This document shows positions 1 to 64,000 of a stretch of 64,000 bases of DNA, in pieces. The notes under the pieces were generated by a model. That model was not told the origin of the DNA, did no database searches, and saw nothing but the letters and a program-made list of their open reading frames with translations. The first letter of the stretch is position 1; every line of letters begins with the position of its first letter. The DNA lies in contig JAKADN010000001.1 in the NCBI GenBank assembly GCA_021820445.1, positions 100,575 to 164,574 on the forward strand. Reading direction: 5' to 3'. The position numbers and the translations under genes were made by a program. Source of the DNA: Nitrospirota bacterium (GTDB lineage: Bacteria; Nitrospirota; Leptospirillia; Leptospirillales; Leptospirillaceae).

Positions 1-1
1 A

Positions 2-523
2 ATGGATCACGCGGTGGAACATTTCCGAAAGGAAATCCAGACCCTGCGGACGGGTCGTCCTTCACTGACGCTCATCGAGCACATCCGGGTCGATTACTAT
101 GGAAATCAGGTTTCGCTCGACAAGGTGGCGGCTCTCAACATTGTCGACAACCGGATGATCACCATCACCCCATGGGAAACCAAGATTATCGGGGATATTG
201 AAAAGTCGATCATGGCCGCAAACCTGGGGCTGACACCCCAGAATGATGGCAAGACGGTCAGGATCGTCGTTCCTCCAATGACCGAGGAACGGCGAAAGGA
301 AATGGTCAAACTCCTCAAGAAAATGGCCGAGGAGGCAAAGGTCTCTCTTCGAAACATCCGCCGGGATGCAAATGAGGATATCAAGAAAAAAAACAAGGAA
401 GGTCTCATCCAGGAAGACCGGGTAAAACGGCTTCAGGACGAGGTTCAGAAGCTGGTCGACGGGGCGGGTTCCAAGGTGGACGAACATGCTCGCAAGAAGG
501 AGCAGGAAATCCTGACAACCTGA
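2..523 (+). CDS. frr: Ribosome recycling factor, 5' end truncated by window edge
   Basis: Protein DHAVEHFRKEIQTLRTGRPSLTLIEHI...NDGKTVRIVVPPMTEERRKEMVK is typical RRF; about a dozen N-terminal residues probably lie upstream. Confidence 0.95.
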   Translation: MDHAVEHFRKEIQTLRTGRPSLTLIEHIRVDYYGNQVSLDKVAALNIVDNRMITITPWETKIIGDIEKSIMAANLGLTPQNDGKTVRIVVPPMTEERRKEMVKLLKKMAEEAKVSLRNIRRDANEDIKKKNKEGLIQEDRVKRLQDEVQKLVDGAGSKVDEHARKKEQEILTT

Positions 524-527
524 CACG

Positions 528-1751
528 ATGAGACTTCTGGCCCCCATCTTGCACTCCCTTCCGGAGCCGGGGTTTCCGGAGGGCCGGACCCGGGTGACAG
601 TCGATCTCGATCAATTTGTCCATAATGTCCGGAAAGTTGAAGCGTTCCTCCAGCCTTACGAGGAGCTCCTTCCGGTCATCAAGGCCAACGCCTATGGCCA
701 TGGACTTCTTCCCATCATGAAGACCATTTCTTCAATGGGAATCAACCGCGTGGCGGTGATGGGTGCCGACGAAGCCCTTTCCCTGAGAAGGGGAGGGTTT
801 TCCGGAACGATCATTCTTCTCGGAGGATTTTCCGGACCAGAACTTTCTCTTTGTTTTCAGGAACGGCTCACTCCCGTTCTCCATCATCCCGACCAGCTTC
901 GACTCCTCGATCATGCGTCCTTCCCAGACACATTTTTGGATCTCCACCTCAAGATAGACTCTGGAATGGGGCGTCTCGGCTTTCTCCCTGAAGAAATACC
1001 GGAGATCCTCGACCTCCTTTCCCGGCTTCCCCAGGCGAGGGTAACGGGGATCATGACTCATTTTCCCCTCTCGGAGGATCGGAAAGACACCGAGGGCTGT
1101 GTCGACCTGTTTCGGAAAACACTCCTTCCTATAGTCGCCCATCCTTCAATGGCGAACCTTTCGGTCATTCATATGGCCAACAGTGCCGCTGTGATGCAGG
1201 GACTGACCTCGTTTCCGGTCACCCATCCCTCAGGCCGCCGACTTTCCTTTTGGGCAAGACCTGGCCTTTTGCTCTATGGCCATCCCCCCCTTGGGGAACT
1301 CCCCGGCTGGAGCGACATTGCCCCGATCTTCAAGGTCGAAGCGCGCCTTCTGTCGGTCAGAAGACTTCCCAAAGGACATTCCATCTCGTACGGAAGAACG
1401 GAGATTCTCGCCAGAGACAGCATTGTGGGGATTCTCGGCATGGGTTATGCCGATGGTCTGTCCCGGGGCCTCTCCGGCAAGGGCTGGGGGGTGGTCGACG
1501 GAAGGAAGGCCCCCTTTGCAGGAAGGGTTTGCATGGACATGGTGGCCGTCGATCTCACAGGTCTGCCTCGTGAGCCGAAGGTCGGAGAATGGGTCGGGAT
1601 CATCGACCCGAAGGATCCCGAATCCATGACGGTCGACCAGATGGCCCGCTGGATGGGAACGATTCCCTACGAGGTCCTCTGCCTACTCGGTCACCGGTCG
1701 GACAGGAGGTTTGTTGGAGATGCCGCAAGGTCTCTTCAAGATGCTAAATGA
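528..1751 (+). CDS. alr: Alanine racemase
   Basis: PLP motif VIKANAYGHG, GMGYADG and AGRVCMDMVAVDLT. Confidence 0.95.
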   Translation: MRLLAPILHSLPEPGFPEGRTRVTVDLDQFVHNVRKVEAFLQPYEELLPVIKANAYGHGLLPIMKTISSMGINRVAVMGADEALSLRRGGFSGTIILLGGFSGPELSLCFQERLTPVLHHPDQLRLLDHASFPDTFLDLHLKIDSGMGRLGFLPEEIPEILDLLSRLPQARVTGIMTHFPLSEDRKDTEGCVDLFRKTLLPIVAHPSMANLSVIHMANSAAVMQGLTSFPVTHPSGRRLSFWARPGLLLYGHPPLGELPGWSDIAPIFKVEARLLSVRRLPKGHSISYGRTEILARDSIVGILGMGYADGLSRGLSGKGWGVVDGRKAPFAGRVCMDMVAVDLTGLPREPKVGEWVGIIDPKDPESMTVDQMARWMGTIPYEVLCLLGHRSDRRFVGDAARSLQDAK

Positions 1752-2493
1752 TGGAATCACCGGTCTCCTGGCGGGATCCGGAGCCCTCTTTATTCTAGGC
1801 CTTCGGGGGATCCTGGGAGTGTTCCGGCCGGCCTTTCTATTCAGGAACTTTCTCGAGCAGCTTTTGAAAATCGGGGCTGATTCAACGATCGTAGTCGGAG
1901 TGACAGCCTTTTTTACAGGGATGGTTCTGGCTCTTCAAGCGTGGATAGGGTTCAGGAAGTTCAATGCCGAGAGTCTTGTCGGTGCCGTCGTGACGCTGTC
2001 GATGACCCGGGAACTCGGTCCGGTTATCACGAGCCTCATGGTCACAGGACGTTCAGGGTCGGCGATGGCGGCAGAGCTTGGCAGTATGCGCGTCACCGAG
2101 CAGATCGATGCTCTGGAAAGTCTTGCCGTAAACCCTGTCGACTATCTCGTGACCCCGAGGTTCTATGCTTCCCTTGTGGCACTTCCCCTTCTGACGGCAC
2201 TGGCCGATCTTATCGGGATCGGGGGAGGATATTTCGTTTCGGTCAAGTTGCTGGGCCTGTCTCCCCACCTCTATTTTCAGGAAATCCGACATTATGTCGA
2301 ATTGCATGACTTCCTTTCCGGGATCGTCAAGGCCGTCTTTTTCGGTGGGATCCTTTCCTTGTGGGCGTGCCGGACGGGATTTATTGCCTCCGGAGGGGCG
2401 GCAGGGGTGGGTCGGGCGGTGACCCGATCCGTCGTCAGTGCCTCCATGAGCATCCTCGTCATCGATTATTTTCTGACGGCATGGTTGTTCTGA
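1720..2493 (+). CDS. mlaE: MlaE-type phospholipid ABC transporter permease
   Basis: MTRELGPVITSLMVTGRSGSAMAAELGSMRVTEQIDALE motif; AGGAGG at 1704-1709 fits ATG 1720 (TTG 1711/1714 also possible). Confidence 0.92.
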   Translation: MPQGLFKMLNDGITGLLAGSGALFILGLRGILGVFRPAFLFRNFLEQLLKIGADSTIVVGVTAFFTGMVLALQAWIGFRKFNAESLVGAVVTLSMTRELGPVITSLMVTGRSGSAMAAELGSMRVTEQIDALESLAVNPVDYLVTPRFYASLVALPLLTALADLIGIGGGYFVSVKLLGLSPHLYFQEIRHYVELHDFLSGIVKAVFFGGILSLWACRTGFIASGGAAGVGRAVTRSVVSASMSILVIDYFLTAWLF

Positions 2494-3284
2494 TGTCTCC
2501 CCCAGCTTCGATCGCCATTTCGAACCTCAGCAAAAAATTCGGATCCCAGGAGGTTCTCCGGAACATCTCCTTTGAGGTTCCCCGAGGGCAGACTTATTGT
2601 ATTATCGGAGGGTCCGGCCAAGGAAAGTCGGTTCTGCTCAAACATGTCATGCGGCTGTTGGCCCCCGATTCAGGGGATGTCCGGATCGACGGGGAATCGA
2701 TCGTCGGACTCTCGGGAAAGCCCCTCGACGATGTCCGTAAAAAGATGGGAATGGTCTTCCAGGAGTCGGCGCTATTCGATTCGATGACCTGCCTTGAAAA
2801 TGTCTCCTTTGGGCTGACGATGCATCGAAGAGATCTCTCCGCAAAAGAGGTCGAGCGAATTGCCCGCGATAAGATCCGTCTGGTCGGATTGTCACGGGTG
2901 GAATACAAATTCCCTTCCGAAATTTCCGGCGGAATGAAAAAAAGGGTCGGCATTGCCAGAGCCATTGCCCTGGAACCTGAAATTCTTCTTTATGACGAGC
3001 CGACCACGGGCCTCGACCCGATCCTGGCGAGCTCGATTGACGAGTTGATTATCAAAATGAAGGCGGAGCTTCATGTGACCAGCCTCGTCATTACCCATGA
3101 CATGAACAGCGCTCTCAGGATTGCTGACAGGATCCTGTTCCTCTATCAGGGAAAAATTCATTTCTCCGGAACATCCCAGGAAGTTCGGGAGACGAAGGAC
3201 CCTGTTCTCGGACAGTTCGTCCGGGGTGAAACCGTCGGTCCCATTCCGGTTATTGCCGAAGTCGATTCGTCAACAAGATCATAA
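2493..3284 (+). CDS. mlaF: MlaF-type ABC transporter ATPase
   Basis: Walker A GGSGQGKS, signature ISGGMKKRVGIARAIA, Walker B; ATG overlaps mlaE stop. Confidence 0.92.
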   Translation: MSPPASIAISNLSKKFGSQEVLRNISFEVPRGQTYCIIGGSGQGKSVLLKHVMRLLAPDSGDVRIDGESIVGLSGKPLDDVRKKMGMVFQESALFDSMTCLENVSFGLTMHRRDLSAKEVERIARDKIRLVGLSRVEYKFPSEISGGMKKRVGIARAIALEPEILLYDEPTTGLDPILASSIDELIIKMKAELHVTSLVITHDMNSALRIADRILFLYQGKIHFSGTSQEVRETKDPVLGQFVRGETVGPIPVIAEVDSSTRS

Positions 3285-3330
3285 GACGTGTGTTGGGATT
3301 GTCACGATCTCTAATCGAAGGAGTCGGTCC

Positions 3331-4893
3331 TTGAAAGTGTCCGCCGAAACGCGGCTCGGTTTCTTTGTCCTGGTCGCGTTGGGGGTGATCGCCTTTCTTT
3401 CCATGCGCCTTGGCCATCACAAGTTGAAGCCGGACCACTCATTTGCTTTTTATGCCGAATTTTCCTCCGTGGACGGCCTTGAAAAAGGGACCGATGTCGA
3501 GGTGGCGGGCGTAAAGGTGGGAGAGGTCGATGCCATTACCCTGAGCCCTGCCGGCCTGGCTCGTGTCCGCATGCTGGTCAGCAAGAAAGTGGTAATCCCC
3601 TCCGATGCCCGGGCGATCATCTTTTCCAACGGCTTTTTGGGAAAGATGTATGTCGAGATCGAGCCCGGCCCTTCGGGGGTCAGACCTCGTCTCGACCCGG
3701 AAAGGGATCGGGAGCCTCCGGGAATCCTTCGCAGGATTTTTGGCGAAATTCCAGGGCCCGACAAGGCTTGGGCCGATGAGGGAAATACCCCCGCCTCGGG
3801 GGGGCCTCCTTCGACTGTCCCACCGTCTGCCTCTCCTCCAGGTTCCCGCGATCCGTCCCCTTCTGGAGAACTCAAGCCGGGTGCGACCCTGGTCGCCCCG
3901 GGAACCACCGTGAGCGTCAACAGGCTTGTCAAAAAGCTCAACAAGATCGCCGATGACATTCAGGCGGTCTCCAACTCCCTCAAAGGATCGATAGGGACAT
4001 CCCAGGGAAAGGAGCAGCTCCGAAGGACCCTCAAGCATCTGGACGAACTTACGACCAATCTCCGGGATTTTACGGTGAGCCTCAAGAAAAAATCTCCGGA
4101 CATTCTCAACAAGGTCGACTCCATCGCCAACAAGATTGACAACGGGGTGGGGACAATCGGATCGCTGGTCAACAAGAACGACGTCTACGACAATGCTGAC
4201 CAGTCCCTGGCCCATCTGAACAGTATCCTGAAGAAGATCGACGAGGGACAGGGAACGATCGGAAAGCTGGTCAACAATCCGGACGTCTATGACAACCTGT
4301 CGAAAACCCTCAAAAAGCTGTCGGGGGTCACGAACAAGGCGGACCGCATGGAGCTGAACGTCTGGATGCGGGGTTTCTATATGCCGAGAGCCGGCACGGC
4401 CGAAGGCTTCTTCACGCTCGATCTCTATCCCCGGTCGGACAAGTTTTACCGGATCCAGGTGGTGAGCACCACGAATCCCTACTACACCCAATCGACCCCC
4501 TACACCCAGATCAACGGAAACTATGTGGCAGGTCCGACTCAGATTACCGGGACAACCCAGGGTATCAAGTTCAGTGTGGAGTTCGGGGAGAAGTTCGGAG
4601 ACTTCGACGTCAGGGCCGGTTTGATTCAGAACAGCTTCGGGTTCGGGGCCGACTACCAGATTTTAAAAAATCTCTTCCTCACCCTGACGGTTTACAATAT
4701 CGGCACCTACGATCCGTTGACCCCCAACCCCTATTCCCGTCTGTACCTGACCTACACGCTCTTCAACCATATCTGGCTCAACGCGGGATATTACAATGCC
4801 TTCAACTCGAGCGTGGCCTCTCCCCTGGTCGGTGGCGGGATCATTTTGAACGACGAAACCCTCAAGTATCTCATCGCGGGACATCTTCCCTGA
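3331..4893 (+). CDS. MCE/MlaD-family protein with Pro/Ser-rich insert and long C-terminal beta-rich extension
   Basis: Single N-terminal TM plus MCE core (VDGLEKGTDVEVAGVKVGEVDAITL); TTG start at 3331 preceded by GAAGGAG. Confidence 0.85.
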   Translation: MKVSAETRLGFFVLVALGVIAFLSMRLGHHKLKPDHSFAFYAEFSSVDGLEKGTDVEVAGVKVGEVDAITLSPAGLARVRMLVSKKVVIPSDARAIIFSNGFLGKMYVEIEPGPSGVRPRLDPERDREPPGILRRIFGEIPGPDKAWADEGNTPASGGPPSTVPPSASPPGSRDPSPSGELKPGATLVAPGTTVSVNRLVKKLNKIADDIQAVSNSLKGSIGTSQGKEQLRRTLKHLDELTTNLRDFTVSLKKKSPDILNKVDSIANKIDNGVGTIGSLVNKNDVYDNADQSLAHLNSILKKIDEGQGTIGKLVNNPDVYDNLSKTLKKLSGVTNKADRMELNVWMRGFYMPRAGTAEGFFTLDLYPRSDKFYRIQVVSTTNPYYTQSTPYTQINGNYVAGPTQITGTTQGIKFSVEFGEKFGDFDVRAGLIQNSFGFGADYQILKNLFLTLTVYNIGTYDPLTPNPYSRLYLTYTLFNHIWLNAGYYNAFNSSVASPLVGGGIILNDETLKYLIAGHLP

Positions 4894-5057
4894 TCCAGCT
4901 TCAATCGCTTCAGAATTTGACGAAAGGGCGTCGGATCAGTATTCTGAAAGGACAGAAAAAGAGTTTGAAGGAACACTGGCAGGATAATCCCCCTAAGGTC
5001 CGGCTCTTTCGGCGGCAAAGGGGTGTGTTGTCTTTTTGATCATTCCAAGGATAGTTA

Positions 5058-6611
5058 ATGACAGAGCGATACAGTCCTGAAGAGCAGCAGGCTCTTGAGA
5101 TCGAAGGGACGTCTGGTGTCGATGACACCAGTCATTCCTCGAGACCCTCCTCACCCTCTCCTGGTCAGGGAGCCCGTGATCATATTCTCATTCGTTTTCT
5201 ATCTTCCCTGATCCTCGCCATCGTCCTCTTCCTGACGCTGGCTGTTCTAACGATCTTCGGGACATTCATCGAGCAGGGAAGGGATCCATCCTTCTATCTC
5301 ACCTCCTATGGTCCCAAATGGGGGCCCTGGATCCTGAACCTCAAGATCGACAACATTTACCATAGCTGGTATTACACGAGTCTTCTGGCGCTCCTTTGCG
5401 TCAATGCCCTGACGTGCGTCTACCGGCGTTTTCCGGTGACCATCCGGTCCCTCTTCAGGGAACGGGTCAGCGTCAGCCGTGAATTTCTGAAAAAACAGAA
5501 AGAATATCAGGAGATAGAAATCGCACGCTCTCCGGTTATTCCTTCAGAAGTCCCCTCCTTGGTGGCCGATACCCTCAAGGCCCGGCATTACCAGGTCCAG
5601 ACCGCAGGTGACGGGAAGGAAACCGCGATATATGCTCACAAAGGGGTCCTCGGGCGTATCGGATCCCATGTGGCCCACCTGTCGGTCATCGTCATTCTGG
5701 CGGGAGGACTGCTGGGCAGTCTGACAGGTTTTCGCTTGTTCGGGACCTTCTATGTGCATACGACCACCTTCATTCCCCAGGGGGGATGGGATCTTCGGGT
5801 CAACAAGTTCTGGATCACCCATTACAAGAACGGTATGGTCAAGTCCTATTTTAGCGATGTGGACATCCTGAAGGATGGCAAGATCCTGAAGCACAAGATC
5901 ATTCAGGTCAACCATCCGCTGTCATTCCAGGGACTTCGATTTTACCAGGCGAGCTTCGGCGAGGCACCGGACCGCCTGGAGTCGGCCGACGTTCTGGTCG
6001 TCGACAAGGAGAAAAAGCAGTTTATCGGACGATTCTCCCTGGCCTGGGACAAGGCAACGCCGATTCCCAGAACCCCTTACACCCTGAAGGCTGTCCGATA
6101 CGTGTCGGATTTTGCCTTTGATCCCAAGACCGGTTCTGTCTTCACCCAGTCTGAAAAGCCCAAGAACCCTGCCGTCCAAATCGAGGTGTACCAGGACGGA
6201 AAACTTCTCGGAAGTCCTTGGTTGTTCTATAAGTTTCCCCAAGTTCAGGTTCTCAAGAGCGTTCCGGAATTTTTCATCTTCGGAGGATATCATGCCCCTT
6301 TCTATACAGGACTTGAACTAGCCAAAGATCCAGGCGTTCCTATCGTCTGGACCGGATCTTTCCTGCTTGTCGGAGGTCTTTTCCTGTCCTCCTTCATCTT
6401 CCATCGGAAGATCTGGCTTCGGGTTCGTCCGCACGGCGACGCTCTTTCCATCGCTGTCGGCGGATTCGGACACAAGGACAAGATCGGGTTTGAGCGAGAG
6501 TTCGAAGCGATTGTCGCAGATCTGAAGACGGCGTTGTCGCCCCCCGATCGTCCGGCTCCGGAACCAGTGTCCGGGGCAATGACCCAGAGACCCTCCCTTT
6601 CAAATGGATAG
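5058..6611 (+). CDS. resB: ResB/Ccs1-like cytochrome c biogenesis protein
   Basis: ResB-like N-terminal TMs, HVAHLSVIVILAGGLLGS, and YQASFGEAP region; adjacent to CcsA family gene. Confidence 0.88.
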   Translation: MTERYSPEEQQALEIEGTSGVDDTSHSSRPSSPSPGQGARDHILIRFLSSLILAIVLFLTLAVLTIFGTFIEQGRDPSFYLTSYGPKWGPWILNLKIDNIYHSWYYTSLLALLCVNALTCVYRRFPVTIRSLFRERVSVSREFLKKQKEYQEIEIARSPVIPSEVPSLVADTLKARHYQVQTAGDGKETAIYAHKGVLGRIGSHVAHLSVIVILAGGLLGSLTGFRLFGTFYVHTTTFIPQGGWDLRVNKFWITHYKNGMVKSYFSDVDILKDGKILKHKIIQVNHPLSFQGLRFYQASFGEAPDRLESADVLVVDKEKKQFIGRFSLAWDKATPIPRTPYTLKAVRYVSDFAFDPKTGSVFTQSEKPKNPAVQIEVYQDGKLLGSPWLFYKFPQVQVLKSVPEFFIFGGYHAPFYTGLELAKDPGVPIVWTGSFLLVGGLFLSSFIFHRKIWLRVRPHGDALSIAVGGFGHKDKIGFEREFEAIVADLKTALSPPDRPAPEPVSGAMTQRPSLSNG

Positions 6612-6713
6612 GCGGAGGGGAAAGTCATGCAGGATGCGTCAACGAAAGAGACTCTCCCTGGAGTGGGAACTCCGGAGATCTTATATGTCGAAAACTGAGC
6701 AAGGAGACTGGTG

Positions 6714-7565
6714 ATGTCCCTTATTAATTCTGTCGGATCGTCCTTCATACTCTACAACACCGTGATCGTCCTTTATCTTGCCGGAACCGTCGCTTACTTC
6801 CTTTTCCTGATCTCCCACCGGAAAGAGGTGGGTAAGATTGCGTCCACCGTGACGTTCTCGGGCTGGATCGTCAACACGGCCGCCCTTGTGGGACGCGGAG
6901 TTGCGGACCACCACGCTCCCTGGTCCAATCTCTACGAAACCCTGTTCCTGTTCTCATGGGCTTCTGTTCTCGGCTACATGGTCATGGAGTTCAAATACAA
7001 GGTTCGCGTTGCGGGAGCTTTTGTCCTGACACTCGTCATGTTTGCGGTGGGAGCTGCACGCATGCTCCCTTACCGTTATCAGATGGTCGAGCCCCTTAAT
7101 CCCGCCCTCAATTCCTACTGGCTCAAAATTCATGTTTTCACGATGTTTCTTTCCTATGCCGCCTTTGGAATTTCGGCTGCGCTTGCGGGAATCTATCTCG
7201 CCAAGCGTCGCGCCGAAAAAAAAGGGTCTGTGGGCTGGATCCTTCAAGAATTTCCTTCTGCGGAGGACCTGGACGACCTGACCTACAAATCCGTTCTCGT
7301 CGGCTTCCCCCTTCTGACGCTCGGTGTCATCTTTGGGGCAATGTGGGCCTATGAGGCCTGGGGAGGCTACTGGTCCTGGGATCCCAAGGAGACGTGGTCC
7401 CTGATCACCTGGTTCGTTTATGCAGCCTACCTGCACGCCCGCATGACTCGAGGGCTTCGGGGTGCTCCGAGTGCCTACTTTTCGATACTCGGATTTGTCG
7501 CGGTCATCTTTTTGTATTGGGGCGTCAGCTTTATCATCCCGGGTCTCCATGCCTACGCGGCTTAA
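6714..7565 (+). CDS. ccsB: CcsA/ResC-type cytochrome c biogenesis protein
   Basis: WAYEAWGGYWSWDPKETWSLITWFVYAAYLHAR heme-handling motif. Confidence 0.93.
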   Translation: MSLINSVGSSFILYNTVIVLYLAGTVAYFLFLISHRKEVGKIASTVTFSGWIVNTAALVGRGVADHHAPWSNLYETLFLFSWASVLGYMVMEFKYKVRVAGAFVLTLVMFAVGAARMLPYRYQMVEPLNPALNSYWLKIHVFTMFLSYAAFGISAALAGIYLAKRRAEKKGSVGWILQEFPSAEDLDDLTYKSVLVGFPLLTLGVIFGAMWAYEAWGGYWSWDPKETWSLITWFVYAAYLHARMTRGLRGAPSAYFSILGFVAVIFLYWGVSFIIPGLHAYAA

Positions 7566-7583
7566 GGAGGCGGGAGGAACAAA

Positions 7584-8183
7584 ATGAAGGGCGGAATGAA
7601 GGAAAAGTGGCCTTACATTGTGGCAGCCGCTGTCGTCGTGCTCGTTATCGGCTATGTCGTCAAGACGGCGAACATCACTCCGGTTTCAGTTGGGATGGTC
7701 GCTCCCGACTTCACCCTCTCCACCGTCGATGGAAAAACCGTTCATCTGTCGGATCTCAGGGGGAAGGTCGTGATGCTCAACTTTTGGGCGACCTGGTGCA
7801 AACCGTGCCGTCAGGAAATGCCCTCCATGGAAGAAATGTATCATGGATTCAAGAATCTGGCGGGGGAGCGGTTCGAGTTGATCGCGGTCAATGAGAACAA
7901 CGTATTCTATCAGGGCAAGATCAGGCCGTTCCTCACCAAGTACGGAATCGACTTTCCTGTTCCGGTGGACCCTCTGGGGAAGCTGGATCATCTCTACAAG
8001 ATCACGGGGGTTCCCGAAACATTCATCATCGATCAGAAAGGGGTCGTGGCGGAGCATGTGATCGGTCCGCGCGACTGGAGAATGAAGGACAGTCTGGTGA
8101 CCGTACACAGTCTTCTCGATCATGGACCCAGCACTCCGGCAGCCTATCTTGCCGCCAAGAAGGATGCCGCATCAGGCTATTGA
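7584..8183 (+). CDS. TlpA/ResA-type thiol-disulfide oxidoreductase
   Basis: NFWATWCKPCRQEMP thioredoxin motif with N-terminal TM. Confidence 0.9.
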   Translation: MKGGMKEKWPYIVAAAVVVLVIGYVVKTANITPVSVGMVAPDFTLSTVDGKTVHLSDLRGKVVMLNFWATWCKPCRQEMPSMEEMYHGFKNLAGERFELIAVNENNVFYQGKIRPFLTKYGIDFPVPVDPLGKLDHLYKITGVPETFIIDQKGVVAEHVIGPRDWRMKDSLVTVHSLLDHGPSTPAAYLAAKKDAASGY

Positions 8184-8193
8184 CAGGGTTCCA

Positions 8194-8781
8194 ATGAGAA
8201 GGTTCGCCGTGACGGGGAGACTGGTTTCGGGCCCCTCCCAGTATGCGCTGGTTCTCGTTATCTTGGGCGTTCTTTTTTTTATCTGGGAATCGGGCGTCGG
8301 AATGCCATCGGCATCCGCAGCCGGGTTGGACAGTGGTTTCTCCCGACCTCCGGCCCTTCCCTCGATTGTCCTCAGAGATCTCAGGGGGCAACGGTTCAAC
8401 ACAGCGAATCTATCGGGCCAGCCGCTCCTGATTTTGAACTTCCTGGCTCCATGGTGCGCCCCCTGCCTGCGGGAAATCCCGTCCCTTTCGAGACTGGCCC
8501 GGTCTTCGGGGGGATTGATCCGGATTCAGGGAGTTTTGGAAGGGCCGGTCGGACCGGAATCCTTGAAAAAGTTTCTCGGGAAGGGGCATTTCCCCTTCTC
8601 AATCCTTTTGGATCCCTCGATGGCCTTTTCCCGGGCGATGGGTGTGCGCGGCCTTCCGACGACCTTTGTCGTCGACTCCGGAGGGCGCATCGTGAGCCGC
8701 GTCACCGGAGCGGTCGACTGGAATGACCCGCGCGTTCGACGCTACCTGAGGAGTTTTATTTCATCAAAGGCGGGTTTCTGA
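8194..8781 (+). CDS. TlpA-like thioredoxin-domain protein
   Basis: NFLAPWCAPCLREIPSLSRLA CxxC motif, N-terminal hydrophobic segment, GLPTTFVVD cis-Pro loop. Confidence 0.85.
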   Translation: MRRFAVTGRLVSGPSQYALVLVILGVLFFIWESGVGMPSASAAGLDSGFSRPPALPSIVLRDLRGQRFNTANLSGQPLLILNFLAPWCAPCLREIPSLSRLARSSGGLIRIQGVLEGPVGPESLKKFLGKGHFPFSILLDPSMAFSRAMGVRGLPTTFVVDSGGRIVSRVTGAVDWNDPRVRRYLRSFISSKAGF

Positions 8782-9530
8782 TGTCGCATCAGCCGATTTC
8801 CTGGACTCTGGCATTCCTGGCAGGCCTTGTCTCCTTTGTCTCTCCATGCGTTCTTCCAATCGTTCCATCCTACGTCTCCTATATTACGGGGCTTTCCTTC
8901 GAAGAGCTGACGGGACGCTCTCAAACATTGTCTCGACAGGTGATCGTCCGTGAATCCCTTTTTCATGCGCTGATTTTCAGCCTTGGCTTTTCGACGCTCT
9001 TCATCGGGTTTGGGGCTTCGGCCTCTTTCCTGGGAGAACTGCTGCTGACCTATCAGGACGTCATTCGCAAACTCGGGGCGATCCTGATCATCCTCTTTGG
9101 CCTGTTCATCGCCGGCTGGCTCAGAATTCCCTTTCTGAACAAGGAGCTTCATCTTCCCTTTCGAGGGAAGAAGGCCACTCTCTCCGGATCGTTTTTGGTC
9201 GGATTTGGGTTCGCCGCGGGATGGACCCCCTGTGTCGGGCCGATTCTCGGAGCGATCCTCTTTTATGCGGGGACCCAGGGGACGGTGATGAAAGGGGTCG
9301 TCCTTCTCTCTTTCTATTCCCTGGGATTGGCCATTCCCTTCATTCTTGCCTCTGTCCTTTTCAACCTTTTCCTGGGGAGTATGCGCTCCCTCCGGCAATG
9401 GATGCCCTGGATCACCCGGTTTTCAGGAGGGTTCCTGGTCGTCATGGGGGCTCTGATCTTTACGAACGCCTTCACCATTATTTCTGCCTTTCTCACCCAG
9501 CATCATATCGGCTGGACCCCCAACCTCTGA
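8781..9530 (+). CDS. ccdA: CcdA-type cytochrome c biogenesis membrane protein
   Basis: SFVSPCVLPIVPSYVSYITG and FAAGWTPCVGPILGAIL motifs. Confidence 0.93.
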   Translation: MSHQPISWTLAFLAGLVSFVSPCVLPIVPSYVSYITGLSFEELTGRSQTLSRQVIVRESLFHALIFSLGFSTLFIGFGASASFLGELLLTYQDVIRKLGAILIILFGLFIAGWLRIPFLNKELHLPFRGKKATLSGSFLVGFGFAAGWTPCVGPILGAILFYAGTQGTVMKGVVLLSFYSLGLAIPFILASVLFNLFLGSMRSLRQWMPWITRFSGGFLVVMGALIFTNAFTIISAFLTQHHIGWTPNL

Positions 9531-9543
9531 CTCAGGATCTTCG

Positions 9544-10788
9544 ATGACCCAAACAACCAATCCCTCGGACCAGAAGGACTCCCGGCCACTTGAGGTAGAG
9601 GTTCTGGTCGTGGGACTGGGCCCTGCTGGAAGCACGGCGCTCCGGACCTTGGTCGATGGCGGGGTCTCTGCCCTGGGAGTTGACAGGGCTGAATTTCCTC
9701 GGGAAAAGCCCTGTGGAGGGGGAGTCTCCGCCCGTACATTGCCGTATCTTCCCCCGAAACTTCTGGATGAGCTTCCCTACCAGACGACACAGGGGATCCG
9801 GCTTACCCTTCGGGGCACCCGGGAGCAATGCCAGGATTTCGGACGGCCGATCGCCTATCAGGTCCGGCGCGACCAGTTCGACCTTGCTCTCCTCGACAGG
9901 GCCCGCGCGTCCGGTGCCCGTATCATGACCGGAGTCCGGAGCATCCAGCTGTCTCGCAAAGGGAATCGCTTCGAGGCGAAGATGGGGGAGAAGACCGTTC
10001 TGGCCAGGGCTGTCATGGCGGCGGACGGAGCGACAAGCAAGGTTCTCCGGGATCTTGATCCCTCCTCCATGACGGAGACGAGGGACAATCCCCTTCTTCG
10101 ACCCTGGACTTCCGCCGAGGGATGGGCCTCTCTCCGGGATCCTATCGACACGCGATATGTGGCCATCGACCTCGGACTTGTCGCGGGAGGGTATGCTTGG
10201 TCCTTTCCAAAAAAGGATTCTCTTTCTGGACTCGGAGTGGCCGGATTCCTCAAGCCTCTCGTCGATCCACGATCCGTGTTTGCAAGATATCTGGAATCGA
10301 GCCAGGCAAACCTTGATGGGGGAGGCGTCTTCACATGGCCCCTTCCGAACTTTCGTTCGGCCCGCCATGGCCGGGTTCCCGGACTTTTTCTCGTAGGAGA
10401 CGCGGGCGGAATCGTCGATCCTTTCCTGGGAGAGGGAATTTATTATGCGGTTCTTTCAGGGACCAAGGCCGCGGAATCTTACATCCGGAGCCGGATCTCA
10501 CCGGAGGCCGGCCCGGACCTCCCTGAACGCTCAACTCATGATTATGTCAACTGGCTAAACAAGGAAATTTGGCCCGATTTCCGTCAGGGATCCCGGCTTG
10601 CCAAAACGATTTACCGGTTTCCAGGCTTCTTTTTTTCCTTGACGGGCAGATATCCCAAGCTTCTGGAGCTGTACGCCTCGATTCTGACGGGGGACAGGGA
10701 CTATCGCTCTTTTTCCAGGGAAATCATTGTCCGGGCCGTTAAGACACTCCTTCCGATACGGCGCCCCGCAGCCGGCCGCTTCCTGTGA
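9544..10788 (+). CDS. Geranylgeranyl reductase-family FAD-dependent oxidoreductase
   Basis: GLGPAGSTALRTL Rossmann, EKPCGGGVSARTL and GLFLVGDAGGIVDPFLGEGIYYA. Confidence 0.88.
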   Translation: MTQTTNPSDQKDSRPLEVEVLVVGLGPAGSTALRTLVDGGVSALGVDRAEFPREKPCGGGVSARTLPYLPPKLLDELPYQTTQGIRLTLRGTREQCQDFGRPIAYQVRRDQFDLALLDRARASGARIMTGVRSIQLSRKGNRFEAKMGEKTVLARAVMAADGATSKVLRDLDPSSMTETRDNPLLRPWTSAEGWASLRDPIDTRYVAIDLGLVAGGYAWSFPKKDSLSGLGVAGFLKPLVDPRSVFARYLESSQANLDGGGVFTWPLPNFRSARHGRVPGLFLVGDAGGIVDPFLGEGIYYAVLSGTKAAESYIRSRISPEAGPDLPERSTHDYVNWLNKEIWPDFRQGSRLAKTIYRFPGFFFSLTGRYPKLLELYASILTGDRDYRSFSREIIVRAVKTLLPIRRPAAGRFL

Positions 10789-12074
10789 TCCGCAGGGCTC
10801 CTGTGCTCAACCGTCTTGTCTCGGGAAGCCGCTCCCTGGCGACTCGCTCGGGTTCTGACGGAAAGATCCGGCTGGATCGTTCCTGGGCTTTTTACGGAGT
10901 CTACCTCTTCTCTGCAGCAGGATTTTCAGGGGGAGTTCCGGCCGGGGGGCTCTACGGGGCGGTCGTCCTGGGCCTCTCGACCGTATTTATGGCCCTTCTG
11001 GTGACCCTTCTTCATGAACTGGGCCACCGAATGACGGCCCGGATTCTCCGTGTCCCCTACGATGGAAGCCGGCTTTCTTTCTGGGGAGGCTTTCCGGAGC
11101 ACCGTGTCGATTTCGGGCCGCCAGGTCCGGCAGAGATCGCTGTCCGAGCCGCGGGGCCGGTCGTCAATCTTCTTCTATGGCAAATGTCCCTCTCGGTTCT
11201 GGCCTTCGCTGGAGGCGACTGGGCCTTTTTCTTTCCGCAGATCGCCTATCTTCTCCGGATATTCGCGAATCTGAACCTTCTCGTCGCCCTTCTGAACCTC
11301 TTCCCGGGCTTTCCTTTCGACGCGGGCGTCTTGATTGGGCTGGTTTTTTCCCAGGCGACGGGAAAAGATCGTCCTGGAATGGGGAGCCTTCCGGAAAAAC
11401 TGGGATGGGCCGGCGGATTCATCCTCTCTCTGGCGGGACTTCTCCTGGTCGCCAGGGGGCTGCTGATTTCCGGATTCGGGGGACTGATTCTCGGGTATCT
11501 CGTGCTGAATATCCTCATGGACTTTCGGGAGAGGAACAGGATCGCCCAGATTCTGGAAGAGGAAGGCATTGAACGGTGGCTCCTTCCCGTACCCGCTCTC
11601 GTAAGACCGGAAATGTGGGTGCAGGAAGTGATCCTGGGCCCTTTCCTCCAGGGAGTCGAAGGTTGGGTCCCCGTCGTCTCGTCCGGGGAGGGGCGCTATC
11701 TGGGGGAGTTATCCTGGGAAATCCTGAGGACGCGGTCCTTTTCCCAGTGGGACGGTGTCCGGGTCTCTGATCTTCCCGGGATCGTTCCGGGCCCTGTCAT
11801 CATTCAGGACGATTCCCCAAGCCGCATTCTCGATCTCCTCGGCCGCCGCCCGGAGGGGCTCCCCGTCCTTCGAGAGGGACGTGTGTCGGGATGGATGAAG
11901 AGGGAACCCCTGGCCCGCTCAGCGATGATCGAGGCCTATCTCGACCGGATTCCGATCCCTAAGTCAGGTCGAACGGATCGATCTGCCATTCCACCAGAAT
12001 TTTCTTCCCCGGCCGGTAGTGTTCCCGGATCCGGGAAAGACGGTCATGGATCTCCCGGACCGTCGGAGCCTTGA
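10785..12074 (+). CDS. Site-2-protease-like M50 metallopeptidase with C-terminal CBS-like region
   Basis: TLLHELGHRMTARIL zinc motif, NLLVALLNLFPGFPFDAGVL; 3' end overlaps priA antisense. Confidence 0.8.
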   Translation: MIRRAPVLNRLVSGSRSLATRSGSDGKIRLDRSWAFYGVYLFSAAGFSGGVPAGGLYGAVVLGLSTVFMALLVTLLHELGHRMTARILRVPYDGSRLSFWGGFPEHRVDFGPPGPAEIAVRAAGPVVNLLLWQMSLSVLAFAGGDWAFFFPQIAYLLRIFANLNLLVALLNLFPGFPFDAGVLIGLVFSQATGKDRPGMGSLPEKLGWAGGFILSLAGLLLVARGLLISGFGGLILGYLVLNILMDFRERNRIAQILEEEGIERWLLPVPALVRPEMWVQEVILGPFLQGVEGWVPVVSSGEGRYLGELSWEILRTRSFSQWDGVRVSDLPGIVPGPVIIQDDSPSRILDLLGRRPEGLPVLREGRVSGWMKREPLARSAMIEAYLDRIPIPKSGRTDRSAIPPEFSSPAGSVPGSGKDGHGSPGPSEP

Positions 12075-13962
12075 TCAGGATCTGTGCCCGATAACGATTT
12101 TTGAGACGGGCGGGAAGGGCGGGAATCGGACCGAAGATCCCGTTTCCGGGAAGGGAAGGCCCGAAGGGAGAAGGTTCGGCCAGAACCTCCTGGATGATCT
12201 CCTCCGTGGCCGACGAGAGGATGACCGAGGCGACACGGCAAAAGGGAGGATAGCCCAGAAGCCGCCGCTCTTCGAGAAGGCTGGCGTGAAATGAGCGGAT
12301 ATCGTAGCCTTTGGCCCAGCCAAAAATCGGATTCTCCGGCTCCCGTGTCACGATAATGACGCGTCCACCCTCCCGGTGGCGTCCAACGCGTCCCGCCAAC
12401 TGAATCCATAGGCCGAAGGCCCGCTCGCTCGCCCGATAATCGGGGAAGGCCAGCATGCCATCCGCCTCCAGAACAACTCCCAGCGTGACGCCCGGGATAT
12501 CGTGGCCTTTGGCGACCACCTGGGTTCCGATAAGAATCTCTCCCTCTCCTTTCCGGAACCTTTCGATTTTATTCCAGCCCTCCTCCTTCTGGTCCTGATC
12601 CAGCCGGACGACCCGGGCCTCCGGATAAAGAGCCCGAAGGTCCTCTTCGAGCTTCTGGGTGGCGACTCCGCGAAGGTCCAGGTTGCGTCCCCGGCAGGCC
12701 GGACACAAAGTGGGAACGGCGAAGGAGGCCGCGCAGAAGTGGCAGATCATCCGGCGTTCGGGAACCTTGTGAAGAACGAGCCGGACGGAGCAGGAGGGAC
12801 AGGAGACGTGGGCGTGGCAATCCCGGCAGAGGAGCGTGGGGACGTATCCCCGGCGGTTCAGCAGGATGACCGCCTGTTCCCCCCGGGAAAGCGTTCTTTC
12901 AAGGGCCTGGCGCACTTCGGAAGGGAGGGAAGTGGCGTCTCCCGAAGGGAGGACGAGGTCGATGGGTGGGAGGGAGAATCCCCCGATCCGGTGTGGGAGA
13001 CGGATCGGGTGATATCGTCCCGAGGAGCTCTGGAACAGGGAGTCGGAAAGGGGGGTCGCAGATCCGAGAACGATCGGAATCCCCGCCTCCTGGGCCCGCT
13101 TGATGGCCAGGTTCCTCGCGTTGAAGGAGAGGCCTTCGTAGGCTTGGTAGGAGGGGTCGTGCTCTTCGTCCACGATGACCAGGCCCAGATTCGGAAGGGG
13201 GGCGAAAAGGGCGGACCGGGGTCCCACGACGATCCGGGTTCTTCCCGAAAGAATGCGGGCCCATCCCCGTGCACGGGTGGCCGGAGTCTGGCGGCTATGG
13301 ACCGGGACGGTCTCCGGTGAGACCTGCTCCATGGAGCCCTGCAGGGGACCCACGAGGCCGATTTCGGGGGTCAGGACAAGGACGGTCCCTCCTTCGGAAA
13401 GGACTTTGCCGGCCATCTCCTGGTAGAGGCGTGTCTTGCCCGATCCTGTGATTCCTTCGAGAAGAAAGGGGACAAAGCCTCCGGAAGCGCGTCGACCCTC
13501 CCATTCTGCAAAGGCCCGGTCCTGGTCGGGAGTCAGGGGCGACAGAGGGGCAAGAGGGGAAGGAGCCACTTCGTCCTTTGGCTCCATCAACTCCTTCCAG
13601 AAACGGGCTACCAGGGATCGTGGAGCCGAGAGCGACGGGGGAAGGGCGAAACGGACCAGAGAGCCAAGGGGAATCCGGTAATACCAGGATCCGAACTCGA
13701 GAAGCGGAAAAAGGGACTCCGGGAGAATGGGTTGAGGATCGGGAAAATCGGCGATCTCCCGTGTTTCTCCGGTCCAGGGGGGGACCGATGCGGGCCAGAC
13801 GATCCCGGTGACCAGACGACGTCCGAGGGGTACGATCACCCTTGTCCCGGCAAGGGGGAGGACGCGGCCTTCCGGAAGGCGGTATGTCAGGAAAGGGGAT
13901 TCGAGGGGCTCGAGGGGCAGAACATTGACCTGACGGTCAGAGGGGCTTGATGTCGGGGGCAT
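11959..13962 (-). CDS. priA: Primosomal protein N' (PriA helicase)
   Basis: EGITGSGKTRLYQ, DEEHDPSYQA, zinc-binding Cys pairs (CRDCHAHVSCPSCSVRL...CHFCAAS...CPACRGRN). Confidence 0.95.
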   Translation of the reverse strand: MPPTSSPSDRQVNVLPLEPLESPFLTYRLPEGRVLPLAGTRVIVPLGRRLVTGIVWPASVPPWTGETREIADFPDPQPILPESLFPLLEFGSWYYRIPLGSLVRFALPPSLSAPRSLVARFWKELMEPKDEVAPSPLAPLSPLTPDQDRAFAEWEGRRASGGFVPFLLEGITGSGKTRLYQEMAGKVLSEGGTVLVLTPEIGLVGPLQGSMEQVSPETVPVHSRQTPATRARGWARILSGRTRIVVGPRSALFAPLPNLGLVIVDEEHDPSYQAYEGLSFNARNLAIKRAQEAGIPIVLGSATPLSDSLFQSSSGRYHPIRLPHRIGGFSLPPIDLVLPSGDATSLPSEVRQALERTLSRGEQAVILLNRRGYVPTLLCRDCHAHVSCPSCSVRLVLHKVPERRMICHFCAASFAVPTLCPACRGRNLDLRGVATQKLEEDLRALYPEARVVRLDQDQKEEGWNKIERFRKGEGEILIGTQVVAKGHDIPGVTLGVVLEADGMLAFPDYRASERAFGLWIQLAGRVGRHREGGRVIIVTREPENPIFGWAKGYDIRSFHASLLEERRLLGYPPFCRVASVILSSATEEIIQEVLAEPSPFGPSLPGNGIFGPIPALPARLKNRYRAQILIKAPTVREIHDRLSRIREHYRPGKKILVEWQIDPFDLT

Positions 13963-14407
13963 GTTTCAGTCGGGAAATTTCGAGGGCAAACTCTTCCGGA
14001 TCCCTGAAGTTCTTATAGACGGAAGCGAACCGGACATAGGCCACATGATCGATCCGGGAGAGATGGTCCATGACGAGTTCGCCGATCCTCTGGGAGGAAA
14101 TCTCGGTCGAGGGAATTTCCGAGAGGGTCCGCTCGATGGTCCGGACGAGCTCCTCGATCGTTCCCGTCGGGACAGGCCTCTTCTGGAAGGCCCTCTGAAG
14201 CCCTTCCAGGAGCTTGTTCCGGTCGTAGGGCTCCCGCCTTCCGTCCTTCTTGACCACCATCGGCGCCGATTCCTGCACCCATTCGTAGGTGGTGAAACGA
14301 TTCCGGCAGGAGGGGCATTCACGCCGACGGCGGATGCCCCGTCCGTCGGCGGTCAGCCGTGAGTCGATCACCTTCGAGTCGGAGGTGCGGCAGAAGGGAC
14401 AGTTCAT
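13937..14407 (-). CDS. nrdR: Transcriptional repressor NrdR
   Basis: [17 protein letters not shown]...[17 protein letters not shown] zinc ribbon plus ATP-cone. Confidence 0.96.
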
Positions 14408-15672
14408 GTACGGGAGGAAGAAGGACTCTTCCGGATTTCTCCATAGATGGGAAAGCGCGAAAGAAGGTCGCCTACCTCTCCGGAAATGCGCCGAAGGACC
14501 TCTTCCTTGCCCCGGCTTTCGAGGGCCTGGCGGATCCATCCCCCGATCAGGAGCATTTCCTCGGGGCCCAGTCCGCGTGTTGTCGCCGCGGGAGTTCCGA
14601 TGCGGATGCCGCTGGTGATCGTCGGGGGCTTGTCGTCGAAGGGAACCGCGTTCTTGTTCACGAAAATGCCGGCCTGGGACAGATAGTGTTCGGCGTCTTT
14701 TCCCGTCAGCCCCTGGGGTCTCAGGTCGATCAGGAGAAGGTGGTTGTCCGTCCCTCCGGTGAGCAGGCTGTAGCCGGCCTCCGACAGGGAGCGGGCGAGG
14801 ACCCGGCAGTTTTCCAGAACCCGGCCCATGTAGTCCCGGAAGGAGGGGGCCAGGGCTTCGTTCAGCATCACCGCTTTGCCGGCCACGACATGCATCAGGG
14901 GTCCTCCCTGCATCATCGGAAAAACCGCCTTGTCGAGAGCCTTGGCCATGGGCTCGCGGGAGAAGGCCATGCCCCCGCGAGGGCCGCGGAGGGTTTTGTG
15001 CGTGGAGGTTGTGACGAAGTCGGCCACGGGAAAGGGGGAAGGATGCAGGCCCGCGGCGACGAGGCCGGCGATGTGGGCCATATCCACGAGCAGGGTCGCC
15101 CCCACTTCGTCGGCGATCGCCCGGAAGGGGGCGAAGTCGATGGTCCGGGGATAGGAGCTCGCCCCGGCGATGATGATGCGCGGCCGGTGCTCCCGGGCCT
15201 GGGCCCGGAGCCCGTCGTAGTCGATCAGTCCGGTTTTCGGGTCGACCCCGTAGAAGACCGACTTGTAGTAGTGGCCTGAAAAGGAGACCTGGGAGCCGTG
15301 GGTCAGATGGCCGCCGTGGGCGAGGTTCATTCCGAGGATGGTGTCCCCGGGCTTGATCGCCGCAAGATAGACGGCCATGTTGGCCTGGGATCCGGAGTGG
15401 GGCTGGACATTCACGTGCTCCGCCCCGAAGAGGGTTCTGGCGCGGGAGATGGCCAGCTCCTCGACCTGGTCGACCGCCTCGCAGCCGGCGTAGTATCTTC
15501 GTCCGGGATAGCCTTCGGCATACTTGTTGGTCATGACCGAGCCGACCGCCTCGAGGATGGAGGGGCTGACATAGTTCTCGGAGGCGATCAGGATCAAGCG
15601 ATCCTGTTCCCGCTTCACTTCGTTCATGATCGCCTGATAGGTTTCGGGGTCTTTCTGTTCAAGCCAGAGCAT
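14404..15672 (-). CDS. glyA: Serine hydroxymethyltransferase
   Basis: [14 protein letters not shown] and [21 protein letters not shown]-lysine motif. Confidence 0.97.
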
Positions 15673-15765
15673 GGAATGTCGATCCTCTCTCGATAATGGG
15701 GCGGACAGGAGGGTCAACTCCCATCCGCCGGATGTCTGTATGCGGGGGACGGTGATTCCTGAAAA

Positions 15766-16230
15766 TCACGGACCCTCGAGGCGGGCGATCTTTTCCAGGC
15801 GACGGCCGTGACGGCCTCCCTCGAAAACGGTCGCCAAAAAGATGTCGAACCAGGTGATGGCCTGATCGGGAGAAATCTCCCGGCCGCCCATGGCGATGAT
15901 GTTGGCATTGTTGTGCTGCCGGGCGAGGCGGGCGGAGCTTTCGTTATAAAGAAGGGCGGCCCGGATCCCATGGATCTTGTTGGCGGCGATGCTCATTCCG
16001 ATTCCGGTCCCGCAGACCAGAACGCCCAAGGAGGCAGGGTCGGAGACGACGGCCCTTGCCACTTTTTCAGCAAAATCGGGATAATCGACCGATTCGTCGG
16101 TGTAGGTCCCCAGATCCTCGACAACCAGCCCCCTCATCTTGGCGTGGGCGATGAGAATCTCCTTGAGTTCCCGTCCCGCATGATCTGAACCGAAGAAGAT
16201 ATGAGACGGTGCGGTGCTGACGTTTGGCAT
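15766..16230 (-). CDS. rpiB: Ribose-5-phosphate isomerase B
   Basis: IFFGSDHAGRELK, YPDFAEKVARAV, GVLVCGTGIGMSIAANKI. Confidence 0.96.
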   Translation of the reverse strand: MPNVSTAPSHIFFGSDHAGRELKEILIAHAKMRGLVVEDLGTYTDESVDYPDFAEKVARAVVSDPASLGVLVCGTGIGMSIAANKIHGIRAALLYNESSARLARQHNNANIIAMGGREISPDQAITWFDIFLATVFEGGRHGRRLEKIARLEGP

Positions 16231-16384
16231 TGAAGAGATCGTTTCGTTTGATTATTTTTGCGACAGATTTTGCCGGTGACAAATTTACCAGCTTATCTTA
16301 AAATTATAGCATTGAAACGGATTGGATGCGACCCTGACACCTCCGGGCAAGCGGGATAATTTCCGATGAAGGGATGGATAAAAG

Positions 16385-16858
16385 ATGGGGAAATGGGGGG
16401 TTCGTTTTGTCAGTCCGGGGATTTTCGCCCTTCTCCTCCTGTCCGGATGCACCGCGGATGCATGGAACAATCCCCACGGGCTTCTCGGAGGCCTGTTCTC
16501 TCCTTCGAAGCCCGGATCTTCGCAGACGGTGACACCTTCCAGCTCTGAAACGACCACAAAAAGCGGGCATTCCAGTTTCGGAACCGAACTTCAGCCCCCC
16601 ACCTTTTCCCATGTCGTTCCCCTGAGCGAGGGGGACGGAATCTATCTCGAGTGGCGGCGCGTGAGCGATGTCACCGATTATCTCGTCTATAACGGCAATC
16701 GCCTGGTCGAAGATGTCCCGACAAATCAGGTCCGGATCACGGGACTCCTTCCCTGCACTCCCTACCAGTTCCGGATTTACAGTTCCAACGGAAAACGCGT
16801 CTCCAAAAACAGCCTTCTCGTGCGGGTTCATACCCGGGGCTGCCTCCGCACCCCTTAG
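16385..16858 (+). CDS. Putative lipoprotein with fibronectin type III-like domain
   Basis: Lipobox LLLLSGC; YLEWRRVSDVTDYLVYNGNRLV...VRITGLLPCTPYQFRIYSSNG is FnIII-like. Confidence 0.7.
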   Translation: MGKWGVRFVSPGIFALLLLSGCTADAWNNPHGLLGGLFSPSKPGSSQTVTPSSSETTTKSGHSSFGTELQPPTFSHVVPLSEGDGIYLEWRRVSDVTDYLVYNGNRLVEDVPTNQVRITGLLPCTPYQFRIYSSNGKRVSKNSLLVRVHTRGCLRTP

Positions 16859-16874
16859 GGTCACTCAGGATTTG

Positions 16875-17537
16875 TCAGGAGAGGGAGCGGATGATCGGCC
16901 CCATGAGGCGCCGCATCCGGGACTGGGTTCGTTCGAGGCTCAGCGTCGCGTCCACCAGATGGAATCCGTACTCCTCCTTCATGGACTCGTACTCCGCAAG
17001 AACCCGCGACTGGAAGAGAGTATAGGATTCCCGGGGATTGGTGGAGAGGTTCATATCCATTCCCGCCTCGTAGAACTTGATGGGGCGCGTCCGGGTGATG
17101 CGCTGATAGGAGGTCTCGGGGTCGACGCGGAAGAAAAAGGTCAGGTCCGGAACGATGGCGAAGCTGAAATTCGAGACGAGCCATTTCCTGGGAATCCCCC
17201 GGGCACAGTCCCGGGCGATGGCGGTGAAGATATACCGGTCGGACAGGACGATCATTCCGGCTTCCATGGCCGGAAGAATCTCATAGGTATAGCGGAAGCT
17301 GAAGTCGGCGGCATGAAGCAGGCTGAAGGCGTAGGGTGTCAGAACCTGCTTCTTCTTGGCCTTGCGGATGACGGGGGAGATGTCGGGGCTCGAATTCCAG
17401 GAGCTTTTGAGAACGCCGAAGCCCCGGGACTGGAGATAGTCCGCGAGTAGATCCATCTGGGTGGACTTCCCCGAACCGTCGATTCCCTCGACGACGACGA
17501 GCCGTCCCGGATAGGAGTGTGGGGGCGTGTGGCTCAC
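16875..17537 (-). CDS. Thymidylate kinase-like P-loop kinase (copy A)
   Basis: VVEGIDGSGKSTQMDLLADYL P-loop, LSDRYIFTAIA; GTG start overlaps upstream stop (GTGA). Confidence 0.8.
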   Translation of the reverse strand: MSHTPPHSYPGRLVVVEGIDGSGKSTQMDLLADYLQSRGFGVLKSSWNSSPDISPVIRKAKKKQVLTPYAFSLLHAADFSFRYTYEILPAMEAGMIVLSDRYIFTAIARDCARGIPRKWLVSNFSFAIVPDLTFFFRVDPETSYQRITRTRPIKFYEAGMDMNLSTNPRESYTLFQSRVLAEYESMKEEYGFHLVDATLSLERTQSRMRRLMGPIIRSLS

Positions 17538-18232
17538 CGGATCCCTTCCGAAAGGTCCCCCCCCTTGCGGTGGGCGACCAGAAGATTGTCGATCTTCGTC
17601 CGCAGTGACTTCTGCTGGCGATGGATGGGGGCCATGGCGTCGATGGTCTCCATTCCGTGCTTCCTGGCCATTTCCCGGTAGAGCTCGATGAGGCGGCGCT
17701 GGTAGATGACGAAGGAGTCCTTCTTGCGGCTGGAAAGATTCATGTCCATTCCGGCCTCGTAGTAATCGAAGAAGCGTTCCTGACGGGTTTTCCAGTGGAT
17801 TCTCTCGAGGAGGGACTCGACCGGCAGATCGAGGTAGAAGGTCTTTGCCGGAACAAGGGCGAAGTCGAAGATGTTCGCAATCCATTCCGGGGCGATCCCC
17901 CGGAGGATGGCCCGGCCGAAGACGGTGTAGACATACTGTTCGGCGATCACGAGCTGGCCGGCTTCCAGGGCCGGAATGATCTGGTGCTCGAAACGGTCGA
18001 CGAAGTCGGCGGCGTAGAGGAAGCTGAATGTGAGGGGATCCAGAAAATTCTGTTGCTTGAGGTCGGAGATGGCCCGGCGAATGAGCTCGACGGTGTTGCA
18101 GGCTGAGACGACCACCGCCACCCCTCGGGACAGATAGTAATGCTTCAGAAGTTCGGCCTGTGTGGTTTTACCCGATCCGTCGGTGCCTTCGATGGCGATC
18201 AGGAGTCCGGGATACTGGGAGGTCCGTTCCAA
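17534..18232 (-). CDS. Thymidylate kinase-like P-loop kinase (copy B, diverged DR motif)
   Basis: [22 protein letters not shown]-loop; [12 protein letters not shown] where copy A has SDRYIFTAIARD. Confidence 0.8.
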
Positions 18233-18351
18233 CAGGAATCTTCCTTGGAGAGTGGGTGGTGTGCCCGGTCCGGGGCTCGATTCAAAAAGCTATCAGCCAC
18301 GACTGGTAAAGTCAAGCAAGAGGGGCTCTTCCGGTTCCGGTTCGAGCAGGC

Positions 18352-18380
18352 TTGCATTCTGGTTTTGCGGGCGGTATAGT
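18352..18380 (+). promoter_or_regulatory. Candidate sigma70-type promoter upstream of hydrogenase locus
   Basis: TTGCAT-N17-TATAGT, 190 bp upstream of the small-subunit ATG; -10 matches consensus 5/6, -35 only 3/6. Confidence 0.35.
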
Positions 18381-18572
18381 TCGTGCGGAAACATTTCCCG
18401 GCCTGGAGCTCCTCTTCCGGCCCCTTTTCTTCTTCCCTCAGGCGATGAAGCCTGGGCTCATTTCGATCCAAACGTCACCGAAGACGACATCAACCTTCAT
18501 TCATGCATTCATGGCATCCACGGAAAAAGTCCCGTTCCGGGGAGGGATCCCGCTTCATCTGAGGAGGTGACC

Positions 18573-19667
18573 ATGTCCGAGACTGTCTACGAGGTCATGC
18601 GAAGCCAGGGAATCACACGAAGAAGTTTTCTCAAGTTCTGCAGCGTCATGGCCGCCGGCCTGTCGCTGGGGCCGACCTATGTCTATGACATCGCCCGGGC
18701 CCTTGAAACCAAGCCGCGCGTCCCCGTGCTCTGGCTCCATGGACTCGAATGCACCTGCTGCAGCGAATCCTTCATCCGTTCTTCCCATCCCCTGGCCAAG
18801 GACGTCATCCTGTCGATGATCTCGCTGGACTACGACGACACCCTCATGGCGGCGGCGGGCTTCCAGGCGGAGGCCTGCATCGACGACATCATGCAGAAAT
18901 ACCCCGGAGAATACATCCTGGCCGTCGAGGGGAATCCCCCGTTGAACGAGGACGGGATGTACTGCATCGTCGGAGGGAAACCCTTCGTCGAGCAGCTCAA
19001 ACGGGTTGCGGCGAAGGCCAAGGCCGTCATCGCCTGGGGCTCCTGTGCGTCGTGGGGTTGCGTCCAGGCCGCAAAGCCCAATCCGACGCAGGCCACGCCC
19101 ATCCACAAGGTCCTGACCGACCACTCGGTGATCAAGATCCCCGGGTGTCCCCCCATCGCCGAGGTGATGACCGGCGTCATCACCTACATCACGGCCTTCG
19201 GCCGCCTTCCCGCCCTCGACAGGGAAGGACGACCCAAGATGTTTTACAGCCAGAGGATCCACGACAAGTGCTACCGGCGACCGAACTTCGACGCGGGCCA
19301 GTACGTCGAGCGATGGGACGACGAGGGGGCCCGGAAGGGGTATTGTCTCTACAAGGTCGGATGCAAGGGGCCGGTCACCTACAACGCCTGCTCCACGATC
19401 GGCTGGAACAACGGAGTCTCCTTCCCGATCAAGTCAGGCCACGGATGCATCGGGTGCTCCGAAAAGGATTTCTGGGACAAGGGGCCCTTCTACAAGCATC
19501 TGTCCCATATCGAGGGATTCGGGGTCGAGGCCGACGCCGACACCATCGGGATGGTCGCGCTGGGGGCGGCGGGCGCCGGAGTGGCGGCCCATGCGGTTCT
19601 CACAGGAATACGAAAACCCGGGCGGGAAGAGGCCCGGGACCAGCCAAACGACAAGGGCCAGGTCTGA
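18573..19667 (+). CDS. hyaA: NiFe hydrogenase small subunit, Hyd-1-like, Tat signal
   Basis: Tat motif [71 protein letters not shown]-terminal hydrophobic anchor; GGAGGTGACC RBS. Confidence 0.97.
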
Positions 19668-19700
19668 CGGAGAGTCACGACAAGGGAAGGAGCTTCTCCC

Positions 19701-21494
19701 ATGAGTGTCTACGAAACGCAGGGATTCCGCCTCGACAACTCGGGACGGCGGGTCGTGGTCGATCCCGTGACACGGATCGAAGGCCATCTGAGGTGCGAGG
19801 TCAACATCGACCACGACAACGTGATCCGGAACGCGGTCAGCTCGGGAACGATGTGGCGAGGGATCGAGACGATCCTCAGGGGGAGGGATCCCCGGGACGC
19901 CTGGGCCTTCACCCAGCGCATCTGCGGGGTCTGCACGGGGGTCCATGCCCTGGTCTCGGTGCGGACGGTGGAGGATGCCCTGGGGATCCGGATCCCCGAA
20001 AACGCGAACATCATCCGGAACCTCATGCACGCCACCCTCTTTGCCCAGGACCACCTGGTCCACTTCTACCATCTCCACGCCATGGACTGGGTGGATGTTC
20101 CGGATGCGCTCAAGGCTGACCCCCGCGAGACATCCGCGATCGCCCAGAAGATTTCACGCTGGCCGAATTCTTCCCCGGGATACTTCAGGGACGTCCAGAA
20201 CCGGCTCAAAAAGTTTGTCGAGTCGGGTCAGCTGGGTCCCTTCGCCAACGGGTACTGGGGCAATGCGTCCTACCGGCTCCCGTCGGCGGTCAACCTTCTG
20301 GCGGTGACGCACTATCTCGAGGCGCTCGATTTCCAGAAGGATATCGTCAAGATCCAGACCATCTTCGGGGGAAAGAACCCCCATCCCAACTGGCTGGTGG
20401 GAGGGGTTCCCTGCGCGATCAACATCGACGGGGACCTTGCGTCCGGAGCGCCCATCAATATGGAGCGGCTGAACTTCGTCTCCGGGATCATCGACCGGAC
20501 GATCGCCTTCATTGACCAGGTCTACATTCCGGATCTCGTCGCCATCGCCTCCTACTACAAGAACTGGCTCTACGGGGCCGGCTTGTCGGGGCAGAATGTC
20601 CTGGCTTACGGAGAGTTTCCCGACCGGGCCAACAATGACAGTCCCGACAACCTCCTCCTTCCCCGCGGGGCCATTGTGAACGGGGATCTCTCCACCGTTC
20701 ATCCCGTCGATCTCCGCAACCCCGAAGAGGTGAAGGAGTACGTCGTCCATTCCTGGTATCGCTATCCCGACGAGACGAAGGGACTTCATCCCTGGGATGG
20801 AATCACCGATCCGCACTATGTCCTGGGGAAAAGGGCGAAAGGGACGCCCACGGACATCCAGGAGCTCGACGAAGAGGGAAAGTATTCCTTCATCAAGGCT
20901 CCCCGCTGGAATGGCCACGCCATGGAGGTCGGCCCCCTGGCCCGCTGGATCGTCGGCTACGCGCTTAAAAAACCGGAGTTCAAGGAGCCTGTCGACAATC
21001 TGCTCGGGACGCTCGGCCTCCCGGTTTCGGCCCTCTTTTCCACCCTGGGGAGAACGGCGGCCCGGGGTCTCGAGGCCTCCTGGGCCGCCCACAAGATGCG
21101 GTATTTCCACGACCGGCTCATGGCCAACATCCGGGCCGGGGACACGTCGACCGCCAACACCGAAAAATGGGAGCCGTCCACATGGCCCCGGGAGTGCAAG
21201 GGGGTGGGGTCCGGCGAAGCGCCAAGGGGCGCTCTCGCCCACTGGCTCAGGATCCGGGACGAAAAGATCGAGAACTACCAGGCGGTGGTTCCGACGACAT
21301 GGAATGCGTCTCCCCGCGACCCGAAGGGTCAGATCGGGGCCTACGAGGCGGCCCTCCTGAACACCCCGCTCTCGAATCCGAAGCAGCCGCTGGAGATCCT
21401 GCGGACCCTGCACAGCTTCGATCCCTGCCTGGCCTGTTCGACCCACATCATGGGCCCGGCCGGCGAACCTCTTCACAGCGTCAAAGTCTGCTGA
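19701..21494 (+). CDS. hyaB: NiFe hydrogenase large subunit
   Basis: [12 protein letters not shown] and DPCLACSTH followed by a 15-residue C-terminal extension. Confidence 0.98.
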
Positions 21495-21512
21495 GGCAGA
21501 CGGGAGGGATCC

Positions 21513-22217
21513 ATGGGACGACACGAACGCGAGGGGTTCCGGACGGCCCCCGAGGACGAACAGGGCGTTTTCTACGTCTATGAGGCCCCCGTGCGCCTCT
21601 GGCACTGGATCAACGCCGGCTCTGTCGTCGCCCTGGCGGTGACCGGCCTCTTGATCGCCCATCCCTTCCCGAGCCTCATGGGAGAGGCCAGCCACCACTT
21701 CCTGATGGGGGATGTCCGCTTTGTTCATTTCGTGGCCGCGTGGCTTTTCGGGGGGGGATTTCTGATCCGGCTCCTCTGGGCCCTCGAGGGAAACGCCTAT
21801 TCCCGGGAGCTGTTTCATCTGCCCCTGAAAGACCGCTCCTGGTGGGGTTCGCTTGGCTACGAGGCCCGTTGGAATCTCTTTCTCGAGGAGCGCGCCCGAA
21901 AGTATTACGGCCACAACCCCATGGCCCAGTTGGCCATGTTTTTCTTCTTTGTCCTGGGCAGCCTGCTCATGATCCTCACCGGGGGAGCCCTCTATGCCGA
22001 AGGCCTTGGAGACGGCTCCTGGGCCGACCGCCTTTTCGGATGGGTCACGCCCCTCGTCGGTCAGCCCCAGGATCTTCGGACGCTCCACCATCTGGGAATG
22101 TGGCTCATCCTCGTCTTCGTGGCGGGTCACATCTACATGGCTGTTCGCGAGGATATCGTGGGGCGGCAGACTTCGGTCGGGACGATGATCAGCGGCTTCA
22201 GGATCTTCCGGAAGTAG
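21513..22217 (+). CDS. hyaC: NiFe hydrogenase b-type cytochrome subunit
   Basis: RLWHWINAGSVVALAVTGLLI and TLHHLGMWLILVFVAGHIYMAV; position after large subunit. Confidence 0.93.
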   Translation: MGRHEREGFRTAPEDEQGVFYVYEAPVRLWHWINAGSVVALAVTGLLIAHPFPSLMGEASHHFLMGDVRFVHFVAAWLFGGGFLIRLLWALEGNAYSRELFHLPLKDRSWWGSLGYEARWNLFLEERARKYYGHNPMAQLAMFFFFVLGSLLMILTGGALYAEGLGDGSWADRLFGWVTPLVGQPQDLRTLHHLGMWLILVFVAGHIYMAVREDIVGRQTSVGTMISGFRIFRK

Positions 22218-22228
22218 CGGAGGAAAGG

Positions 22229-22789
22229 GTGGAGGACAATATCCTGTCCGGGCGACGGATCCTTGTTCTTGGGATCGGAAACCTCCTTTGGGCCGACGAA
22301 GGGTTCGGGGTTCGCGCGGTGGAAGCCTTCGGCCGGGCCTACGAATATCCCAACTCCGTCCTCCTCATGGATGGCGGGACCCAGGGGCTCCTCTTGATGC
22401 CCCATATCCAGGAGGCCACCCATCTGCTGATCTTCGACGCCGTCGACTTCGGACAGCCTCCCGGGACGATGGTCACGAGAAGAAACGAGGAGGTTCCGGC
22501 CTACCTCCACTCCGGAAAGATGAGTCTTCACCAGACGGGATTCCAGGAGGTTCTGGTATTGTGCGATCTTTTGGGAAGTCGTCCTCCGGAGATGGCCCTC
22601 ATCGGCCTCCAGCCCTTGGACTGGGATACCTTCGGGGGGGATCTGACTACCCTGGCAAGGGAAAGCATCCCGACAGCCCTTGAGTCTGCGGTATCGGTCC
22701 TTCGGGAGTGGGGCGTCGAACCTCGGCTCCGCCGGGAGGGGGCCTGCGGGGAATTTCTATTTCCACGGGCCCTTCAGTCCTCCGTTTAG
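22229..22789 (+). CDS. hyaD: Hydrogenase maturation endopeptidase HyaD/HupD type
   Basis: LVLGIGNLLWADEGFGVRAVEAF and VLLMDGGTQGLLLMPHI; GTG start. Confidence 0.92.
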   Translation: MEDNILSGRRILVLGIGNLLWADEGFGVRAVEAFGRAYEYPNSVLLMDGGTQGLLLMPHIQEATHLLIFDAVDFGQPPGTMVTRRNEEVPAYLHSGKMSLHQTGFQEVLVLCDLLGSRPPEMALIGLQPLDWDTFGGDLTTLARESIPTALESAVSVLREWGVEPRLRREGACGEFLFPRALQSSV

Positions 22790-22806
22790 AAGAAAAGGAT
22801 CAGGCC

Positions 22807-23103
22807 GTGTGTCTGGGAATCCCCATGCGTGTGATCTCCCCCTCTTCCGAGTTTTTACTCCAGGCGACCTGCGAGGGCCGCGGGGAGAAGAGGATCGTCA
22901 ATCTCGCCCTCGTCGGTCCCCAGAGCGAGGGAAGCTTTGTCCTTGTCTTTTCCGGCCACGCACAGCGGGTCCTGGACCGAGAGGAGGCCCTTCAGATCGA
23001 CCTGGCACTTGATGCCCTTGAGGCGGCCCTCTCGGGGGAGACGGATTTCGACCGATTTTTTCCGGAACTTCCCTCCGCCTCCGGCCGGAAAGATCAAGAA
23101 TGA
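22807..23103 (+). CDS. HypC/HupF-family hydrogenase assembly chaperone
   Basis: N-terminus (M)CLGIPMRVI typical of HypC/HupF; GTG start. Confidence 0.82.
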   Translation: MCLGIPMRVISPSSEFLLQATCEGRGEKRIVNLALVGPQSEGSFVLVFSGHAQRVLDREEALQIDLALDALEAALSGETDFDRFFPELPSASGRKDQE

Positions 23104-23906
23104 CCGCCCGGCCTCCGGAGGAACGGCCGGAAGGGGAACCGGTCACCCGCACCCTGTTCTCGGCTCTCGAAAGAGTGGGCGCCGCTCTCGAACGGGCATT
23201 GGCGTCCCCTGCTCTTCCGCAGCGTCCCGAATTGGGGGATCTGACCCCCGGCGAACGCCGGAGGCTCGTCACCCTCCTGGGGGAGGGTGAGATCTCCGGA
23301 TCGGTCCAAGCTTCTCCTGGGGAAGACGGAGTGGCTCTTTATGTTCGGGAATCGTTCCACCCGGGGATCTGGATGATGGGGGTGAAACCTGAGAAGGACG
23401 AGGGGGTGGTTCTGTCCCATATCGAGGTCGGCCGGGCTCCCGGAATCCTGGTTCAGAGACCGGAGCCCTCCCCGTTCCTCGAATCGGGGGGTCTCGCCTC
23501 CGATGATCCGATCGCGGACCAGCTTCGGCCGGAGCTCATGAACGCCCTGCCTCTTATGATGGAAGCGGCCCAACATCTTGCGGAATACTCTCCGGACAAG
23601 AAGAACCACCGGATCTTTCTCAACAAGCTTCCTCTTTCGGAAGGGGACGCAAAATGGATCGACCGTGTCTGCGCGGGGGGGCGCATCGCCCTGGCGTCAA
23701 AGGGATATGGGGACTGTCGTGTGGTGTCGACCGGTTTTTCAGGGCTGTGGCGGGTCCTCTACAGTAATCCCGAGGGAATCCCTCTTCTCGATGCCCTTTG
23801 CGTCGCGGACATTCCCGACGAGATTGCCGCCGCCCCGGAAGACCTCTCCCAGTCCCTCGCGGACTATCGCGAGTTCCTGGAATGGGTCGCCCGGGACCTG
23901 TCGTGA
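23100..23906 (+). CDS. hyaF: HupH/HyaF-type hydrogenase expression/formation protein
   Basis: LLGEGEISGSVQA, ESFHPGIWMMGV, VLYSNPEGIPLLDALCVADIPDEIAAAPED. Confidence 0.85.
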   Translation: MTARPPEERPEGEPVTRTLFSALERVGAALERALASPALPQRPELGDLTPGERRRLVTLLGEGEISGSVQASPGEDGVALYVRESFHPGIWMMGVKPEKDEGVVLSHIEVGRAPGILVQRPEPSPFLESGGLASDDPIADQLRPELMNALPLMMEAAQHLAEYSPDKKNHRIFLNKLPLSEGDAKWIDRVCAGGRIALASKGYGDCRVVSTGFSGLWRVLYSNPEGIPLLDALCVADIPDEIAAAPEDLSQSLADYREFLEWVARDLS

Positions 23907-25069
23907 AGGAGTCGGAGCCAGGACCGGGGGAATGCCTCCGAGCCATTCTGGACCCGGAGGAGGGGACGGATTCTCCAATGCGTCTGACCCTTTTCCCGAG
24001 GGATCTGTCCCATCAGCGGCTTCTCGAAGGGGTGGAGGAAGGGGAGGCCCTGCGCCGCCTCCGGAGTCTGTTCCATCTTTGCGGAAAGGCCCAGGAGCGA
24101 CTTGCTTTTCAAGCCCTCCGGGCCGCCCGGGGGAAGCCGCTCGAGGAGCCCTTTCAAGAGGGGGAGATCCTTCGGGAAAGCCTTTTCGAAAGCCTGCGCT
24201 CTCTCCTCCTGCCGATAAACGGCGAGGCGATCCTCCCTTTTACCGAAAAGGAAGCGTGGAGACATCTTCGGGATCTTGGAAGAAAGGACCGTCATTCGAC
24301 GGAGAGCAGTTTTTTTACGGGATTTCGGACCCTTCTCGAAGGCGTCGTGCTGGGCGAGAGCGTCTTCCGGTTCCTGGCCCGTGGAACGGCCGGGGATTGG
24401 GACGACTGGCTCCGGGACAGGCGTATGCTCTCACCGGTCGTCCGGAAGGCGGCTCTTCTGGCTCCCGAAGGGGAGGGGGCCATTCCCTTTCTCCCGGAGC
24501 TCTCCCTTCAGGATGCAGGTTGCCTGGAGCAGCTGGCCCGCGCCATGGACGACCGGGAATTCCTGTCATGGCCCCACCTGGAAGGGGAGGGGCGGGAGAC
24601 CGGTCCTCTGGCCCGCGAAAGAGAGCATCCTATGGTGTGGGATCTCTGGATGTCCGGACGCTCCCTGTCGGCCCGTTTGGCCGCCCGCCTGGTCGAGCTT
24701 GCCCGCTGGTCGAAGGGGGAGAAGGACGGTGGGGGAGATAAAGCCAGGCTGGCGGAGATCCGTTCACGCTCACAGGGTGACGGGGTCGGTATCGCCTGGG
24801 GAGAGACCTCCCGGGGACTTTTGGTTCATCGGTGGACCCTAAGGGAAGGGCGGGTGAGGGGCGTCCGGATCCTGGCTCCCACGGAGTGGACCTTTTCTCC
24901 GGAAGGGGGCGCCTTCGCCTCCTGGTGTTCCGCCCTGTCCCGAAAGAGGAGCTCCGGAAGGGGCCTTCGGGCGCTCGTTGCGGATTCTCTCTGGGTCTTC
25001 GACCCCTGCGCCCCGGTTGTGGTAAGGGAGCGTGCTCTCACCGGGGGAATGGACGGTCGGGATGCATGA
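23903..25069 (+). CDS. HupK-like hydrogenase assembly protein (large-subunit-related)
   Basis: LCGKAQERLAFQAL and SRGLLVHRWTLREGRVRGVRILAPTEWTFSPEG, terminal FDPCAPVVV; gene order after hyaF; GTG overlaps stop of hyaF. Confidence 0.75.
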   Translation: MKESEPGPGECLRAILDPEEGTDSPMRLTLFPRDLSHQRLLEGVEEGEALRRLRSLFHLCGKAQERLAFQALRAARGKPLEEPFQEGEILRESLFESLRSLLLPINGEAILPFTEKEAWRHLRDLGRKDRHSTESSFFTGFRTLLEGVVLGESVFRFLARGTAGDWDDWLRDRRMLSPVVRKAALLAPEGEGAIPFLPELSLQDAGCLEQLARAMDDREFLSWPHLEGEGRETGPLAREREHPMVWDLWMSGRSLSARLAARLVELARWSKGEKDGGGDKARLAEIRSRSQGDGVGIAWGETSRGLLVHRWTLREGRVRGVRILAPTEWTFSPEGGAFASWCSALSRKRSSGRGLRALVADSLWVFDPCAPVVVRERALTGGMDGRDA

Positions 25070-25442
25070 ACTCTCTCTGGTGATGAGTCTCCTGGAACTC
25101 TGCGAGGACGAGGCATCCCGGGGAGGATTTGAACGGATCGATCGGATTGTCCTGGAGGTGGGGGCGCTTTCGGGGGTCTCGGTTCCCGCCCTGACCTTCA
25201 GCTTCGAATCTGCCGTCCTGGGAACGGTCTCGGAATTTGCCGAACTCGAGATCCGGGAGATTCCCGGAACCGGGTGGTGCTTTCACTGCGAAAAGACAGT
25301 GTCTCTGCAAGACCCCTTGCGGAGCTGTCCCGGATGCGGGGGCTCCGGGGTTCTTCCCACGGGAGGGATGGAGTTCCGTCTTTGCGAGCTGATCGTGCGC
25401 GACGACCGGTCCGGGAAAATACCGGAAAAAGGAGGGGATTAA
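25062..25442 (+). CDS. hypA: Hydrogenase nickel incorporation protein HypA
   Basis: MHELSLVMSLLELCEDEA, CFHCEKTV...CPGCGGSG zinc site. Confidence 0.95.
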   Translation: MHELSLVMSLLELCEDEASRGGFERIDRIVLEVGALSGVSVPALTFSFESAVLGTVSEFAELEIREIPGTGWCFHCEKTVSLQDPLRSCPGCGGSGVLPTGGMEFRLCELIVRDDRSGKIPEKGGD

Positions 25443-26254
25443 TGTGCGTGGAATGCGGGTGCGGGTCTCAGGGGGAGGGCAAAATGGGGGGGCGGGTTCT
25501 TCCCCATCACCATCACGATGAAGGCGATCATTCGGTGTCTCATGAGTCCCATGGGCAGGAGGAGGGCGGAGGGTCTCACCGGAGAATTTCGGTCGAACAG
25601 GACATCCTGGGGAAAAACAACCGCATCGCCCAGGGCAACCGTGATTTTTTCACGGCGAACGGCCTCCTCGTCCTGAATCTTCTCTCGAGTCCGGGATCAG
25701 GAAAGACCACCCTTCTCGAGAGGACGATCGGAGCTTTGGGGAACAAGGTCCCCCTGGCGGTCATCGAAGGAGACCAGGAGACGAGCCGGGATGCGGACCG
25801 GATTCGCCGTTTGGGAGTGCCTGCCGTCCAGATCAACACCGGAGCCGGCTGCCACCTCGATGCCCACCAGGTGGCCCATGCGGTGGGCGAGCTCGCTCTT
25901 GTCCCCGGGATGATCCTGGTCATCGAGAATGTCGGGAATCTGGTCTGTCCGGCGCTCTTCGACCTCGGAGAGACCGCCCGGGTTGTCCTTTTCTCGGTGA
26001 CGGAAGGGGAAGACAAGCCTCTCAAGTATCCCCGGATCTTTCGCGACGCCGACCTGACCCTTCTCACCAAGGCGGATCTTCTTCCCCATCTGGATTTCGA
26101 GGTCGAACGGGCGGAAAACGCCCTCCGCTCCGTCAATCCCCGGGGAGAAATCCTCTCCCTCTCCTCCCGGACGGGGGAGGGGATGGAAGGGTGGTTGTCC
26201 TGGCTTTCTGTACGGCGGACAGGGGTCGGGACAGTTCCGGATCTCCCGGCCTGA
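25442..26254 (+). CDS. hypB: Hydrogenase nickel incorporation GTPase HypB
   Basis: MCVECGCG N-terminus, His-rich segment, NLLSSPGSGKTTLLERT P-loop, IEGDQETSRDADRI. Confidence 0.97.
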   Translation: MCVECGCGSQGEGKMGGRVLPHHHHDEGDHSVSHESHGQEEGGGSHRRISVEQDILGKNNRIAQGNRDFFTANGLLVLNLLSSPGSGKTTLLERTIGALGNKVPLAVIEGDQETSRDADRIRRLGVPAVQINTGAGCHLDAHQVAHAVGELALVPGMILVIENVGNLVCPALFDLGETARVVLFSVTEGEDKPLKYPRIFRDADLTLLTKADLLPHLDFEVERAENALRSVNPRGEILSLSSRTGEGMEGWLSWLSVRRTGVGTVPDLPA

Positions 26255-26267
26255 AGCGGAGACAATC

Positions 26268-28634
26268 GTGAAGACCTCTCCCTCTGGAGCGGAAGCTCCG
26301 GAATCCCTTGAAGGTCCCGCCGAGATCGCCCGAATCTCCCTTGCGATTTCTGGACGGGTCCAGGGGGTGGGTTTTCGCCCCTTCGTCGTCCGGCTTGCCC
26401 GGGGACTCTCCCTCACGGGATCGGTGGCGAATGTTCCGGAGGGGGTTTTGCTGGAGATCCAGGGACACCGGACCTGGCTTGGACGGTTCCTGGAGGCGCT
26501 TGCATCGGAGCTCCCCCCCGGGGCCCGGATCGACAGTCTCCGCCGAGAAGAGCAACCGGTCAGAAGGAATGAAAGATCTTTTGTTCTCCGGAGCTCCCGG
26601 AGAGGGAATCGAGGAGAGGAGCGGGATCTCTCGTCCCTCCGTCCGGACTCGGCCGTCTGCTCCGACTGCCTTCGGGAACTCTTCGATCCGGGCAATCGTC
26701 GCTTCCGTTATCCGCTGATTTCCTGCACCGTGTGCGGCCCCCGGTATTCGATCGCCCTTGGGACCCCCTTCGACCGGTGCCGCACCACCCTCCGCCGTTT
26801 TCCCCTCTGTTCAAAGTGCCGGAGAGAATATGGGGATCCGTTCGACCGGCGTTTTCACGCCCAGACCATCGGATGCCCGGACTGCGGCCCGAAAACCTGG
26901 TTTCTGGAGGGAGACGGCGGGGGAAAAATGGAGGACGGCTGCCTTGAGGAGGCGGCGCACCGCCTCCGTGAGGGGGGGGTCCTGGCGCTCAAGGGGCTCG
27001 GGGGGGTTCATCTGGCCTGCGATGCCGGAAGCCGGGAGGGGATTGCCCGGATCCGGGAGCTCAAGGGCCGTCCGGAAAAGCCCCTGGCCGTGATGGCGGG
27101 ATCGCTCGCCGCCGCGGGGGAGCTTGCCCGGATATCACCGGAAGCCCGTCGGCTGCTTCTTTCCCCGGAGAATCCGATCGTCCTGCTTCCCGTCAGGCGA
27201 AACGCGCCGGTCCTCCGGGAGAGCCTCGCACCCGGTCTCGACAGAATCGGACTTTTTCTTCCCTCCACCCCGATCCATCATCTTCTCTTCGGGGAGACGG
27301 GACGCTCCCTTCCGCCTCTCGTCATGACCAGCGCCAATCCGGAAGGAGAGCCGATCGCAGCATCCCTTGCCGAGGTTCTGGGATATTTCCGGGGCCGAGT
27401 GGACGGCCTTCTCGTCCACGGCCGCCCGATCCGGGAACGCCAGGACGACAGCCTGGCCGTTCCGGAGCGGGAGGGACCCATCCTGCTTCGCCGGTCCCGG
27501 GGATGGGTCCCCGCCTCCTTTTCGATCCTCCGGGGAGGAAGTCTGCCGTCTGAGCCGGTCGTCCTGGCCCTGGGAGGCCACCAGAAGACCGCTCCCTGCC
27601 GGATCCGGAAGGGGAGGGCCCTGGTCCTCCCCCATATGGGGGACCTCGACACGTTAGAGAGCCGGGACCTTTTCCGGAAGACCCTGGAACGATTCGTCGA
27701 GCGGGACGGGGGACCTCCGACCCATCTGGCCTGCGATCTCCATCCGGATTTTCCCTCCACCCGGATGGCCTTCGACCTGGGGGAGGCGTGGGGGATTCCG
27801 GTGGTGCCGGTCCAGCATCACCATGCCCATGTGGCCTCGGTGATGGCTGACAGGAGCGTCTGTGGTCCCGTCCTGGGGCTCGCGCTGGACGGATTTGGCC
27901 TGGGGCCGGACGGGAGCTTCTGGGGAGGGGAGCTTCTGCGGGTGGATCGATCCGGCTCGATGCGTCTGGGCCATTTTGCCCCCCTTCCCGTTCCGGGCGG
28001 GGCCCGGGCCTTCCGGGAGCCCTGGCGCATGGGTGTGGCCGCCCTCCAGGCATTGGGGCGTGGGGATGAGGTCCTCCGTCGATTCCGGAACCCTCTCGCC
28101 GGAGAAATCCTGGCGGTTCTTGAAGGAGGCCGTTCCGGGCTCATCCCGCAGACATCGAGCGCCGGACGCCTCTTCGATGCGGTCTACGCCCTTCTCGGTG
28201 GACGTGAACACCTCTCGTATGAGGGGCAGGGGGCGATGGAGCTCGAGTCCTGGGCCCGGAAGGGACGCACGGACCCCGGCGAGAGGCTCGGTCGGTTCCA
28301 CCGGATCAAGTCGGGCATCCTGGATTTCCGTCCCCTCCTCTCCCGGCTTGCCGGTGAACCTTCCCGGGAGAGGGGCGCCCGCCTTTTTCACGAGGCCCTT
28401 GCGACAGGCCTCTCGGAATGGGTTCAGGACGGGAGGGCGCGGACGGGCCTCTCGACCGTTCTCCTGTCTGGAGGGGTCTTCCAGAACCGGCTGCTGGCCG
28501 GATTGTTCCGTCGGCGGCTCGAGGGAACCGGCCTCGCACTCCTCGAGCCGGCAAGGGTTCCGGCGAACGACGGGGGGCTGGCTCTGGGTCAGGCCTTTGC
28601 CGTGTGGGCCTCCGAGATGAGTCCTTCAATTTAG
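26268..28634 (+). CDS. hypF: Carbamoyltransferase HypF
   Basis: Acylphosphatase domain GRVQGVGFRPFVVRLA, two zinc fingers (CSDC...CTVC; CSKC...CPDC), VQHHHAHVASVMA. Confidence 0.97.
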   Translation: MKTSPSGAEAPESLEGPAEIARISLAISGRVQGVGFRPFVVRLARGLSLTGSVANVPEGVLLEIQGHRTWLGRFLEALASELPPGARIDSLRREEQPVRRNERSFVLRSSRRGNRGEERDLSSLRPDSAVCSDCLRELFDPGNRRFRYPLISCTVCGPRYSIALGTPFDRCRTTLRRFPLCSKCRREYGDPFDRRFHAQTIGCPDCGPKTWFLEGDGGGKMEDGCLEEAAHRLREGGVLALKGLGGVHLACDAGSREGIARIRELKGRPEKPLAVMAGSLAAAGELARISPEARRLLLSPENPIVLLPVRRNAPVLRESLAPGLDRIGLFLPSTPIHHLLFGETGRSLPPLVMTSANPEGEPIAASLAEVLGYFRGRVDGLLVHGRPIRERQDDSLAVPEREGPILLRRSRGWVPASFSILRGGSLPSEPVVLALGGHQKTAPCRIRKGRALVLPHMGDLDTLESRDLFRKTLERFVERDGGPPTHLACDLHPDFPSTRMAFDLGEAWGIPVVPVQHHHAHVASVMADRSVCGPVLGLALDGFGLGPDGSFWGGELLRVDRSGSMRLGHFAPLPVPGGARAFREPWRMGVAALQALGRGDEVLRRFRNPLAGEILAVLEGGRSGLIPQTSSAGRLFDAVYALLGGREHLSYEGQGAMELESWARKGRTDPGERLGRFHRIKSGILDFRPLLSRLAGEPSRERGARLFHEALATGLSEWVQDGRARTGLSTVLLSGGVFQNRLLAGLFRRRLEGTGLALLEPARVPANDGGLALGQAFAVWASEMSPSI

Positions 28635-28653
28635 AAAAAGAGGAGAACGACCG

Positions 28654-28884
28654 ATGTGTCTTGCCGTTCCGGCACTGGTGGAGGAGGTTCTCGAGGATTC
28701 GCGAGCCCGGGTGCGCTTGGGGGGCGTTTCCCAGGAAATTTCGACCGTCCTGATTGAAGAGCTCCGGAAGGGGGACTATGTGATCGTCCACGTCGGCTTC
28801 GCCCTGGGCCGGCTCGACCGCGAAGAGGCGCAGAAGACCCTGAATCTTATCCGGGAAGCCGCCGGTTCAGAAGGAGGAGACTGA
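28654..28884 (+). CDS. hypC: Hydrogenase assembly chaperone HypC
   Basis: MCLAVPALVEEV...GDYVIVHVGFALGRLDREEA. Confidence 0.95.
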   Translation: MCLAVPALVEEVLEDSRARVRLGGVSQEISTVLIEELRKGDYVIVHVGFALGRLDREEAQKTLNLIREAAGSEGGD

Positions 28885-30005
28885 TGTCCGATCTCCGGTA
28901 TATCGAAGCCTTCCGCGATCCGCTCCTGGGGCGATCCCTGCTGGATGCACTGGCCCTTGCGGCGGGTCGCCTGCCCCGGTCTCCGGTCCGGATCATGGAG
29001 TTCTGCGGGGGCCACACCCACGCCTTCCACCGCTTCGGCCTTCTCGAACTTCTCCCCCCGGAAATCCGCATGGTCCACGGTCCGGGGTGCCCTGTCTGCG
29101 TCCTTCCGAAGGGGCGCATCGACACGGCCATCGAACTCGCTCTCGACAAAAGGGCGATGCTCGCGGTCTATGGAGATGTTCTCCGGGTCCCGGGCTCCCA
29201 CGGAACAACCCTCATGAAGTCCCGGGCCCGTGGGGCGGATGTCCGGACCGTCGTTTCGGCCATGGAGGCCCTGACTCTGGCGGAAACCTTCCCAGACAGG
29301 GAAATCGTCTTCTTTGCCATCGGGTTCGAGACGACCACTCCTCCCACCGCGGCCGTGATCCTCGAAGCCCGCCGGAGAAATCTCCGGAACTTCTCCGTTT
29401 TCGCGAACCACGTACTGACGCCTCCCGCCATGGAAGCCATTCTCTCCGGGACCACGCTCGACGGCGTCATCGGCCCCTCCCACGTCAGTACGGTCATCGG
29501 CACCCGGGCCTACGACTTTGTCTCCCGGACCCACAAGATTCCTCTGGTGGTGGCCGGCTTCGAGCCCCTGGACATTCTGCTGGCCCTCCGGATGCTCTTG
29601 TCCCAGATTGCGGAGGGGCGGGCGGAAGTGGAGAACGAATACGCGCGCGCGGTTGTTCCGGAAGGGAATCCCCGTTCGCTCGCGCTGATCGAAAGGGTGT
29701 TCGAAAGGGCGTCCTTCTTCGAGTGGCGGGGGCTTGGAGCCTTGCCCCGGAGCGGACTGGCGATCCGGGAGGAGTTCGGATTCTTCGATGCCCAACGCCG
29801 GTTCTCTGTCGAGGTCAGTCCTGTCTCCGACCCGGGGATCTGCGAATGCGGAGAGATTCTGAAGGGAGCCAAGGGCCCCCGGGATTGCCGGATATTCGGG
29901 ACCCTCTGCACTCCCGACACGCCGGTCGGGGCCTGCATGGTCAGCGCCGAAGGGGCCTGTGCGGCGGTTTTTCACTATGGGGACCGGGAAGGGGCCGTCT
30001 CTTGA
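28884..30005 (+). CDS. hypD: Hydrogenase formation protein HypD
   Basis: MEFCGGHTHAF, HGPGCPVCVLP, GFETTTPPTAA. Confidence 0.97.
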   Translation: MSDLRYIEAFRDPLLGRSLLDALALAAGRLPRSPVRIMEFCGGHTHAFHRFGLLELLPPEIRMVHGPGCPVCVLPKGRIDTAIELALDKRAMLAVYGDVLRVPGSHGTTLMKSRARGADVRTVVSAMEALTLAETFPDREIVFFAIGFETTTPPTAAVILEARRRNLRNFSVFANHVLTPPAMEAILSGTTLDGVIGPSHVSTVIGTRAYDFVSRTHKIPLVVAGFEPLDILLALRMLLSQIAEGRAEVENEYARAVVPEGNPRSLALIERVFERASFFEWRGLGALPRSGLAIREEFGFFDAQRRFSVEVSPVSDPGICECGEILKGAKGPRDCRIFGTLCTPDTPVGACMVSAEGACAAVFHYGDREGAVS

Positions 30006-31063
30006 GCGGGGGGCGGGGATCGCTGGGAGTCCGGCTCGATCTGGAAAGAGGGCGCGTGGAGATGGTCCATGGGAGCGGAGGTCGGGCCTCGGCCCAGCTT
30101 GTGGAGGAGATCTTCTTCCCGGCCTTCGACAATCCGTGGCTCAGGAAGGAGGGGGACCAGGCCCAGCTCGATCTGTCGGAGGGGCGATGGGCCATGAGCA
30201 CCGACTCCTTCGTGGTGTCACCCCTCTTCTTTCCGGGGGGAGACATCGGATCCCTCTCCGTCCATGGGACGGTCAACGACCTGGCCATGGGAGGCGCCCG
30301 TCCGCTCTATCTGACGGCGGGTTTCGTCCTCGAGGAGGGATTCCCCCTTTCAGATCTCGTCCGGATTGTCCGGAGCATGGGGCGTGCGGCCAGGGCGTGC
30401 GGCGTGTCACTGGTGGCAGGAGACACCAAGGTGGTGGAGCGCGGCAAGGGGGACGGCCTCTACATCAACACCTCCGGGATCGGACGGATTCCGGAGGGCG
30501 TCGATCTCGACCCATCCGGAATCCGTCCGGGTGACGAAATCCTCATCTCGGGGCCGGTCGGCGATCATGGGGCTACCGTCCTGGCCGCGCGGGAGGAAGG
30601 AAGGATCACAACGTCCCTGCGCTCCGATTCGGCGCCGCTTGACGGCCTGGTCGCGGCGATGCTCGCCTCCGGTCCGGGACTCGTCTGCCTCCGGGATCCG
30701 ACCCGGGGAGGGGTGGCGTCCACCCTGAACGAGTGGGCCCGGATCTCGGGTCTGTGCTTCGAGATCGAGGAGTCCGGGCTTCTGATCCGTCCCGAGGTTC
30801 GGGGGGTCTCCGAGCTTCTGGGAATCGACCCCCTCTATCTGGCCAACGAAGGCCGGCTTGTAGGGGTCTGTCGGCCCGAGGCCGCGGACCGGCTCCTGTC
30901 GGCCCTGCGCGCCCACCCGTCGGGTCGAGAGGCGACGCGGATCGGAAGGGTCGAGAAAGGAAGGCAGGGTCGCCCGGACGGATGCGTTCGGATGAAGACC
31001 CTCATGGGCGGTACCCGGACGGTGGACTGGCTCCTTGGAGACCCTCTCCCCCGGATTTGCTAG
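30002..31063 (+). CDS. hypE: Hydrogenase expression/formation protein HypE
   Basis: HGSGGRASAQLVEEIF, C-terminal PRIC; TTG start overlapping hypD stop. Confidence 0.96.
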   Translation: MSGGRGSLGVRLDLERGRVEMVHGSGGRASAQLVEEIFFPAFDNPWLRKEGDQAQLDLSEGRWAMSTDSFVVSPLFFPGGDIGSLSVHGTVNDLAMGGARPLYLTAGFVLEEGFPLSDLVRIVRSMGRAARACGVSLVAGDTKVVERGKGDGLYINTSGIGRIPEGVDLDPSGIRPGDEILISGPVGDHGATVLAAREEGRITTSLRSDSAPLDGLVAAMLASGPGLVCLRDPTRGGVASTLNEWARISGLCFEIEESGLLIRPEVRGVSELLGIDPLYLANEGRLVGVCRPEAADRLLSALRAHPSGREATRIGRVEKGRQGRPDGCVRMKTLMGGTRTVDWLLGDPLPRIC

Positions 31064-31076
31064 AAAGGAGCTGAGG

Positions 31077-31934
31077 TTGACAGGCATTTCAGGAGTCGCG
31101 GCCGGGGGGACGACGCCCTTTCCGCTCGCTTCCGGAGCGGCCGCCGGAAGCGTTTTTCTTGTTCTGATGGCCCTGGGAATGGGATTCCGCCACGGTCTCG
31201 ATCCCGACCATCTGACGGCCATCGATGCCATTCTCCGGTTCCAGTCGGTCCGGAAAAGGAGAGTGGTCCGGTGGGCCGGACTCTTTTTTTCCCTGGGCCA
31301 TGGGGTGGTCGTCATGACCCTCGGGGCCTGCATTCTCAACCTGGCTCTTCGCGTCCGCGTTCCAGCGGCCCTTTCTCTCTTCGGAGGTCTCGTTTCGGGA
31401 ATTTTTCTCCTGGGCATGGCCGGGGCCAACGGTCTTTTTCTGGCGCGCTCGGAGGCGACGGTCCCCTTCGTTCCTGTGGGGTTCAGGGCCCGTCTTCTCC
31501 TCCGGGGCGTTCCCTTGGACAGGCCTGTCTTTCTGGTATTTTTGGGAATGCTCTTCGCCGTCTCCTTCGACACATTGTCCCAGACGGTTGTCTTCTCCCT
31601 GGCCGCCTCCTCCCTCGGAGGAAGGCTGGAGGGCCTGGCCGTCGGAGCGGCCTTCGTTCTGGGAATGTGTCTTTCGGACGGAGCCAATGGCCTCTGGATC
31701 GCCCGTCTGATCGAACGATCCGACCGTCAGTGCGTCCGGCTTTCCCGGCTCATGGGTTGGTCGGTGGTTCTTCTGAGCCTCTTCGTGGGCGTCTTCGTCC
31801 TGGCCTCGACCTTTGCGAAAAGCCTCCTTCCCGATTCTCCGATGGAGGAAACACTGACCGGGATAGGAGTGATTCTGGTCCTGTCCCTGGCGTACCTCCT
31901 CGGAAGCCGCACTGTCCGGGACAGACCCTCCTGA
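31077..31934 (+). CDS. NicO/NiCoT-like nickel permease
   Basis: HX4DH motif in GMGFRHGLDPDHLTAIDAI; multiple TMs; directly after hypE; TTG start after AGGAG. Confidence 0.75.
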   Translation: MTGISGVAAGGTTPFPLASGAAAGSVFLVLMALGMGFRHGLDPDHLTAIDAILRFQSVRKRRVVRWAGLFFSLGHGVVVMTLGACILNLALRVRVPAALSLFGGLVSGIFLLGMAGANGLFLARSEATVPFVPVGFRARLLLRGVPLDRPVFLVFLGMLFAVSFDTLSQTVVFSLAASSLGGRLEGLAVGAAFVLGMCLSDGANGLWIARLIERSDRQCVRLSRLMGWSVVLLSLFVGVFVLASTFAKSLLPDSPMEETLTGIGVILVLSLAYLLGSRTVRDRPS

Positions 31935-32057
31935 TCACCGGCCTTTTCTGAAGGACTCCCGAAATATCCGATCATCCCTCTTGGTCCTGCCATAAACCCT
32001 TTGTCGGTTCTACGGAATGGGTCAGGAAGATCCGTCAATGGAAGGGGGGACAGGGGG

Positions 32058-33593
32058 TCAGGATTCGCTGGGGCTTTCCGGCTCCGAGAACCACTGGATC
32101 GAGAGGGGATGACCGAGGCCCAGATCGCGGCTTTCGGTCATCGCCAGGGCGAGAGATTGATCCGACTCCTCATGGTCGGGGGGAAGGACCCTGAGGACGG
32201 AGGCCCGATAGGACAGGGGGGCGGAGACCCCTCCCGAAGCGAGAAGAATGTCCCTGCCAAGGGCCAGAAGCGGGGTCAGGATGCCGAGAAGGCGGAGGTC
32301 TTCCTTGCTCAGGTGCCGAAGGTAAGGGTGCCCTTTCTTTTTTGGACGGCCCGGCCTGTCTTCCGTCTGGCAGAGGATGAGCCCGCACAGCAGGCGATCC
32401 CGCTGGGAGAGTCCCGGAAGATCTCCATGGAGAAGGAGGTCCCAGAGTTCCCGCGTGTTGGGAGACGGGTTGTGGAAGACGGGGAGGAGGGCCAGGGTGC
32501 CCAGCATGTCGCAGAGAAGGAGAAGACGTTCGGAAGGAAATCCCGAGGGAAAAAGAAGGCGGACGAGTTCATGAAGGATGTCCCGCAGAGGCTTCGAATC
32601 CCGGATCCGTCCGTAGCGCCGGGCAATGCGCCGGAGGGTCCCCCGGCTCACCGGACCTTCCTCTCTTCCCACCGTCTTCTGATAGTGCTCCATGAAGAGA
32701 CCCTGACGGAGGCCATAGTGGGAAAAGGTCAGGACAGGAGAGCGGGACAGAGCCGTGATCGCGGAGATCACGGCCAGCCCCGCGGGAAGGATGTCGGAGC
32801 GGTCGGCGCCGATGTTGAGTGTCCGCGCCTGGTCGGGAGTCAGGCGGCGGCCGATGCGCTTCGCGATCCGGGCCACTTCCCGTGACTGAATTTCGTAATG
32901 ATGGATATCAGGGTGGAAAGGGTAGGAACGCAGCTTCTGGGAGATCCGGGCGAGCTGGCGGGCAGTCCCCCCGACCCCGACCAGGGCCGGAAAGGGACGG
33001 ATGAAGAGGCCGCTGTCCTCGAGGACGGCGGCGATGTGGCGCTCCATCCTTTTCCATTCCGCAGGGGAGGGCCTTCCCCTGTTCTCGAAGAACATCTCGG
33101 TCAGTCGAACCGCGCCCAGAGGAAGGGTCAGGATCGTTCCCGGGCGATGGTCCTGAAGGTCGATCAGCTCGGCACTTCCCCCCCCGATGTCGAAAACGAG
33201 GGCATCTCCCTTGTCGAAGCCGTTCTGGACGCCCAGGCAGCTGTAAGACCCTTCCTGCTCTCCGTCCAGAATTTCGACAGGGGCCTCAAGGGAGGCCGAA
33301 AGCCGCGAAAGGACCTCTTCGCGATTCCTGGCATCCCGGACGGCCGATGTGGCGACGCAGCGAAGCTCGTCGGCCTGGTGGAGAGCGATTCTTTTCCGAA
33401 AATCCCCGAGAGCCTTTGAAGCTCGTTCGATGGCCTCCGGTGTGATGGTCAGGGAAGGGTACATCCCCGAGGCGATCCGGGCAGAGCTCTTGTATCGGGC
33501 CACTGTCCAGAAATCCCCACCGCGAATGGCCACAATTTCGAGGCGCATGGAATTTGACCCGATGTCGATGAGGGCGATTTTTTGGAGGCTCAT
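32058..33593 (-). CDS. Ppx/GppA-family phosphatase
   Basis: ALIDIGSNSMRLEIV and ALVFDIGGGSAELIDL. Confidence 0.9.
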   Translation of the reverse strand: MSLQKIALIDIGSNSMRLEIVAIRGGDFWTVARYKSSARIASGMYPSLTITPEAIERASKALGDFRKRIALHQADELRCVATSAVRDARNREEVLSRLSASLEAPVEILDGEQEGSYSCLGVQNGFDKGDALVFDIGGGSAELIDLQDHRPGTILTLPLGAVRLTEMFFENRGRPSPAEWKRMERHIAAVLEDSGLFIRPFPALVGVGGTARQLARISQKLRSYPFHPDIHHYEIQSREVARIAKRIGRRLTPDQARTLNIGADRSDILPAGLAVISAITALSRSPVLTFSHYGLRQGLFMEHYQKTVGREEGPVSRGTLRRIARRYGRIRDSKPLRDILHELVRLLFPSGFPSERLLLLCDMLGTLALLPVFHNPSPNTRELWDLLLHGDLPGLSQRDRLLCGLILCQTEDRPGRPKKKGHPYLRHLSKEDLRLLGILTPLLALGRDILLASGGVSAPLSYRASVLRVLPPDHEESDQSLALAMTESRDLGLGHPLSIQWFSEPESPSES

Positions 33594-33659
33594 TGTCTGA
33601 TTGTGCCACAGGACAGGACGACTTCCAAGGAGAATACCCGGGTTTCGGCCCATCCCTGA

Positions 33660-33687
33660 TTGATCCCGGGAAATCTTGGGTTATAAT
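33660..33687 (+). promoter_or_regulatory. Candidate sigma70 promoter upstream of ubiE-like gene
   Basis: TTGATC-N16-TATAAT, 5' of ATG 33771. Confidence 0.5.
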
Positions 33688-33770
33688 GGGAAAACTAATC
33701 AGGGGGCGTATGACCTTCCCGTGCGGCGGCGGGCCACGCTTCTTCCACGTCATCATCCGAAAGGACCGGA

Positions 33771-34523
33771 ATGTCGGAGTATTCCCTTCCTGCCAAGGAG
33801 CTCAAGCAAGACGTTGTCCAGACCATGTTTACATCGGCAGCCAAGGCCTACGACCTCAACAATTCGGTTCTGAGCCTGGGCCAGCACCACCGGTGGAAGC
33901 GCCTGACGATCGACCTTCTGAAAATTGAAAAAGGACAGGTCATTCTGGATCTGTGCGGAGGAACCGCGGACCTGTCTCTCCTGGCCGCCGAGAAGGCGGG
34001 GGGAGACGGTCTTGTCATGACCGTCGACCTCAACATGGCGATGCTCAGGGTGGGTCTTTCCAAGGCCCGGTCCCGTGTCATCGACGGCCTCAAGGAAAGG
34101 ATGAGCCGTGCCCGGCCTGTCATGATCCAGGCCAATGCGGAGAGCATCCCCCTTCCCTCCGGGACTGTTGACCGTCTGACGGTGGGATTCGGGCTCAGGA
34201 ATGTAACCAATCTCGACGTGGCCCTGGCGGAAATCTACAGGGTCCTGAAGCCGGGCGGGCGGTTCGCCTGCCTGGAGTTTTCCCATCCAGTGAACGCCCT
34301 GTGGGATGGGTTGTACCGATTCTATTCCTTCTTCATCCTGCCGAAGATCGGCAAATGGATATCCAGGGACAATACAGGGATCTACGAATACCTGCCCGCA
34401 TCGATCGCGAAATTCCCGAATCAGGAGAGTTTCAGCGAGACGATCAGGAAGGCCGGCTTTTCGAATGTCGTCTACCGGAACCTGTCGGGAGGGATCGTCG
34501 CGATCCATATGGGAGAAAAGTAA
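33771..34523 (+). CDS. ubiE: UbiE/MenG-type quinone C-methyltransferase
   Basis: VILDLCGGTADLSLLA, VGFGLRNVTN, CLEFSHP. Confidence 0.9.
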   Translation: MSEYSLPAKELKQDVVQTMFTSAAKAYDLNNSVLSLGQHHRWKRLTIDLLKIEKGQVILDLCGGTADLSLLAAEKAGGDGLVMTVDLNMAMLRVGLSKARSRVIDGLKERMSRARPVMIQANAESIPLPSGTVDRLTVGFGLRNVTNLDVALAEIYRVLKPGGRFACLEFSHPVNALWDGLYRFYSFFILPKIGKWISRDNTGIYEYLPASIAKFPNQESFSETIRKAGFSNVVYRNLSGGIVAIHMGEK

Positions 34524-36094
34524 TGGATACAAAGGAGTTGCCAATGGTGGCGGGGACAGAAGAGCGTCCGCCCAGCCTCTACCGGAGGGTCCTTTTCGTC
34601 TGGCTTCCCGTTCGTCCGATCTTTCCCGTGGGAATCGGATATCTTGCGAACTGGATACACCGGGAGCATCCGGAGGTCGCCCTCGAGGTCCTCGACCTGA
34701 CCCGCTTCGAAGAGGCCGACCAGATGTCCGCTCTGACGAATAAAATTGCGGAATTTTCTCCCGACCTTCTCGCCTATTCCTGGCGCGACGTCCAGATATT
34801 CGCTCCCCACGAGGGAGACAATTCCCTCAGGCGGGCCTTTGAGTTCTATTATTCTCCCAACCTTCTCACGCGGGCTTACGCCGCATGGGACGGGCTTCGC
34901 ATGGTCTGGAAATACCGTTCGGAGTTCCACAAGAAGCTTCGCTTCATCAAGGAGGGCGTCCGAAGGGCTCCGAAGGCCCGGGTCATGGTCGGGGGAGGGG
35001 CCTTTTCGGTCTTTGCCGAACAGATCATCCGCCTTCTTCCGGAAGGCGTGATCGGGGTGGTCGGGGAGGGAGAGACGGCTCTGATCAAGACCCTCGAGGG
35101 GCGCCCGGTTGATGACGAGCGCGTCATCACCCGTAAGGGGTCCCAGATCGTTCTGGGAAAGAAGGCGGGGGCGGTGGAAATACGGCGGGCCCCCTTCGAT
35201 CTGTCCTACCTCGAATCCATATTCCCAGGCCACGAAATGTACCACGGCAAAACCGTCGGAATCCAGACCAAGCGGGGCTGTCCTTACGGATGCTCCTTCT
35301 GTCTGTATACCTATATCGAGGGAAAGAGGGTCTACTACCGTGATCCGGAAGATGTGGTGGACGAGATCCGCCAGTATCGGGACCGCTGGGGGATCCGGAA
35401 TTTCTGGTTTGCCGATGCCCAGTTCATTCCCGGCGTCAAGGCGGTTCCCGAGGCCATCGCTCTTCTCACCGCTCTTCGGGACAGTCGCCTCGACATCACA
35501 TGGAGCGGCTATATCCGGACCAGTCTCATCTCTCCGGAAATGGCGCAGCTGATGGTGGAGTCGGGAATGGGGGACCTCGAGGTGGCGATCACCTCCGGAT
35601 CCCAGGAGATTCTGGATTCCCTCAAGATGGGGTTCCGGCTGGAGGGGCTGATGGAGGGATGCAGAAATCTCAAGGACGCCGGATACAAGGGAAAGATCAT
35701 CCTGAACTATTCCCTGAATGCCCCGGGCGAGACGCCGGAGTCACTGGCCGAGGCGGTCGAAAGCTACGAGGCCATCTGCAGCATTTTTGGACCGGAGAAT
35801 GTCTACCCCATGGTCTTTTTCCTGGCGGTCCAGCCCCACACAAGCTTCGAGAAGCGTCTCATGCGCGAGGGATGGCTCGATCCCGACTACGATCCTATTT
35901 CCCTGAACCCGTGGACCATCCGCAAGCTCCTCTATAATCCGGGTCCTCTTGGGGAGCTGATCGCGAAGGCCTGTCTTCTGGCCTGGGACATCGAGCCCAT
36001 GGCCATGGGACGTGTTGTGATGCGGGAGATCAAGAAATCCCTTGGAGCCGTCGGAATCACCTCCAAGGAGTCGGTCGTGGTCCAGGCTTCGTGA
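34523..36094 (+). CDS. B12-binding-type radical SAM protein
   Basis: KRGCPYGCSFCLY CxxxCxxC, N-terminal region resembling a cobalamin-binding fold; ATG overlaps upstream TAA. Confidence 0.85.
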   Translation: MDTKELPMVAGTEERPPSLYRRVLFVWLPVRPIFPVGIGYLANWIHREHPEVALEVLDLTRFEEADQMSALTNKIAEFSPDLLAYSWRDVQIFAPHEGDNSLRRAFEFYYSPNLLTRAYAAWDGLRMVWKYRSEFHKKLRFIKEGVRRAPKARVMVGGGAFSVFAEQIIRLLPEGVIGVVGEGETALIKTLEGRPVDDERVITRKGSQIVLGKKAGAVEIRRAPFDLSYLESIFPGHEMYHGKTVGIQTKRGCPYGCSFCLYTYIEGKRVYYRDPEDVVDEIRQYRDRWGIRNFWFADAQFIPGVKAVPEAIALLTALRDSRLDITWSGYIRTSLISPEMAQLMVESGMGDLEVAITSGSQEILDSLKMGFRLEGLMEGCRNLKDAGYKGKIILNYSLNAPGETPESLAEAVESYEAICSIFGPENVYPMVFFLAVQPHTSFEKRLMREGWLDPDYDPISLNPWTIRKLLYNPGPLGELIAKACLLAWDIEPMAMGRVVMREIKKSLGAVGITSKESVVVQAS

Positions 36095-36624
36095 GCCAAA
36101 AAACGGAAAGCGAGTCCATGGAGGCGGATCTCGGGGCCCCTCTTCCTCCGGGCTTTCCCCTTCTTCCGGGACCCTTTCGGATGCTTCTGGGGCTGGACGG
36201 AACCCTGACGCGCTCCCTGACCTTTCTTTCGGGGGAGAGGATCGAAGTCGAGCCCGTTCTCCGCCCTGATTCTCCCGAGGGGGTCCGAAAGGTGTATCTT
36301 CGGGTCCCCTCGATCGGCCGGCTCGTCTTCGCGAGGACGCGCCTCCTCGTGCTCCCGAATTCGGAGGAGGCTCCCTGGATTGCCGGCCTCATGCGCGGCG
36401 ACCTTCCCATCGGCCAGTCGATGGAGGCCCGTTATGGCCCCCTGACCAAGGACGAGTTTTCCGTCTTTTCCGTCTCCGCCCCCTTCGATCCCCACGGGCC
36501 ACGGGAGTCGGGCGATCTCTGGGCCCGCTCCTACCGGATGCGCACCCGCGAGGGGATCGCCCTCCGGATCGAGGAGTTCTTCCTGGACGCTCTTTTCCGG
36601 CTTGCCGGCGGAGGCTGCCGATGA
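36091..36624 (+). CDS. Chorismate lyase-like protein (UbiC/DUF98-type)
   Basis: LDGTLTRSLTFLSGERIEVE..., LWARSYRMRTREGIALRIEEFFLDALF; sits directly before ubiA. Confidence 0.65.
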   Translation: MSQKTESESMEADLGAPLPPGFPLLPGPFRMLLGLDGTLTRSLTFLSGERIEVEPVLRPDSPEGVRKVYLRVPSIGRLVFARTRLLVLPNSEEAPWIAGLMRGDLPIGQSMEARYGPLTKDEFSVFSVSAPFDPHGPRESGDLWARSYRMRTREGIALRIEEFFLDALFRLAGGGCR

Positions 36625-37487
36625 AGCGGCGTTTTTCGGCGACTCTGGAGCTGGTCCGGCTCGACCGGCCCGTCGGGTGGGTTCTGCTTTTTCTCCCGTC
36701 GGGGTGGGCCCTTCTTCTGGCGCGTCCCGGAGAAGTCCCCTGGAAATGGGTCGCGGTCTTTATTGCCGGGGCCTTCCTGACACGCTCCGCAGGCTGCGTC
36801 GTGAACGACATCTTCGACAGAAATCTCGACCGGGAGGTGACCCGGACCAAATCCCGGCCCCTGGCCGACGGCCGGCTCTCCGTCGTCTGGGCCCTCGGGG
36901 TCTTTCTTTTTCTGACACTCCTCTCGGCCTCTCTCCTCACATTTTTTTCGGCAAAGGCCATTCTGGTTGCCGTTGCGGGATATGGCTCAGCGGTCGTCTA
37001 TCCGCTCATGAAGCGTTTCTTCCCTCTTCCCCAGCTCTTCATGGGAATTCCATTTGGCGCAACGGCCCCTCTCATGGCCTGGGTCCAGCTCACGGGCCAC
37101 TTTTCGTTTCCGGGGATCGAGATCGCCCTGGCCGGCCTCTTCTGGGCTACGGCCTATGATCTCATCTATGCGGTGGCGGACCTTCCGGACGACCGGAAGG
37201 CCGGCATCCGGTCGGGAGCCGTGACCTTCGGGTCGTCTCTCTGGATGGTGTTCCTCTTTTTTTCCGCGTTGGCCGCTCTTCTTCTTTGGCAGGCGGGACG
37301 ATCACTTCCCCAGTCCGGATGGCTGCTGCTCTCGATCGGTCTTTTTTTCTCGGCCGTCCTCTGGCAATCCCTCCGGATGCGCAAGGGGTTGAGCGGAGAG
37401 GAACCGCTTCGTCTCTTCCGGTCCCATGCGGTCCTGGGAGGGCTCATCCTGGCGGGGTTCTGGTCCTCTTCGCCCATCCTTGTCTGA
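36621..37487 (+). CDS. ubiA: UbiA-type 4-hydroxybenzoate prenyltransferase
   Basis: NDIFDRNLDREVTRTKSRPLADG and DLIYAVADLPDDRKAGIRSG. Confidence 0.95.
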   Translation: MKRRFSATLELVRLDRPVGWVLLFLPSGWALLLARPGEVPWKWVAVFIAGAFLTRSAGCVVNDIFDRNLDREVTRTKSRPLADGRLSVVWALGVFLFLTLLSASLLTFFSAKAILVAVAGYGSAVVYPLMKRFFPLPQLFMGIPFGATAPLMAWVQLTGHFSFPGIEIALAGLFWATAYDLIYAVADLPDDRKAGIRSGAVTFGSSLWMVFLFFSALAALLLWQAGRSLPQSGWLLLSIGLFFSAVLWQSLRMRKGLSGEEPLRLFRSHAVLGGLILAGFWSSSPILV

Positions 37488-37525
37488 TGACCAATCCGGT
37501 CTCCTGGCGGAAGGGAGGCCCTTGA

Positions 37526-38110
37526 ATGGAGGCTTCGATGTTGTTCCGAATCAAAACCACGATTCTCGCAGTGTTCGTGATTCCTATTGTTCTTGCTCCG
37601 AACCTCACCTTTGCCCTCTCGCCGATCAAGGTGACGAGTTCCTCCTTCAGAAACGGGGGACGTATCGAGTCGAAATACGTCTTTTCCGGCTTCGGATGCA
37701 CCGGGAAAAACGTCTCCCCGGAGATCCGCTGGGGACGTCTTCCACGGGGGACGAAAAGTGTGGCGGTCACCGTGTACGATCCTGATGCCCCCACAGGCTC
37801 CGGCTGGTGGCACTGGGTGGTCTACGATATTCCCGCCACAGTCCACGAACTTCCGGAAGGAGCGGGGACGAAGGATGGCCATCGGCTTCCAGTCGGATCC
37901 CTCCAGGCCGTGACCGACTTCGGAGCCCCGGGTTACGGGGGGCCCTGTCCGCCGAAAGGCGATCGTCCCCATCACTACATCGTCACCGTCTATGCGATAA
38001 AGACGGCCAAGTTGCCGGTTGGGCCGACCGCCTCTCCGGCCCAGATCGGTTATTTCCTCCACTTTGCGACCATCGGAAAGGGAAAGATCGTGGGTCGCTA
38101 CGGACGGTAA
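37526..38110 (+). CDS. YbhB/YbcL-type PEBP-family protein, secreted
   Basis: YVFSGFGCTGKNVSPEIRWG, DPDAPTGSGWWHWVVYDIP; N-terminal signal. Confidence 0.92.
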   Translation: MEASMLFRIKTTILAVFVIPIVLAPNLTFALSPIKVTSSSFRNGGRIESKYVFSGFGCTGKNVSPEIRWGRLPRGTKSVAVTVYDPDAPTGSGWWHWVVYDIPATVHELPEGAGTKDGHRLPVGSLQAVTDFGAPGYGGPCPPKGDRPHHYIVTVYAIKTAKLPVGPTASPAQIGYFLHFATIGKGKIVGRYGR

Positions 38111-38150
38111 GCCGTCTGGAGGAGCGGGAGTCCGGTTCGATTTTTTCGAC

Positions 38151-38179
38151 TTGCGATTTTTGATTTCTTTGGATATCCT
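38151..38179 (+). promoter_or_regulatory. Candidate sigma70 promoter upstream of the tiny membrane proteins
   Basis: TTGCGA-N17-TATCCT. Confidence 0.45.
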
Positions 38180-38245
38180 CTAGGAATCGGCGACTCACCC
38201 GTTCGCCGTCCGAACTATTACATTATCCCGACTGGAGGTTCCAGA

Positions 38246-38374
38246 ATGGCTCCCATTCAAACCGTTGGCAACTGGACTGCGCTGGAGTGGGCTATCCCGA
38301 TCGCTCTCGGATTTGCGATCGTTGCGGGATGGTTCATGGCCATCTCTTCCATCTATTCCAATCCGGACAAGTAG
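38246..38374 (+). CDS. Small single-TM protein, 42 aa (MAPIQTVGNWTALEWAIPIALGFAIVAGWFMAISSIYSNPDK)
   Basis: Hand-translated; GGAGG RBS just upstream; hydrophobic helix; too short for the supplied ORF track. Confidence 0.65.
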   Translation: MAPIQTVGNWTALEWAIPIALGFAIVAGWFMAISSIYSNPDK

Positions 38375-38405
38375 GTTTCGTGCTGGCCTTTTTCTAGGAT
38401 TTCTG

Positions 38406-38591
38406 ATGCGGTTTATTGCGGAAATCAAGAAAATGTGGACCGATGCCCGGCCGATATTTTTCATATTGGCCGGAGTCATCGGTCTTTTTCTTCTTCTCTT
38501 CGGTTCCATGATGTGGGGATTGCTGGGCAAGGATTCCTTCAGCCAATATTCCCATCCGTCCTACCCTCCGTCCGCCAGTCCTTCCCGATAA
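38406..38591 (+). CDS. Small single-TM protein, 61 aa
   Basis: MRFIAEIKKMWTDARPIFFILAGVIGLFLLLFGSMMWGLLGKDSFSQY...; in frame inside ORF 38265-38591. Confidence 0.6.
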   Translation: MRFIAEIKKMWTDARPIFFILAGVIGLFLLLFGSMMWGLLGKDSFSQYSHPSYPPSASPSR

Positions 38592-38818
38592 GGGTTCGCT
38601 CCCCCCCTTATGGAGTCTCGAGAGTCCCCCCGAGGCAGGTCCCTGTCCGGCATTTCAACAACGATGGTTGAATTTTAAGGGGTGTCCCGGTTATTCTGTA
38701 AAGATGCGCGCCCTTGGTTTTTAGGGCTGCCAGGCGGGTTTTGAGGTGGATCTACAGTCTTTTGGGTCTTCGGGATCTTCGGGATTGAAAAAGCCGGATT
38801 TCGGGAAAGGATAGTTTC

Positions 38819-40192
38819 ATGGCAGGGAACGGGGATGGACTGAGCGCGGTCGAGAAGAAAACTCTGGCCGGACTCAGCATGATTTTCGCAATTCGGATGT
38901 TCGGGCTCTTCATTGTGCTTCCGGTCATCAGCCTCTATGCACGGACTCTTCCCGGAGCCGATCCGCTGTGGCTCGGTCTGGCGCTTGGTGGATACGGCCT
39001 TTCCCAGGCGGTTTTCCAGATTCCCTTCGGGATGCTGTCCGACCGCTTCGGACGAAAACCCCTGATCGTGATCGGCCTTCTGATCTTTGCCGGAGGCTCG
39101 ATCTTTGCGGCGACCGCTCAATCGGTTCTGGGACTTTTTGTCGGGCGTCTCCTTCAGGGGTCGGGAGCCGTGGCCTCCGTCGTGATCGCCCTCATGGCCG
39201 ATCTCACTCGCGAGGAGTACCGGACGCGGGCCATGGCGGGGATCGGAATCTCGATCGGCCTTTCCTTCGCCGTCGGGATGGTTGTGGGGCCGATCGTGGG
39301 CGCCCATTATGGAGTCTCCTCCCTCTTCTGGCTGACGGCCGTCCTCGCCCTCCTGGGAATCGCGATCCTTCTTCTGATCGTTCCCAATCCGGTGGGGGCT
39401 GTCCACAAGAACGAAATGGAGCTGTCATTCTCCCAGCTCGGTTACGTTCTCCGGAATCCGGCCCTTCTCCGCATCGATATCTCCGTTTTCACCCTTCATC
39501 TCTTTTTAACCGGTGTGTTCGTGAGCTTTCCGGTTCTTCTCCACAAGTACATGTCGGCCCAGAGCATGTGGAAAGTCTATCTGCCCGTGATCCTGGGAGG
39601 CATGTTTCTCATGGTTCCGGGGATGATCGTGGCCGAAAAGCGAAAAAAGCTCAAAGTGGCCTACCTGATCGCCATTGCCTTCATCGTCCTGAGCTTCGTG
39701 ATCTTTCTTCTGGGATACAGAAGCGAGTTCGGTCTGATCGCCGGCCTGTCCGTCTTCTTTGTGGGCTTCAACCTTCTCGAACCGCTCATGCCCTCCATCA
39801 TGACCCGGTTCGTTCGGACACGGACCCGGGGAACCTCGTCGGGAGTCTTCAACATGAGCCAGTTCATGGGAGCCTTTTTGGGCGGTGCTTTGGGCGGGGC
39901 GTTGGTTACAGTGTCGAACGAGGCCTTTTTCATCGGGATGCTGGTGATCGCCATCCTGTGGTTTTTCGTCGCGATGGGGCTGACCGATCCCAATCTCCTC
40001 GAAACCTTCGAACGTCCTGTGGAGAGGGAGATCTCCGATCCCCAGCCCCTCGTCCGACAGCTGGGGGACATGGCCGGGGTTGTGGATTGTCGCTACCGGG
40101 AGTCTGAAAAGGTTCTCTGGGTGAAATATCTCCGGGACAGGATCACGCCGGAGGATCTCGAAAGAAAGCTGGCAGGACTGCTCGAAGCCTGA
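38819..40192 (+). CDS. MFS transporter
   Basis: GGYGLSQAVFQIPFGMLSDRFGRKPLIVIGL motif A; about 12 TMs plus C-terminal soluble segment. Confidence 0.9.
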   Translation: MAGNGDGLSAVEKKTLAGLSMIFAIRMFGLFIVLPVISLYARTLPGADPLWLGLALGGYGLSQAVFQIPFGMLSDRFGRKPLIVIGLLIFAGGSIFAATAQSVLGLFVGRLLQGSGAVASVVIALMADLTREEYRTRAMAGIGISIGLSFAVGMVVGPIVGAHYGVSSLFWLTAVLALLGIAILLLIVPNPVGAVHKNEMELSFSQLGYVLRNPALLRIDISVFTLHLFLTGVFVSFPVLLHKYMSAQSMWKVYLPVILGGMFLMVPGMIVAEKRKKLKVAYLIAIAFIVLSFVIFLLGYRSEFGLIAGLSVFFVGFNLLEPLMPSIMTRFVRTRTRGTSSGVFNMSQFMGAFLGGALGGALVTVSNEAFFIGMLVIAILWFFVAMGLTDPNLLETFERPVEREISDPQPLVRQLGDMAGVVDCRYRESEKVLWVKYLRDRITPEDLERKLAGLLEA

Positions 40193-40211
40193 GACATCCG
40201 GAAAGGTCCCT

Positions 40212-41237
40212 GTGACGCCCATCCAGAGATTTCGCCTCTCCCTTCTCCTTATTTTTCTTCTGACCGGAGGAGGGACGCTCGGTTACAGGGAAATCGAGGG
40301 ATGGGGCTGGGTGGATTCCCTTTTCATGACGGTGATCACCCTGTCCACCGTCGGTTATCAGACGGTGCATCCTCTTGACAGGGCCGGACTTTTTTTCACG
40401 ATGGCGCTGATCATCGTGGGGGTCGGTGCCTTGGGGTATGCCATCGCCACCCTGTCCGAAATGATCCTCGAAGGGCATCTGCAGCATTTCTGGGGAGGCC
40501 GCAAGATGGAGAGGATGATCGACAAGCTTGAAAATCATGTGGTGGTTTGCGGGTTTGGGCGGATCGGCACACTGACTGCGGCTTCCCTGGCTGAGAGAGG
40601 GATCCCGTTCGTGGTGGTGGAGGAGAATCCCGATCTGGTCAAGGAGGCCGTGGCCAGGAAGTATCTGGCCGTCATGGGAAACGCCACGGAGGAAGGGGTT
40701 CTCGGCAAGGCGGGGATCGATCGGGCCCAGGCGTTGCTGGTGACCTTGTCGACACGGGTTGCGGATGCGGCCTATATCGTGATGAGCAGCCGGATCGACC
40801 ATCCTGGGCTCACAGTCATTGCCATGGCCAATGATTCTCGGACGGAGGCCAAGCTCCTCAAGGCAGGGGCCAACAAGGTCGTCTCCCCCTTCATTCTCGG
40901 GAGCAGCCGGATGGTCATGGCCTTGACCCAGCCGACCCTTCTCGATGTGATGGATATCGTGACGACCCGTGACGGGATGGGGCTGACCTTCGAGGAGCTT
41001 GTGATTCCCGAAATGTCACCTTTCTGCGACCTTTCTATCGCCGAGATAGGCAAGAAATTCGGTTTTCGCTCCCACATCATCGCCATTCGTCCGGTCGGGG
41101 GAAAAAACTTCGTCCTTCCGACGGCACAGAGCGTCCTGAGGGCGCTCGACCAGATTGTCCTGATTGGCTCCCGGGACGAATTCGACCGGATCAGGGAGGA
41201 GATGGCGGGAAACCGTGAACCGAGGGTTCTGTCGTGA
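40212..41237 (+). CDS. 2TM potassium channel with RCK/TrkA-N domain, atypical TVGYQ filter
   Basis: FMTVITLSTVGYQTVHPLD pore, VVCGFGRIGTLTAASLAERG Rossmann. Confidence 0.88.
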   Translation: MTPIQRFRLSLLLIFLLTGGGTLGYREIEGWGWVDSLFMTVITLSTVGYQTVHPLDRAGLFFTMALIIVGVGALGYAIATLSEMILEGHLQHFWGGRKMERMIDKLENHVVVCGFGRIGTLTAASLAERGIPFVVVEENPDLVKEAVARKYLAVMGNATEEGVLGKAGIDRAQALLVTLSTRVADAAYIVMSSRIDHPGLTVIAMANDSRTEAKLLKAGANKVVSPFILGSSRMVMALTQPTLLDVMDIVTTRDGMGLTFEELVIPEMSPFCDLSIAEIGKKFGFRSHIIAIRPVGGKNFVLPTAQSVLRALDQIVLIGSRDEFDRIREEMAGNREPRVLS

Positions 41238-41259
41238 TCCGACAAAGGGGAGGGAATCT

Positions 41260-42498
41260 GTGAGGCTTGAAGAGGGATCCCATCCGTCGACGGTTTCCAA
41301 CGCCGAGTGGGCGGTCCGTGGAAACCGGGTTCTTGTGGGGAATGTTCGCAGGGAGGACCTGGTTTTCCGGAAAGGAAGAGGGTCCTGGCTCTACGATGTG
41401 GAAGGAAATCCCTATCTCGATTTTCTGGGAGGGGTGGCGATCCACGTCCTCGGACACTGTCATCCCCGGGTGACGGTTGCCGTCCAGAAACAGGCCCAGC
41501 GCCTGCTCCACACCTCCAATCTCTATTACCACGAACCCCAGATCCTCCTGGCGGAGTTTCTTGTCAGGGAAACCTTTGCCGACAGGGTCTTTTTCGCCAA
41601 TTCGGGGACGGAGGTCGTCGAGGCGGCCATCAAGCTCGCAAGGCGGTATGGGGACCGGACCGGACGCTATGGCCTTCTGGGGCTCGAAGGGAGTTTCCAT
41701 GGCCGGACTCTGGGCGCCTTGACCCTGACGGGCCAGAAAAAAATCAGGGAGGGAATCGGTCCCCTCCCTGGCGGCTTCGATTGGGCCCCCTTCAACGACA
41801 TTGAGGGAGTCGTCCGCAAGGTGACCCCCGAGACGGTGGCCATCTTCGTGGAGCCTGTGCAGGGGGAGGGGGGAGTCGTTCCCGCCGATCCGGGATTCTT
41901 GAGGGAGCTGAGACGTTTCACGAGAGAGCGGGACATTCTTCTCGTTTTCGACGAGATCCAGACCGGAATCGGCAGGACGGGGACTCTTTTCGCCTACGAA
42001 TCCTTTGATGTGGTGCCGGACATTCTTCTTTCTGCAAAGGCCCTGGGGGGAGGTCTTCCCCTTGGAGCCCTTCTGACGACCTCACAGCTGGCCGAATATC
42101 TTCCCCCCGGCTCCCATGGCTCGACATTCGGTGGAAACCCTTTGGCCTGCGCTGCGGGTCTGGCCGTTCTCGAGGCCCTCTTCGAGGAAGGGTATCTCCC
42201 GGAAGGGGGACAGCGGATCGCCGATACACTCTGGGAGGAGCTGTCCTCGCTCAGGGAGCTCTATCCCGAATGGATCCGCGAGATAAGGGGGAAAGGAATG
42301 ATGATCGGTCTCGTTCTTCCCGGAAGGGCGGTTGAGGTCAAGGATCGCTTCCTCAGGGAAAAGGTTCTCGTCAACGCCACGGGGCCCGAAGTGATCCGCC
42401 TCCTCCCTCCCGTCAACCTCTCCCTCGAGGAGATCGCCACCTTCATCAAGTCTGCGGACCGTGTCTTTGCGTCCATGGGAAATCCCGGAGGATCCTGA
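41260..42498 (+). CDS. argD: Acetylornithine aminotransferase
   Basis: FLGGVAIHVLGHCHPRV, LVFDEIQTGIGRTG, LSAKALGGGLPLGA; operon with argF. Confidence 0.93.
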   Translation: MRLEEGSHPSTVSNAEWAVRGNRVLVGNVRREDLVFRKGRGSWLYDVEGNPYLDFLGGVAIHVLGHCHPRVTVAVQKQAQRLLHTSNLYYHEPQILLAEFLVRETFADRVFFANSGTEVVEAAIKLARRYGDRTGRYGLLGLEGSFHGRTLGALTLTGQKKIREGIGPLPGGFDWAPFNDIEGVVRKVTPETVAIFVEPVQGEGGVVPADPGFLRELRRFTRERDILLVFDEIQTGIGRTGTLFAYESFDVVPDILLSAKALGGGLPLGALLTTSQLAEYLPPGSHGSTFGGNPLACAAGLAVLEALFEEGYLPEGGQRIADTLWEELSSLRELYPEWIREIRGKGMMIGLVLPGRAVEVKDRFLREKVLVNATGPEVIRLLPPVNLSLEEIATFIKSADRVFASMGNPGGS

Positions 42499-42500
42499 TT

Positions 42501-43433
42501 TTGAAAAAAAGCCCTCACCGTTCCTTCCTGACCCTCATCGAGAAAACTCCCCGAGAACTTCGCTCCATCATGGATCTGGCCGGACGTATCGAGTCCGATC
42601 CGGAGGCCTTCCGGACGCCGCTTGCATGGAAGACCGTCGGACTGCTCTTTGAAAAGAGCTCGACTCGGACCCGGCTTTCTTTCGAGGCCGGGATCCGCCA
42701 GCTCGGCGGGGGAAGCCTCTTTCTTGGAGGCGACATCCAGCTGGCCCGGGGGGAAACGATCGAGGATACGGCCCGGGTCATGAGCGCCTATCTCGACATG
42801 CTGGTCATCCGCACCTTCGGCCACGAACGGATCGAGGCCTTTTCCCAAGCCGCCGCAATACCGGTGGTCAATGGCCTGACCGATGGCCACCATCCCTGTC
42901 AGGCCCTTTCCGACTTCTATTACATGGAGAAGGTCTTCGGAACTCTTTCGGGACTTCGGATGACCTATGTGGGAGACGGAAACAACATGGCCCGTTCTCT
43001 GGCTGAAGGGGCCGCCCTTCTGGGAGTCAAACTGATCCTTGCCTCGCCGCAGGATTACCAGCTTCCGGAATCCGAGGTGGCGGCCCTCAACCGGATCGCC
43101 CACGAGACGGGAGGCAGCGTCCGGACGCTGTCGGATCCCAGGGAGGCGGCCCGGGGCGCGCAGGTTCTCTATACCGACGTCTGGACAAGCATGGGACAGG
43201 AGGCGGAATCCGCCATACGGGAAAAGGCATTCCGTGGGTACTGCATCGACCGGAGCCTGCTTGCGCTGGCCGATCCGGAGGCCATCGTCATGCACTGTCT
43301 GCCGGCCTACCGCGGAAAGGAAATTACGGCGGAGGTCATCGATGGACCCCGCTCGCGGGTCTTCGAGCAGGCGGCCGCCCGGCTTCCGCTGCAGAAGGCA
43401 ATCATGATGTTTTGCTTGGGAAGGGAGCTGTAG
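42501..43433 (+). CDS. argF: Ornithine carbamoyltransferase
   Basis: FEKSSTRTRLSFE, DGHHPCQALSDF, MHCLPAYRGKEI. Confidence 0.96.
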   Translation: MKKSPHRSFLTLIEKTPRELRSIMDLAGRIESDPEAFRTPLAWKTVGLLFEKSSTRTRLSFEAGIRQLGGGSLFLGGDIQLARGETIEDTARVMSAYLDMLVIRTFGHERIEAFSQAAAIPVVNGLTDGHHPCQALSDFYYMEKVFGTLSGLRMTYVGDGNNMARSLAEGAALLGVKLILASPQDYQLPESEVAALNRIAHETGGSVRTLSDPREAARGAQVLYTDVWTSMGQEAESAIREKAFRGYCIDRSLLALADPEAIVMHCLPAYRGKEITAEVIDGPRSRVFEQAAARLPLQKAIMMFCLGREL

Positions 43434-43436
43434 GAG

Positions 43437-44669
43437 ATGGAACAGAAAAAGAAAGACGGATCCGACCGCCCGTCCCGGGTGGTCTTGGCCTATTCGGGCG
43501 GGCTCGACACCTCGGTGGCGATCGTCTGGCTCAAGGAGACCTATGGGTGCGAGGTCATCTGCTACTGCGCCGATCTGGGTCAGGGGGAGGACCTCGAAGC
43601 CGTAGCGGAAAAGGCCCGGAAGAGCGGGGCTTCCGACGTGGTCGTGGTCGACCTTCGGGAGATCTTCGTCCGGGACTATCTTTTTCCGATGATCCAGGCG
43701 GGGGCGGTTTACGAGGACGGCTATCTGCTGGGAACATCGATCGCCCGCCCCCTGATCGCCAAGGTCCAGATGGAGATCGCACGGGAAAGGGGCGCGGATG
43801 CGGTCGCCCACGGGGCGACCGGAAAAGGAAACGACCAGGTCAGGTTCGAGCTCGCCTACTACTATTTCAACCCCCGGATCCGGATCCTGGCCCCCTGGAG
43901 GCTCTGGAGCTTCACAAGCCGCTCCGAGCTCATCAACTATTCGAAAAAACACCATATTCCCGTGACGGCCACCCTTGAGAAGCCTTACAGCGTTGACCGG
44001 AACCTCTTTCACACGAGTTACGAGGGGGGGATCCTCGAGGATCCCTGGTCGGCACCGCCGGAAGAGATCTTCCAGCTGACCCGGAATCCCCTGACCGCCC
44101 CCGATGAACCTGAAGAGGTGACGGTCTCGTTTGAAAAAGGACTCCCGATCGCGATCAACGGGGCGCTCCTCTCTCCCCTCGACCTCATGGAGAAGGCGAA
44201 CAGCCTCGGAGCCCTCCATGGAATCGGACGGATCGACCTCGTGGAGAGCCGCTTCGTGGGAATGAAGTCTCGCGGAGTTTACGAAACTCCCGGGGGCACT
44301 CTTCTTCACGCCGCCCACAGGGCCCTCGAGACGCTGACGCTGGACCGCGAGCTCCTCTCCATGAAGGCCCAGTTCATGCCGCAATATGCCCGCATGATCT
44401 ACAACGGCTTCTGGTTTTCGCCGGAACGGCTGGCCCTGGCCGACCTCATCGCCTCCACCCAGCACCGGGTGACGGGGGATGTCCGGCTCCTGCTCTACAA
44501 GGGGGGGATCCGTGTCCTGGGACGGCGCTCTCCTTATTCCCTGTATCGAAAGGACCTGGCGACCTTCGAGACGGACAGCGTCTATCGGCAGGCCGATGCG
44601 GACGGCTTCATCCGGATCCAGGCCCTCCGTCTCAAGCTTTTTTCCGACCAGGAAGGAACCTCCCTGTGA
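43437..44669 (+). CDS. argG: Argininosuccinate synthase
   Basis: LAYSGGLDTSVAIVWLKE, HGATGKGNDQVRFELAYY. Confidence 0.97.
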   Translation: MEQKKKDGSDRPSRVVLAYSGGLDTSVAIVWLKETYGCEVICYCADLGQGEDLEAVAEKARKSGASDVVVVDLREIFVRDYLFPMIQAGAVYEDGYLLGTSIARPLIAKVQMEIARERGADAVAHGATGKGNDQVRFELAYYYFNPRIRILAPWRLWSFTSRSELINYSKKHHIPVTATLEKPYSVDRNLFHTSYEGGILEDPWSAPPEEIFQLTRNPLTAPDEPEEVTVSFEKGLPIAINGALLSPLDLMEKANSLGALHGIGRIDLVESRFVGMKSRGVYETPGGTLLHAAHRALETLTLDRELLSMKAQFMPQYARMIYNGFWFSPERLALADLIASTQHRVTGDVRLLLYKGGIRVLGRRSPYSLYRKDLATFETDSVYRQADADGFIRIQALRLKLFSDQEGTSL

Positions 44670-46096
44670 CCGGAGAAGAGACGGGCGGACCATCCGGGAA
44701 ACCCTGGGGCGGTCGCTTCTCGGAGCCGACCGACCGGGATGTGGAGGCCTTCACGGAGTCCATCTCCTTCGACAAAAGGCTCTGGAGGGAAGACATCGAA
44801 GGCTCCCGGGCCCATGCCCGCATGCTCCGCCGGATCGGGCTCCTGTCCGAGGAGGAGCTCGGTCAGATTCTGACGGGGCTCGACAAGGTGGCGGAAGAGT
44901 TTTCCGGGGGAACATTTCCGGTACGGATCGAGTGGGAGGACGTCCACATGCATGTGGAGAAGCGCCTCGTCCACCACGCCGGTGCCGCTGGTCTCAAGAT
45001 TCACACGGCCCGGAGCCGGAACGACCAGGTGGCGCTCGATCTTCGGCTTTTCGTGCGCCGGGAGGCCGGGGAGATGGCCGTCTCCCTGGAGGGACTTCTG
45101 AGGCAGATCCTTCTTCGGGCCCGGGAATACCGGGATCTCCTGCTTCCCGGCTACACCCACACCCAGCAGGCCCAGCCGATCTCGGGAGGATATTATTTCG
45201 GGGCTTACGCGGAGCGCTTCCTTCGTGACAGGAACCGCCTTCTCGCGGTTGTCGGGAGCGCCAATCTCTCTCCTCTCGGTTCGGGGGCCCTGGCCGGGAC
45301 GACCCTGCCGATCGACCGCGAGGGGGTCGCCGCCGAACTTGGATTCTCCGGAGTGACCCAGAATGGCCTCGACTCGGTCGGAGACCGGGATTTTGTGGCC
45401 GATTTCCTCCATGCCCTCTCGCTTCTGATGGTTCACCTGTCGGGGTGGGCCGAGGAATGGGTGCTCTGGTCGACCCGGGAGTTCGGAATGATCCGGCTTC
45501 CCGACCGGCTTCTCACCGGTTCCTCGATGATGCCCCAGAAAAAGAATCCGGACATTCTCGAACTCGTCCGGGGAAAGGCGGGCCGGGTCTTTTCCGATTA
45601 TGGGGCCCTGATGACCCTCCTCAAGGGGCTTCCCCTTTCCTACAACCGGGATCTCCAGGAAGACAAGGAGCGTCTTTTCGATGCCCTCGACACCACCAGG
45701 GCCTGTCTTCGGATGATGACCCTCGCCGTGGAGGGGATGAGTTTCGAGGAGCAGCGTGTGGCGGAGATCCTGAAAGGAACGGAGCTCCTTGCGACCGATA
45801 TCGCGGAAGATCTCGTCCGGGACGGCGTTCCCTTCCGGGAGGCCCACGCCATTGTCGGGCGGATCGTGGCCGAAGCGGCACGAAAGGGATGTACTCTCGA
45901 GAGTCTTTCCGACGCGGATCTGAAGTCCTTTTATGATCGATTTCCGCCAGGATATGCCTCCAGCCTGTCTCTCCGGGGTTCGGTCGAACGCCGGTCCCAT
46001 GTGGGAGGACCCGCCCCCGAAACGGTCATGCGCCGGGTCGACGCCCTCTGGTACGAGCTCTTCGGAGCGGAGCCGGGAGGGGCTCCTCCCCGGTGA
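44666..46096 (+). CDS. argH: Argininosuccinate lyase
   Basis: HTARSRNDQVALDLRLFVR, GYTHTQQAQPIS, GSSMMPQKKNPDILELVRGKAGRV. Confidence 0.97.
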   Translation: MTGEETGGPSGKPWGGRFSEPTDRDVEAFTESISFDKRLWREDIEGSRAHARMLRRIGLLSEEELGQILTGLDKVAEEFSGGTFPVRIEWEDVHMHVEKRLVHHAGAAGLKIHTARSRNDQVALDLRLFVRREAGEMAVSLEGLLRQILLRAREYRDLLLPGYTHTQQAQPISGGYYFGAYAERFLRDRNRLLAVVGSANLSPLGSGALAGTTLPIDREGVAAELGFSGVTQNGLDSVGDRDFVADFLHALSLLMVHLSGWAEEWVLWSTREFGMIRLPDRLLTGSSMMPQKKNPDILELVRGKAGRVFSDYGALMTLLKGLPLSYNRDLQEDKERLFDALDTTRACLRMMTLAVEGMSFEEQRVAEILKGTELLATDIAEDLVRDGVPFREAHAIVGRIVAEAARKGCTLESLSDADLKSFYDRFPPGYASSLSLRGSVERRSHVGGPAPETVMRRVDALWYELFGAEPGGAPPR

Positions 46097-46101
46097 GGCC
46101 T

Positions 46102-46380
46102 ATGGGAATTCTTGGGGGGGCGGGGCGGTCTCTGGTTTTTTTGGTGTTCCTTCTTATGCTTTCTGCCTGCGGAATTCAGGGACAGCCGATCCCGCCCGAC
46201 CGGGTTCCCCCGGAGTCGGCACCCGAACAGCCGGCTCCCTCCTCTGCTTCCGGGGGGCAGAGTCCGGGGGGGCCGGGCGTCTCCTCCGGGGCCTCCGGCG
46301 AACAAAAGGGATCGCCCTCTTCCGGGGACAGCGGAGAAGTCCCGGAGGGCGGATTCCCGGAAGGGGACGACGGGCGCTAG
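46102..46380 (+). CDS. Small lipoprotein, LptM-like
   Basis: Lipobox LLMLSACGIQGQPIPP; upstream of lysA; Pro/Ser/Gly-rich tail. Confidence 0.6.
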   Translation: MGILGGAGRSLVFLVFLLMLSACGIQGQPIPPDRVPPESAPEQPAPSSASGGQSPGGPGVSSGASGEQKGSPSSGDSGEVPEGGFPEGDDGR

Positions 46381-46552
46381 CCCATTCCGGATCCATTTTG
46401 CCGGGGGCTTCCGGAAAAGATCGGGAACCGGGATTGGAGTATTGAGAGTGTGTTAAAATGACCCTTCCGTTGGAATCGGAGAGGGAAGCCCCCTTTTCGG
46501 AGGTCCGATCGGCGGGAATCGAAATCCATCCAATATTCGGGAGAATGACGCC

Positions 46553-47794
46553 TTGAGCACATTTCACTACAAGAACGACAGACTGATGGTGGAAAACCTT
46601 CCGGTGGAAGAGATCGTCGCGAAGGAAGGCTCGCCACTTTATATTTACAGCCGGGAGGCTCTCGTCGAAAGGATTTCGGCCTATCGGGAGGCCTTTTCCT
46701 CCCATCCGACCCTTGTGGCCTACGCAATGAAGGCCAACGGGAACCTGGCGATCCTCTCCCTGCTGGGGCAGGAGGGGGCGGGCATCGACGTGGTGTCGGG
46801 CGGGGAGCTCTTCCGGGCCCGGAAGGCGGGGATCCCCGGAAACAGGATCGTCTTTGCCGGGGTTGGCAAGACCGAAGAGGAGATCTCCTACGCCCTCAAG
46901 GAAGGCATCCTGATGTTCAACGTGGAGAGCCAGGCCGAACTCGACCATATCAGCGCCGTGGCGGTCCGCATGGGGACGAAGGCTCCGGTGGCACTCCGTG
47001 TCAATCCCGATGTGGATCCCAAGACCCATCCCTACATTTCGACGGGCATGAAGAAATCAAAGTTCGGGATTCCCGTCGATGTGGCGGTGGCCGAGTACCG
47101 CCGGGCTTCGACGCTCCCCGGGATCCGCATTGTCGGGATTCACCAGCACATCGGTTCCCAGCTCACCGAGATCGCTCCTTTCCGGGACGCCTTCGAACGC
47201 CTCCTGGCTTTCCACGGAGAGCTCCGGAAGGCAGGAATTCCTGTCACGCACCTCGATCTGGGAGGCGGTCTGGGAATCCGTTATAAAAACGAGGCGCCCC
47301 CGAGCCCGAAGGATCTGGCGGACCTGGTCCTTCCCAGGGTGCGCGATCTGGGTGTGACCCTGGTCCTCGAGCCCGGCCGCTCGATCGTCGGAAACGCCGG
47401 CATCCTCGTGACCCGGGTGCTTTACCGGAAGCAGACCGCCGTCAAGACCTTTTTCATCGGAGATGCCGGGATGAATGACCTGTTGCGCCCATCCCTCTAC
47501 GGGGCGCACCACGACCTCCTTCCGGTGGTCCGGAGCGCGCGGCCGGAGGTGAAGGGAGATCTGGTGGGGCCGATCTGCGAGACAGGAGACTTTCTGGCCA
47601 CCGACCGGGAGATGCCGGAATTCGCCGCAGGCGATCTGATCGCGGTCATGAGTGCCGGAGCCTACGGGTTTTCGATGGCCTCGAACTACAATGCCCGGCC
47701 GCGTCCGGCCGAAGTTCTCGTCGATGGAGGCACCTACCGTGTCATCCGGGATCGGGAGAGCTTCGAGGATCTTGTTCGGGGTGAACGGATTTGA
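46553..47794 (+). CDS. lysA: Diaminopimelate decarboxylase
   Basis: AYAMKANGNLAILSLL, DLGGGLGIRY, GPICETGDFLA; ORF annotation start used. Confidence 0.96.
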   Translation: MSTFHYKNDRLMVENLPVEEIVAKEGSPLYIYSREALVERISAYREAFSSHPTLVAYAMKANGNLAILSLLGQEGAGIDVVSGGELFRARKAGIPGNRIVFAGVGKTEEEISYALKEGILMFNVESQAELDHISAVAVRMGTKAPVALRVNPDVDPKTHPYISTGMKKSKFGIPVDVAVAEYRRASTLPGIRIVGIHQHIGSQLTEIAPFRDAFERLLAFHGELRKAGIPVTHLDLGGGLGIRYKNEAPPSPKDLADLVLPRVRDLGVTLVLEPGRSIVGNAGILVTRVLYRKQTAVKTFFIGDAGMNDLLRPSLYGAHHDLLPVVRSARPEVKGDLVGPICETGDFLATDREMPEFAAGDLIAVMSAGAYGFSMASNYNARPRPAEVLVDGGTYRVIRDRESFEDLVRGERI

Positions 47795-48273
47795 GTCAGG
47801 CCGTTCCTGATCCCTCTGACGAGGATCCCGACGACGAGGAGGTTCCGCTCTCTCCTCACCGGAAGGAAGGAAAGGGATGCTTTCTTGTCCTGATCGTCCT
47901 GTCGGCGATACCGGTGGTCTTTTTCCTTCTGACATTTCTTGGAGGGAATTATTTCACCTACGTCTACATGCGGTACTTCGCCGTCGACCGGGGGCTTTCC
48001 GAACGGAGGCCTCCCGAGGTGGATGTTCGTGAGTTCCGGCAGGATCTCCTTGTCCTCGATCGCTTCTATGATGCGGGAAATGCCGGGAAGATCCCCGGCC
48101 GGGATGTGGTCAACCTCTCTTCCGAGTTGAAGGAGATGCTCTCCTATCCGGGGCCGGTTCGTCCCGAGGTGCTTCATCTGGTGGTTGGACATGCCAGGGA
48201 GGTCATGCAACAATACCATATTGGGCCGATCAAGGGAGAGCCTGATCGCTTGCCCGGTCCGTCCAAAGACTGA
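47791..48273 (+). CDS. Hypothetical single-TM protein
   Basis: TTG start overlapping lysA stop; one TM (CFLVLIVLSAIPVVFFLLTFLGGNYF), acidic N-terminus; no family recognised. Confidence 0.7.
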   Translation: MSQAVPDPSDEDPDDEEVPLSPHRKEGKGCFLVLIVLSAIPVVFFLLTFLGGNYFTYVYMRYFAVDRGLSERRPPEVDVREFRQDLLVLDRFYDAGNAGKIPGRDVVNLSSELKEMLSYPGPVRPEVLHLVVGHAREVMQQYHIGPIKGEPDRLPGPSKD

Positions 48274-48292
48274 AAGCGTGGGAGGATTGACG

Positions 48293-49198
48293 TTGTTTTC
48301 CGGTTCGATGGTGGCACTGGTCACACCGTTTTTCAAGGATCAGGAAGGGCGGGGAGGGGATCTCGACGAAAAGGGCCTGCGCCATCTGGTGGATTTTCAT
48401 GTCCGGGAAGGGACCCGGGTCATCGTCCCGGTCGGAACGACCGGGGAATCGGCGACCCTTACCCACGAAGAACATGAAAGGGTCGTCCGGATTGTCGTCG
48501 AGCAGGCTGCGGGTCGGGTGCTGGTCATGGCCGGCACGGGATCGAACAGCACCTCGGAGGCCGTCGCCCTGACGCGGGCGGCCAAGGATATCGGCGCCGA
48601 CGGGGCCCTGGTCATCACTCCCTACTACAATCGTCCCACCCAGGAAGGGCTTGTCCGCCATTATGAGACCCTGGCCTCCCGGGTCTCCTTTCCCATGGTC
48701 ATCTACAATGTTCCCGCCCGCACGGGGGTCAACATGCTGCCGGAGACGATCGCCCGTCTTGCCGCGATTCCCGAGTACGTGGGCGTCAAGGAGGCCTCCG
48801 GAAACATGGGGCAGATCGTCGACCTTTTCGACCGCCTTGAAAACAGGATGGGGGTCTACTCCGGGGACGACCTCATGACCTACCCGATTCTGGCCCTGGG
48901 GGGCCACGGGACCATCTCCGTCTCGGCCAACCTTGTCCCCCGGCTGATGGCCGAGATGTGCGACCTGGCGCTCTCCGGGAACCTTTCGGAGGCACGGGTA
49001 CGGCACAACCGTCTGGTCCCCCTGCACAGGGTCCTCGGACTTGAAACCAATCCCATTCCGATCAAGACCGCCATGGAAATTGCCGGGCTCATCGACTCCG
49101 CAATGCGTCTGCCGCTGGTTCCCATGGATCCGGACAACAGGAAGCGTCTGTCTGCGGTCCTTGCCTCAATGAAGATCGCCAAGGACGGATCCCGATGA
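48293..49198 (+). CDS. dapA: 4-hydroxy-tetrahydrodipicolinate synthase
   Basis: GSMVALVTPF, VGTTGESATLTHEEH, YNVPARTGVNM, VGVKEASGN; GGAGG before TTG 48293. Confidence 0.96.
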   Translation: MFSGSMVALVTPFFKDQEGRGGDLDEKGLRHLVDFHVREGTRVIVPVGTTGESATLTHEEHERVVRIVVEQAAGRVLVMAGTGSNSTSEAVALTRAAKDIGADGALVITPYYNRPTQEGLVRHYETLASRVSFPMVIYNVPARTGVNMLPETIARLAAIPEYVGVKEASGNMGQIVDLFDRLENRMGVYSGDDLMTYPILALGGHGTISVSANLVPRLMAEMCDLALSGNLSEARVRHNRLVPLHRVLGLETNPIPIKTAMEIAGLIDSAMRLPLVPMDPDNRKRLSAVLASMKIAKDGSR

Positions 49199-50007
49199 CG
49201 GGAGAGCGCAGGAAGGTCGCCCTCGTGGGGGCTGGGGGCCGCATGGGGCAGGAGATCGCGGCGCTTCTCCATTCCGATCCGATCCTCTCTCTCGGAGCGG
49301 CCATCGAATCCGAGGATTCCCGAATGATCGGGCTCCCTGTCCACTCCTCCCCGGATGTCCTCTATGACTCCGATCTGGGTCGGGGGATCGTTCCTTGCGA
49401 TGTCGGCATCGACTTCTCCTCTCCCGACTTTCTCAGGCAGTCGGTGGAGGGCTTTGTCGAGGCGGGGAAGCCTCTCGTGATCGGCACCACCGGGCTGACA
49501 CTGTCCGATCGCGATTTCGTCCGCGAGATGGGGGCCCACATTCCCATTCTCTGGTCTCCCAACATGAGCCTGGGGGTCAACCTCCTGGCCATTTTGGCGG
49601 GTCAAGCCGCCCGGGCCCTCGAAGAGTTCGACGCCGAAATCCTCGAAATCCACCACCGCCACAAGAAGGACGCACCCAGCGGGACCGCCCTTTTTCTCGG
49701 GGAAGCGGTGGCCTCGGCCCGAAACGGGACCCTCTCCCAGTCGGGGGTCTTCGTCCGGCATGGGCTGACGGGGGAGCGTGAAGAGGGATCGATCGGGGTG
49801 ATGGCTCTGCGCGGGGGAGATGTCCCGGGAGATCATACCGTCTTTTTTCTGGGAGCAGGGGAGCGTCTTGAGCTGACCCACCGTGCCGAAAGCCGGGAGG
49901 TTTTCGCCCGTGGGGCCATCCGGGCCGCGTCTTTTCTACTGGGACGGCCGAAGGGCTTCTATACGATGGCCGATGTCCTTCTCTCCGGAGAGGACAAAGG
50001 CCGGTGA
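49195..50007 (+). CDS. dapB: 4-hydroxy-tetrahydrodipicolinate reductase
   Basis: VALVGAGGRMGQEI, EIHHRHKKDAPSGTAL. Confidence 0.96.
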   Translation: MTGERRKVALVGAGGRMGQEIAALLHSDPILSLGAAIESEDSRMIGLPVHSSPDVLYDSDLGRGIVPCDVGIDFSSPDFLRQSVEGFVEAGKPLVIGTTGLTLSDRDFVREMGAHIPILWSPNMSLGVNLLAILAGQAARALEEFDAEILEIHHRHKKDAPSGTALFLGEAVASARNGTLSQSGVFVRHGLTGEREEGSIGVMALRGGDVPGDHTVFFLGAGERLELTHRAESREVFARGAIRAASFLLGRPKGFYTMADVLLSGEDKGR

Positions 50008-50828
50008 ACCGGCTTCTTCCCGATACCCTCTCTCCTGGGGATCTCTTCGTCCGCTATCTCCTCCGGGGGGATCGGGGTCCGGAAGAGAGGGCCGGTCAAC
50101 TTCTCCCGGACGGGGTTCTCCTTTCAGAAGATGGAACCCGCCACCGGGCCGAGGAGGTGTCGTGGCTACCTCCCGTCCGGCCTGGAAAGATCGTGGCAGT
50201 CGGGTTGAATGACCGGGGACATGCCCTTGAAATGGGAAAGCCCCTTCCGGCAGAACCCCTTCTCTTTCTGAAGGCTCCCTCCGCCTTGGCCGCTCATGGC
50301 GAAAGCGTGGTCTATCCAGCCGTATCCGCCCGGGTGGATTTCGAGGGGGAGATCGCCCTCGTGATCGGGGAGCGGGCGGACCATGTCTCTCCGTCGGAAT
50401 CCGGGAGACATCTCTTTGGAATCTGCGCTGCCAACGACATCACGGCCCGGGATCTTCAGAACCGCGACGTCCAGTACACACGGGCCAAATCCTTTCCTGG
50501 CTTCTGTCCTGTCGGTCCGGCGATCCTGGTCGGAGGCAGACCCGACGGCCGCCGTGTCAGGACGTGGCTGAACGGCATCCTGAAACAGGATGCCCGGGAG
50601 ACGGACCAGATCTTCCATTGGGAATCCCTGATCAGCTACATCAGCCATATGATGCCGCTCGAAACGGGAGACCTTGTTTTGACCGGCACCTATCGCGGCA
50701 TCGGCCCCATGGCCGTCGGAGACACCGTGACGGTGGAGGTGGAGGGATGCGGTCCTCCCCTCGAAAGCCGGATCATAGCCGATCCCCATCCGGCGCTCTC
50801 CACCGTCTGGCCAGGCCAGACACCATAA
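50004..50828 (+). CDS. Fumarylacetoacetate hydrolase family protein
   Basis: VDFEGEIALVIGERA, CAANDITARDLQ, ETGDLVLTGTYRGIGPM. Confidence 0.9.
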   Translation: MNRLLPDTLSPGDLFVRYLLRGDRGPEERAGQLLPDGVLLSEDGTRHRAEEVSWLPPVRPGKIVAVGLNDRGHALEMGKPLPAEPLLFLKAPSALAAHGESVVYPAVSARVDFEGEIALVIGERADHVSPSESGRHLFGICAANDITARDLQNRDVQYTRAKSFPGFCPVGPAILVGGRPDGRRVRTWLNGILKQDARETDQIFHWESLISYISHMMPLETGDLVLTGTYRGIGPMAVGDTVTVEVEGCGPPLESRIIADPHPALSTVWPGQTP

Positions 50829-50936
50829 CGATTTCAACCAGTCCGGATTCGCCTCTTCTCAAACTTCCAGAAGGAAGACGATCCGGAACAATAACCAAAC
50901 GGGATTTCGTTCGGATCCCCCAGGAGACCTTCGATC

Positions 50937-52118
50937 ATGGATTTCAGAACCAGACTCGCCAAGCGCATCACCTCTCTTCCCCCCTATCTCTTTGCCCGCA
51001 TCGATGAAAAAAAGCGGGAAGCCCTCTCCCGCGGAGTGGACCTCATCAACCTCGGGATCGGAGACCCCGACACCCCGACCCTCGAGCCGATCGTCGCCGC
51101 GGGCCAGAAGGCCCTGACGAAGCCCGAGCATCACCAGTACCCCTCCTACGAAGGAATGCTGTCCTTTCGGACGGCGGTGGCGGACTGGTACCGGAGACGC
51201 TTTTCCGTGACCCTCGATCCGGCCACCGAGGTCGTGGGGCTGATCGGCTCCAAGGAGGGAATCGGCCATCTTCCCCTGGCCTTCGTGGAACCTGGCGATG
51301 CCGTGCTGATTCCCGAGCCCGGCTACCCGGTCTATCATGCCGGGACCCTCTTTGCCGGGGGAGAGAGCTACTTCATGCCCATTCTCGAGTCGAACGGCTT
51401 CATGCCGGACCTCGACAGGATTCCCGAATCGGTGCTCAAGCGGGCGAAGATCCTCTTCGTCAACTATCCGAATAACCCCACCGGCGCTACGGCCACCGAT
51501 GCTTTCTTCAAAAAGGTAATCGATATCGCGACCCGGTATGGAATCATCGTGGCGCACGATGCCGCCTATTCCGAGATCTACTACGACGGGAAGCCTCCCA
51601 AGAGCTTTCTCTCCTATCCGGGAGCGAAGGAGATCGGAATCGAGTTCCACAGCCTTTCGAAGACCTACAACATGACCGGATGGCGCGTGGGCTTTGCCGT
51701 CGGGAACCCCCAGGTCCTGGCCGGCCTTCTGAAGGTCAAGAGCAACATGGATTCGGGAATATTCCAGGCCCTTCAGGAAGCCTCCATCACCGCCCTCTCC
51801 CTTCCCGAACCGATGCTGGACTCCCTCCGCTCCCTCTACCAGAAACGGCGGGACGTCCTGGTGCCGGGTCTCAACAGCGTGGGACTTCGCGCCTTTTCGC
51901 CGGGAGCCTCATTTTACCTCTGGGCGGCTCTTCCCAAGGGCTTCACCTCCGAACAGGCGACCCTCGCGCTTCTCGATAAAACGGGGATCGTCGCCACTCC
52001 GGGAAACGGATTCGGCCCTTCCGGAGAGGGGTATGTCCGGTTCGCCCTGACTGTCGGAACGGACCGTTTGACCGAAGCGGTCGAACGGATAAGGACCCAC
52101 CGCCTCTTCGAGGTCTAG
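50937..52118 (+). CDS. dapL: LL-diaminopimelate aminotransferase
   Basis: INLGIGDPDTPT, NYPNNPTGATAT, HSLSKTYNMTGWRVGFAVGN; context with dapA/dapB. Confidence 0.9.
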   Translation: MDFRTRLAKRITSLPPYLFARIDEKKREALSRGVDLINLGIGDPDTPTLEPIVAAGQKALTKPEHHQYPSYEGMLSFRTAVADWYRRRFSVTLDPATEVVGLIGSKEGIGHLPLAFVEPGDAVLIPEPGYPVYHAGTLFAGGESYFMPILESNGFMPDLDRIPESVLKRAKILFVNYPNNPTGATATDAFFKKVIDIATRYGIIVAHDAAYSEIYYDGKPPKSFLSYPGAKEIGIEFHSLSKTYNMTGWRVGFAVGNPQVLAGLLKVKSNMDSGIFQALQEASITALSLPEPMLDSLRSLYQKRRDVLVPGLNSVGLRAFSPGASFYLWAALPKGFTSEQATLALLDKTGIVATPGNGFGPSGEGYVRFALTVGTDRLTEAVERIRTHRLFEV

Positions 52119-52135
52119 CGGGTCGGAGGAGTCCC

Positions 52136-52621
52136 ATGGGAGGATTCTTCGCGATTTCTCTCGGAGGAAACCTCTGGAATTCACGGCGGGCCTTTGAACG
52201 GGCCCTCCGCACGCTCCTGTCGAACAAAAACCTTACTTTTACGGGATGTTCCCCGGTTTTGCGCACCGACCCCTGGGAGATCGTCTCCCCGGCGTTCATC
52301 AATCAGGTGGTGACCGGGTATTCCCGCATCGGGGCTCCCGGCCTCTGGGAGCTTCTGGTGCGGACCGAGCGTCGGGAGATCCGGCGCGGGAAAGGAAAGC
52401 TCTACCCCCGAACGCTTGACCTCGACTTTCTCCTCTTCGAGGGGGCGCACTCTCCGCGCAAGGATCTCCTCCTTCCCCATCCCCGGCTCTCCTCCCGAAA
52501 GGAGCTTCAGAAACTTCTGGCCTCCGCGAATACCGCTCCCCGCTCCGCTCTTCTTTGGATCGTGAAGGGGTCTTCTCATAGGAGCCGGTCGGCCAAGGCG
52601 GGAAGAACGGGAGGACTGTGA
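52136..52621 (+). CDS. folK: HPPK (2-amino-4-hydroxy-6-hydroxymethyldihydropteridine pyrophosphokinase)
   Basis: ISLGGNLWNSRRAFERAL and YPRTLDLDFLLFEGAHS. Confidence 0.88.
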   Translation: MGGFFAISLGGNLWNSRRAFERALRTLLSNKNLTFTGCSPVLRTDPWEIVSPAFINQVVTGYSRIGAPGLWELLVRTERREIRRGKGKLYPRTLDLDFLLFEGAHSPRKDLLLPHPRLSSRKELQKLLASANTAPRSALLWIVKGSSHRSRSAKAGRTGGL

Positions 52622-52628
52622 AATTGTT

Positions 52629-53438
52629 ATGACGGGGAGAGAGGTTCGTGGAATAAGGGTCGGTTGCCAGTGGCTGAATCGCCTGGGCCGGGCCCTCGGT
52701 TTTTCTCTGCTCCTGGTCGCGGGGTTCCCGGCCGGCTCCTTCGCCCAGACATTTGAGATCACGGGGGGAGAGACGGTCTTTTCCCAAAACAGCCAGTATT
52801 ATTTTGGCGAGGTGGGGGATTTCTACCCCCTCCAGAGGGCCCCGGCGACCCCCGGCGGGGGGTCGCCGTCACCCGATGTCGGGACGGCCGAGACGGGGGG
52901 ACTGACCCTCCATCTTTTCGTGGCCGTTTTCTATTTTTCCTACGAAACACCCGGTCCGCCCATGACGACCCAAAACGCCTACAATGGACTGAACCCGGCC
53001 GCCGGAATCAGGATTCCCATCCGGAACGGATTCTGGGAGGGAGACGTCGGACTCGCCCTCGCCGAGGCCTTCCAGACCGACACCCCCATCGAATCTCTGG
53101 CCGGAATCTACCTCCAGACCGAATACTATCAGGGTCTGGGACCGGGCGCCTTCGACTTTTTCGCAAACTACATCGGCTACATCCAGTACATTTACGGGCA
53201 GGCCCGCTACCTCTCTCCGGTCTGGGAGTCCTCCAAAAAAAACGCAACATTTTTCCTGGGGCCTGAGCTGATCGGGCAGGGTAACAACACCTACAATGCC
53301 GGCCAGGGAGGGGCCGTCCTGGGGGTCGCCCTCCCCCGTCTCCACTCCTACCTCACCTTCGACGGCGGTCTTCTCCGGTCTTCCGTCTCGGATGGCTGGG
53401 GCGGCTATCAGGGGTTTACCTGGTATGTCTCCTTCTGA
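52629..53438 (+). CDS. Putative outer-membrane beta-barrel protein
   Basis: N-terminal signal (LLLVAGFPAGSFAQ), alternating aromatic strands, terminal WYVSF; true start may be a little downstream of the ORF start. Confidence 0.6.
   Translation: MTGREVRGIRVGCQWLNRLGRALGFSLLLVAGFPAGSFAQTFEITGGETVFSQNSQYYFGEVGDFYPLQRAPATPGGGSPSPDVGTAETGGLTLHLFVAVFYFSYETPGPPMTTQNAYNGLNPAAGIRIPIRNGFWEGDVGLALAEAFQTDTPIESLAGIYLQTEYYQGLGPGAFDFFANYIGYIQYIYGQARYLSPVWESSKKNATFFLGPELIGQGNNTYNAGQGGAVLGVALPRLHSYLTFDGGLLRSSVSDGWGGYQGFTWYVSF
52844..52867. other. Perfect 10-bp inverted repeat inside coding region
   Basis: GGCGACCCCC-GGCG-GGGGGTCGCC read directly. Confidence 0.9.
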
Positions 53439-54633
53439 CGACCGTCTTTCTTCGGACACGGGTCGGACCCGAAAGGCCCTGGCGCCTCTTCTCGCGTGGT
53501 ATGACCGGACCTCTCGGGATCTTCCGTGGAGAAGGACGAGGGATCCCTATGCGATCTGGGTGTCGGAGATCATGCTCCAGCAAACGACAGTCAAAACGGT
53601 CCTTCGGTACTACGAGCGATTCATGGAGCGATTCCCGACCGTCGAGGATCTGGCCCGGGCGGAGCTGGCCCTGGTCCTCAAATCCTGGGAGGGGCTGGGA
53701 TACTATCAGAGAGCGCGGAACCTCCATCGGGCGGCGGGGATCGTGGCTCACGATCCCGGACCCCCCCGATGGCCTCAGTCCGTGGAGGAGTGGCAGCGGC
53801 TTCCCGGGATTGGCCGCTCCACAGCCGGAGCGATCCACTCCATCTCGACCGATCGCTGGGCCCCCATCCTCGACGCGAATGTCCGGCGGGTCACCGGCCG
53901 CTTCTTCGGGATCCCCTCCGGAACGAAGGGGGAGCTGAACCGACTTTGGGAGGCTTCGGATGGATGGGGAGAGGACAACCCCCGGCCGGGGGATACCAAT
54001 CAGGCTCTGATGGAGCTCGGGGCCGTTCTCTGCCTGCCGGCCTCTCCCGCCTGTGGAGAATGTCCCGTCGCCTCTTTCTGCCAAACAATCGAATGCGGGA
54101 GAGAGGAGCGGGTTGCATCTCCTGGGGAACCGGCGTTCTTCCCACTCCAGGAGCCTTTGGGCAGGTCCTCCGGAAGGAGGATGAAAAAATCCCCGGCTTC
54201 CACGCGCAAGCGCGTGGCCCTGGTCCCCGCATCGGGCCCCCTCCTGTTCGAACCGAGGGGCGAGGGCCGGCTTCTGGAGGGGCTCCTCGAGGTGGCCGGA
54301 TTTCCGTCGGCGGGCCTCTCGCCGGGGGAGACAGTGGCGGAAGGGTTTTTTTCCGGATGGCGCGTGGTGGAGGAGCTCTTTTCGGTCCGCCACGTCTATT
54401 CCCATTTTCGGGAGGAGGTTCAGGTACTCAGGGTGATCCCGGCAGAAGGGAAAGAGCGTGAGGCGATAGCCGGGGAAAAAAGCATCACGGAGGGGTGGGC
54501 CACCCTTTCCGCCTCGGAGGGACTGGCTCTGACCGGAGTGGCCAGGAAGATCGTCCGGAAGCTTCGGTCTCAGGAGGATCCAGACGTTCTTACAGAGATC
54601 CGGGATCCTCCTCCCGCTCCGGAAGGGGCGTGA
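53425..54633 (+). CDS. mutY: A/G-specific adenine glycosylase
   Basis: LPWRRTRDPYAIWVSEIMLQQTTVKTV, FeS motif CLPASPACGECPVASFC, C-terminal FSVRHVYSHF. Confidence 0.95.
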   Translation: MSPSDDRLSSDTGRTRKALAPLLAWYDRTSRDLPWRRTRDPYAIWVSEIMLQQTTVKTVLRYYERFMERFPTVEDLARAELALVLKSWEGLGYYQRARNLHRAAGIVAHDPGPPRWPQSVEEWQRLPGIGRSTAGAIHSISTDRWAPILDANVRRVTGRFFGIPSGTKGELNRLWEASDGWGEDNPRPGDTNQALMELGAVLCLPASPACGECPVASFCQTIECGREERVASPGEPAFFPLQEPLGRSSGRRMKKSPASTRKRVALVPASGPLLFEPRGEGRLLEGLLEVAGFPSAGLSPGETVAEGFFSGWRVVEELFSVRHVYSHFREEVQVLRVIPAEGKEREAIAGEKSITEGWATLSASEGLALTGVARKIVRKLRSQEDPDVLTEIRDPPPAPEGA

Positions 54634-55468
54634 TCCGGACGGAGGCGCTGAGGGTCGAATCTCCCATCCCCCGGAAGGTTCCATCCGTGGGAAGTGTCAG
54701 GAAGGGGTCGGGGGAGGAGACGAGGGCGACATGGCAGTCGGCGGTCAGGAGGCCTTCGCTCGGATCGAGACCCCGCCATCCGATCTCCGGAAGATAGGCT
54801 TCGGCCCATGCATGCAGTGAAGGCGAGGTGGGGGAGGACGGAAGATGATAGCCGCTTGTGAACCGGGCGGCAATATTCATGGCCCGGCACGCTTCCATGG
54901 CCAGAAGGGCGAAATCCCTGCAGGATCCCGATCCTTCTTCCAGTGTCTCTTCGGGGGAACGGGGAGGACCTTCCTCCCGGGACTGGTTTGTGAGAATTTC
55001 CGGAATATGGCGGGAGAGAGCCACCAGGAAAGGGACTGTCTCCATTTGTGACAAATCCAGAAGATCTCCCATGAATTTCCTGAAGAGAGGTCCTTTGAGT
55101 GAAGCGGCATCCGGAAGCCGGTAAGGAGAGAGCAGCGGGTTCAGGCGGGGAGGATACGACATCGGGAGCGCGCAGGCCCGGGGATCGTGAAACAGGAAAT
55201 CAAAGGGGTTTGTGCGGAGGGTTCTGACCCGGGAGGTGGCCTTCAGGACCAGCGTCCGGTGGGATCCCCCGAACCACAGGCGAGAGAGGTCGTTCCCGTC
55301 GAGATCTGCAATGCATTCGATCCGGTCGGGTTCCGGAAGGGACTCAAGGTGGAAGGAGAGAAGGGTCTGGGAGGGATCGGTGCGGGGCTTCATCCGGAGG
55401 CAGAACGGTTCGAGAAAGACCGGGTTCTCGAAGGTGAATCGCATCGAATGGACGAGGGACAGGAGCAT
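54590..55468 (-). CDS. Transglutaminase-like protein
   Basis: EEGSGSCRDFALLAMEACRAMNIAARFTSGY with downstream HAWAEAYLPEIGWRGLDPSEG (Cys-His-Asp). Confidence 0.93.
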   Translation of the reverse strand: MLLSLVHSMRFTFENPVFLEPFCLRMKPRTDPSQTLLSFHLESLPEPDRIECIADLDGNDLSRLWFGGSHRTLVLKATSRVRTLRTNPFDFLFHDPRACALPMSYPPRLNPLLSPYRLPDAASLKGPLFRKFMGDLLDLSQMETVPFLVALSRHIPEILTNQSREEGPPRSPEETLEEGSGSCRDFALLAMEACRAMNIAARFTSGYHLPSSPTSPSLHAWAEAYLPEIGWRGLDPSEGLLTADCHVALVSSPDPFLTLPTDGTFRGMGDSTLSASVRITPLPEREEDPGSL

Positions 55469-55472
55469 GGCC

Positions 55473-56207
55473 TTATCCGGGACGGGAGAGCTTCGAGAGG
55501 GCTTCGTGGACCCATTCGTCGGGAAGTGCCTCGACAGAGGCCCGGAGCCTCTCCTGCCACCACTGGGGAAGGTGCTGGAGGTCTTTCCGGTTGTACCGGT
55601 GGTGAACCAGTTCCCGGGTCCTGTGGAGATAGAGGACGACGTCGATCGGAAAGTCGACGTCGACCGCGCTGATCCGGGTCGAGTCGAAGGAGAGGTAGGC
55701 GAGCTTGAGCGCCGACTCCATGGAGGAGGAATGGCGGAGGACCCGGTCGAGAATGGGCTTTCCGTAAGAGCTCTCCCCGATCAGGAAATAGGGCGTCGAC
55801 TCGCTGACCTCCACCCAGTTCCCTTCAGGATAAAGGAGATAAAGCTTGTGATCCTTGTCCTTTTCGAGCTGGCCCCCGACGATGGTGAAAAGATTGAAAT
55901 CGAGGCCGCTTTCCCGGAGGGCCGCCTTGTCTTCTGCGGCGACCCTTCTGACCTGGGTCGCGAAAAGGTTGACGACCTGGTAGAGCTTGTCGTACCCGAT
56001 CGTGCTCTCTTCCAGGACCTCCTCGAAATAGGTCATGGCCTTGTCCCGAACCGAACGGAGTCCCGATGTCATGAGGAAGAGGGGCCTCCCCCCGACATCG
56101 TGGAGGGTCACCTTTCGGGCGGTGGTATGCTCGAGTCCGGAGGTGATCCGGGTGTCGGCGATACCGACCAGCCCTTCCCGGATCTTGATGGAGACACAAA
56201 ATGTCAT
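55473..56207 (-). CDS. Anbu-type proteasome-like peptidase
   Basis: MTFCVSIKIREGLVGIADTRITSGLEH, FTIVGGQLEKDKDHKLYLLYPEGN; operon context. Confidence 0.9.
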   Translation of the reverse strand: MTFCVSIKIREGLVGIADTRITSGLEHTTARKVTLHDVGGRPLFLMTSGLRSVRDKAMTYFEEVLEESTIGYDKLYQVVNLFATQVRRVAAEDKAALRESGLDFNLFTIVGGQLEKDKDHKLYLLYPEGNWVEVSESTPYFLIGESSYGKPILDRVLRHSSSMESALKLAYLSFDSTRISAVDVDFPIDVVLYLHRTRELVHHRYNRKDLQHLPQWWQERLRASVEALPDEWVHEALSKLSRPG

Positions 56208-56221
56208 CGGGGTCCTTCCGG

Positions 56222-57211
56222 CTACTGGTTCAGTGTTTTGGGTGAGGAGGATCCGCCCTCCGGAATGCGCGGAATGGCGAAGAATGTCTCGTGGATGGCG
56301 TCGTCGATGCGGTTCATCTGAATCTGGAGAGAGTCGATGAATTCATGGAGCCCTCCTTTTATTATCTCTTCGATATCCGAATAATTCAAACGGGCGGATA
56401 GCTGCCCGAGCCTCTGTTCCGCGACATTTCCGTACTGGTGGGGAGGGGTTCCCGTGATCGATCGGAGCGATTCCTGGGCTTTTGAGATGCAAAAGGCGAT
56501 CGCCCTTGGGAAAAATCGGTCGAGTATCAGGAAGTTGGCGACTTTTTCGGGGGTGATGCGGCGGTGTCGCTTCCGGTACATCTCGAATGAGCTGGCGGAC
56601 CGGAGAAGGGCCGCCCACTGGACCCCGTCGATCGCGCTTCCCACCCATTCGGGGGACGGAAGGAGAAAAAAGTACTTCACATCCAGGATGCGGGATGTCT
56701 TGTCGGCGCGCTCGAGCATCTTTCCAAGCCTGAGAAAATGCCAGGGCTCCCCCCGGGTGAGGGTGGCTCCTGTGATCCCGTCGAAAAGATGGCTCTCCAT
56801 CTTCACTGCGGTAAAGAAGGCGTGCGGGTTTTTGAGAAGAACGTCGCTATCCTGGGCATCCAGGACGAGGTGGTAGAACCTGTTGGCCTGTTCCCACATT
56901 TCAGAAGAGATGATGTCCCTTATGGACCGGGCATTTTCCCGAGCCGACCAGGCACAGGAGAGGATGGAGTTCGGATTGTTCCGGTCGAGAGTGAGGAAGC
57001 GGATGACGGAGTCTTTTGTCGCTTCTTCGTATCCGGCCTCGAAAAGCGAGAGATCTCCGCTCGTCGTGATCAGGGGCCGCCACTGGGTCCCTTCCAGAAC
57101 TTCGCTGTCGAGCATGAGATTCAGGTTGACATCGATGAATCGGGCGACATTTTCAGCACGTTCGAGCCCTCGGCTCATCCAGTAGACGGAATCGGCGACC
57201 CGGCTTAGCAT
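56222..57211 (-). CDS. Alpha-E domain protein (DUF403)
   Basis: MLSRVADSVYWMSRGLERAENVARFIDVNLNLML. Confidence 0.92.
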   Translation of the reverse strand: MLSRVADSVYWMSRGLERAENVARFIDVNLNLMLDSEVLEGTQWRPLITTSGDLSLFEAGYEEATKDSVIRFLTLDRNNPNSILSCAWSARENARSIRDIISSEMWEQANRFYHLVLDAQDSDVLLKNPHAFFTAVKMESHLFDGITGATLTRGEPWHFLRLGKMLERADKTSRILDVKYFFLLPSPEWVGSAIDGVQWAALLRSASSFEMYRKRHRRITPEKVANFLILDRFFPRAIAFCISKAQESLRSITGTPPHQYGNVAEQRLGQLSARLNYSDIEEIIKGGLHEFIDSLQIQMNRIDDAIHETFFAIPRIPEGGSSSPKTLNQ

Positions 57212-57233
57212 GGCGTTCCTTTCGGAGGGAGTG

Positions 57234-58670
57234 TCAGTCCTTCAGAACCCAGGTATCCTTGCTCCCCCCGCCCTGGGAGGAGTTGACGATCAGGGAGTCT
57301 TTTTTCAGGGCCACCCGGGTGAGGCCTCCGGGCGTGACATAGAGTCCCTTTCCATAGAGGATGTACGGGCGAAGATCGACGTGGCGTCCTTCCAAATGGT
57401 CATCGACGAGGACCGGGGCCCGCGAAAGGGACAGTGTCTCCTGGGCGATGTAATTCCTGGGATTTGCCTGGATGCGCTCCCGGAAGTTCTCTCTTTCGGT
57501 CCGTGATGCGGTCGGTCCGATCAGCATGCCGTATCCCCCGGAGTCGTTGGTGGTTTTGATCACCATATTCTGAAGATTGTCGAGAACATGGCTCCGGTCC
57601 GCCGGATCGGAGCAGACCCAGGTCGGGACATTCCTGAGAATCGGGGCCTCTTTCAGATAATAATCGATGATCTTCGGGATAAAGGCATAGACGGCCTTGT
57701 CGTCGGCGACCCCTGTGCCCGGAGCGTTTGCGATGGCCACCTTGCCGGACCGGTAGACATTCATGATTCCGGGGACTCCGAGGAGGGAGTCGGCCCGGAA
57801 GACCAACGGATCAAGGAAGTCATCGTCAATCCGCCGGTAAACGACATCGACCCGGCGGGGTCCCTGGGTGGTCCTCATGAAGAGCAGGCCGTCCGAGACA
57901 TGGAGGTCGGCCGGTTCCACGAGTTCGATGCCCATCTGCTGGGCCAGAAAGGAGTGTTCGAAGTAGGCCGAATTGTAGGTCCCCGGCGTCAGGAGGACGA
58001 CCGTGGGGGAGTCGTTCGTGGGGCTGAGCGATTCCAGGGCTTCCAGGAGGCGCAGGGGGTAGTCGTCGACGGACCGGATCCTGGAGGTGCCGAAGGAGGC
58101 GGAGAAGGTCCGTTTGAGGACATGTCGGTTTTCGAGGACATAGGAGACCCCTGACGGGCATCTGAGATTGTCTTCCAGAACGAAGAATTCTCCGCTCCTG
58201 TCCCGGACAAGGTCTGACCCGGTGATATGGCACCAGATTCCCCCGGGAACGCGGATCCCGCGGCATTCGGGACGGTAGGCCGGCGAGGACAGGATCACCT
58301 CTTCCGGAATGACCTTGTCCCGGAGAATCGTTTGACCGGAGTAGAGGTCTTCGAGAAAGAGGTTGAGCGCCAGGACACGCTGTTTCAGGCCTTCTTCGAC
58401 TGTTTTCCATTCCCCGGCCCCGATCACCCGGGGAATGATGTCGAAGGGCATGATTTTCTCAAGTCCCCTGTCATCGTTGTAGACGGTAAAGGTGACACCC
58501 ATCCGGTAAAGGGCCATTTCCGCGGCCTTCTGAAGCCTTCCCAGCTCTCCTTCGGGAAGAGAGTCCAGCAGTTCGAAGAGAACCTTTGATGAAGATCGGG
58601 GAAGACCGGGGGCCGCGACGAGTTCATCGTAAAAGTGACCGGGGTCGTAGTTTTTCAGGAGAGAGTTCAT
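57234..58670 (-). CDS. Circularly permuted ATP-grasp type 2 protein (DUF404/DUF407)
   Basis: MPFDIIPRVIGAGEWKTVEEGLKQRVLALNLFLEDLY, PYILYGKGLYVTPGGLTRVAL. Confidence 0.93.
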   Translation of the reverse strand: MNSLLKNYDPGHFYDELVAAPGLPRSSSKVLFELLDSLPEGELGRLQKAAEMALYRMGVTFTVYNDDRGLEKIMPFDIIPRVIGAGEWKTVEEGLKQRVLALNLFLEDLYSGQTILRDKVIPEEVILSSPAYRPECRGIRVPGGIWCHITGSDLVRDRSGEFFVLEDNLRCPSGVSYVLENRHVLKRTFSASFGTSRIRSVDDYPLRLLEALESLSPTNDSPTVVLLTPGTYNSAYFEHSFLAQQMGIELVEPADLHVSDGLLFMRTTQGPRRVDVVYRRIDDDFLDPLVFRADSLLGVPGIMNVYRSGKVAIANAPGTGVADDKAVYAFIPKIIDYYLKEAPILRNVPTWVCSDPADRSHVLDNLQNMVIKTTNDSGGYGMLIGPTASRTERENFRERIQANPRNYIAQETLSLSRAPVLVDDHLEGRHVDLRPYILYGKGLYVTPGGLTRVALKKDSLIVNSSQGGGSKDTWVLKD

Positions 58671-58915
58671 GGACGGGCTCCTTGACCGGTGCGTGGAAAT
58701 GACGGATTCTTTCGCTGACTCATAATGCAAACCCGATGCCAATCTTTTTTCCATTCAGGGGGGGGCTCATCCGTTTGTGTCAGTCCTCGGGAAAGAAGAG
58801 GAATGGACAAATATGTCGGCAATATCACATAAAGAGACTGTCTTCTCACAGGCTTCCGCCTTTGATGCGAGGTTAGGGAGCCTGCCCGGAGGCGACAATC
58901 CCTGAAAGGAGTCCC

Positions 58916-59389
58916 ATGACATTTCCTGTGGTTTCACCCGCCGTTCCGGAAGATCTTCCTCAACTGGCAGGGCTTCTGGCGGATCTTTTTTCGAGGGAGA
59001 GGGATTTCAGGATCGACACCGAGCGCCAGCTGAGAGGGCTTCGGATGATTTTGGACGCTCCTGAGGCGGGGACTGTCCTCGTGGTGCGGGATCTCTCCGG
59101 AAATGTAGACGGAATGGTGAGCATTCAGCTTCTGGTGTCGACCGCGGCGGGGGGGATTTCGGGACAGATCGAAGATCTGGTGGTACGGGCCGGGGCGCGT
59201 TCCCGGGGGCTGGGCTCCCGGCTTCTGGAGGGGGCCCTTTCGTGGGGTCGGGTCCGGGGAGCTGTCCGCTTCCACCTGGCGCTTTTGGAGGACAATGACT
59301 TCGCCCGTTCCTTCTACCTTCACAGGGGATTCAGGGAATCCCGCATGAGGCTCCTCTACCGGTACGAGGGGGCGGGGGATTCCGACTGA
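58916..59389 (+). CDS. GNAT-family N-acetyltransferase
   Basis: EDLVVRAGARSRGLGSRLLEGALSWGR acetyl-CoA motif. Confidence 0.85.
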   Translation: MTFPVVSPAVPEDLPQLAGLLADLFSRERDFRIDTERQLRGLRMILDAPEAGTVLVVRDLSGNVDGMVSIQLLVSTAAGGISGQIEDLVVRAGARSRGLGSRLLEGALSWGRVRGAVRFHLALLEDNDFARSFYLHRGFRESRMRLLYRYEGAGDSD

Positions 59390-59479
59390 AGGTCGGGACG
59401 AGAGTGGATCCGGGTCAGATGTTCTTTCCGGAGACGATCTCCTAAGGGGAGAGAAATCATCCGGGGTCCTCTCGACCTA

Positions 59480-59507
59480 TTGGAAAATTCCTCTCCTGAT
59501 CCATAAT
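59480..59507 (+). promoter_or_regulatory. Candidate sigma70 promoter for the Ycf48-like lipoprotein gene
   Basis: TTGGAA-N16-CATAAT. Confidence 0.4.
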
Positions 59508-59572
59508 AGTGACGAACTAGGAAATGCCGTGGGGCGACAGGGTCGGATCGGAAAACGTTGTCCGGAGGAGAG

Positions 59573-60679
59573 ATGGGCACTGATTGGGGAATGAGAAGCC
59601 GGAAGACAGGCGGGGCTTTTGTCCTGCTGGTTCTTTTCCTGGCGGGCTGTCAGGCGCCGTCAGCGCTCCTCTGGCTCCTGGCCTACACCCCCTCCGGGGC
59701 CGAGCCGTCCGCCATCGCGTGTCCGTCGCCCCAGAGCTGCATTGCGGTCGGACAGTCTGGGCTCTTCCTGGTCTCCCAGAACGGGGGGCAACTGTGGGTC
59801 CCGGCCAACAGCGGCCTCGGGGCCGCTCTCGCGAATTTCAACCTGACCTCGATCGCCTGTCTGTCGGGGAGCCAGTGCACCATCGTCGGAAACCAGGGCC
59901 TGATCCTTCAAAGCATCAACGGAGGGCAGAGCTTTTCCATTACCAATGTGACCACCAACGGAAATCTGACGTTCAACGAGGTGGTCTGCCAGAGTTCGGG
60001 CACTCCCGCCTGTGCCATCGTGGGGGACAACAATACCCTTTTGCTTCAGAACAGCTCCGGGGCGTCCTGGACAGCGGACCTCAATGTTCTTTCGGCGGCC
60101 ATAGGACCGGCCAACTTCAACCAGGTCTTTCTCCTCGGCTCCTCGATCTGGATTTCGGCCTCGAACACCTCGGGGACCGGGATGAATGCCCTCCTCTATT
60201 CGGGGGACGGAGGCCAGACCTGGACCCTGATCGTCGTTCCCCAGGTCCTGGCTCCCCAGGGGGTGAGCGGGGTGGGCTGTCTCTCGGTCTCCACCTGTTA
60301 TGTGGACGGGACGGGGGCCCTTCTCGAGACGACGGACGGGGGAGCAACCTGGTCCTCGGCCCTTATCCTGGGAGAGGGCGGGGCTCAGATGCCACCCTCC
60401 CTGACGGGGATCTACATCGGTCCTGGAAGCACCATTTTCGCCTATGGTGAGAATGGGGCCCTCTACCAGGTGACTTCCCTGGCCGGGGGATCGGTTTCGG
60501 GGGAGGCGGCCGTTCCGCAGATCCTTCCTCCGACCTCCGCCCAGCTCTCCTTCACCGGCATGGTCTGCCCCCAGGCGCTTTCCTGCTATGTGGCGGGAAA
60601 TTCGCTTGCCATTTCAGGGGGGATCTTCTACGCTAGTCCCAATGGCTCCCCGGGAAACGGCTCAACGGGGGCTCTCTGA
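59573..60679 (+). CDS. Ycf48/BNR-repeat-like lipoprotein
   Basis: Lipobox LFLAGC; repeated SxNGGQLWVPANSG / GDGGQTWTLI / TDGGATWSSA motifs. Confidence 0.7.
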   Translation: MGTDWGMRSRKTGGAFVLLVLFLAGCQAPSALLWLLAYTPSGAEPSAIACPSPQSCIAVGQSGLFLVSQNGGQLWVPANSGLGAALANFNLTSIACLSGSQCTIVGNQGLILQSINGGQSFSITNVTTNGNLTFNEVVCQSSGTPACAIVGDNNTLLLQNSSGASWTADLNVLSAAIGPANFNQVFLLGSSIWISASNTSGTGMNALLYSGDGGQTWTLIVVPQVLAPQGVSGVGCLSVSTCYVDGTGALLETTDGGATWSSALILGEGGAQMPPSLTGIYIGPGSTIFAYGENGALYQVTSLAGGSVSGEAAVPQILPPTSAQLSFTGMVCPQALSCYVAGNSLAISGGIFYASPNGSPGNGSTGAL

Positions 60680-60701
60680 ATGTCAATATAAGGAGGTGTT
60701 T

Positions 60702-61280
60702 ATGGAGTTAAGAATGAAGCGGCTGGGGCTTGGAATGGCCCTGATGGCCCTGACGACGGTCCTGACCGGATGCTACGGCCAGTTCGCCCTGGTGCATACC
60801 CTCTACAAGGCGAATGGGACTGTGGAGAACAAGTGGGCCCGATCGGGTCTGACGGCTCTTATGTGCATTATTCCCGTTTACGAGTTCGCCGGCTTGGGGG
60901 ATGTGATCATCTTCAACCCCATCGAGTTCTGGAGCCATGTGAACCCCATCACCAACAAGCCCTCCGTGGCCTCCTCCCGGACCCAGGGCCCCGGAGCCGA
61001 TCCTTCGAAGGATCCCGACGGGTGGCTCTCCCGTTCGGACAAGGCCGGATCCCGCATCCTTCTCGCCTGGCACTATGATGCCGTTGCCAAGAAGCTCTCG
61101 GCCATCCGGATCGCCTCCGAAAAGGACGGCCGTCCCTCCGTGACGCTCTACCAATCGGCCATGCCGCTTGACGGGCATCTGGGGGCTACGCCCCGGGTCA
61201 AGGCCGTGACCTTTGACCACGGTCACCCTGTGACGACCATGACCGGAGGGGACATTTTCTCGGGACCGGTTCGCCTGTAA
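60702..61280 (+). CDS. DUF3332-like lipoprotein
   Basis: LTTVLTGCYGQFALVHTLYKANGTVENKWARSG; AAGGAGG RBS. Confidence 0.75.
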   Translation: MELRMKRLGLGMALMALTTVLTGCYGQFALVHTLYKANGTVENKWARSGLTALMCIIPVYEFAGLGDVIIFNPIEFWSHVNPITNKPSVASSRTQGPGADPSKDPDGWLSRSDKAGSRILLAWHYDAVAKKLSAIRIASEKDGRPSVTLYQSAMPLDGHLGATPRVKAVTFDHGHPVTTMTGGDIFSGPVRL

Positions 61281-61308
61281 CGGAAAATTCAGAAAGAAAC
61301 CGCTTGGG

Positions 61309-61342
61309 GAGGGGGGAAGCCCGTCGGGCTTTCCCCCTCTTT
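61309..61342 (+). terminator. Rho-independent-like terminator between convergent genes
   Basis: 14-bp stem (one G-T pair), GTC loop, followed by TTT; only a short T tract. Confidence 0.65.
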
Positions 61343-61353
61343 GCGTTGGAGGA

Positions 61354-61653
61354 TCAGGATCCCGGAGTGGAAGAGGGCGTCCGGTCCTTGTCGATGGTGG
61401 CCCGGAAGGCCTTCCATCCTTCGCGGACCGCCTCGGCATAGCGTTCCTTTTTGGCGGGAAGGTCGTGCTTGAGGTGTTCGATCCCTTCCTCGAACTCTTC
61501 CTCGGCCTCCTCGCGAAGCGCGCGCGCCTTGTCGGCGATTTTTCTCCGGGTTTCGGCCCCCGAAGCGGGAGCGAGAAGGACCCCGGCGAGTGCCCCCAAT
61601 GCCAGCCCTGTCAAAAAGAGGGCAAGTCCTGTATCATTCCTGTCACTGGCCAT
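61354..61653 (-). CDS. YtxH-like small protein
   Basis: GLALFLTGLALGALAGVLLAPASGAETRRKIADKARAL. Confidence 0.8.
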   Translation of the reverse strand: MASDRNDTGLALFLTGLALGALAGVLLAPASGAETRRKIADKARALREEAEEEFEEGIEHLKHDLPAKKERYAEAVREGWKAFRATIDKDRTPSSTPGS

Positions 61654-62089
61654 GGCGATTCTCCTGTTTGTTGGGAGTTGAAGATGTGGGGGAAAGAGGC
61701 GGGCGAGGCTCTTTCAGGACCTCCCGGGCCCTGGAAAATCCGGCGGCGAGCCCCCGGACGATCCTGAACAGGCTGGTGGCGGCATGGACGGGCCCTCCTC
61801 CCGCCTTCAGGATCGGGGAGATCAGGGACAGGAGGGGATTCCGGGTGAGGGTTCCGATCCCTTCCTCGATCGTTCGGTAATGCTCGGTGGTTCTCCTGAC
61901 GACGGGTTCGACCTCTTCGGCCATGCGGCGAAGGCTTTCGACGAGGGGAACAACGGCCGTTTCGAGGTCCCGGGTCGACGATTCGACGCGGTCGAGCACC
62001 TTGAGCGCCCGAAAAAGAAAAAAGAGGATCCCGGCGACAAGTATTGCCGCTAAAATCACCAGAAGCAGAAGGGCCGTTCGGGTGTCCAT
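61643..62089 (-). CDS. Hypothetical membrane protein (DUF948-like)
   Basis: N-terminal TM followed by amphipathic helical region. Confidence 0.6.
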   Translation of the reverse strand: MDTRTALLLLVILAAILVAGILFFLFRALKVLDRVESSTRDLETAVVPLVESLRRMAEEVEPVVRRTTEHYRTIEEGIGTLTRNPLLSLISPILKAGGGPVHAATSLFRIVRGLAAGFSRAREVLKEPRPPLSPTSSTPNKQENRHGQ

Positions 62090-62210
62090 GGGCGAACCTT
62101 TCCGCGGGTGTTCATGAGTGTGTGTGGATAAACGATGAAGCTGTCACCATGGTACCGGAACAGGGGAATTTTTCAAAGTTCAAGCAAGGGAACTTCCGGG
62201 GAGGAAGTCT

Positions 62211-63923
62211 TTGAACGGTGACTTCTTCCGGAAGCTGACCTTCCTTCTCCCGACCGTGATCGTGGTCGGGATTCTGTCGGGGGTCGTGCTCCTTTTTTCC
62301 CGCACCCCGCCGTCGGGGGTTCCCGTCATTCCCCGTGAGGATCTTGCCGACCTTCCCGGAGACATCCTGCACTCCCTGTTTCGACTCTTCCTGGCCTACC
62401 TCCTCTCTCTGGCCTTCGCCTACCTGTATGGTTTCGCCGCCGCCCTGACCCGGTGGGGACCCCGAATTCTCATCCCCGTTCTGGACATTCTGCAGTCGAT
62501 TCCCGTCCTGGGATTCTTTCCTGCGGTCGTTCTGATGATGATTCCCCTCTTCCCGACCACGAAGATGGGGGTGGAGGCGGCTTCGGTCGTCCTGATCGCG
62601 ACCAGCATGGCCTGGAACATGGCCTTTGCCGTCTACGAATCGGTGCGGACCGCCCCCCCCGATCTCCTGGACCTGTTCCGGGGCATCCGGGCGCCTTCCG
62701 GGTTGTGGGTCGCCCGATTTCTCGTTCCCCTGACTCTTCCCAAGGTCGTCTACAACTCCGTTCTCTCCTGGACGGCCGGATGGTACTTCCTGATCGCCTG
62801 CGAGATGATCGCCCTGGGTCCCGTCCATTACGAGCTTCCCGGGCTGGGAAGCTTTCTGGTGGCCAGTACGGAAAAGGGACGGTTCGGGGAGGCCCTTTTG
62901 GGAATCGGGGCCCTGATCGTGACGGTGATGGTCCTGGATGTTCTTGTTTTCAGACCCTCTCTCGTCTGGTCGCACACCTTCCAGATTGGAGAGGTGGAAG
63001 GGCCCTTTTCCCGGGTCTCCTCCCCGGTCTATGATTTTCTGGCTTCCTCCGAGGGGCTGGTCCGCCTCAGAAGAAGAGTTGCCCGGACATTGGGCCGATT
63101 GTCGCGGATTCCCTGGCGGGAAGGGCGTATCGTGCCGCGGTCCCTTTCCCCCTCCTTCCGCTTTCTGTTGCGGGCCGGGGGAGGGTTCCTGGTGGGCTTC
63201 ATCATCGCGAAAGGGCTTTTCGCGGGAGCCCATGTGGTGTCGGGGTGGATCCGGCAGGGGATTCCCTGGGCCTCGCTGGGAGAGCTTCCGGCCGATCTCG
63301 TCTTTTCCATGCTTCGCCTGATGGCAGGATATCTGCTGAGCCTTCTCTGGACCATTCCGCTGGCTTACTGGGTCTTCCGGACCCCCCGCCTGTCGCGGAT
63401 CATCTTCCCGCTTGCGGAGGTGATGGCTTCGGTTCCGGCCACCGCGCTCTTCCCATTCGTGATTGTCCTGGTGGTCCAGAAGCTTCACAGCATGAACCTG
63501 GCCTCGGTGATTCTCCTGATGTCGGGCATGCAGTGGTACCTGCTCTTTAATCTGCTCTCGGGGGTCGGGACCTTTCCCTCCGAGCTTCGGGAGGTGTCCC
63601 TCACCTTCGGTGTCAGGGGGACGCTGTTTCTCCGGAAGGTCTTTCTCCCCTTCCTGATGCCCTCCCTCGTGACCGGCTCCATTACCGCCTTCGGAGGGGG
63701 GTGGAACGCCCTCATCGTCTCCGAGTATGTGGTTTACGCCCAGAAGGACTACGGGGTTCGGGGAGTGGGCGCCTTTCTCGACAGGGCGACCTATTCCGGA
63801 GGCCATCCGGTCCTCATCGTGGCCGCTCTTTTGGTCATGACCGCGGCGGTCGTGGCCGCGAACAGGCTTTTCTGGGTCCCCCTCTACGATCGTGTGACGC
63901 GAAGGTACGGGTATGACGTCTAG
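62211..63923 (+). CDS. ABC transporter permease, two fused permease domains
   Basis: Two copies of a binding-protein-dependent permease-like segment (about residues 50-240 and 325-560); TTG start. Confidence 0.82.
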   Translation: MNGDFFRKLTFLLPTVIVVGILSGVVLLFSRTPPSGVPVIPREDLADLPGDILHSLFRLFLAYLLSLAFAYLYGFAAALTRWGPRILIPVLDILQSIPVLGFFPAVVLMMIPLFPTTKMGVEAASVVLIATSMAWNMAFAVYESVRTAPPDLLDLFRGIRAPSGLWVARFLVPLTLPKVVYNSVLSWTAGWYFLIACEMIALGPVHYELPGLGSFLVASTEKGRFGEALLGIGALIVTVMVLDVLVFRPSLVWSHTFQIGEVEGPFSRVSSPVYDFLASSEGLVRLRRRVARTLGRLSRIPWREGRIVPRSLSPSFRFLLRAGGGFLVGFIIAKGLFAGAHVVSGWIRQGIPWASLGELPADLVFSMLRLMAGYLLSLLWTIPLAYWVFRTPRLSRIIFPLAEVMASVPATALFPFVIVLVVQKLHSMNLASVILLMSGMQWYLLFNLLSGVGTFPSELREVSLTFGVRGTLFLRKVFLPFLMPSLVTGSITAFGGGWNALIVSEYVVYAQKDYGVRGVGAFLDRATYSGGHPVLIVAALLVMTAAVVAANRLFWVPLYDRVTRRYGYDV

Positions 63924-64000
63924 ACGGTCCGACTTCCTGAGTCTCCGGAATGTCGCGCGGGACTTTACCCGGGAGACCCGTTCCTATCGGGCGATCGACA
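63913..64000 (+). CDS. Start of downstream gene, probably the ABC ATPase, truncated by window edge
   Basis: ATG 63913, MTSRRSDFLSLRNVARDFTRETRSYRAID; overlaps permease stop. Confidence 0.5.
   Translation, partial: MTSRRSDFLSLRNVARDFTRETRSYRAID

Follow-up and report, generated by a model that had tools for sequence, protein, structure and literature searches.

A putative methyl-plastoquinone head-group operon of a Leptospirillum-like acidophile and its Slr0320-related radical SAM protein

Four overlapping genes in the genome of a Leptospirillum-like acidophile raise the question which quinone they serve and what a B12-binding radical SAM protein (rSAM) contributes among them. They are located at positions 33771-37487 of the plus strand (Table 1) in a window of 64,000 nt, the whole stretch analyzed here, from contig JAKADN010000001.1 (GCA_021820445.1, Nitrospirota bacterium, Leptospirillaceae). 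Methyl-plastoquinone (mPQ) is a recently found respiratory quinone of aerobic Nitrospirota with a pathway MpqA-MpqE (Elling et al. 2025, as cited in the passages on this quinone in PMC13386864 and PMC12324825), and it is the quinone type reported for the lineage of the host (PMC13386864). Its ring carries the chain at position 2, an additional methyl group at 3 and both plastoquinone methyls at 5 and 6 (PMC12324825). Three ring methyls need to be explained, and an obvious UbiE-type enzyme is at hand for just one of them.

Table 1. Genes of the four-gene operon, positions numbered within the window.
Feature	Position	Strand	Remarks
MpqE-orthologous UbiE/MenG-family SAM methyltransferase	33771-34523	+	250 aa
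Slr0320-related B12-binding radical SAM protein (rSAM)	34523-36094	+	523 aa
Divergent chorismate pyruvate-lyase (UbiC/MpqC-like)	36091-36624	+	177 aa, GTG start
UbiA-family 4-hydroxybenzoate polyprenyltransferase (MpqA-like)	36621-37487	+	288 aa

Along the operon the genes overlap by 1, 4 and 4 nt, with the junction sequences TAATG, GTGA and ATGA. Since the same four-gene order was found again across Leptospirillaceae, a chance arrangement can be excluded. The earlier note had read the genes as UbiE-like, radical SAM, chorismate-lyase-like and UbiA and had proposed a candidate mPQ locus. All ORFs and families were confirmed by profile searches, and the proposal is now backed by the match to the MpqE model, the exclusion of menaquinone genes, the linkage throughout the phylum and the mPQ literature on the genus Nitrospira. 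Sequence comparison supports this assignment well, and the operon very probably serves mPQ synthesis. As in the MpqA-MpqE pathway, MpqE, MpqC-like and MpqA-like proteins are encoded, here in a single operon, while an MpqB-like UbiB is found elsewhere in the genome; the host belongs to the aerobic Nitrospirota without menaquinone genes. In two respects the locus differs: UbiD/MpqD is missing from the host and its family, and rSAM falls outside MpqA-E as these are named in the pathway passages of PMC13386864 and PMC12324825.

The methyltransferase matches PF01209 (UbiE) with E 9e-69. Of 26 families NF052510 (MpqE) scored best with 319.7 bits, followed by a UbiE model with 238, although the value stays below the NCBI curated cut-off of 335 bits, as does the 326 of a complete Leptospirillaceae genome (G019). 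Leptospirillaceae proteins range from 326 to 343 bits, the latter for the sister genus, and Nitrospira orthologues from 396 to 406. The window protein is 49% identical to the Nitrospira protein, and a Nitrospira orthologue scoring 406 bits shows the same linkage. This linkage supports orthology to MpqE also below the cut-off, and the enzyme is predicted to methylate the ring at the carbon adjacent to the polyprenyl substituent.

We then compared 246 Nitrospirota genomes by profile searches. Scores against NF045585, the best family of rSAM, are bimodal: they are either at least 427 bits or at most 92, with one partial match at 255. When set against MqnA/D of the futalosine menaquinone pathway, 113 genomes contain rSAM only, 117 Mqn only, one contains both and 15 neither. 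As the genomes are related by descent, this exclusivity reflects few evolutionary events. In 70 of the 80 named Nitrospirota loci MpqE is located directly upstream of rSAM on the same strand with a gap of <180 bp, making the ring methyltransferase its nearest and most constant neighbor. A second rSAM copy within the genus was seen in one genome only (G100, contamination estimate 7%). Among plasmids a search for Slr0320 relatives returned only unrelated radical SAM proteins, and among viral contigs none.

The rSAM protein itself combines a Radical_SAM domain (E 1e-18) with a B12-binding domain (PF02310, E 1e-5, under Pfam's own cut-off). Its CxxxCxxC motif lies at 253-260, and C253, C257 and C260 are invariant in 12 sequences. 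Against NF045585 (rSAM_slr0320) it reaches 484 bits, compared to 149 bits for the next family. The equivalog cut-off of 775 bits is not attained in any of the 246 Nitrospirota genomes, so by sequence rSAM belongs to a family related to NF045585 but outside the equivalog. In the AlphaFold2 model (pLDDT 83.4) the top fold matches are the cobalamin enzymes TsrM, MgmA and OxsB, the best PDB match being TsrM (E 2e-21). TsrM (PDB 6wte) is a cobalamin-dependent tryptophan C2-methylase that shares the cobalamin and radical SAM domains, is the nearest solved structure to the predicted fold and methylates an aromatic sp2 carbon. In contrast to this likeness, identity to rSAM is only 22%, the substrate is tryptophan and the two belong to different sequence families. 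MenK and MqnK belong to another class of radical SAM enzymes than rSAM and are independent of B12. As class C radical SAM enzymes that methylate the menaquinone ring they are a precedent for a radical SAM enzyme acting in this way on a respiratory quinone (reference listed in PMC13386864). Taken together, predicted fold and gene neighborhood suggest that rSAM is a cobalamin-dependent ring C-methylase, and we consider it a strong candidate for an unassigned ring methylation of plastoquinone-type quinones.

Within the cluster it is the radical SAM gene that tells most, as it connects mPQ with the cyanobacterial protein Slr0320, a connection that the earlier note had missed. Judged by HMM score and a published mutant, Slr0320 of Synechocystis is the closest named relative of rSAM. 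The B12-binding and radical SAM architecture is shared throughout the length, the bit score exceeds that of the next family threefold, and organisms having an Slr0320-type protein make plastoquinone-type quinones. The differences are that Nitrospirota have no photosystem II (PSII) and that their rSAM adjoins mpqE. In the slr0320 mutant the amount of PSII is normal, electron transfer from QA to QB is slow and full PSII activity is reached when the quinone DCBQ is added (PMC8065906). Because growth is normal in normal light, the mutant must retain a working quinone. The authors explained the phenotype by a defect of the PSII acceptor side, with PsbL, PsbH and PsbI altered (PMC8065906). Their explanation would fit an rSAM that, within an mPQ operon, acts on the side chain or on a different membrane or quinone-binding component shared by mPQ and plastoquinone organisms, as would the second-tier match of rSAM to the lipid-biosynthesis B12/radical SAM family TIGR04072 (141 bits). 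However, PSII is absent from Nitrospirota, the most constant neighbor is a ring methyltransferase and the closest fold is that of an aromatic C-methylase, which leaves such a target unlikely.

The earlier note was correct in stating that UbiD, UbiX, UbiG and a hydroxylase are absent beside the cluster; UbiB and a UbiH/COQ6-like flavin hydroxylase are encoded on other contigs. The UbiB homologue (MpqB-like, G000:C106) matches PF03109 with E 1e-69 and TIGR01982 with 412.6 bits, and the hydroxylase is located at G000:C85:34770-36053. The latter is present in 103 of 114 genomes with rSAM and in none of those with MqnA/D, and in three f2 genera its gene is separated from UbiA-UbiD by some 4 kb. An FAD protein at 9544-10788 had been suggested as a side-chain or ring-modifying partner. 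It is a real gene of the geranylgeranyl-reductase family, at most a side-chain reductase; as a ring partner it was discarded on account of its family and of relatives in menaquinone lineages, which also deprive it of specificity for mPQ. The flavin monooxygenase is the likelier ring-hydroxylating partner.

UbiD (PF01977) was not found in the host genome, in any of 21 Leptospirillaceae genomes or in any of the 61 genomes searched of the Nitrospira family, so that decarboxylation must differ in Leptospirillaceae and Nitrospira, and UbiD may not be a defining component in the best-studied mPQ lineage. COQ4 was rejected as a substitute for the decarboxylase, since it occurs in 0 of the 246 genomes, and the U32 proteins UbiU/V gave no match in the host genome. 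With UbiD and U32 proteins absent, rSAM of the mPQ operon could instead take their place and decarboxylate or hydroxylate the ring without O2. Non-methylating chemistry is possible for cobalamin-radical SAM enzymes, relatives of this kind being AprD4-like dehydratases, OxsB and BchE. Yet rSAM is equally found in 15 genomes that do carry UbiD, the flavin hydroxylase already covers the same lineages, and Cyanobacteria have the rSAM type despite a plastoquinone UbiD (PlqD; PMC13386864) and an O2-dependent hydroxylase. We regard a role of this kind as quite improbable, and its hydroxylase variant is disfavored by the occurrence of rSAM in lineages both with and without the flavin hydroxylase.

The two remaining genes of the operon point to a ring derived from 4-hydroxybenzoate. 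Taken alone, the chorismate-lyase-like protein of the window matches PF01947 with E 9e-4, under Pfam's cut-off, but the profile matches 11 of 11 aligned relatives (best 2e-19). The folds that match its structural model (pLDDT 86.9) best are 2nwi (E 4e-6) and 1fw9, the UbiC of E. coli (E 2e-3). The invariant R66 aligns with the catalytic arginine R76 of UbiC, and an invariant E162 lies within the C-terminal motif and is presumably equivalent to E155 of UbiC. Based on profile, fold and catalytic arginine we predict production of 4-hydroxybenzoate; a spurious overlapping ORF was rejected by profile, structure and synteny tests. The UbiA-family protein (PF01040, E 1e-46) has TIGR01474, 4-hydroxybenzoate octaprenyltransferase, as its best NCBIfam match (E 3e-66), compared to E 3e-22 for the MqnP models.

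UbiA, UbiB, UbiC, UbiE and a UbiH/COQ6-like hydroxylase in one genome would also be compatible with ubiquinone, but the cluster has no UbiG, COQ4 and U32 UbiU/V are absent as described above, MpqE scores above UbiE as best model and mPQ is reported for the lineage (PMC13386864), making ubiquinone highly improbable. A menaquinone cluster, with UbiE as MenG, UbiA as MqnP/MenA and an unrelated lyase-like protein, has a negligible chance: the UbiE and UbiA families are common to all these pathways, but neither the host nor any other genome of its family has MqnA/D, no MenD match passed the cut-off in 41 genomes, the host among them, UbiA fits the 4-hydroxybenzoate models far better than MqnP and the lyase has a chorismate lyase fold. 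Both were rejected on gene content.

In the mPQ pathway that we propose, the chorismate-lyase-like protein would convert chorismate to 4-hydroxybenzoate, to which UbiA would attach the polyprenyl chain. The flavin hydroxylase, aided by UbiB, would replace the carboxyl group by OH, possibly by decarboxylative hydroxylation, UbiD being missing. MpqE would methylate the ring carbon adjoining the chain. Of the two methyls found in mPQ and plastoquinone alike, the B12/radical SAM protein would add one or both. Slr0320 would perform the same methylation for plastoquinone in Cyanobacteria. That the operon makes the mPQ head group and that rSAM adds one or both shared methyls is, as a whole, the probable explanation. 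Gene content, linkage, families and exclusivity with menaquinone genes support it; each individual reaction in the host, and above all the role of rSAM, is inferred. More tentatively, and with some reserve as to whether all parts hold, rSAM and Slr0320 may represent one type of cobalamin-dependent C-methylase for a ring methyl of 4-hydroxybenzoate-derived plastoquinone-type quinones in Cyanobacteria and mPQ-bearing Nitrospirota, with UbiD replaced by a decarboxylating flavin hydroxylase in Leptospirillaceae and Nitrospira.

mPQ is counted among three high-potential quinones for which a common origin is assumed, and its enzymes bear on the rise of aerobic metabolism. As rSAM tracks mPQ through the phylum, adjoins mpqE and is related to a cyanobacterial protein whose mutant shows a quinone-like defect, the open step becomes testable in Synechocystis. 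So far the cyanobacterial cousin Slr0320 has been described solely as a factor of photosystem II. If the proposed role is true, this published factor would be an enzyme of plastoquinone biosynthesis, and plastoquinone synthesis in oxygenic photosynthesis would need a B12-type cofactor.

The window lies on contig 14 of a draft genome of 2.2 Mb with an estimated completeness of 88.7%, whose family, Leptospirillaceae, is f1 of our search tables. The four genes of the quinone operon meet at the junctions TAATG, GTGA and ATGA with overlaps of 1, 4 and 4 nt, which suggests a single translationally coupled operon. According to Pfam and NCBIfam they encode a UbiE-type methyltransferase, a B12-binding radical SAM protein (rSAM), a chorismate lyase (weak match) and a UbiA prenyltransferase, so that the description of the four genes in the earlier note was correct. 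The best named relatives are metagenome assemblies labelled 'Nitrospirae bacterium' or 'Leptospirillum sp.', in which rSAM is 74-100% identical. With very high probability this locus is an operon for methyl-plastoquinone (mPQ); the cluster represents a version of the known pathway that lacks UbiD.

Features of the window and the host genome (G000; C, contig; L, locus)
Feature	Position	Strand	Basis
Geranylgeranyl-reductase-family (GGR-like) FAD protein	9544-10788		NCBIfam
Uptake hydrogenase gene set	18162-21494, 25274-31934		Pfam + ORF reading
Four-gene quinone operon	33771-37487	+	tightly packed ORFs
UbiH/COQ6-like flavin monooxygenase, 428 aa	G000:C85:34770-36053 (= L118:1471-2757)		

Among NCBIfam models, NF052510 ('methyl-plastoquinone biosynthesis methyltransferase MpqE') scores highest for the METHYLTRANSFERASE gene of the operon (319.7 bits, narrowly under the cut-off of 335), with the next UbiE model at 238. 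Proteins at the same position score 396-406 in Nitrospira, 343 in a sister genus and 326 in a complete Leptospirillaceae genome (G019), and the window protein is 49% identical to a protein from a Nitrospira lenta assembly. Judged from these comparisons it is likely an MpqE orthologue despite missing the cut-off. The lyase-like protein as a single query matches PF01947 at E 9e-4 only, and PF04345, the E. coli-type chorismate lyase model, has no match anywhere in the host genome. PF01947 is matched by all 11 aligned relatives (best 2e-19) and the cyanobacterial chorismate lyase model by nine. The AlphaFold2 model (mean pLDDT 86.9) resembles 2nwi, of DUF98/Rv2949c type (E 4e-6), and E. coli chorismate lyase 1fw9 (E 2e-3). 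The invariant Arg of a relative from family f22 aligns with E. coli UbiC R76 (residue number counted by hand on the alignment). Independent support for the assignment comes from families f9 and f22, where the lyase-like gene directly adjoins UbiA and UbiD.

The top family of rSAM is NF045585 (Slr0320 of Synechocystis), 'photosystem II high light acclimation radical SAM protein', with 484 bits along almost all of its length, against 149 for the second-ranked family. Since the equivalog cut-off of 775 is missed, we treat NF045585 as a related family and not as its own. The cyanobacterial scope of the search with this model is one control, Synechococcus elongatus, which scores over the cut-off. 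CxxxCxxC and a long set of further residues are invariant across 12 rSAM sequences. Among 246 Nitrospirota genomes the scores are bimodal: at least 427 bits in 113, with one partial match at 255, and at most 92 elsewhere. An MpqE-family gene lies immediately upstream on the same strand at 70 of 80 named Nitrospirota loci, and in Leptospirillaceae this block is lengthened by the lyase and UbiA. NCBIfam of June 2026 contains the MpqE model and no Mpq name for rSAM; the primary mPQ pathway paper may already list it.

The futalosine menaquinone genes MqnA/D (PF02621) are present in 118 of the 246 genomes: 113 genomes have rSAM only, 117 MqnA/D only, 1 both and 15 neither. This exclusivity matches the reported division of the phylum into early anaerobes making menaquinone and later aerobes making mPQ (PMC13386864). 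As the genomes are related by kinship, few evolutionary events may lie behind it, and the Fisher value calculated for the pattern should not be read as a true probability. Published mPQ chemistry is from Nitrospira, whose family (f10, equated via named loci) has rSAM in 59 of 61 genomes. The only genome combining a strong rSAM match with MqnA/D, G007 of family f8, has a contamination estimate of 6%; its sequence may be mixed, or else its set of quinones is a transitional one.

UbiE and MenG methylate the ring next to the chain. The mPQ ring is described as carrying three methyls, one beside the chain and two in common with plastoquinone (PMC12324825). MpqE would thus explain the extra methyl of mPQ, and the two plastoquinone-type methyls remain. 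We consider it fairly probable, and the leading reading, that rSAM is a ring methylase: it is common to mPQ Nitrospirota and plastoquinone Cyanobacteria, whose products share the two far-side methyls. The Synechocystis slr0320 mutant points the same way, having a normal amount of PSII and slower transfer from QA to QB, while its PSII is fully active when the artificial quinone DCBQ is supplied (PMC8065906); the authors' suspicion fell on quinone binding, and the sections of their paper considered here do not propose quinone synthesis. Also in favour of ring methylation is the predicted structure of rSAM (mean pLDDT 83.4), whose nearest match, TsrM, methylates tryptophan C2 in a cobalamin-dependent reaction. 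An Arg beneath the cobalt of TsrM is believed to promote such a reaction (PMC8992657), and the invariant Ser-Trp-Arg-Asp of the Nitrospirota rSAMs, just past predicted strand 82-86, is a plausible candidate for its equivalent. A precedent is given by radical SAM methylases of a different class already known to modify the menaquinone ring (via PMC13386864).

UbiB is present in the host genome; a search of the same genome returned no UbiD, U32-type UbiU/V, COQ4 or MqnA/D, and no MenD at its cut-off. Of the 114 rSAM genomes, 103 contain relatives of the flavin monooxygenase, as do eight others and none of those with MqnA/D, so that its distribution fits the mPQ lineages. In three genera of family f2 it is found ~4 kb from UbiA-UbiD; we infer it to be the mPQ ring hydroxylase. 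Three genomes with the hydroxylase and without a strong rSAM match (G034, f14; G184, f32; G240, f38) are either incomplete or from lineages without rSAM-linked methylation. UbiD was found in none of 21 f1, 61 f10 and 16 f18 genomes, nor in f24 and f29; these families, the best-studied mPQ lineages included, keep UbiA-type mPQ genes and the hydroxylase. Both UbiD and hydroxylase occur in f2, f22, f25, f28 and f31. For the UbiD-less lineages the simplest explanation is decarboxylative hydroxylation, the activity reported for Rhodobacter UbiN (PMC10626278), the alternative being another kind of decarboxylase. Families f8 and f9 (e.g. locus L152, genome G017) have rSAM and UbiC-UbiA-UbiD and lack a hydroxylase match; they may hydroxylate the ring without O2. 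Directly upstream of UbiB, a 547-aa ORF (L126:9948-11591) that by eye resembles a duplicated nitroreductase/SagB-type domain is a possible quinone-related partner.

The GGR-like enzyme had been proposed as a side-chain or ring partner. Its divergent relatives are found phylum-wide, in mPQ and menaquinone lineages alike. Nitrospira mPQ chains are reported to be partly saturated (PMC12324825), which makes side-chain reduction by this protein possible; a role on the ring is unsupported. The gene directly follows ResB/CcsA/TlpA/CcdA-like cytochrome c biogenesis ORFs (named by reading ORFs). The hydrogenase set, ending ~2 kb upstream of the operon, comprises the NiFe small and large subunits, then a CobW/HypB/UreG-type GTPase, HypF-, HypD- and HypE-like ORFs and a NicO nickel transporter (subunits, GTPase and NicO from Pfam, Hyp names from ORF reading).

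The mPQ reading of the locus is not new in itself; what would interest specialists is the connection with Slr0320.
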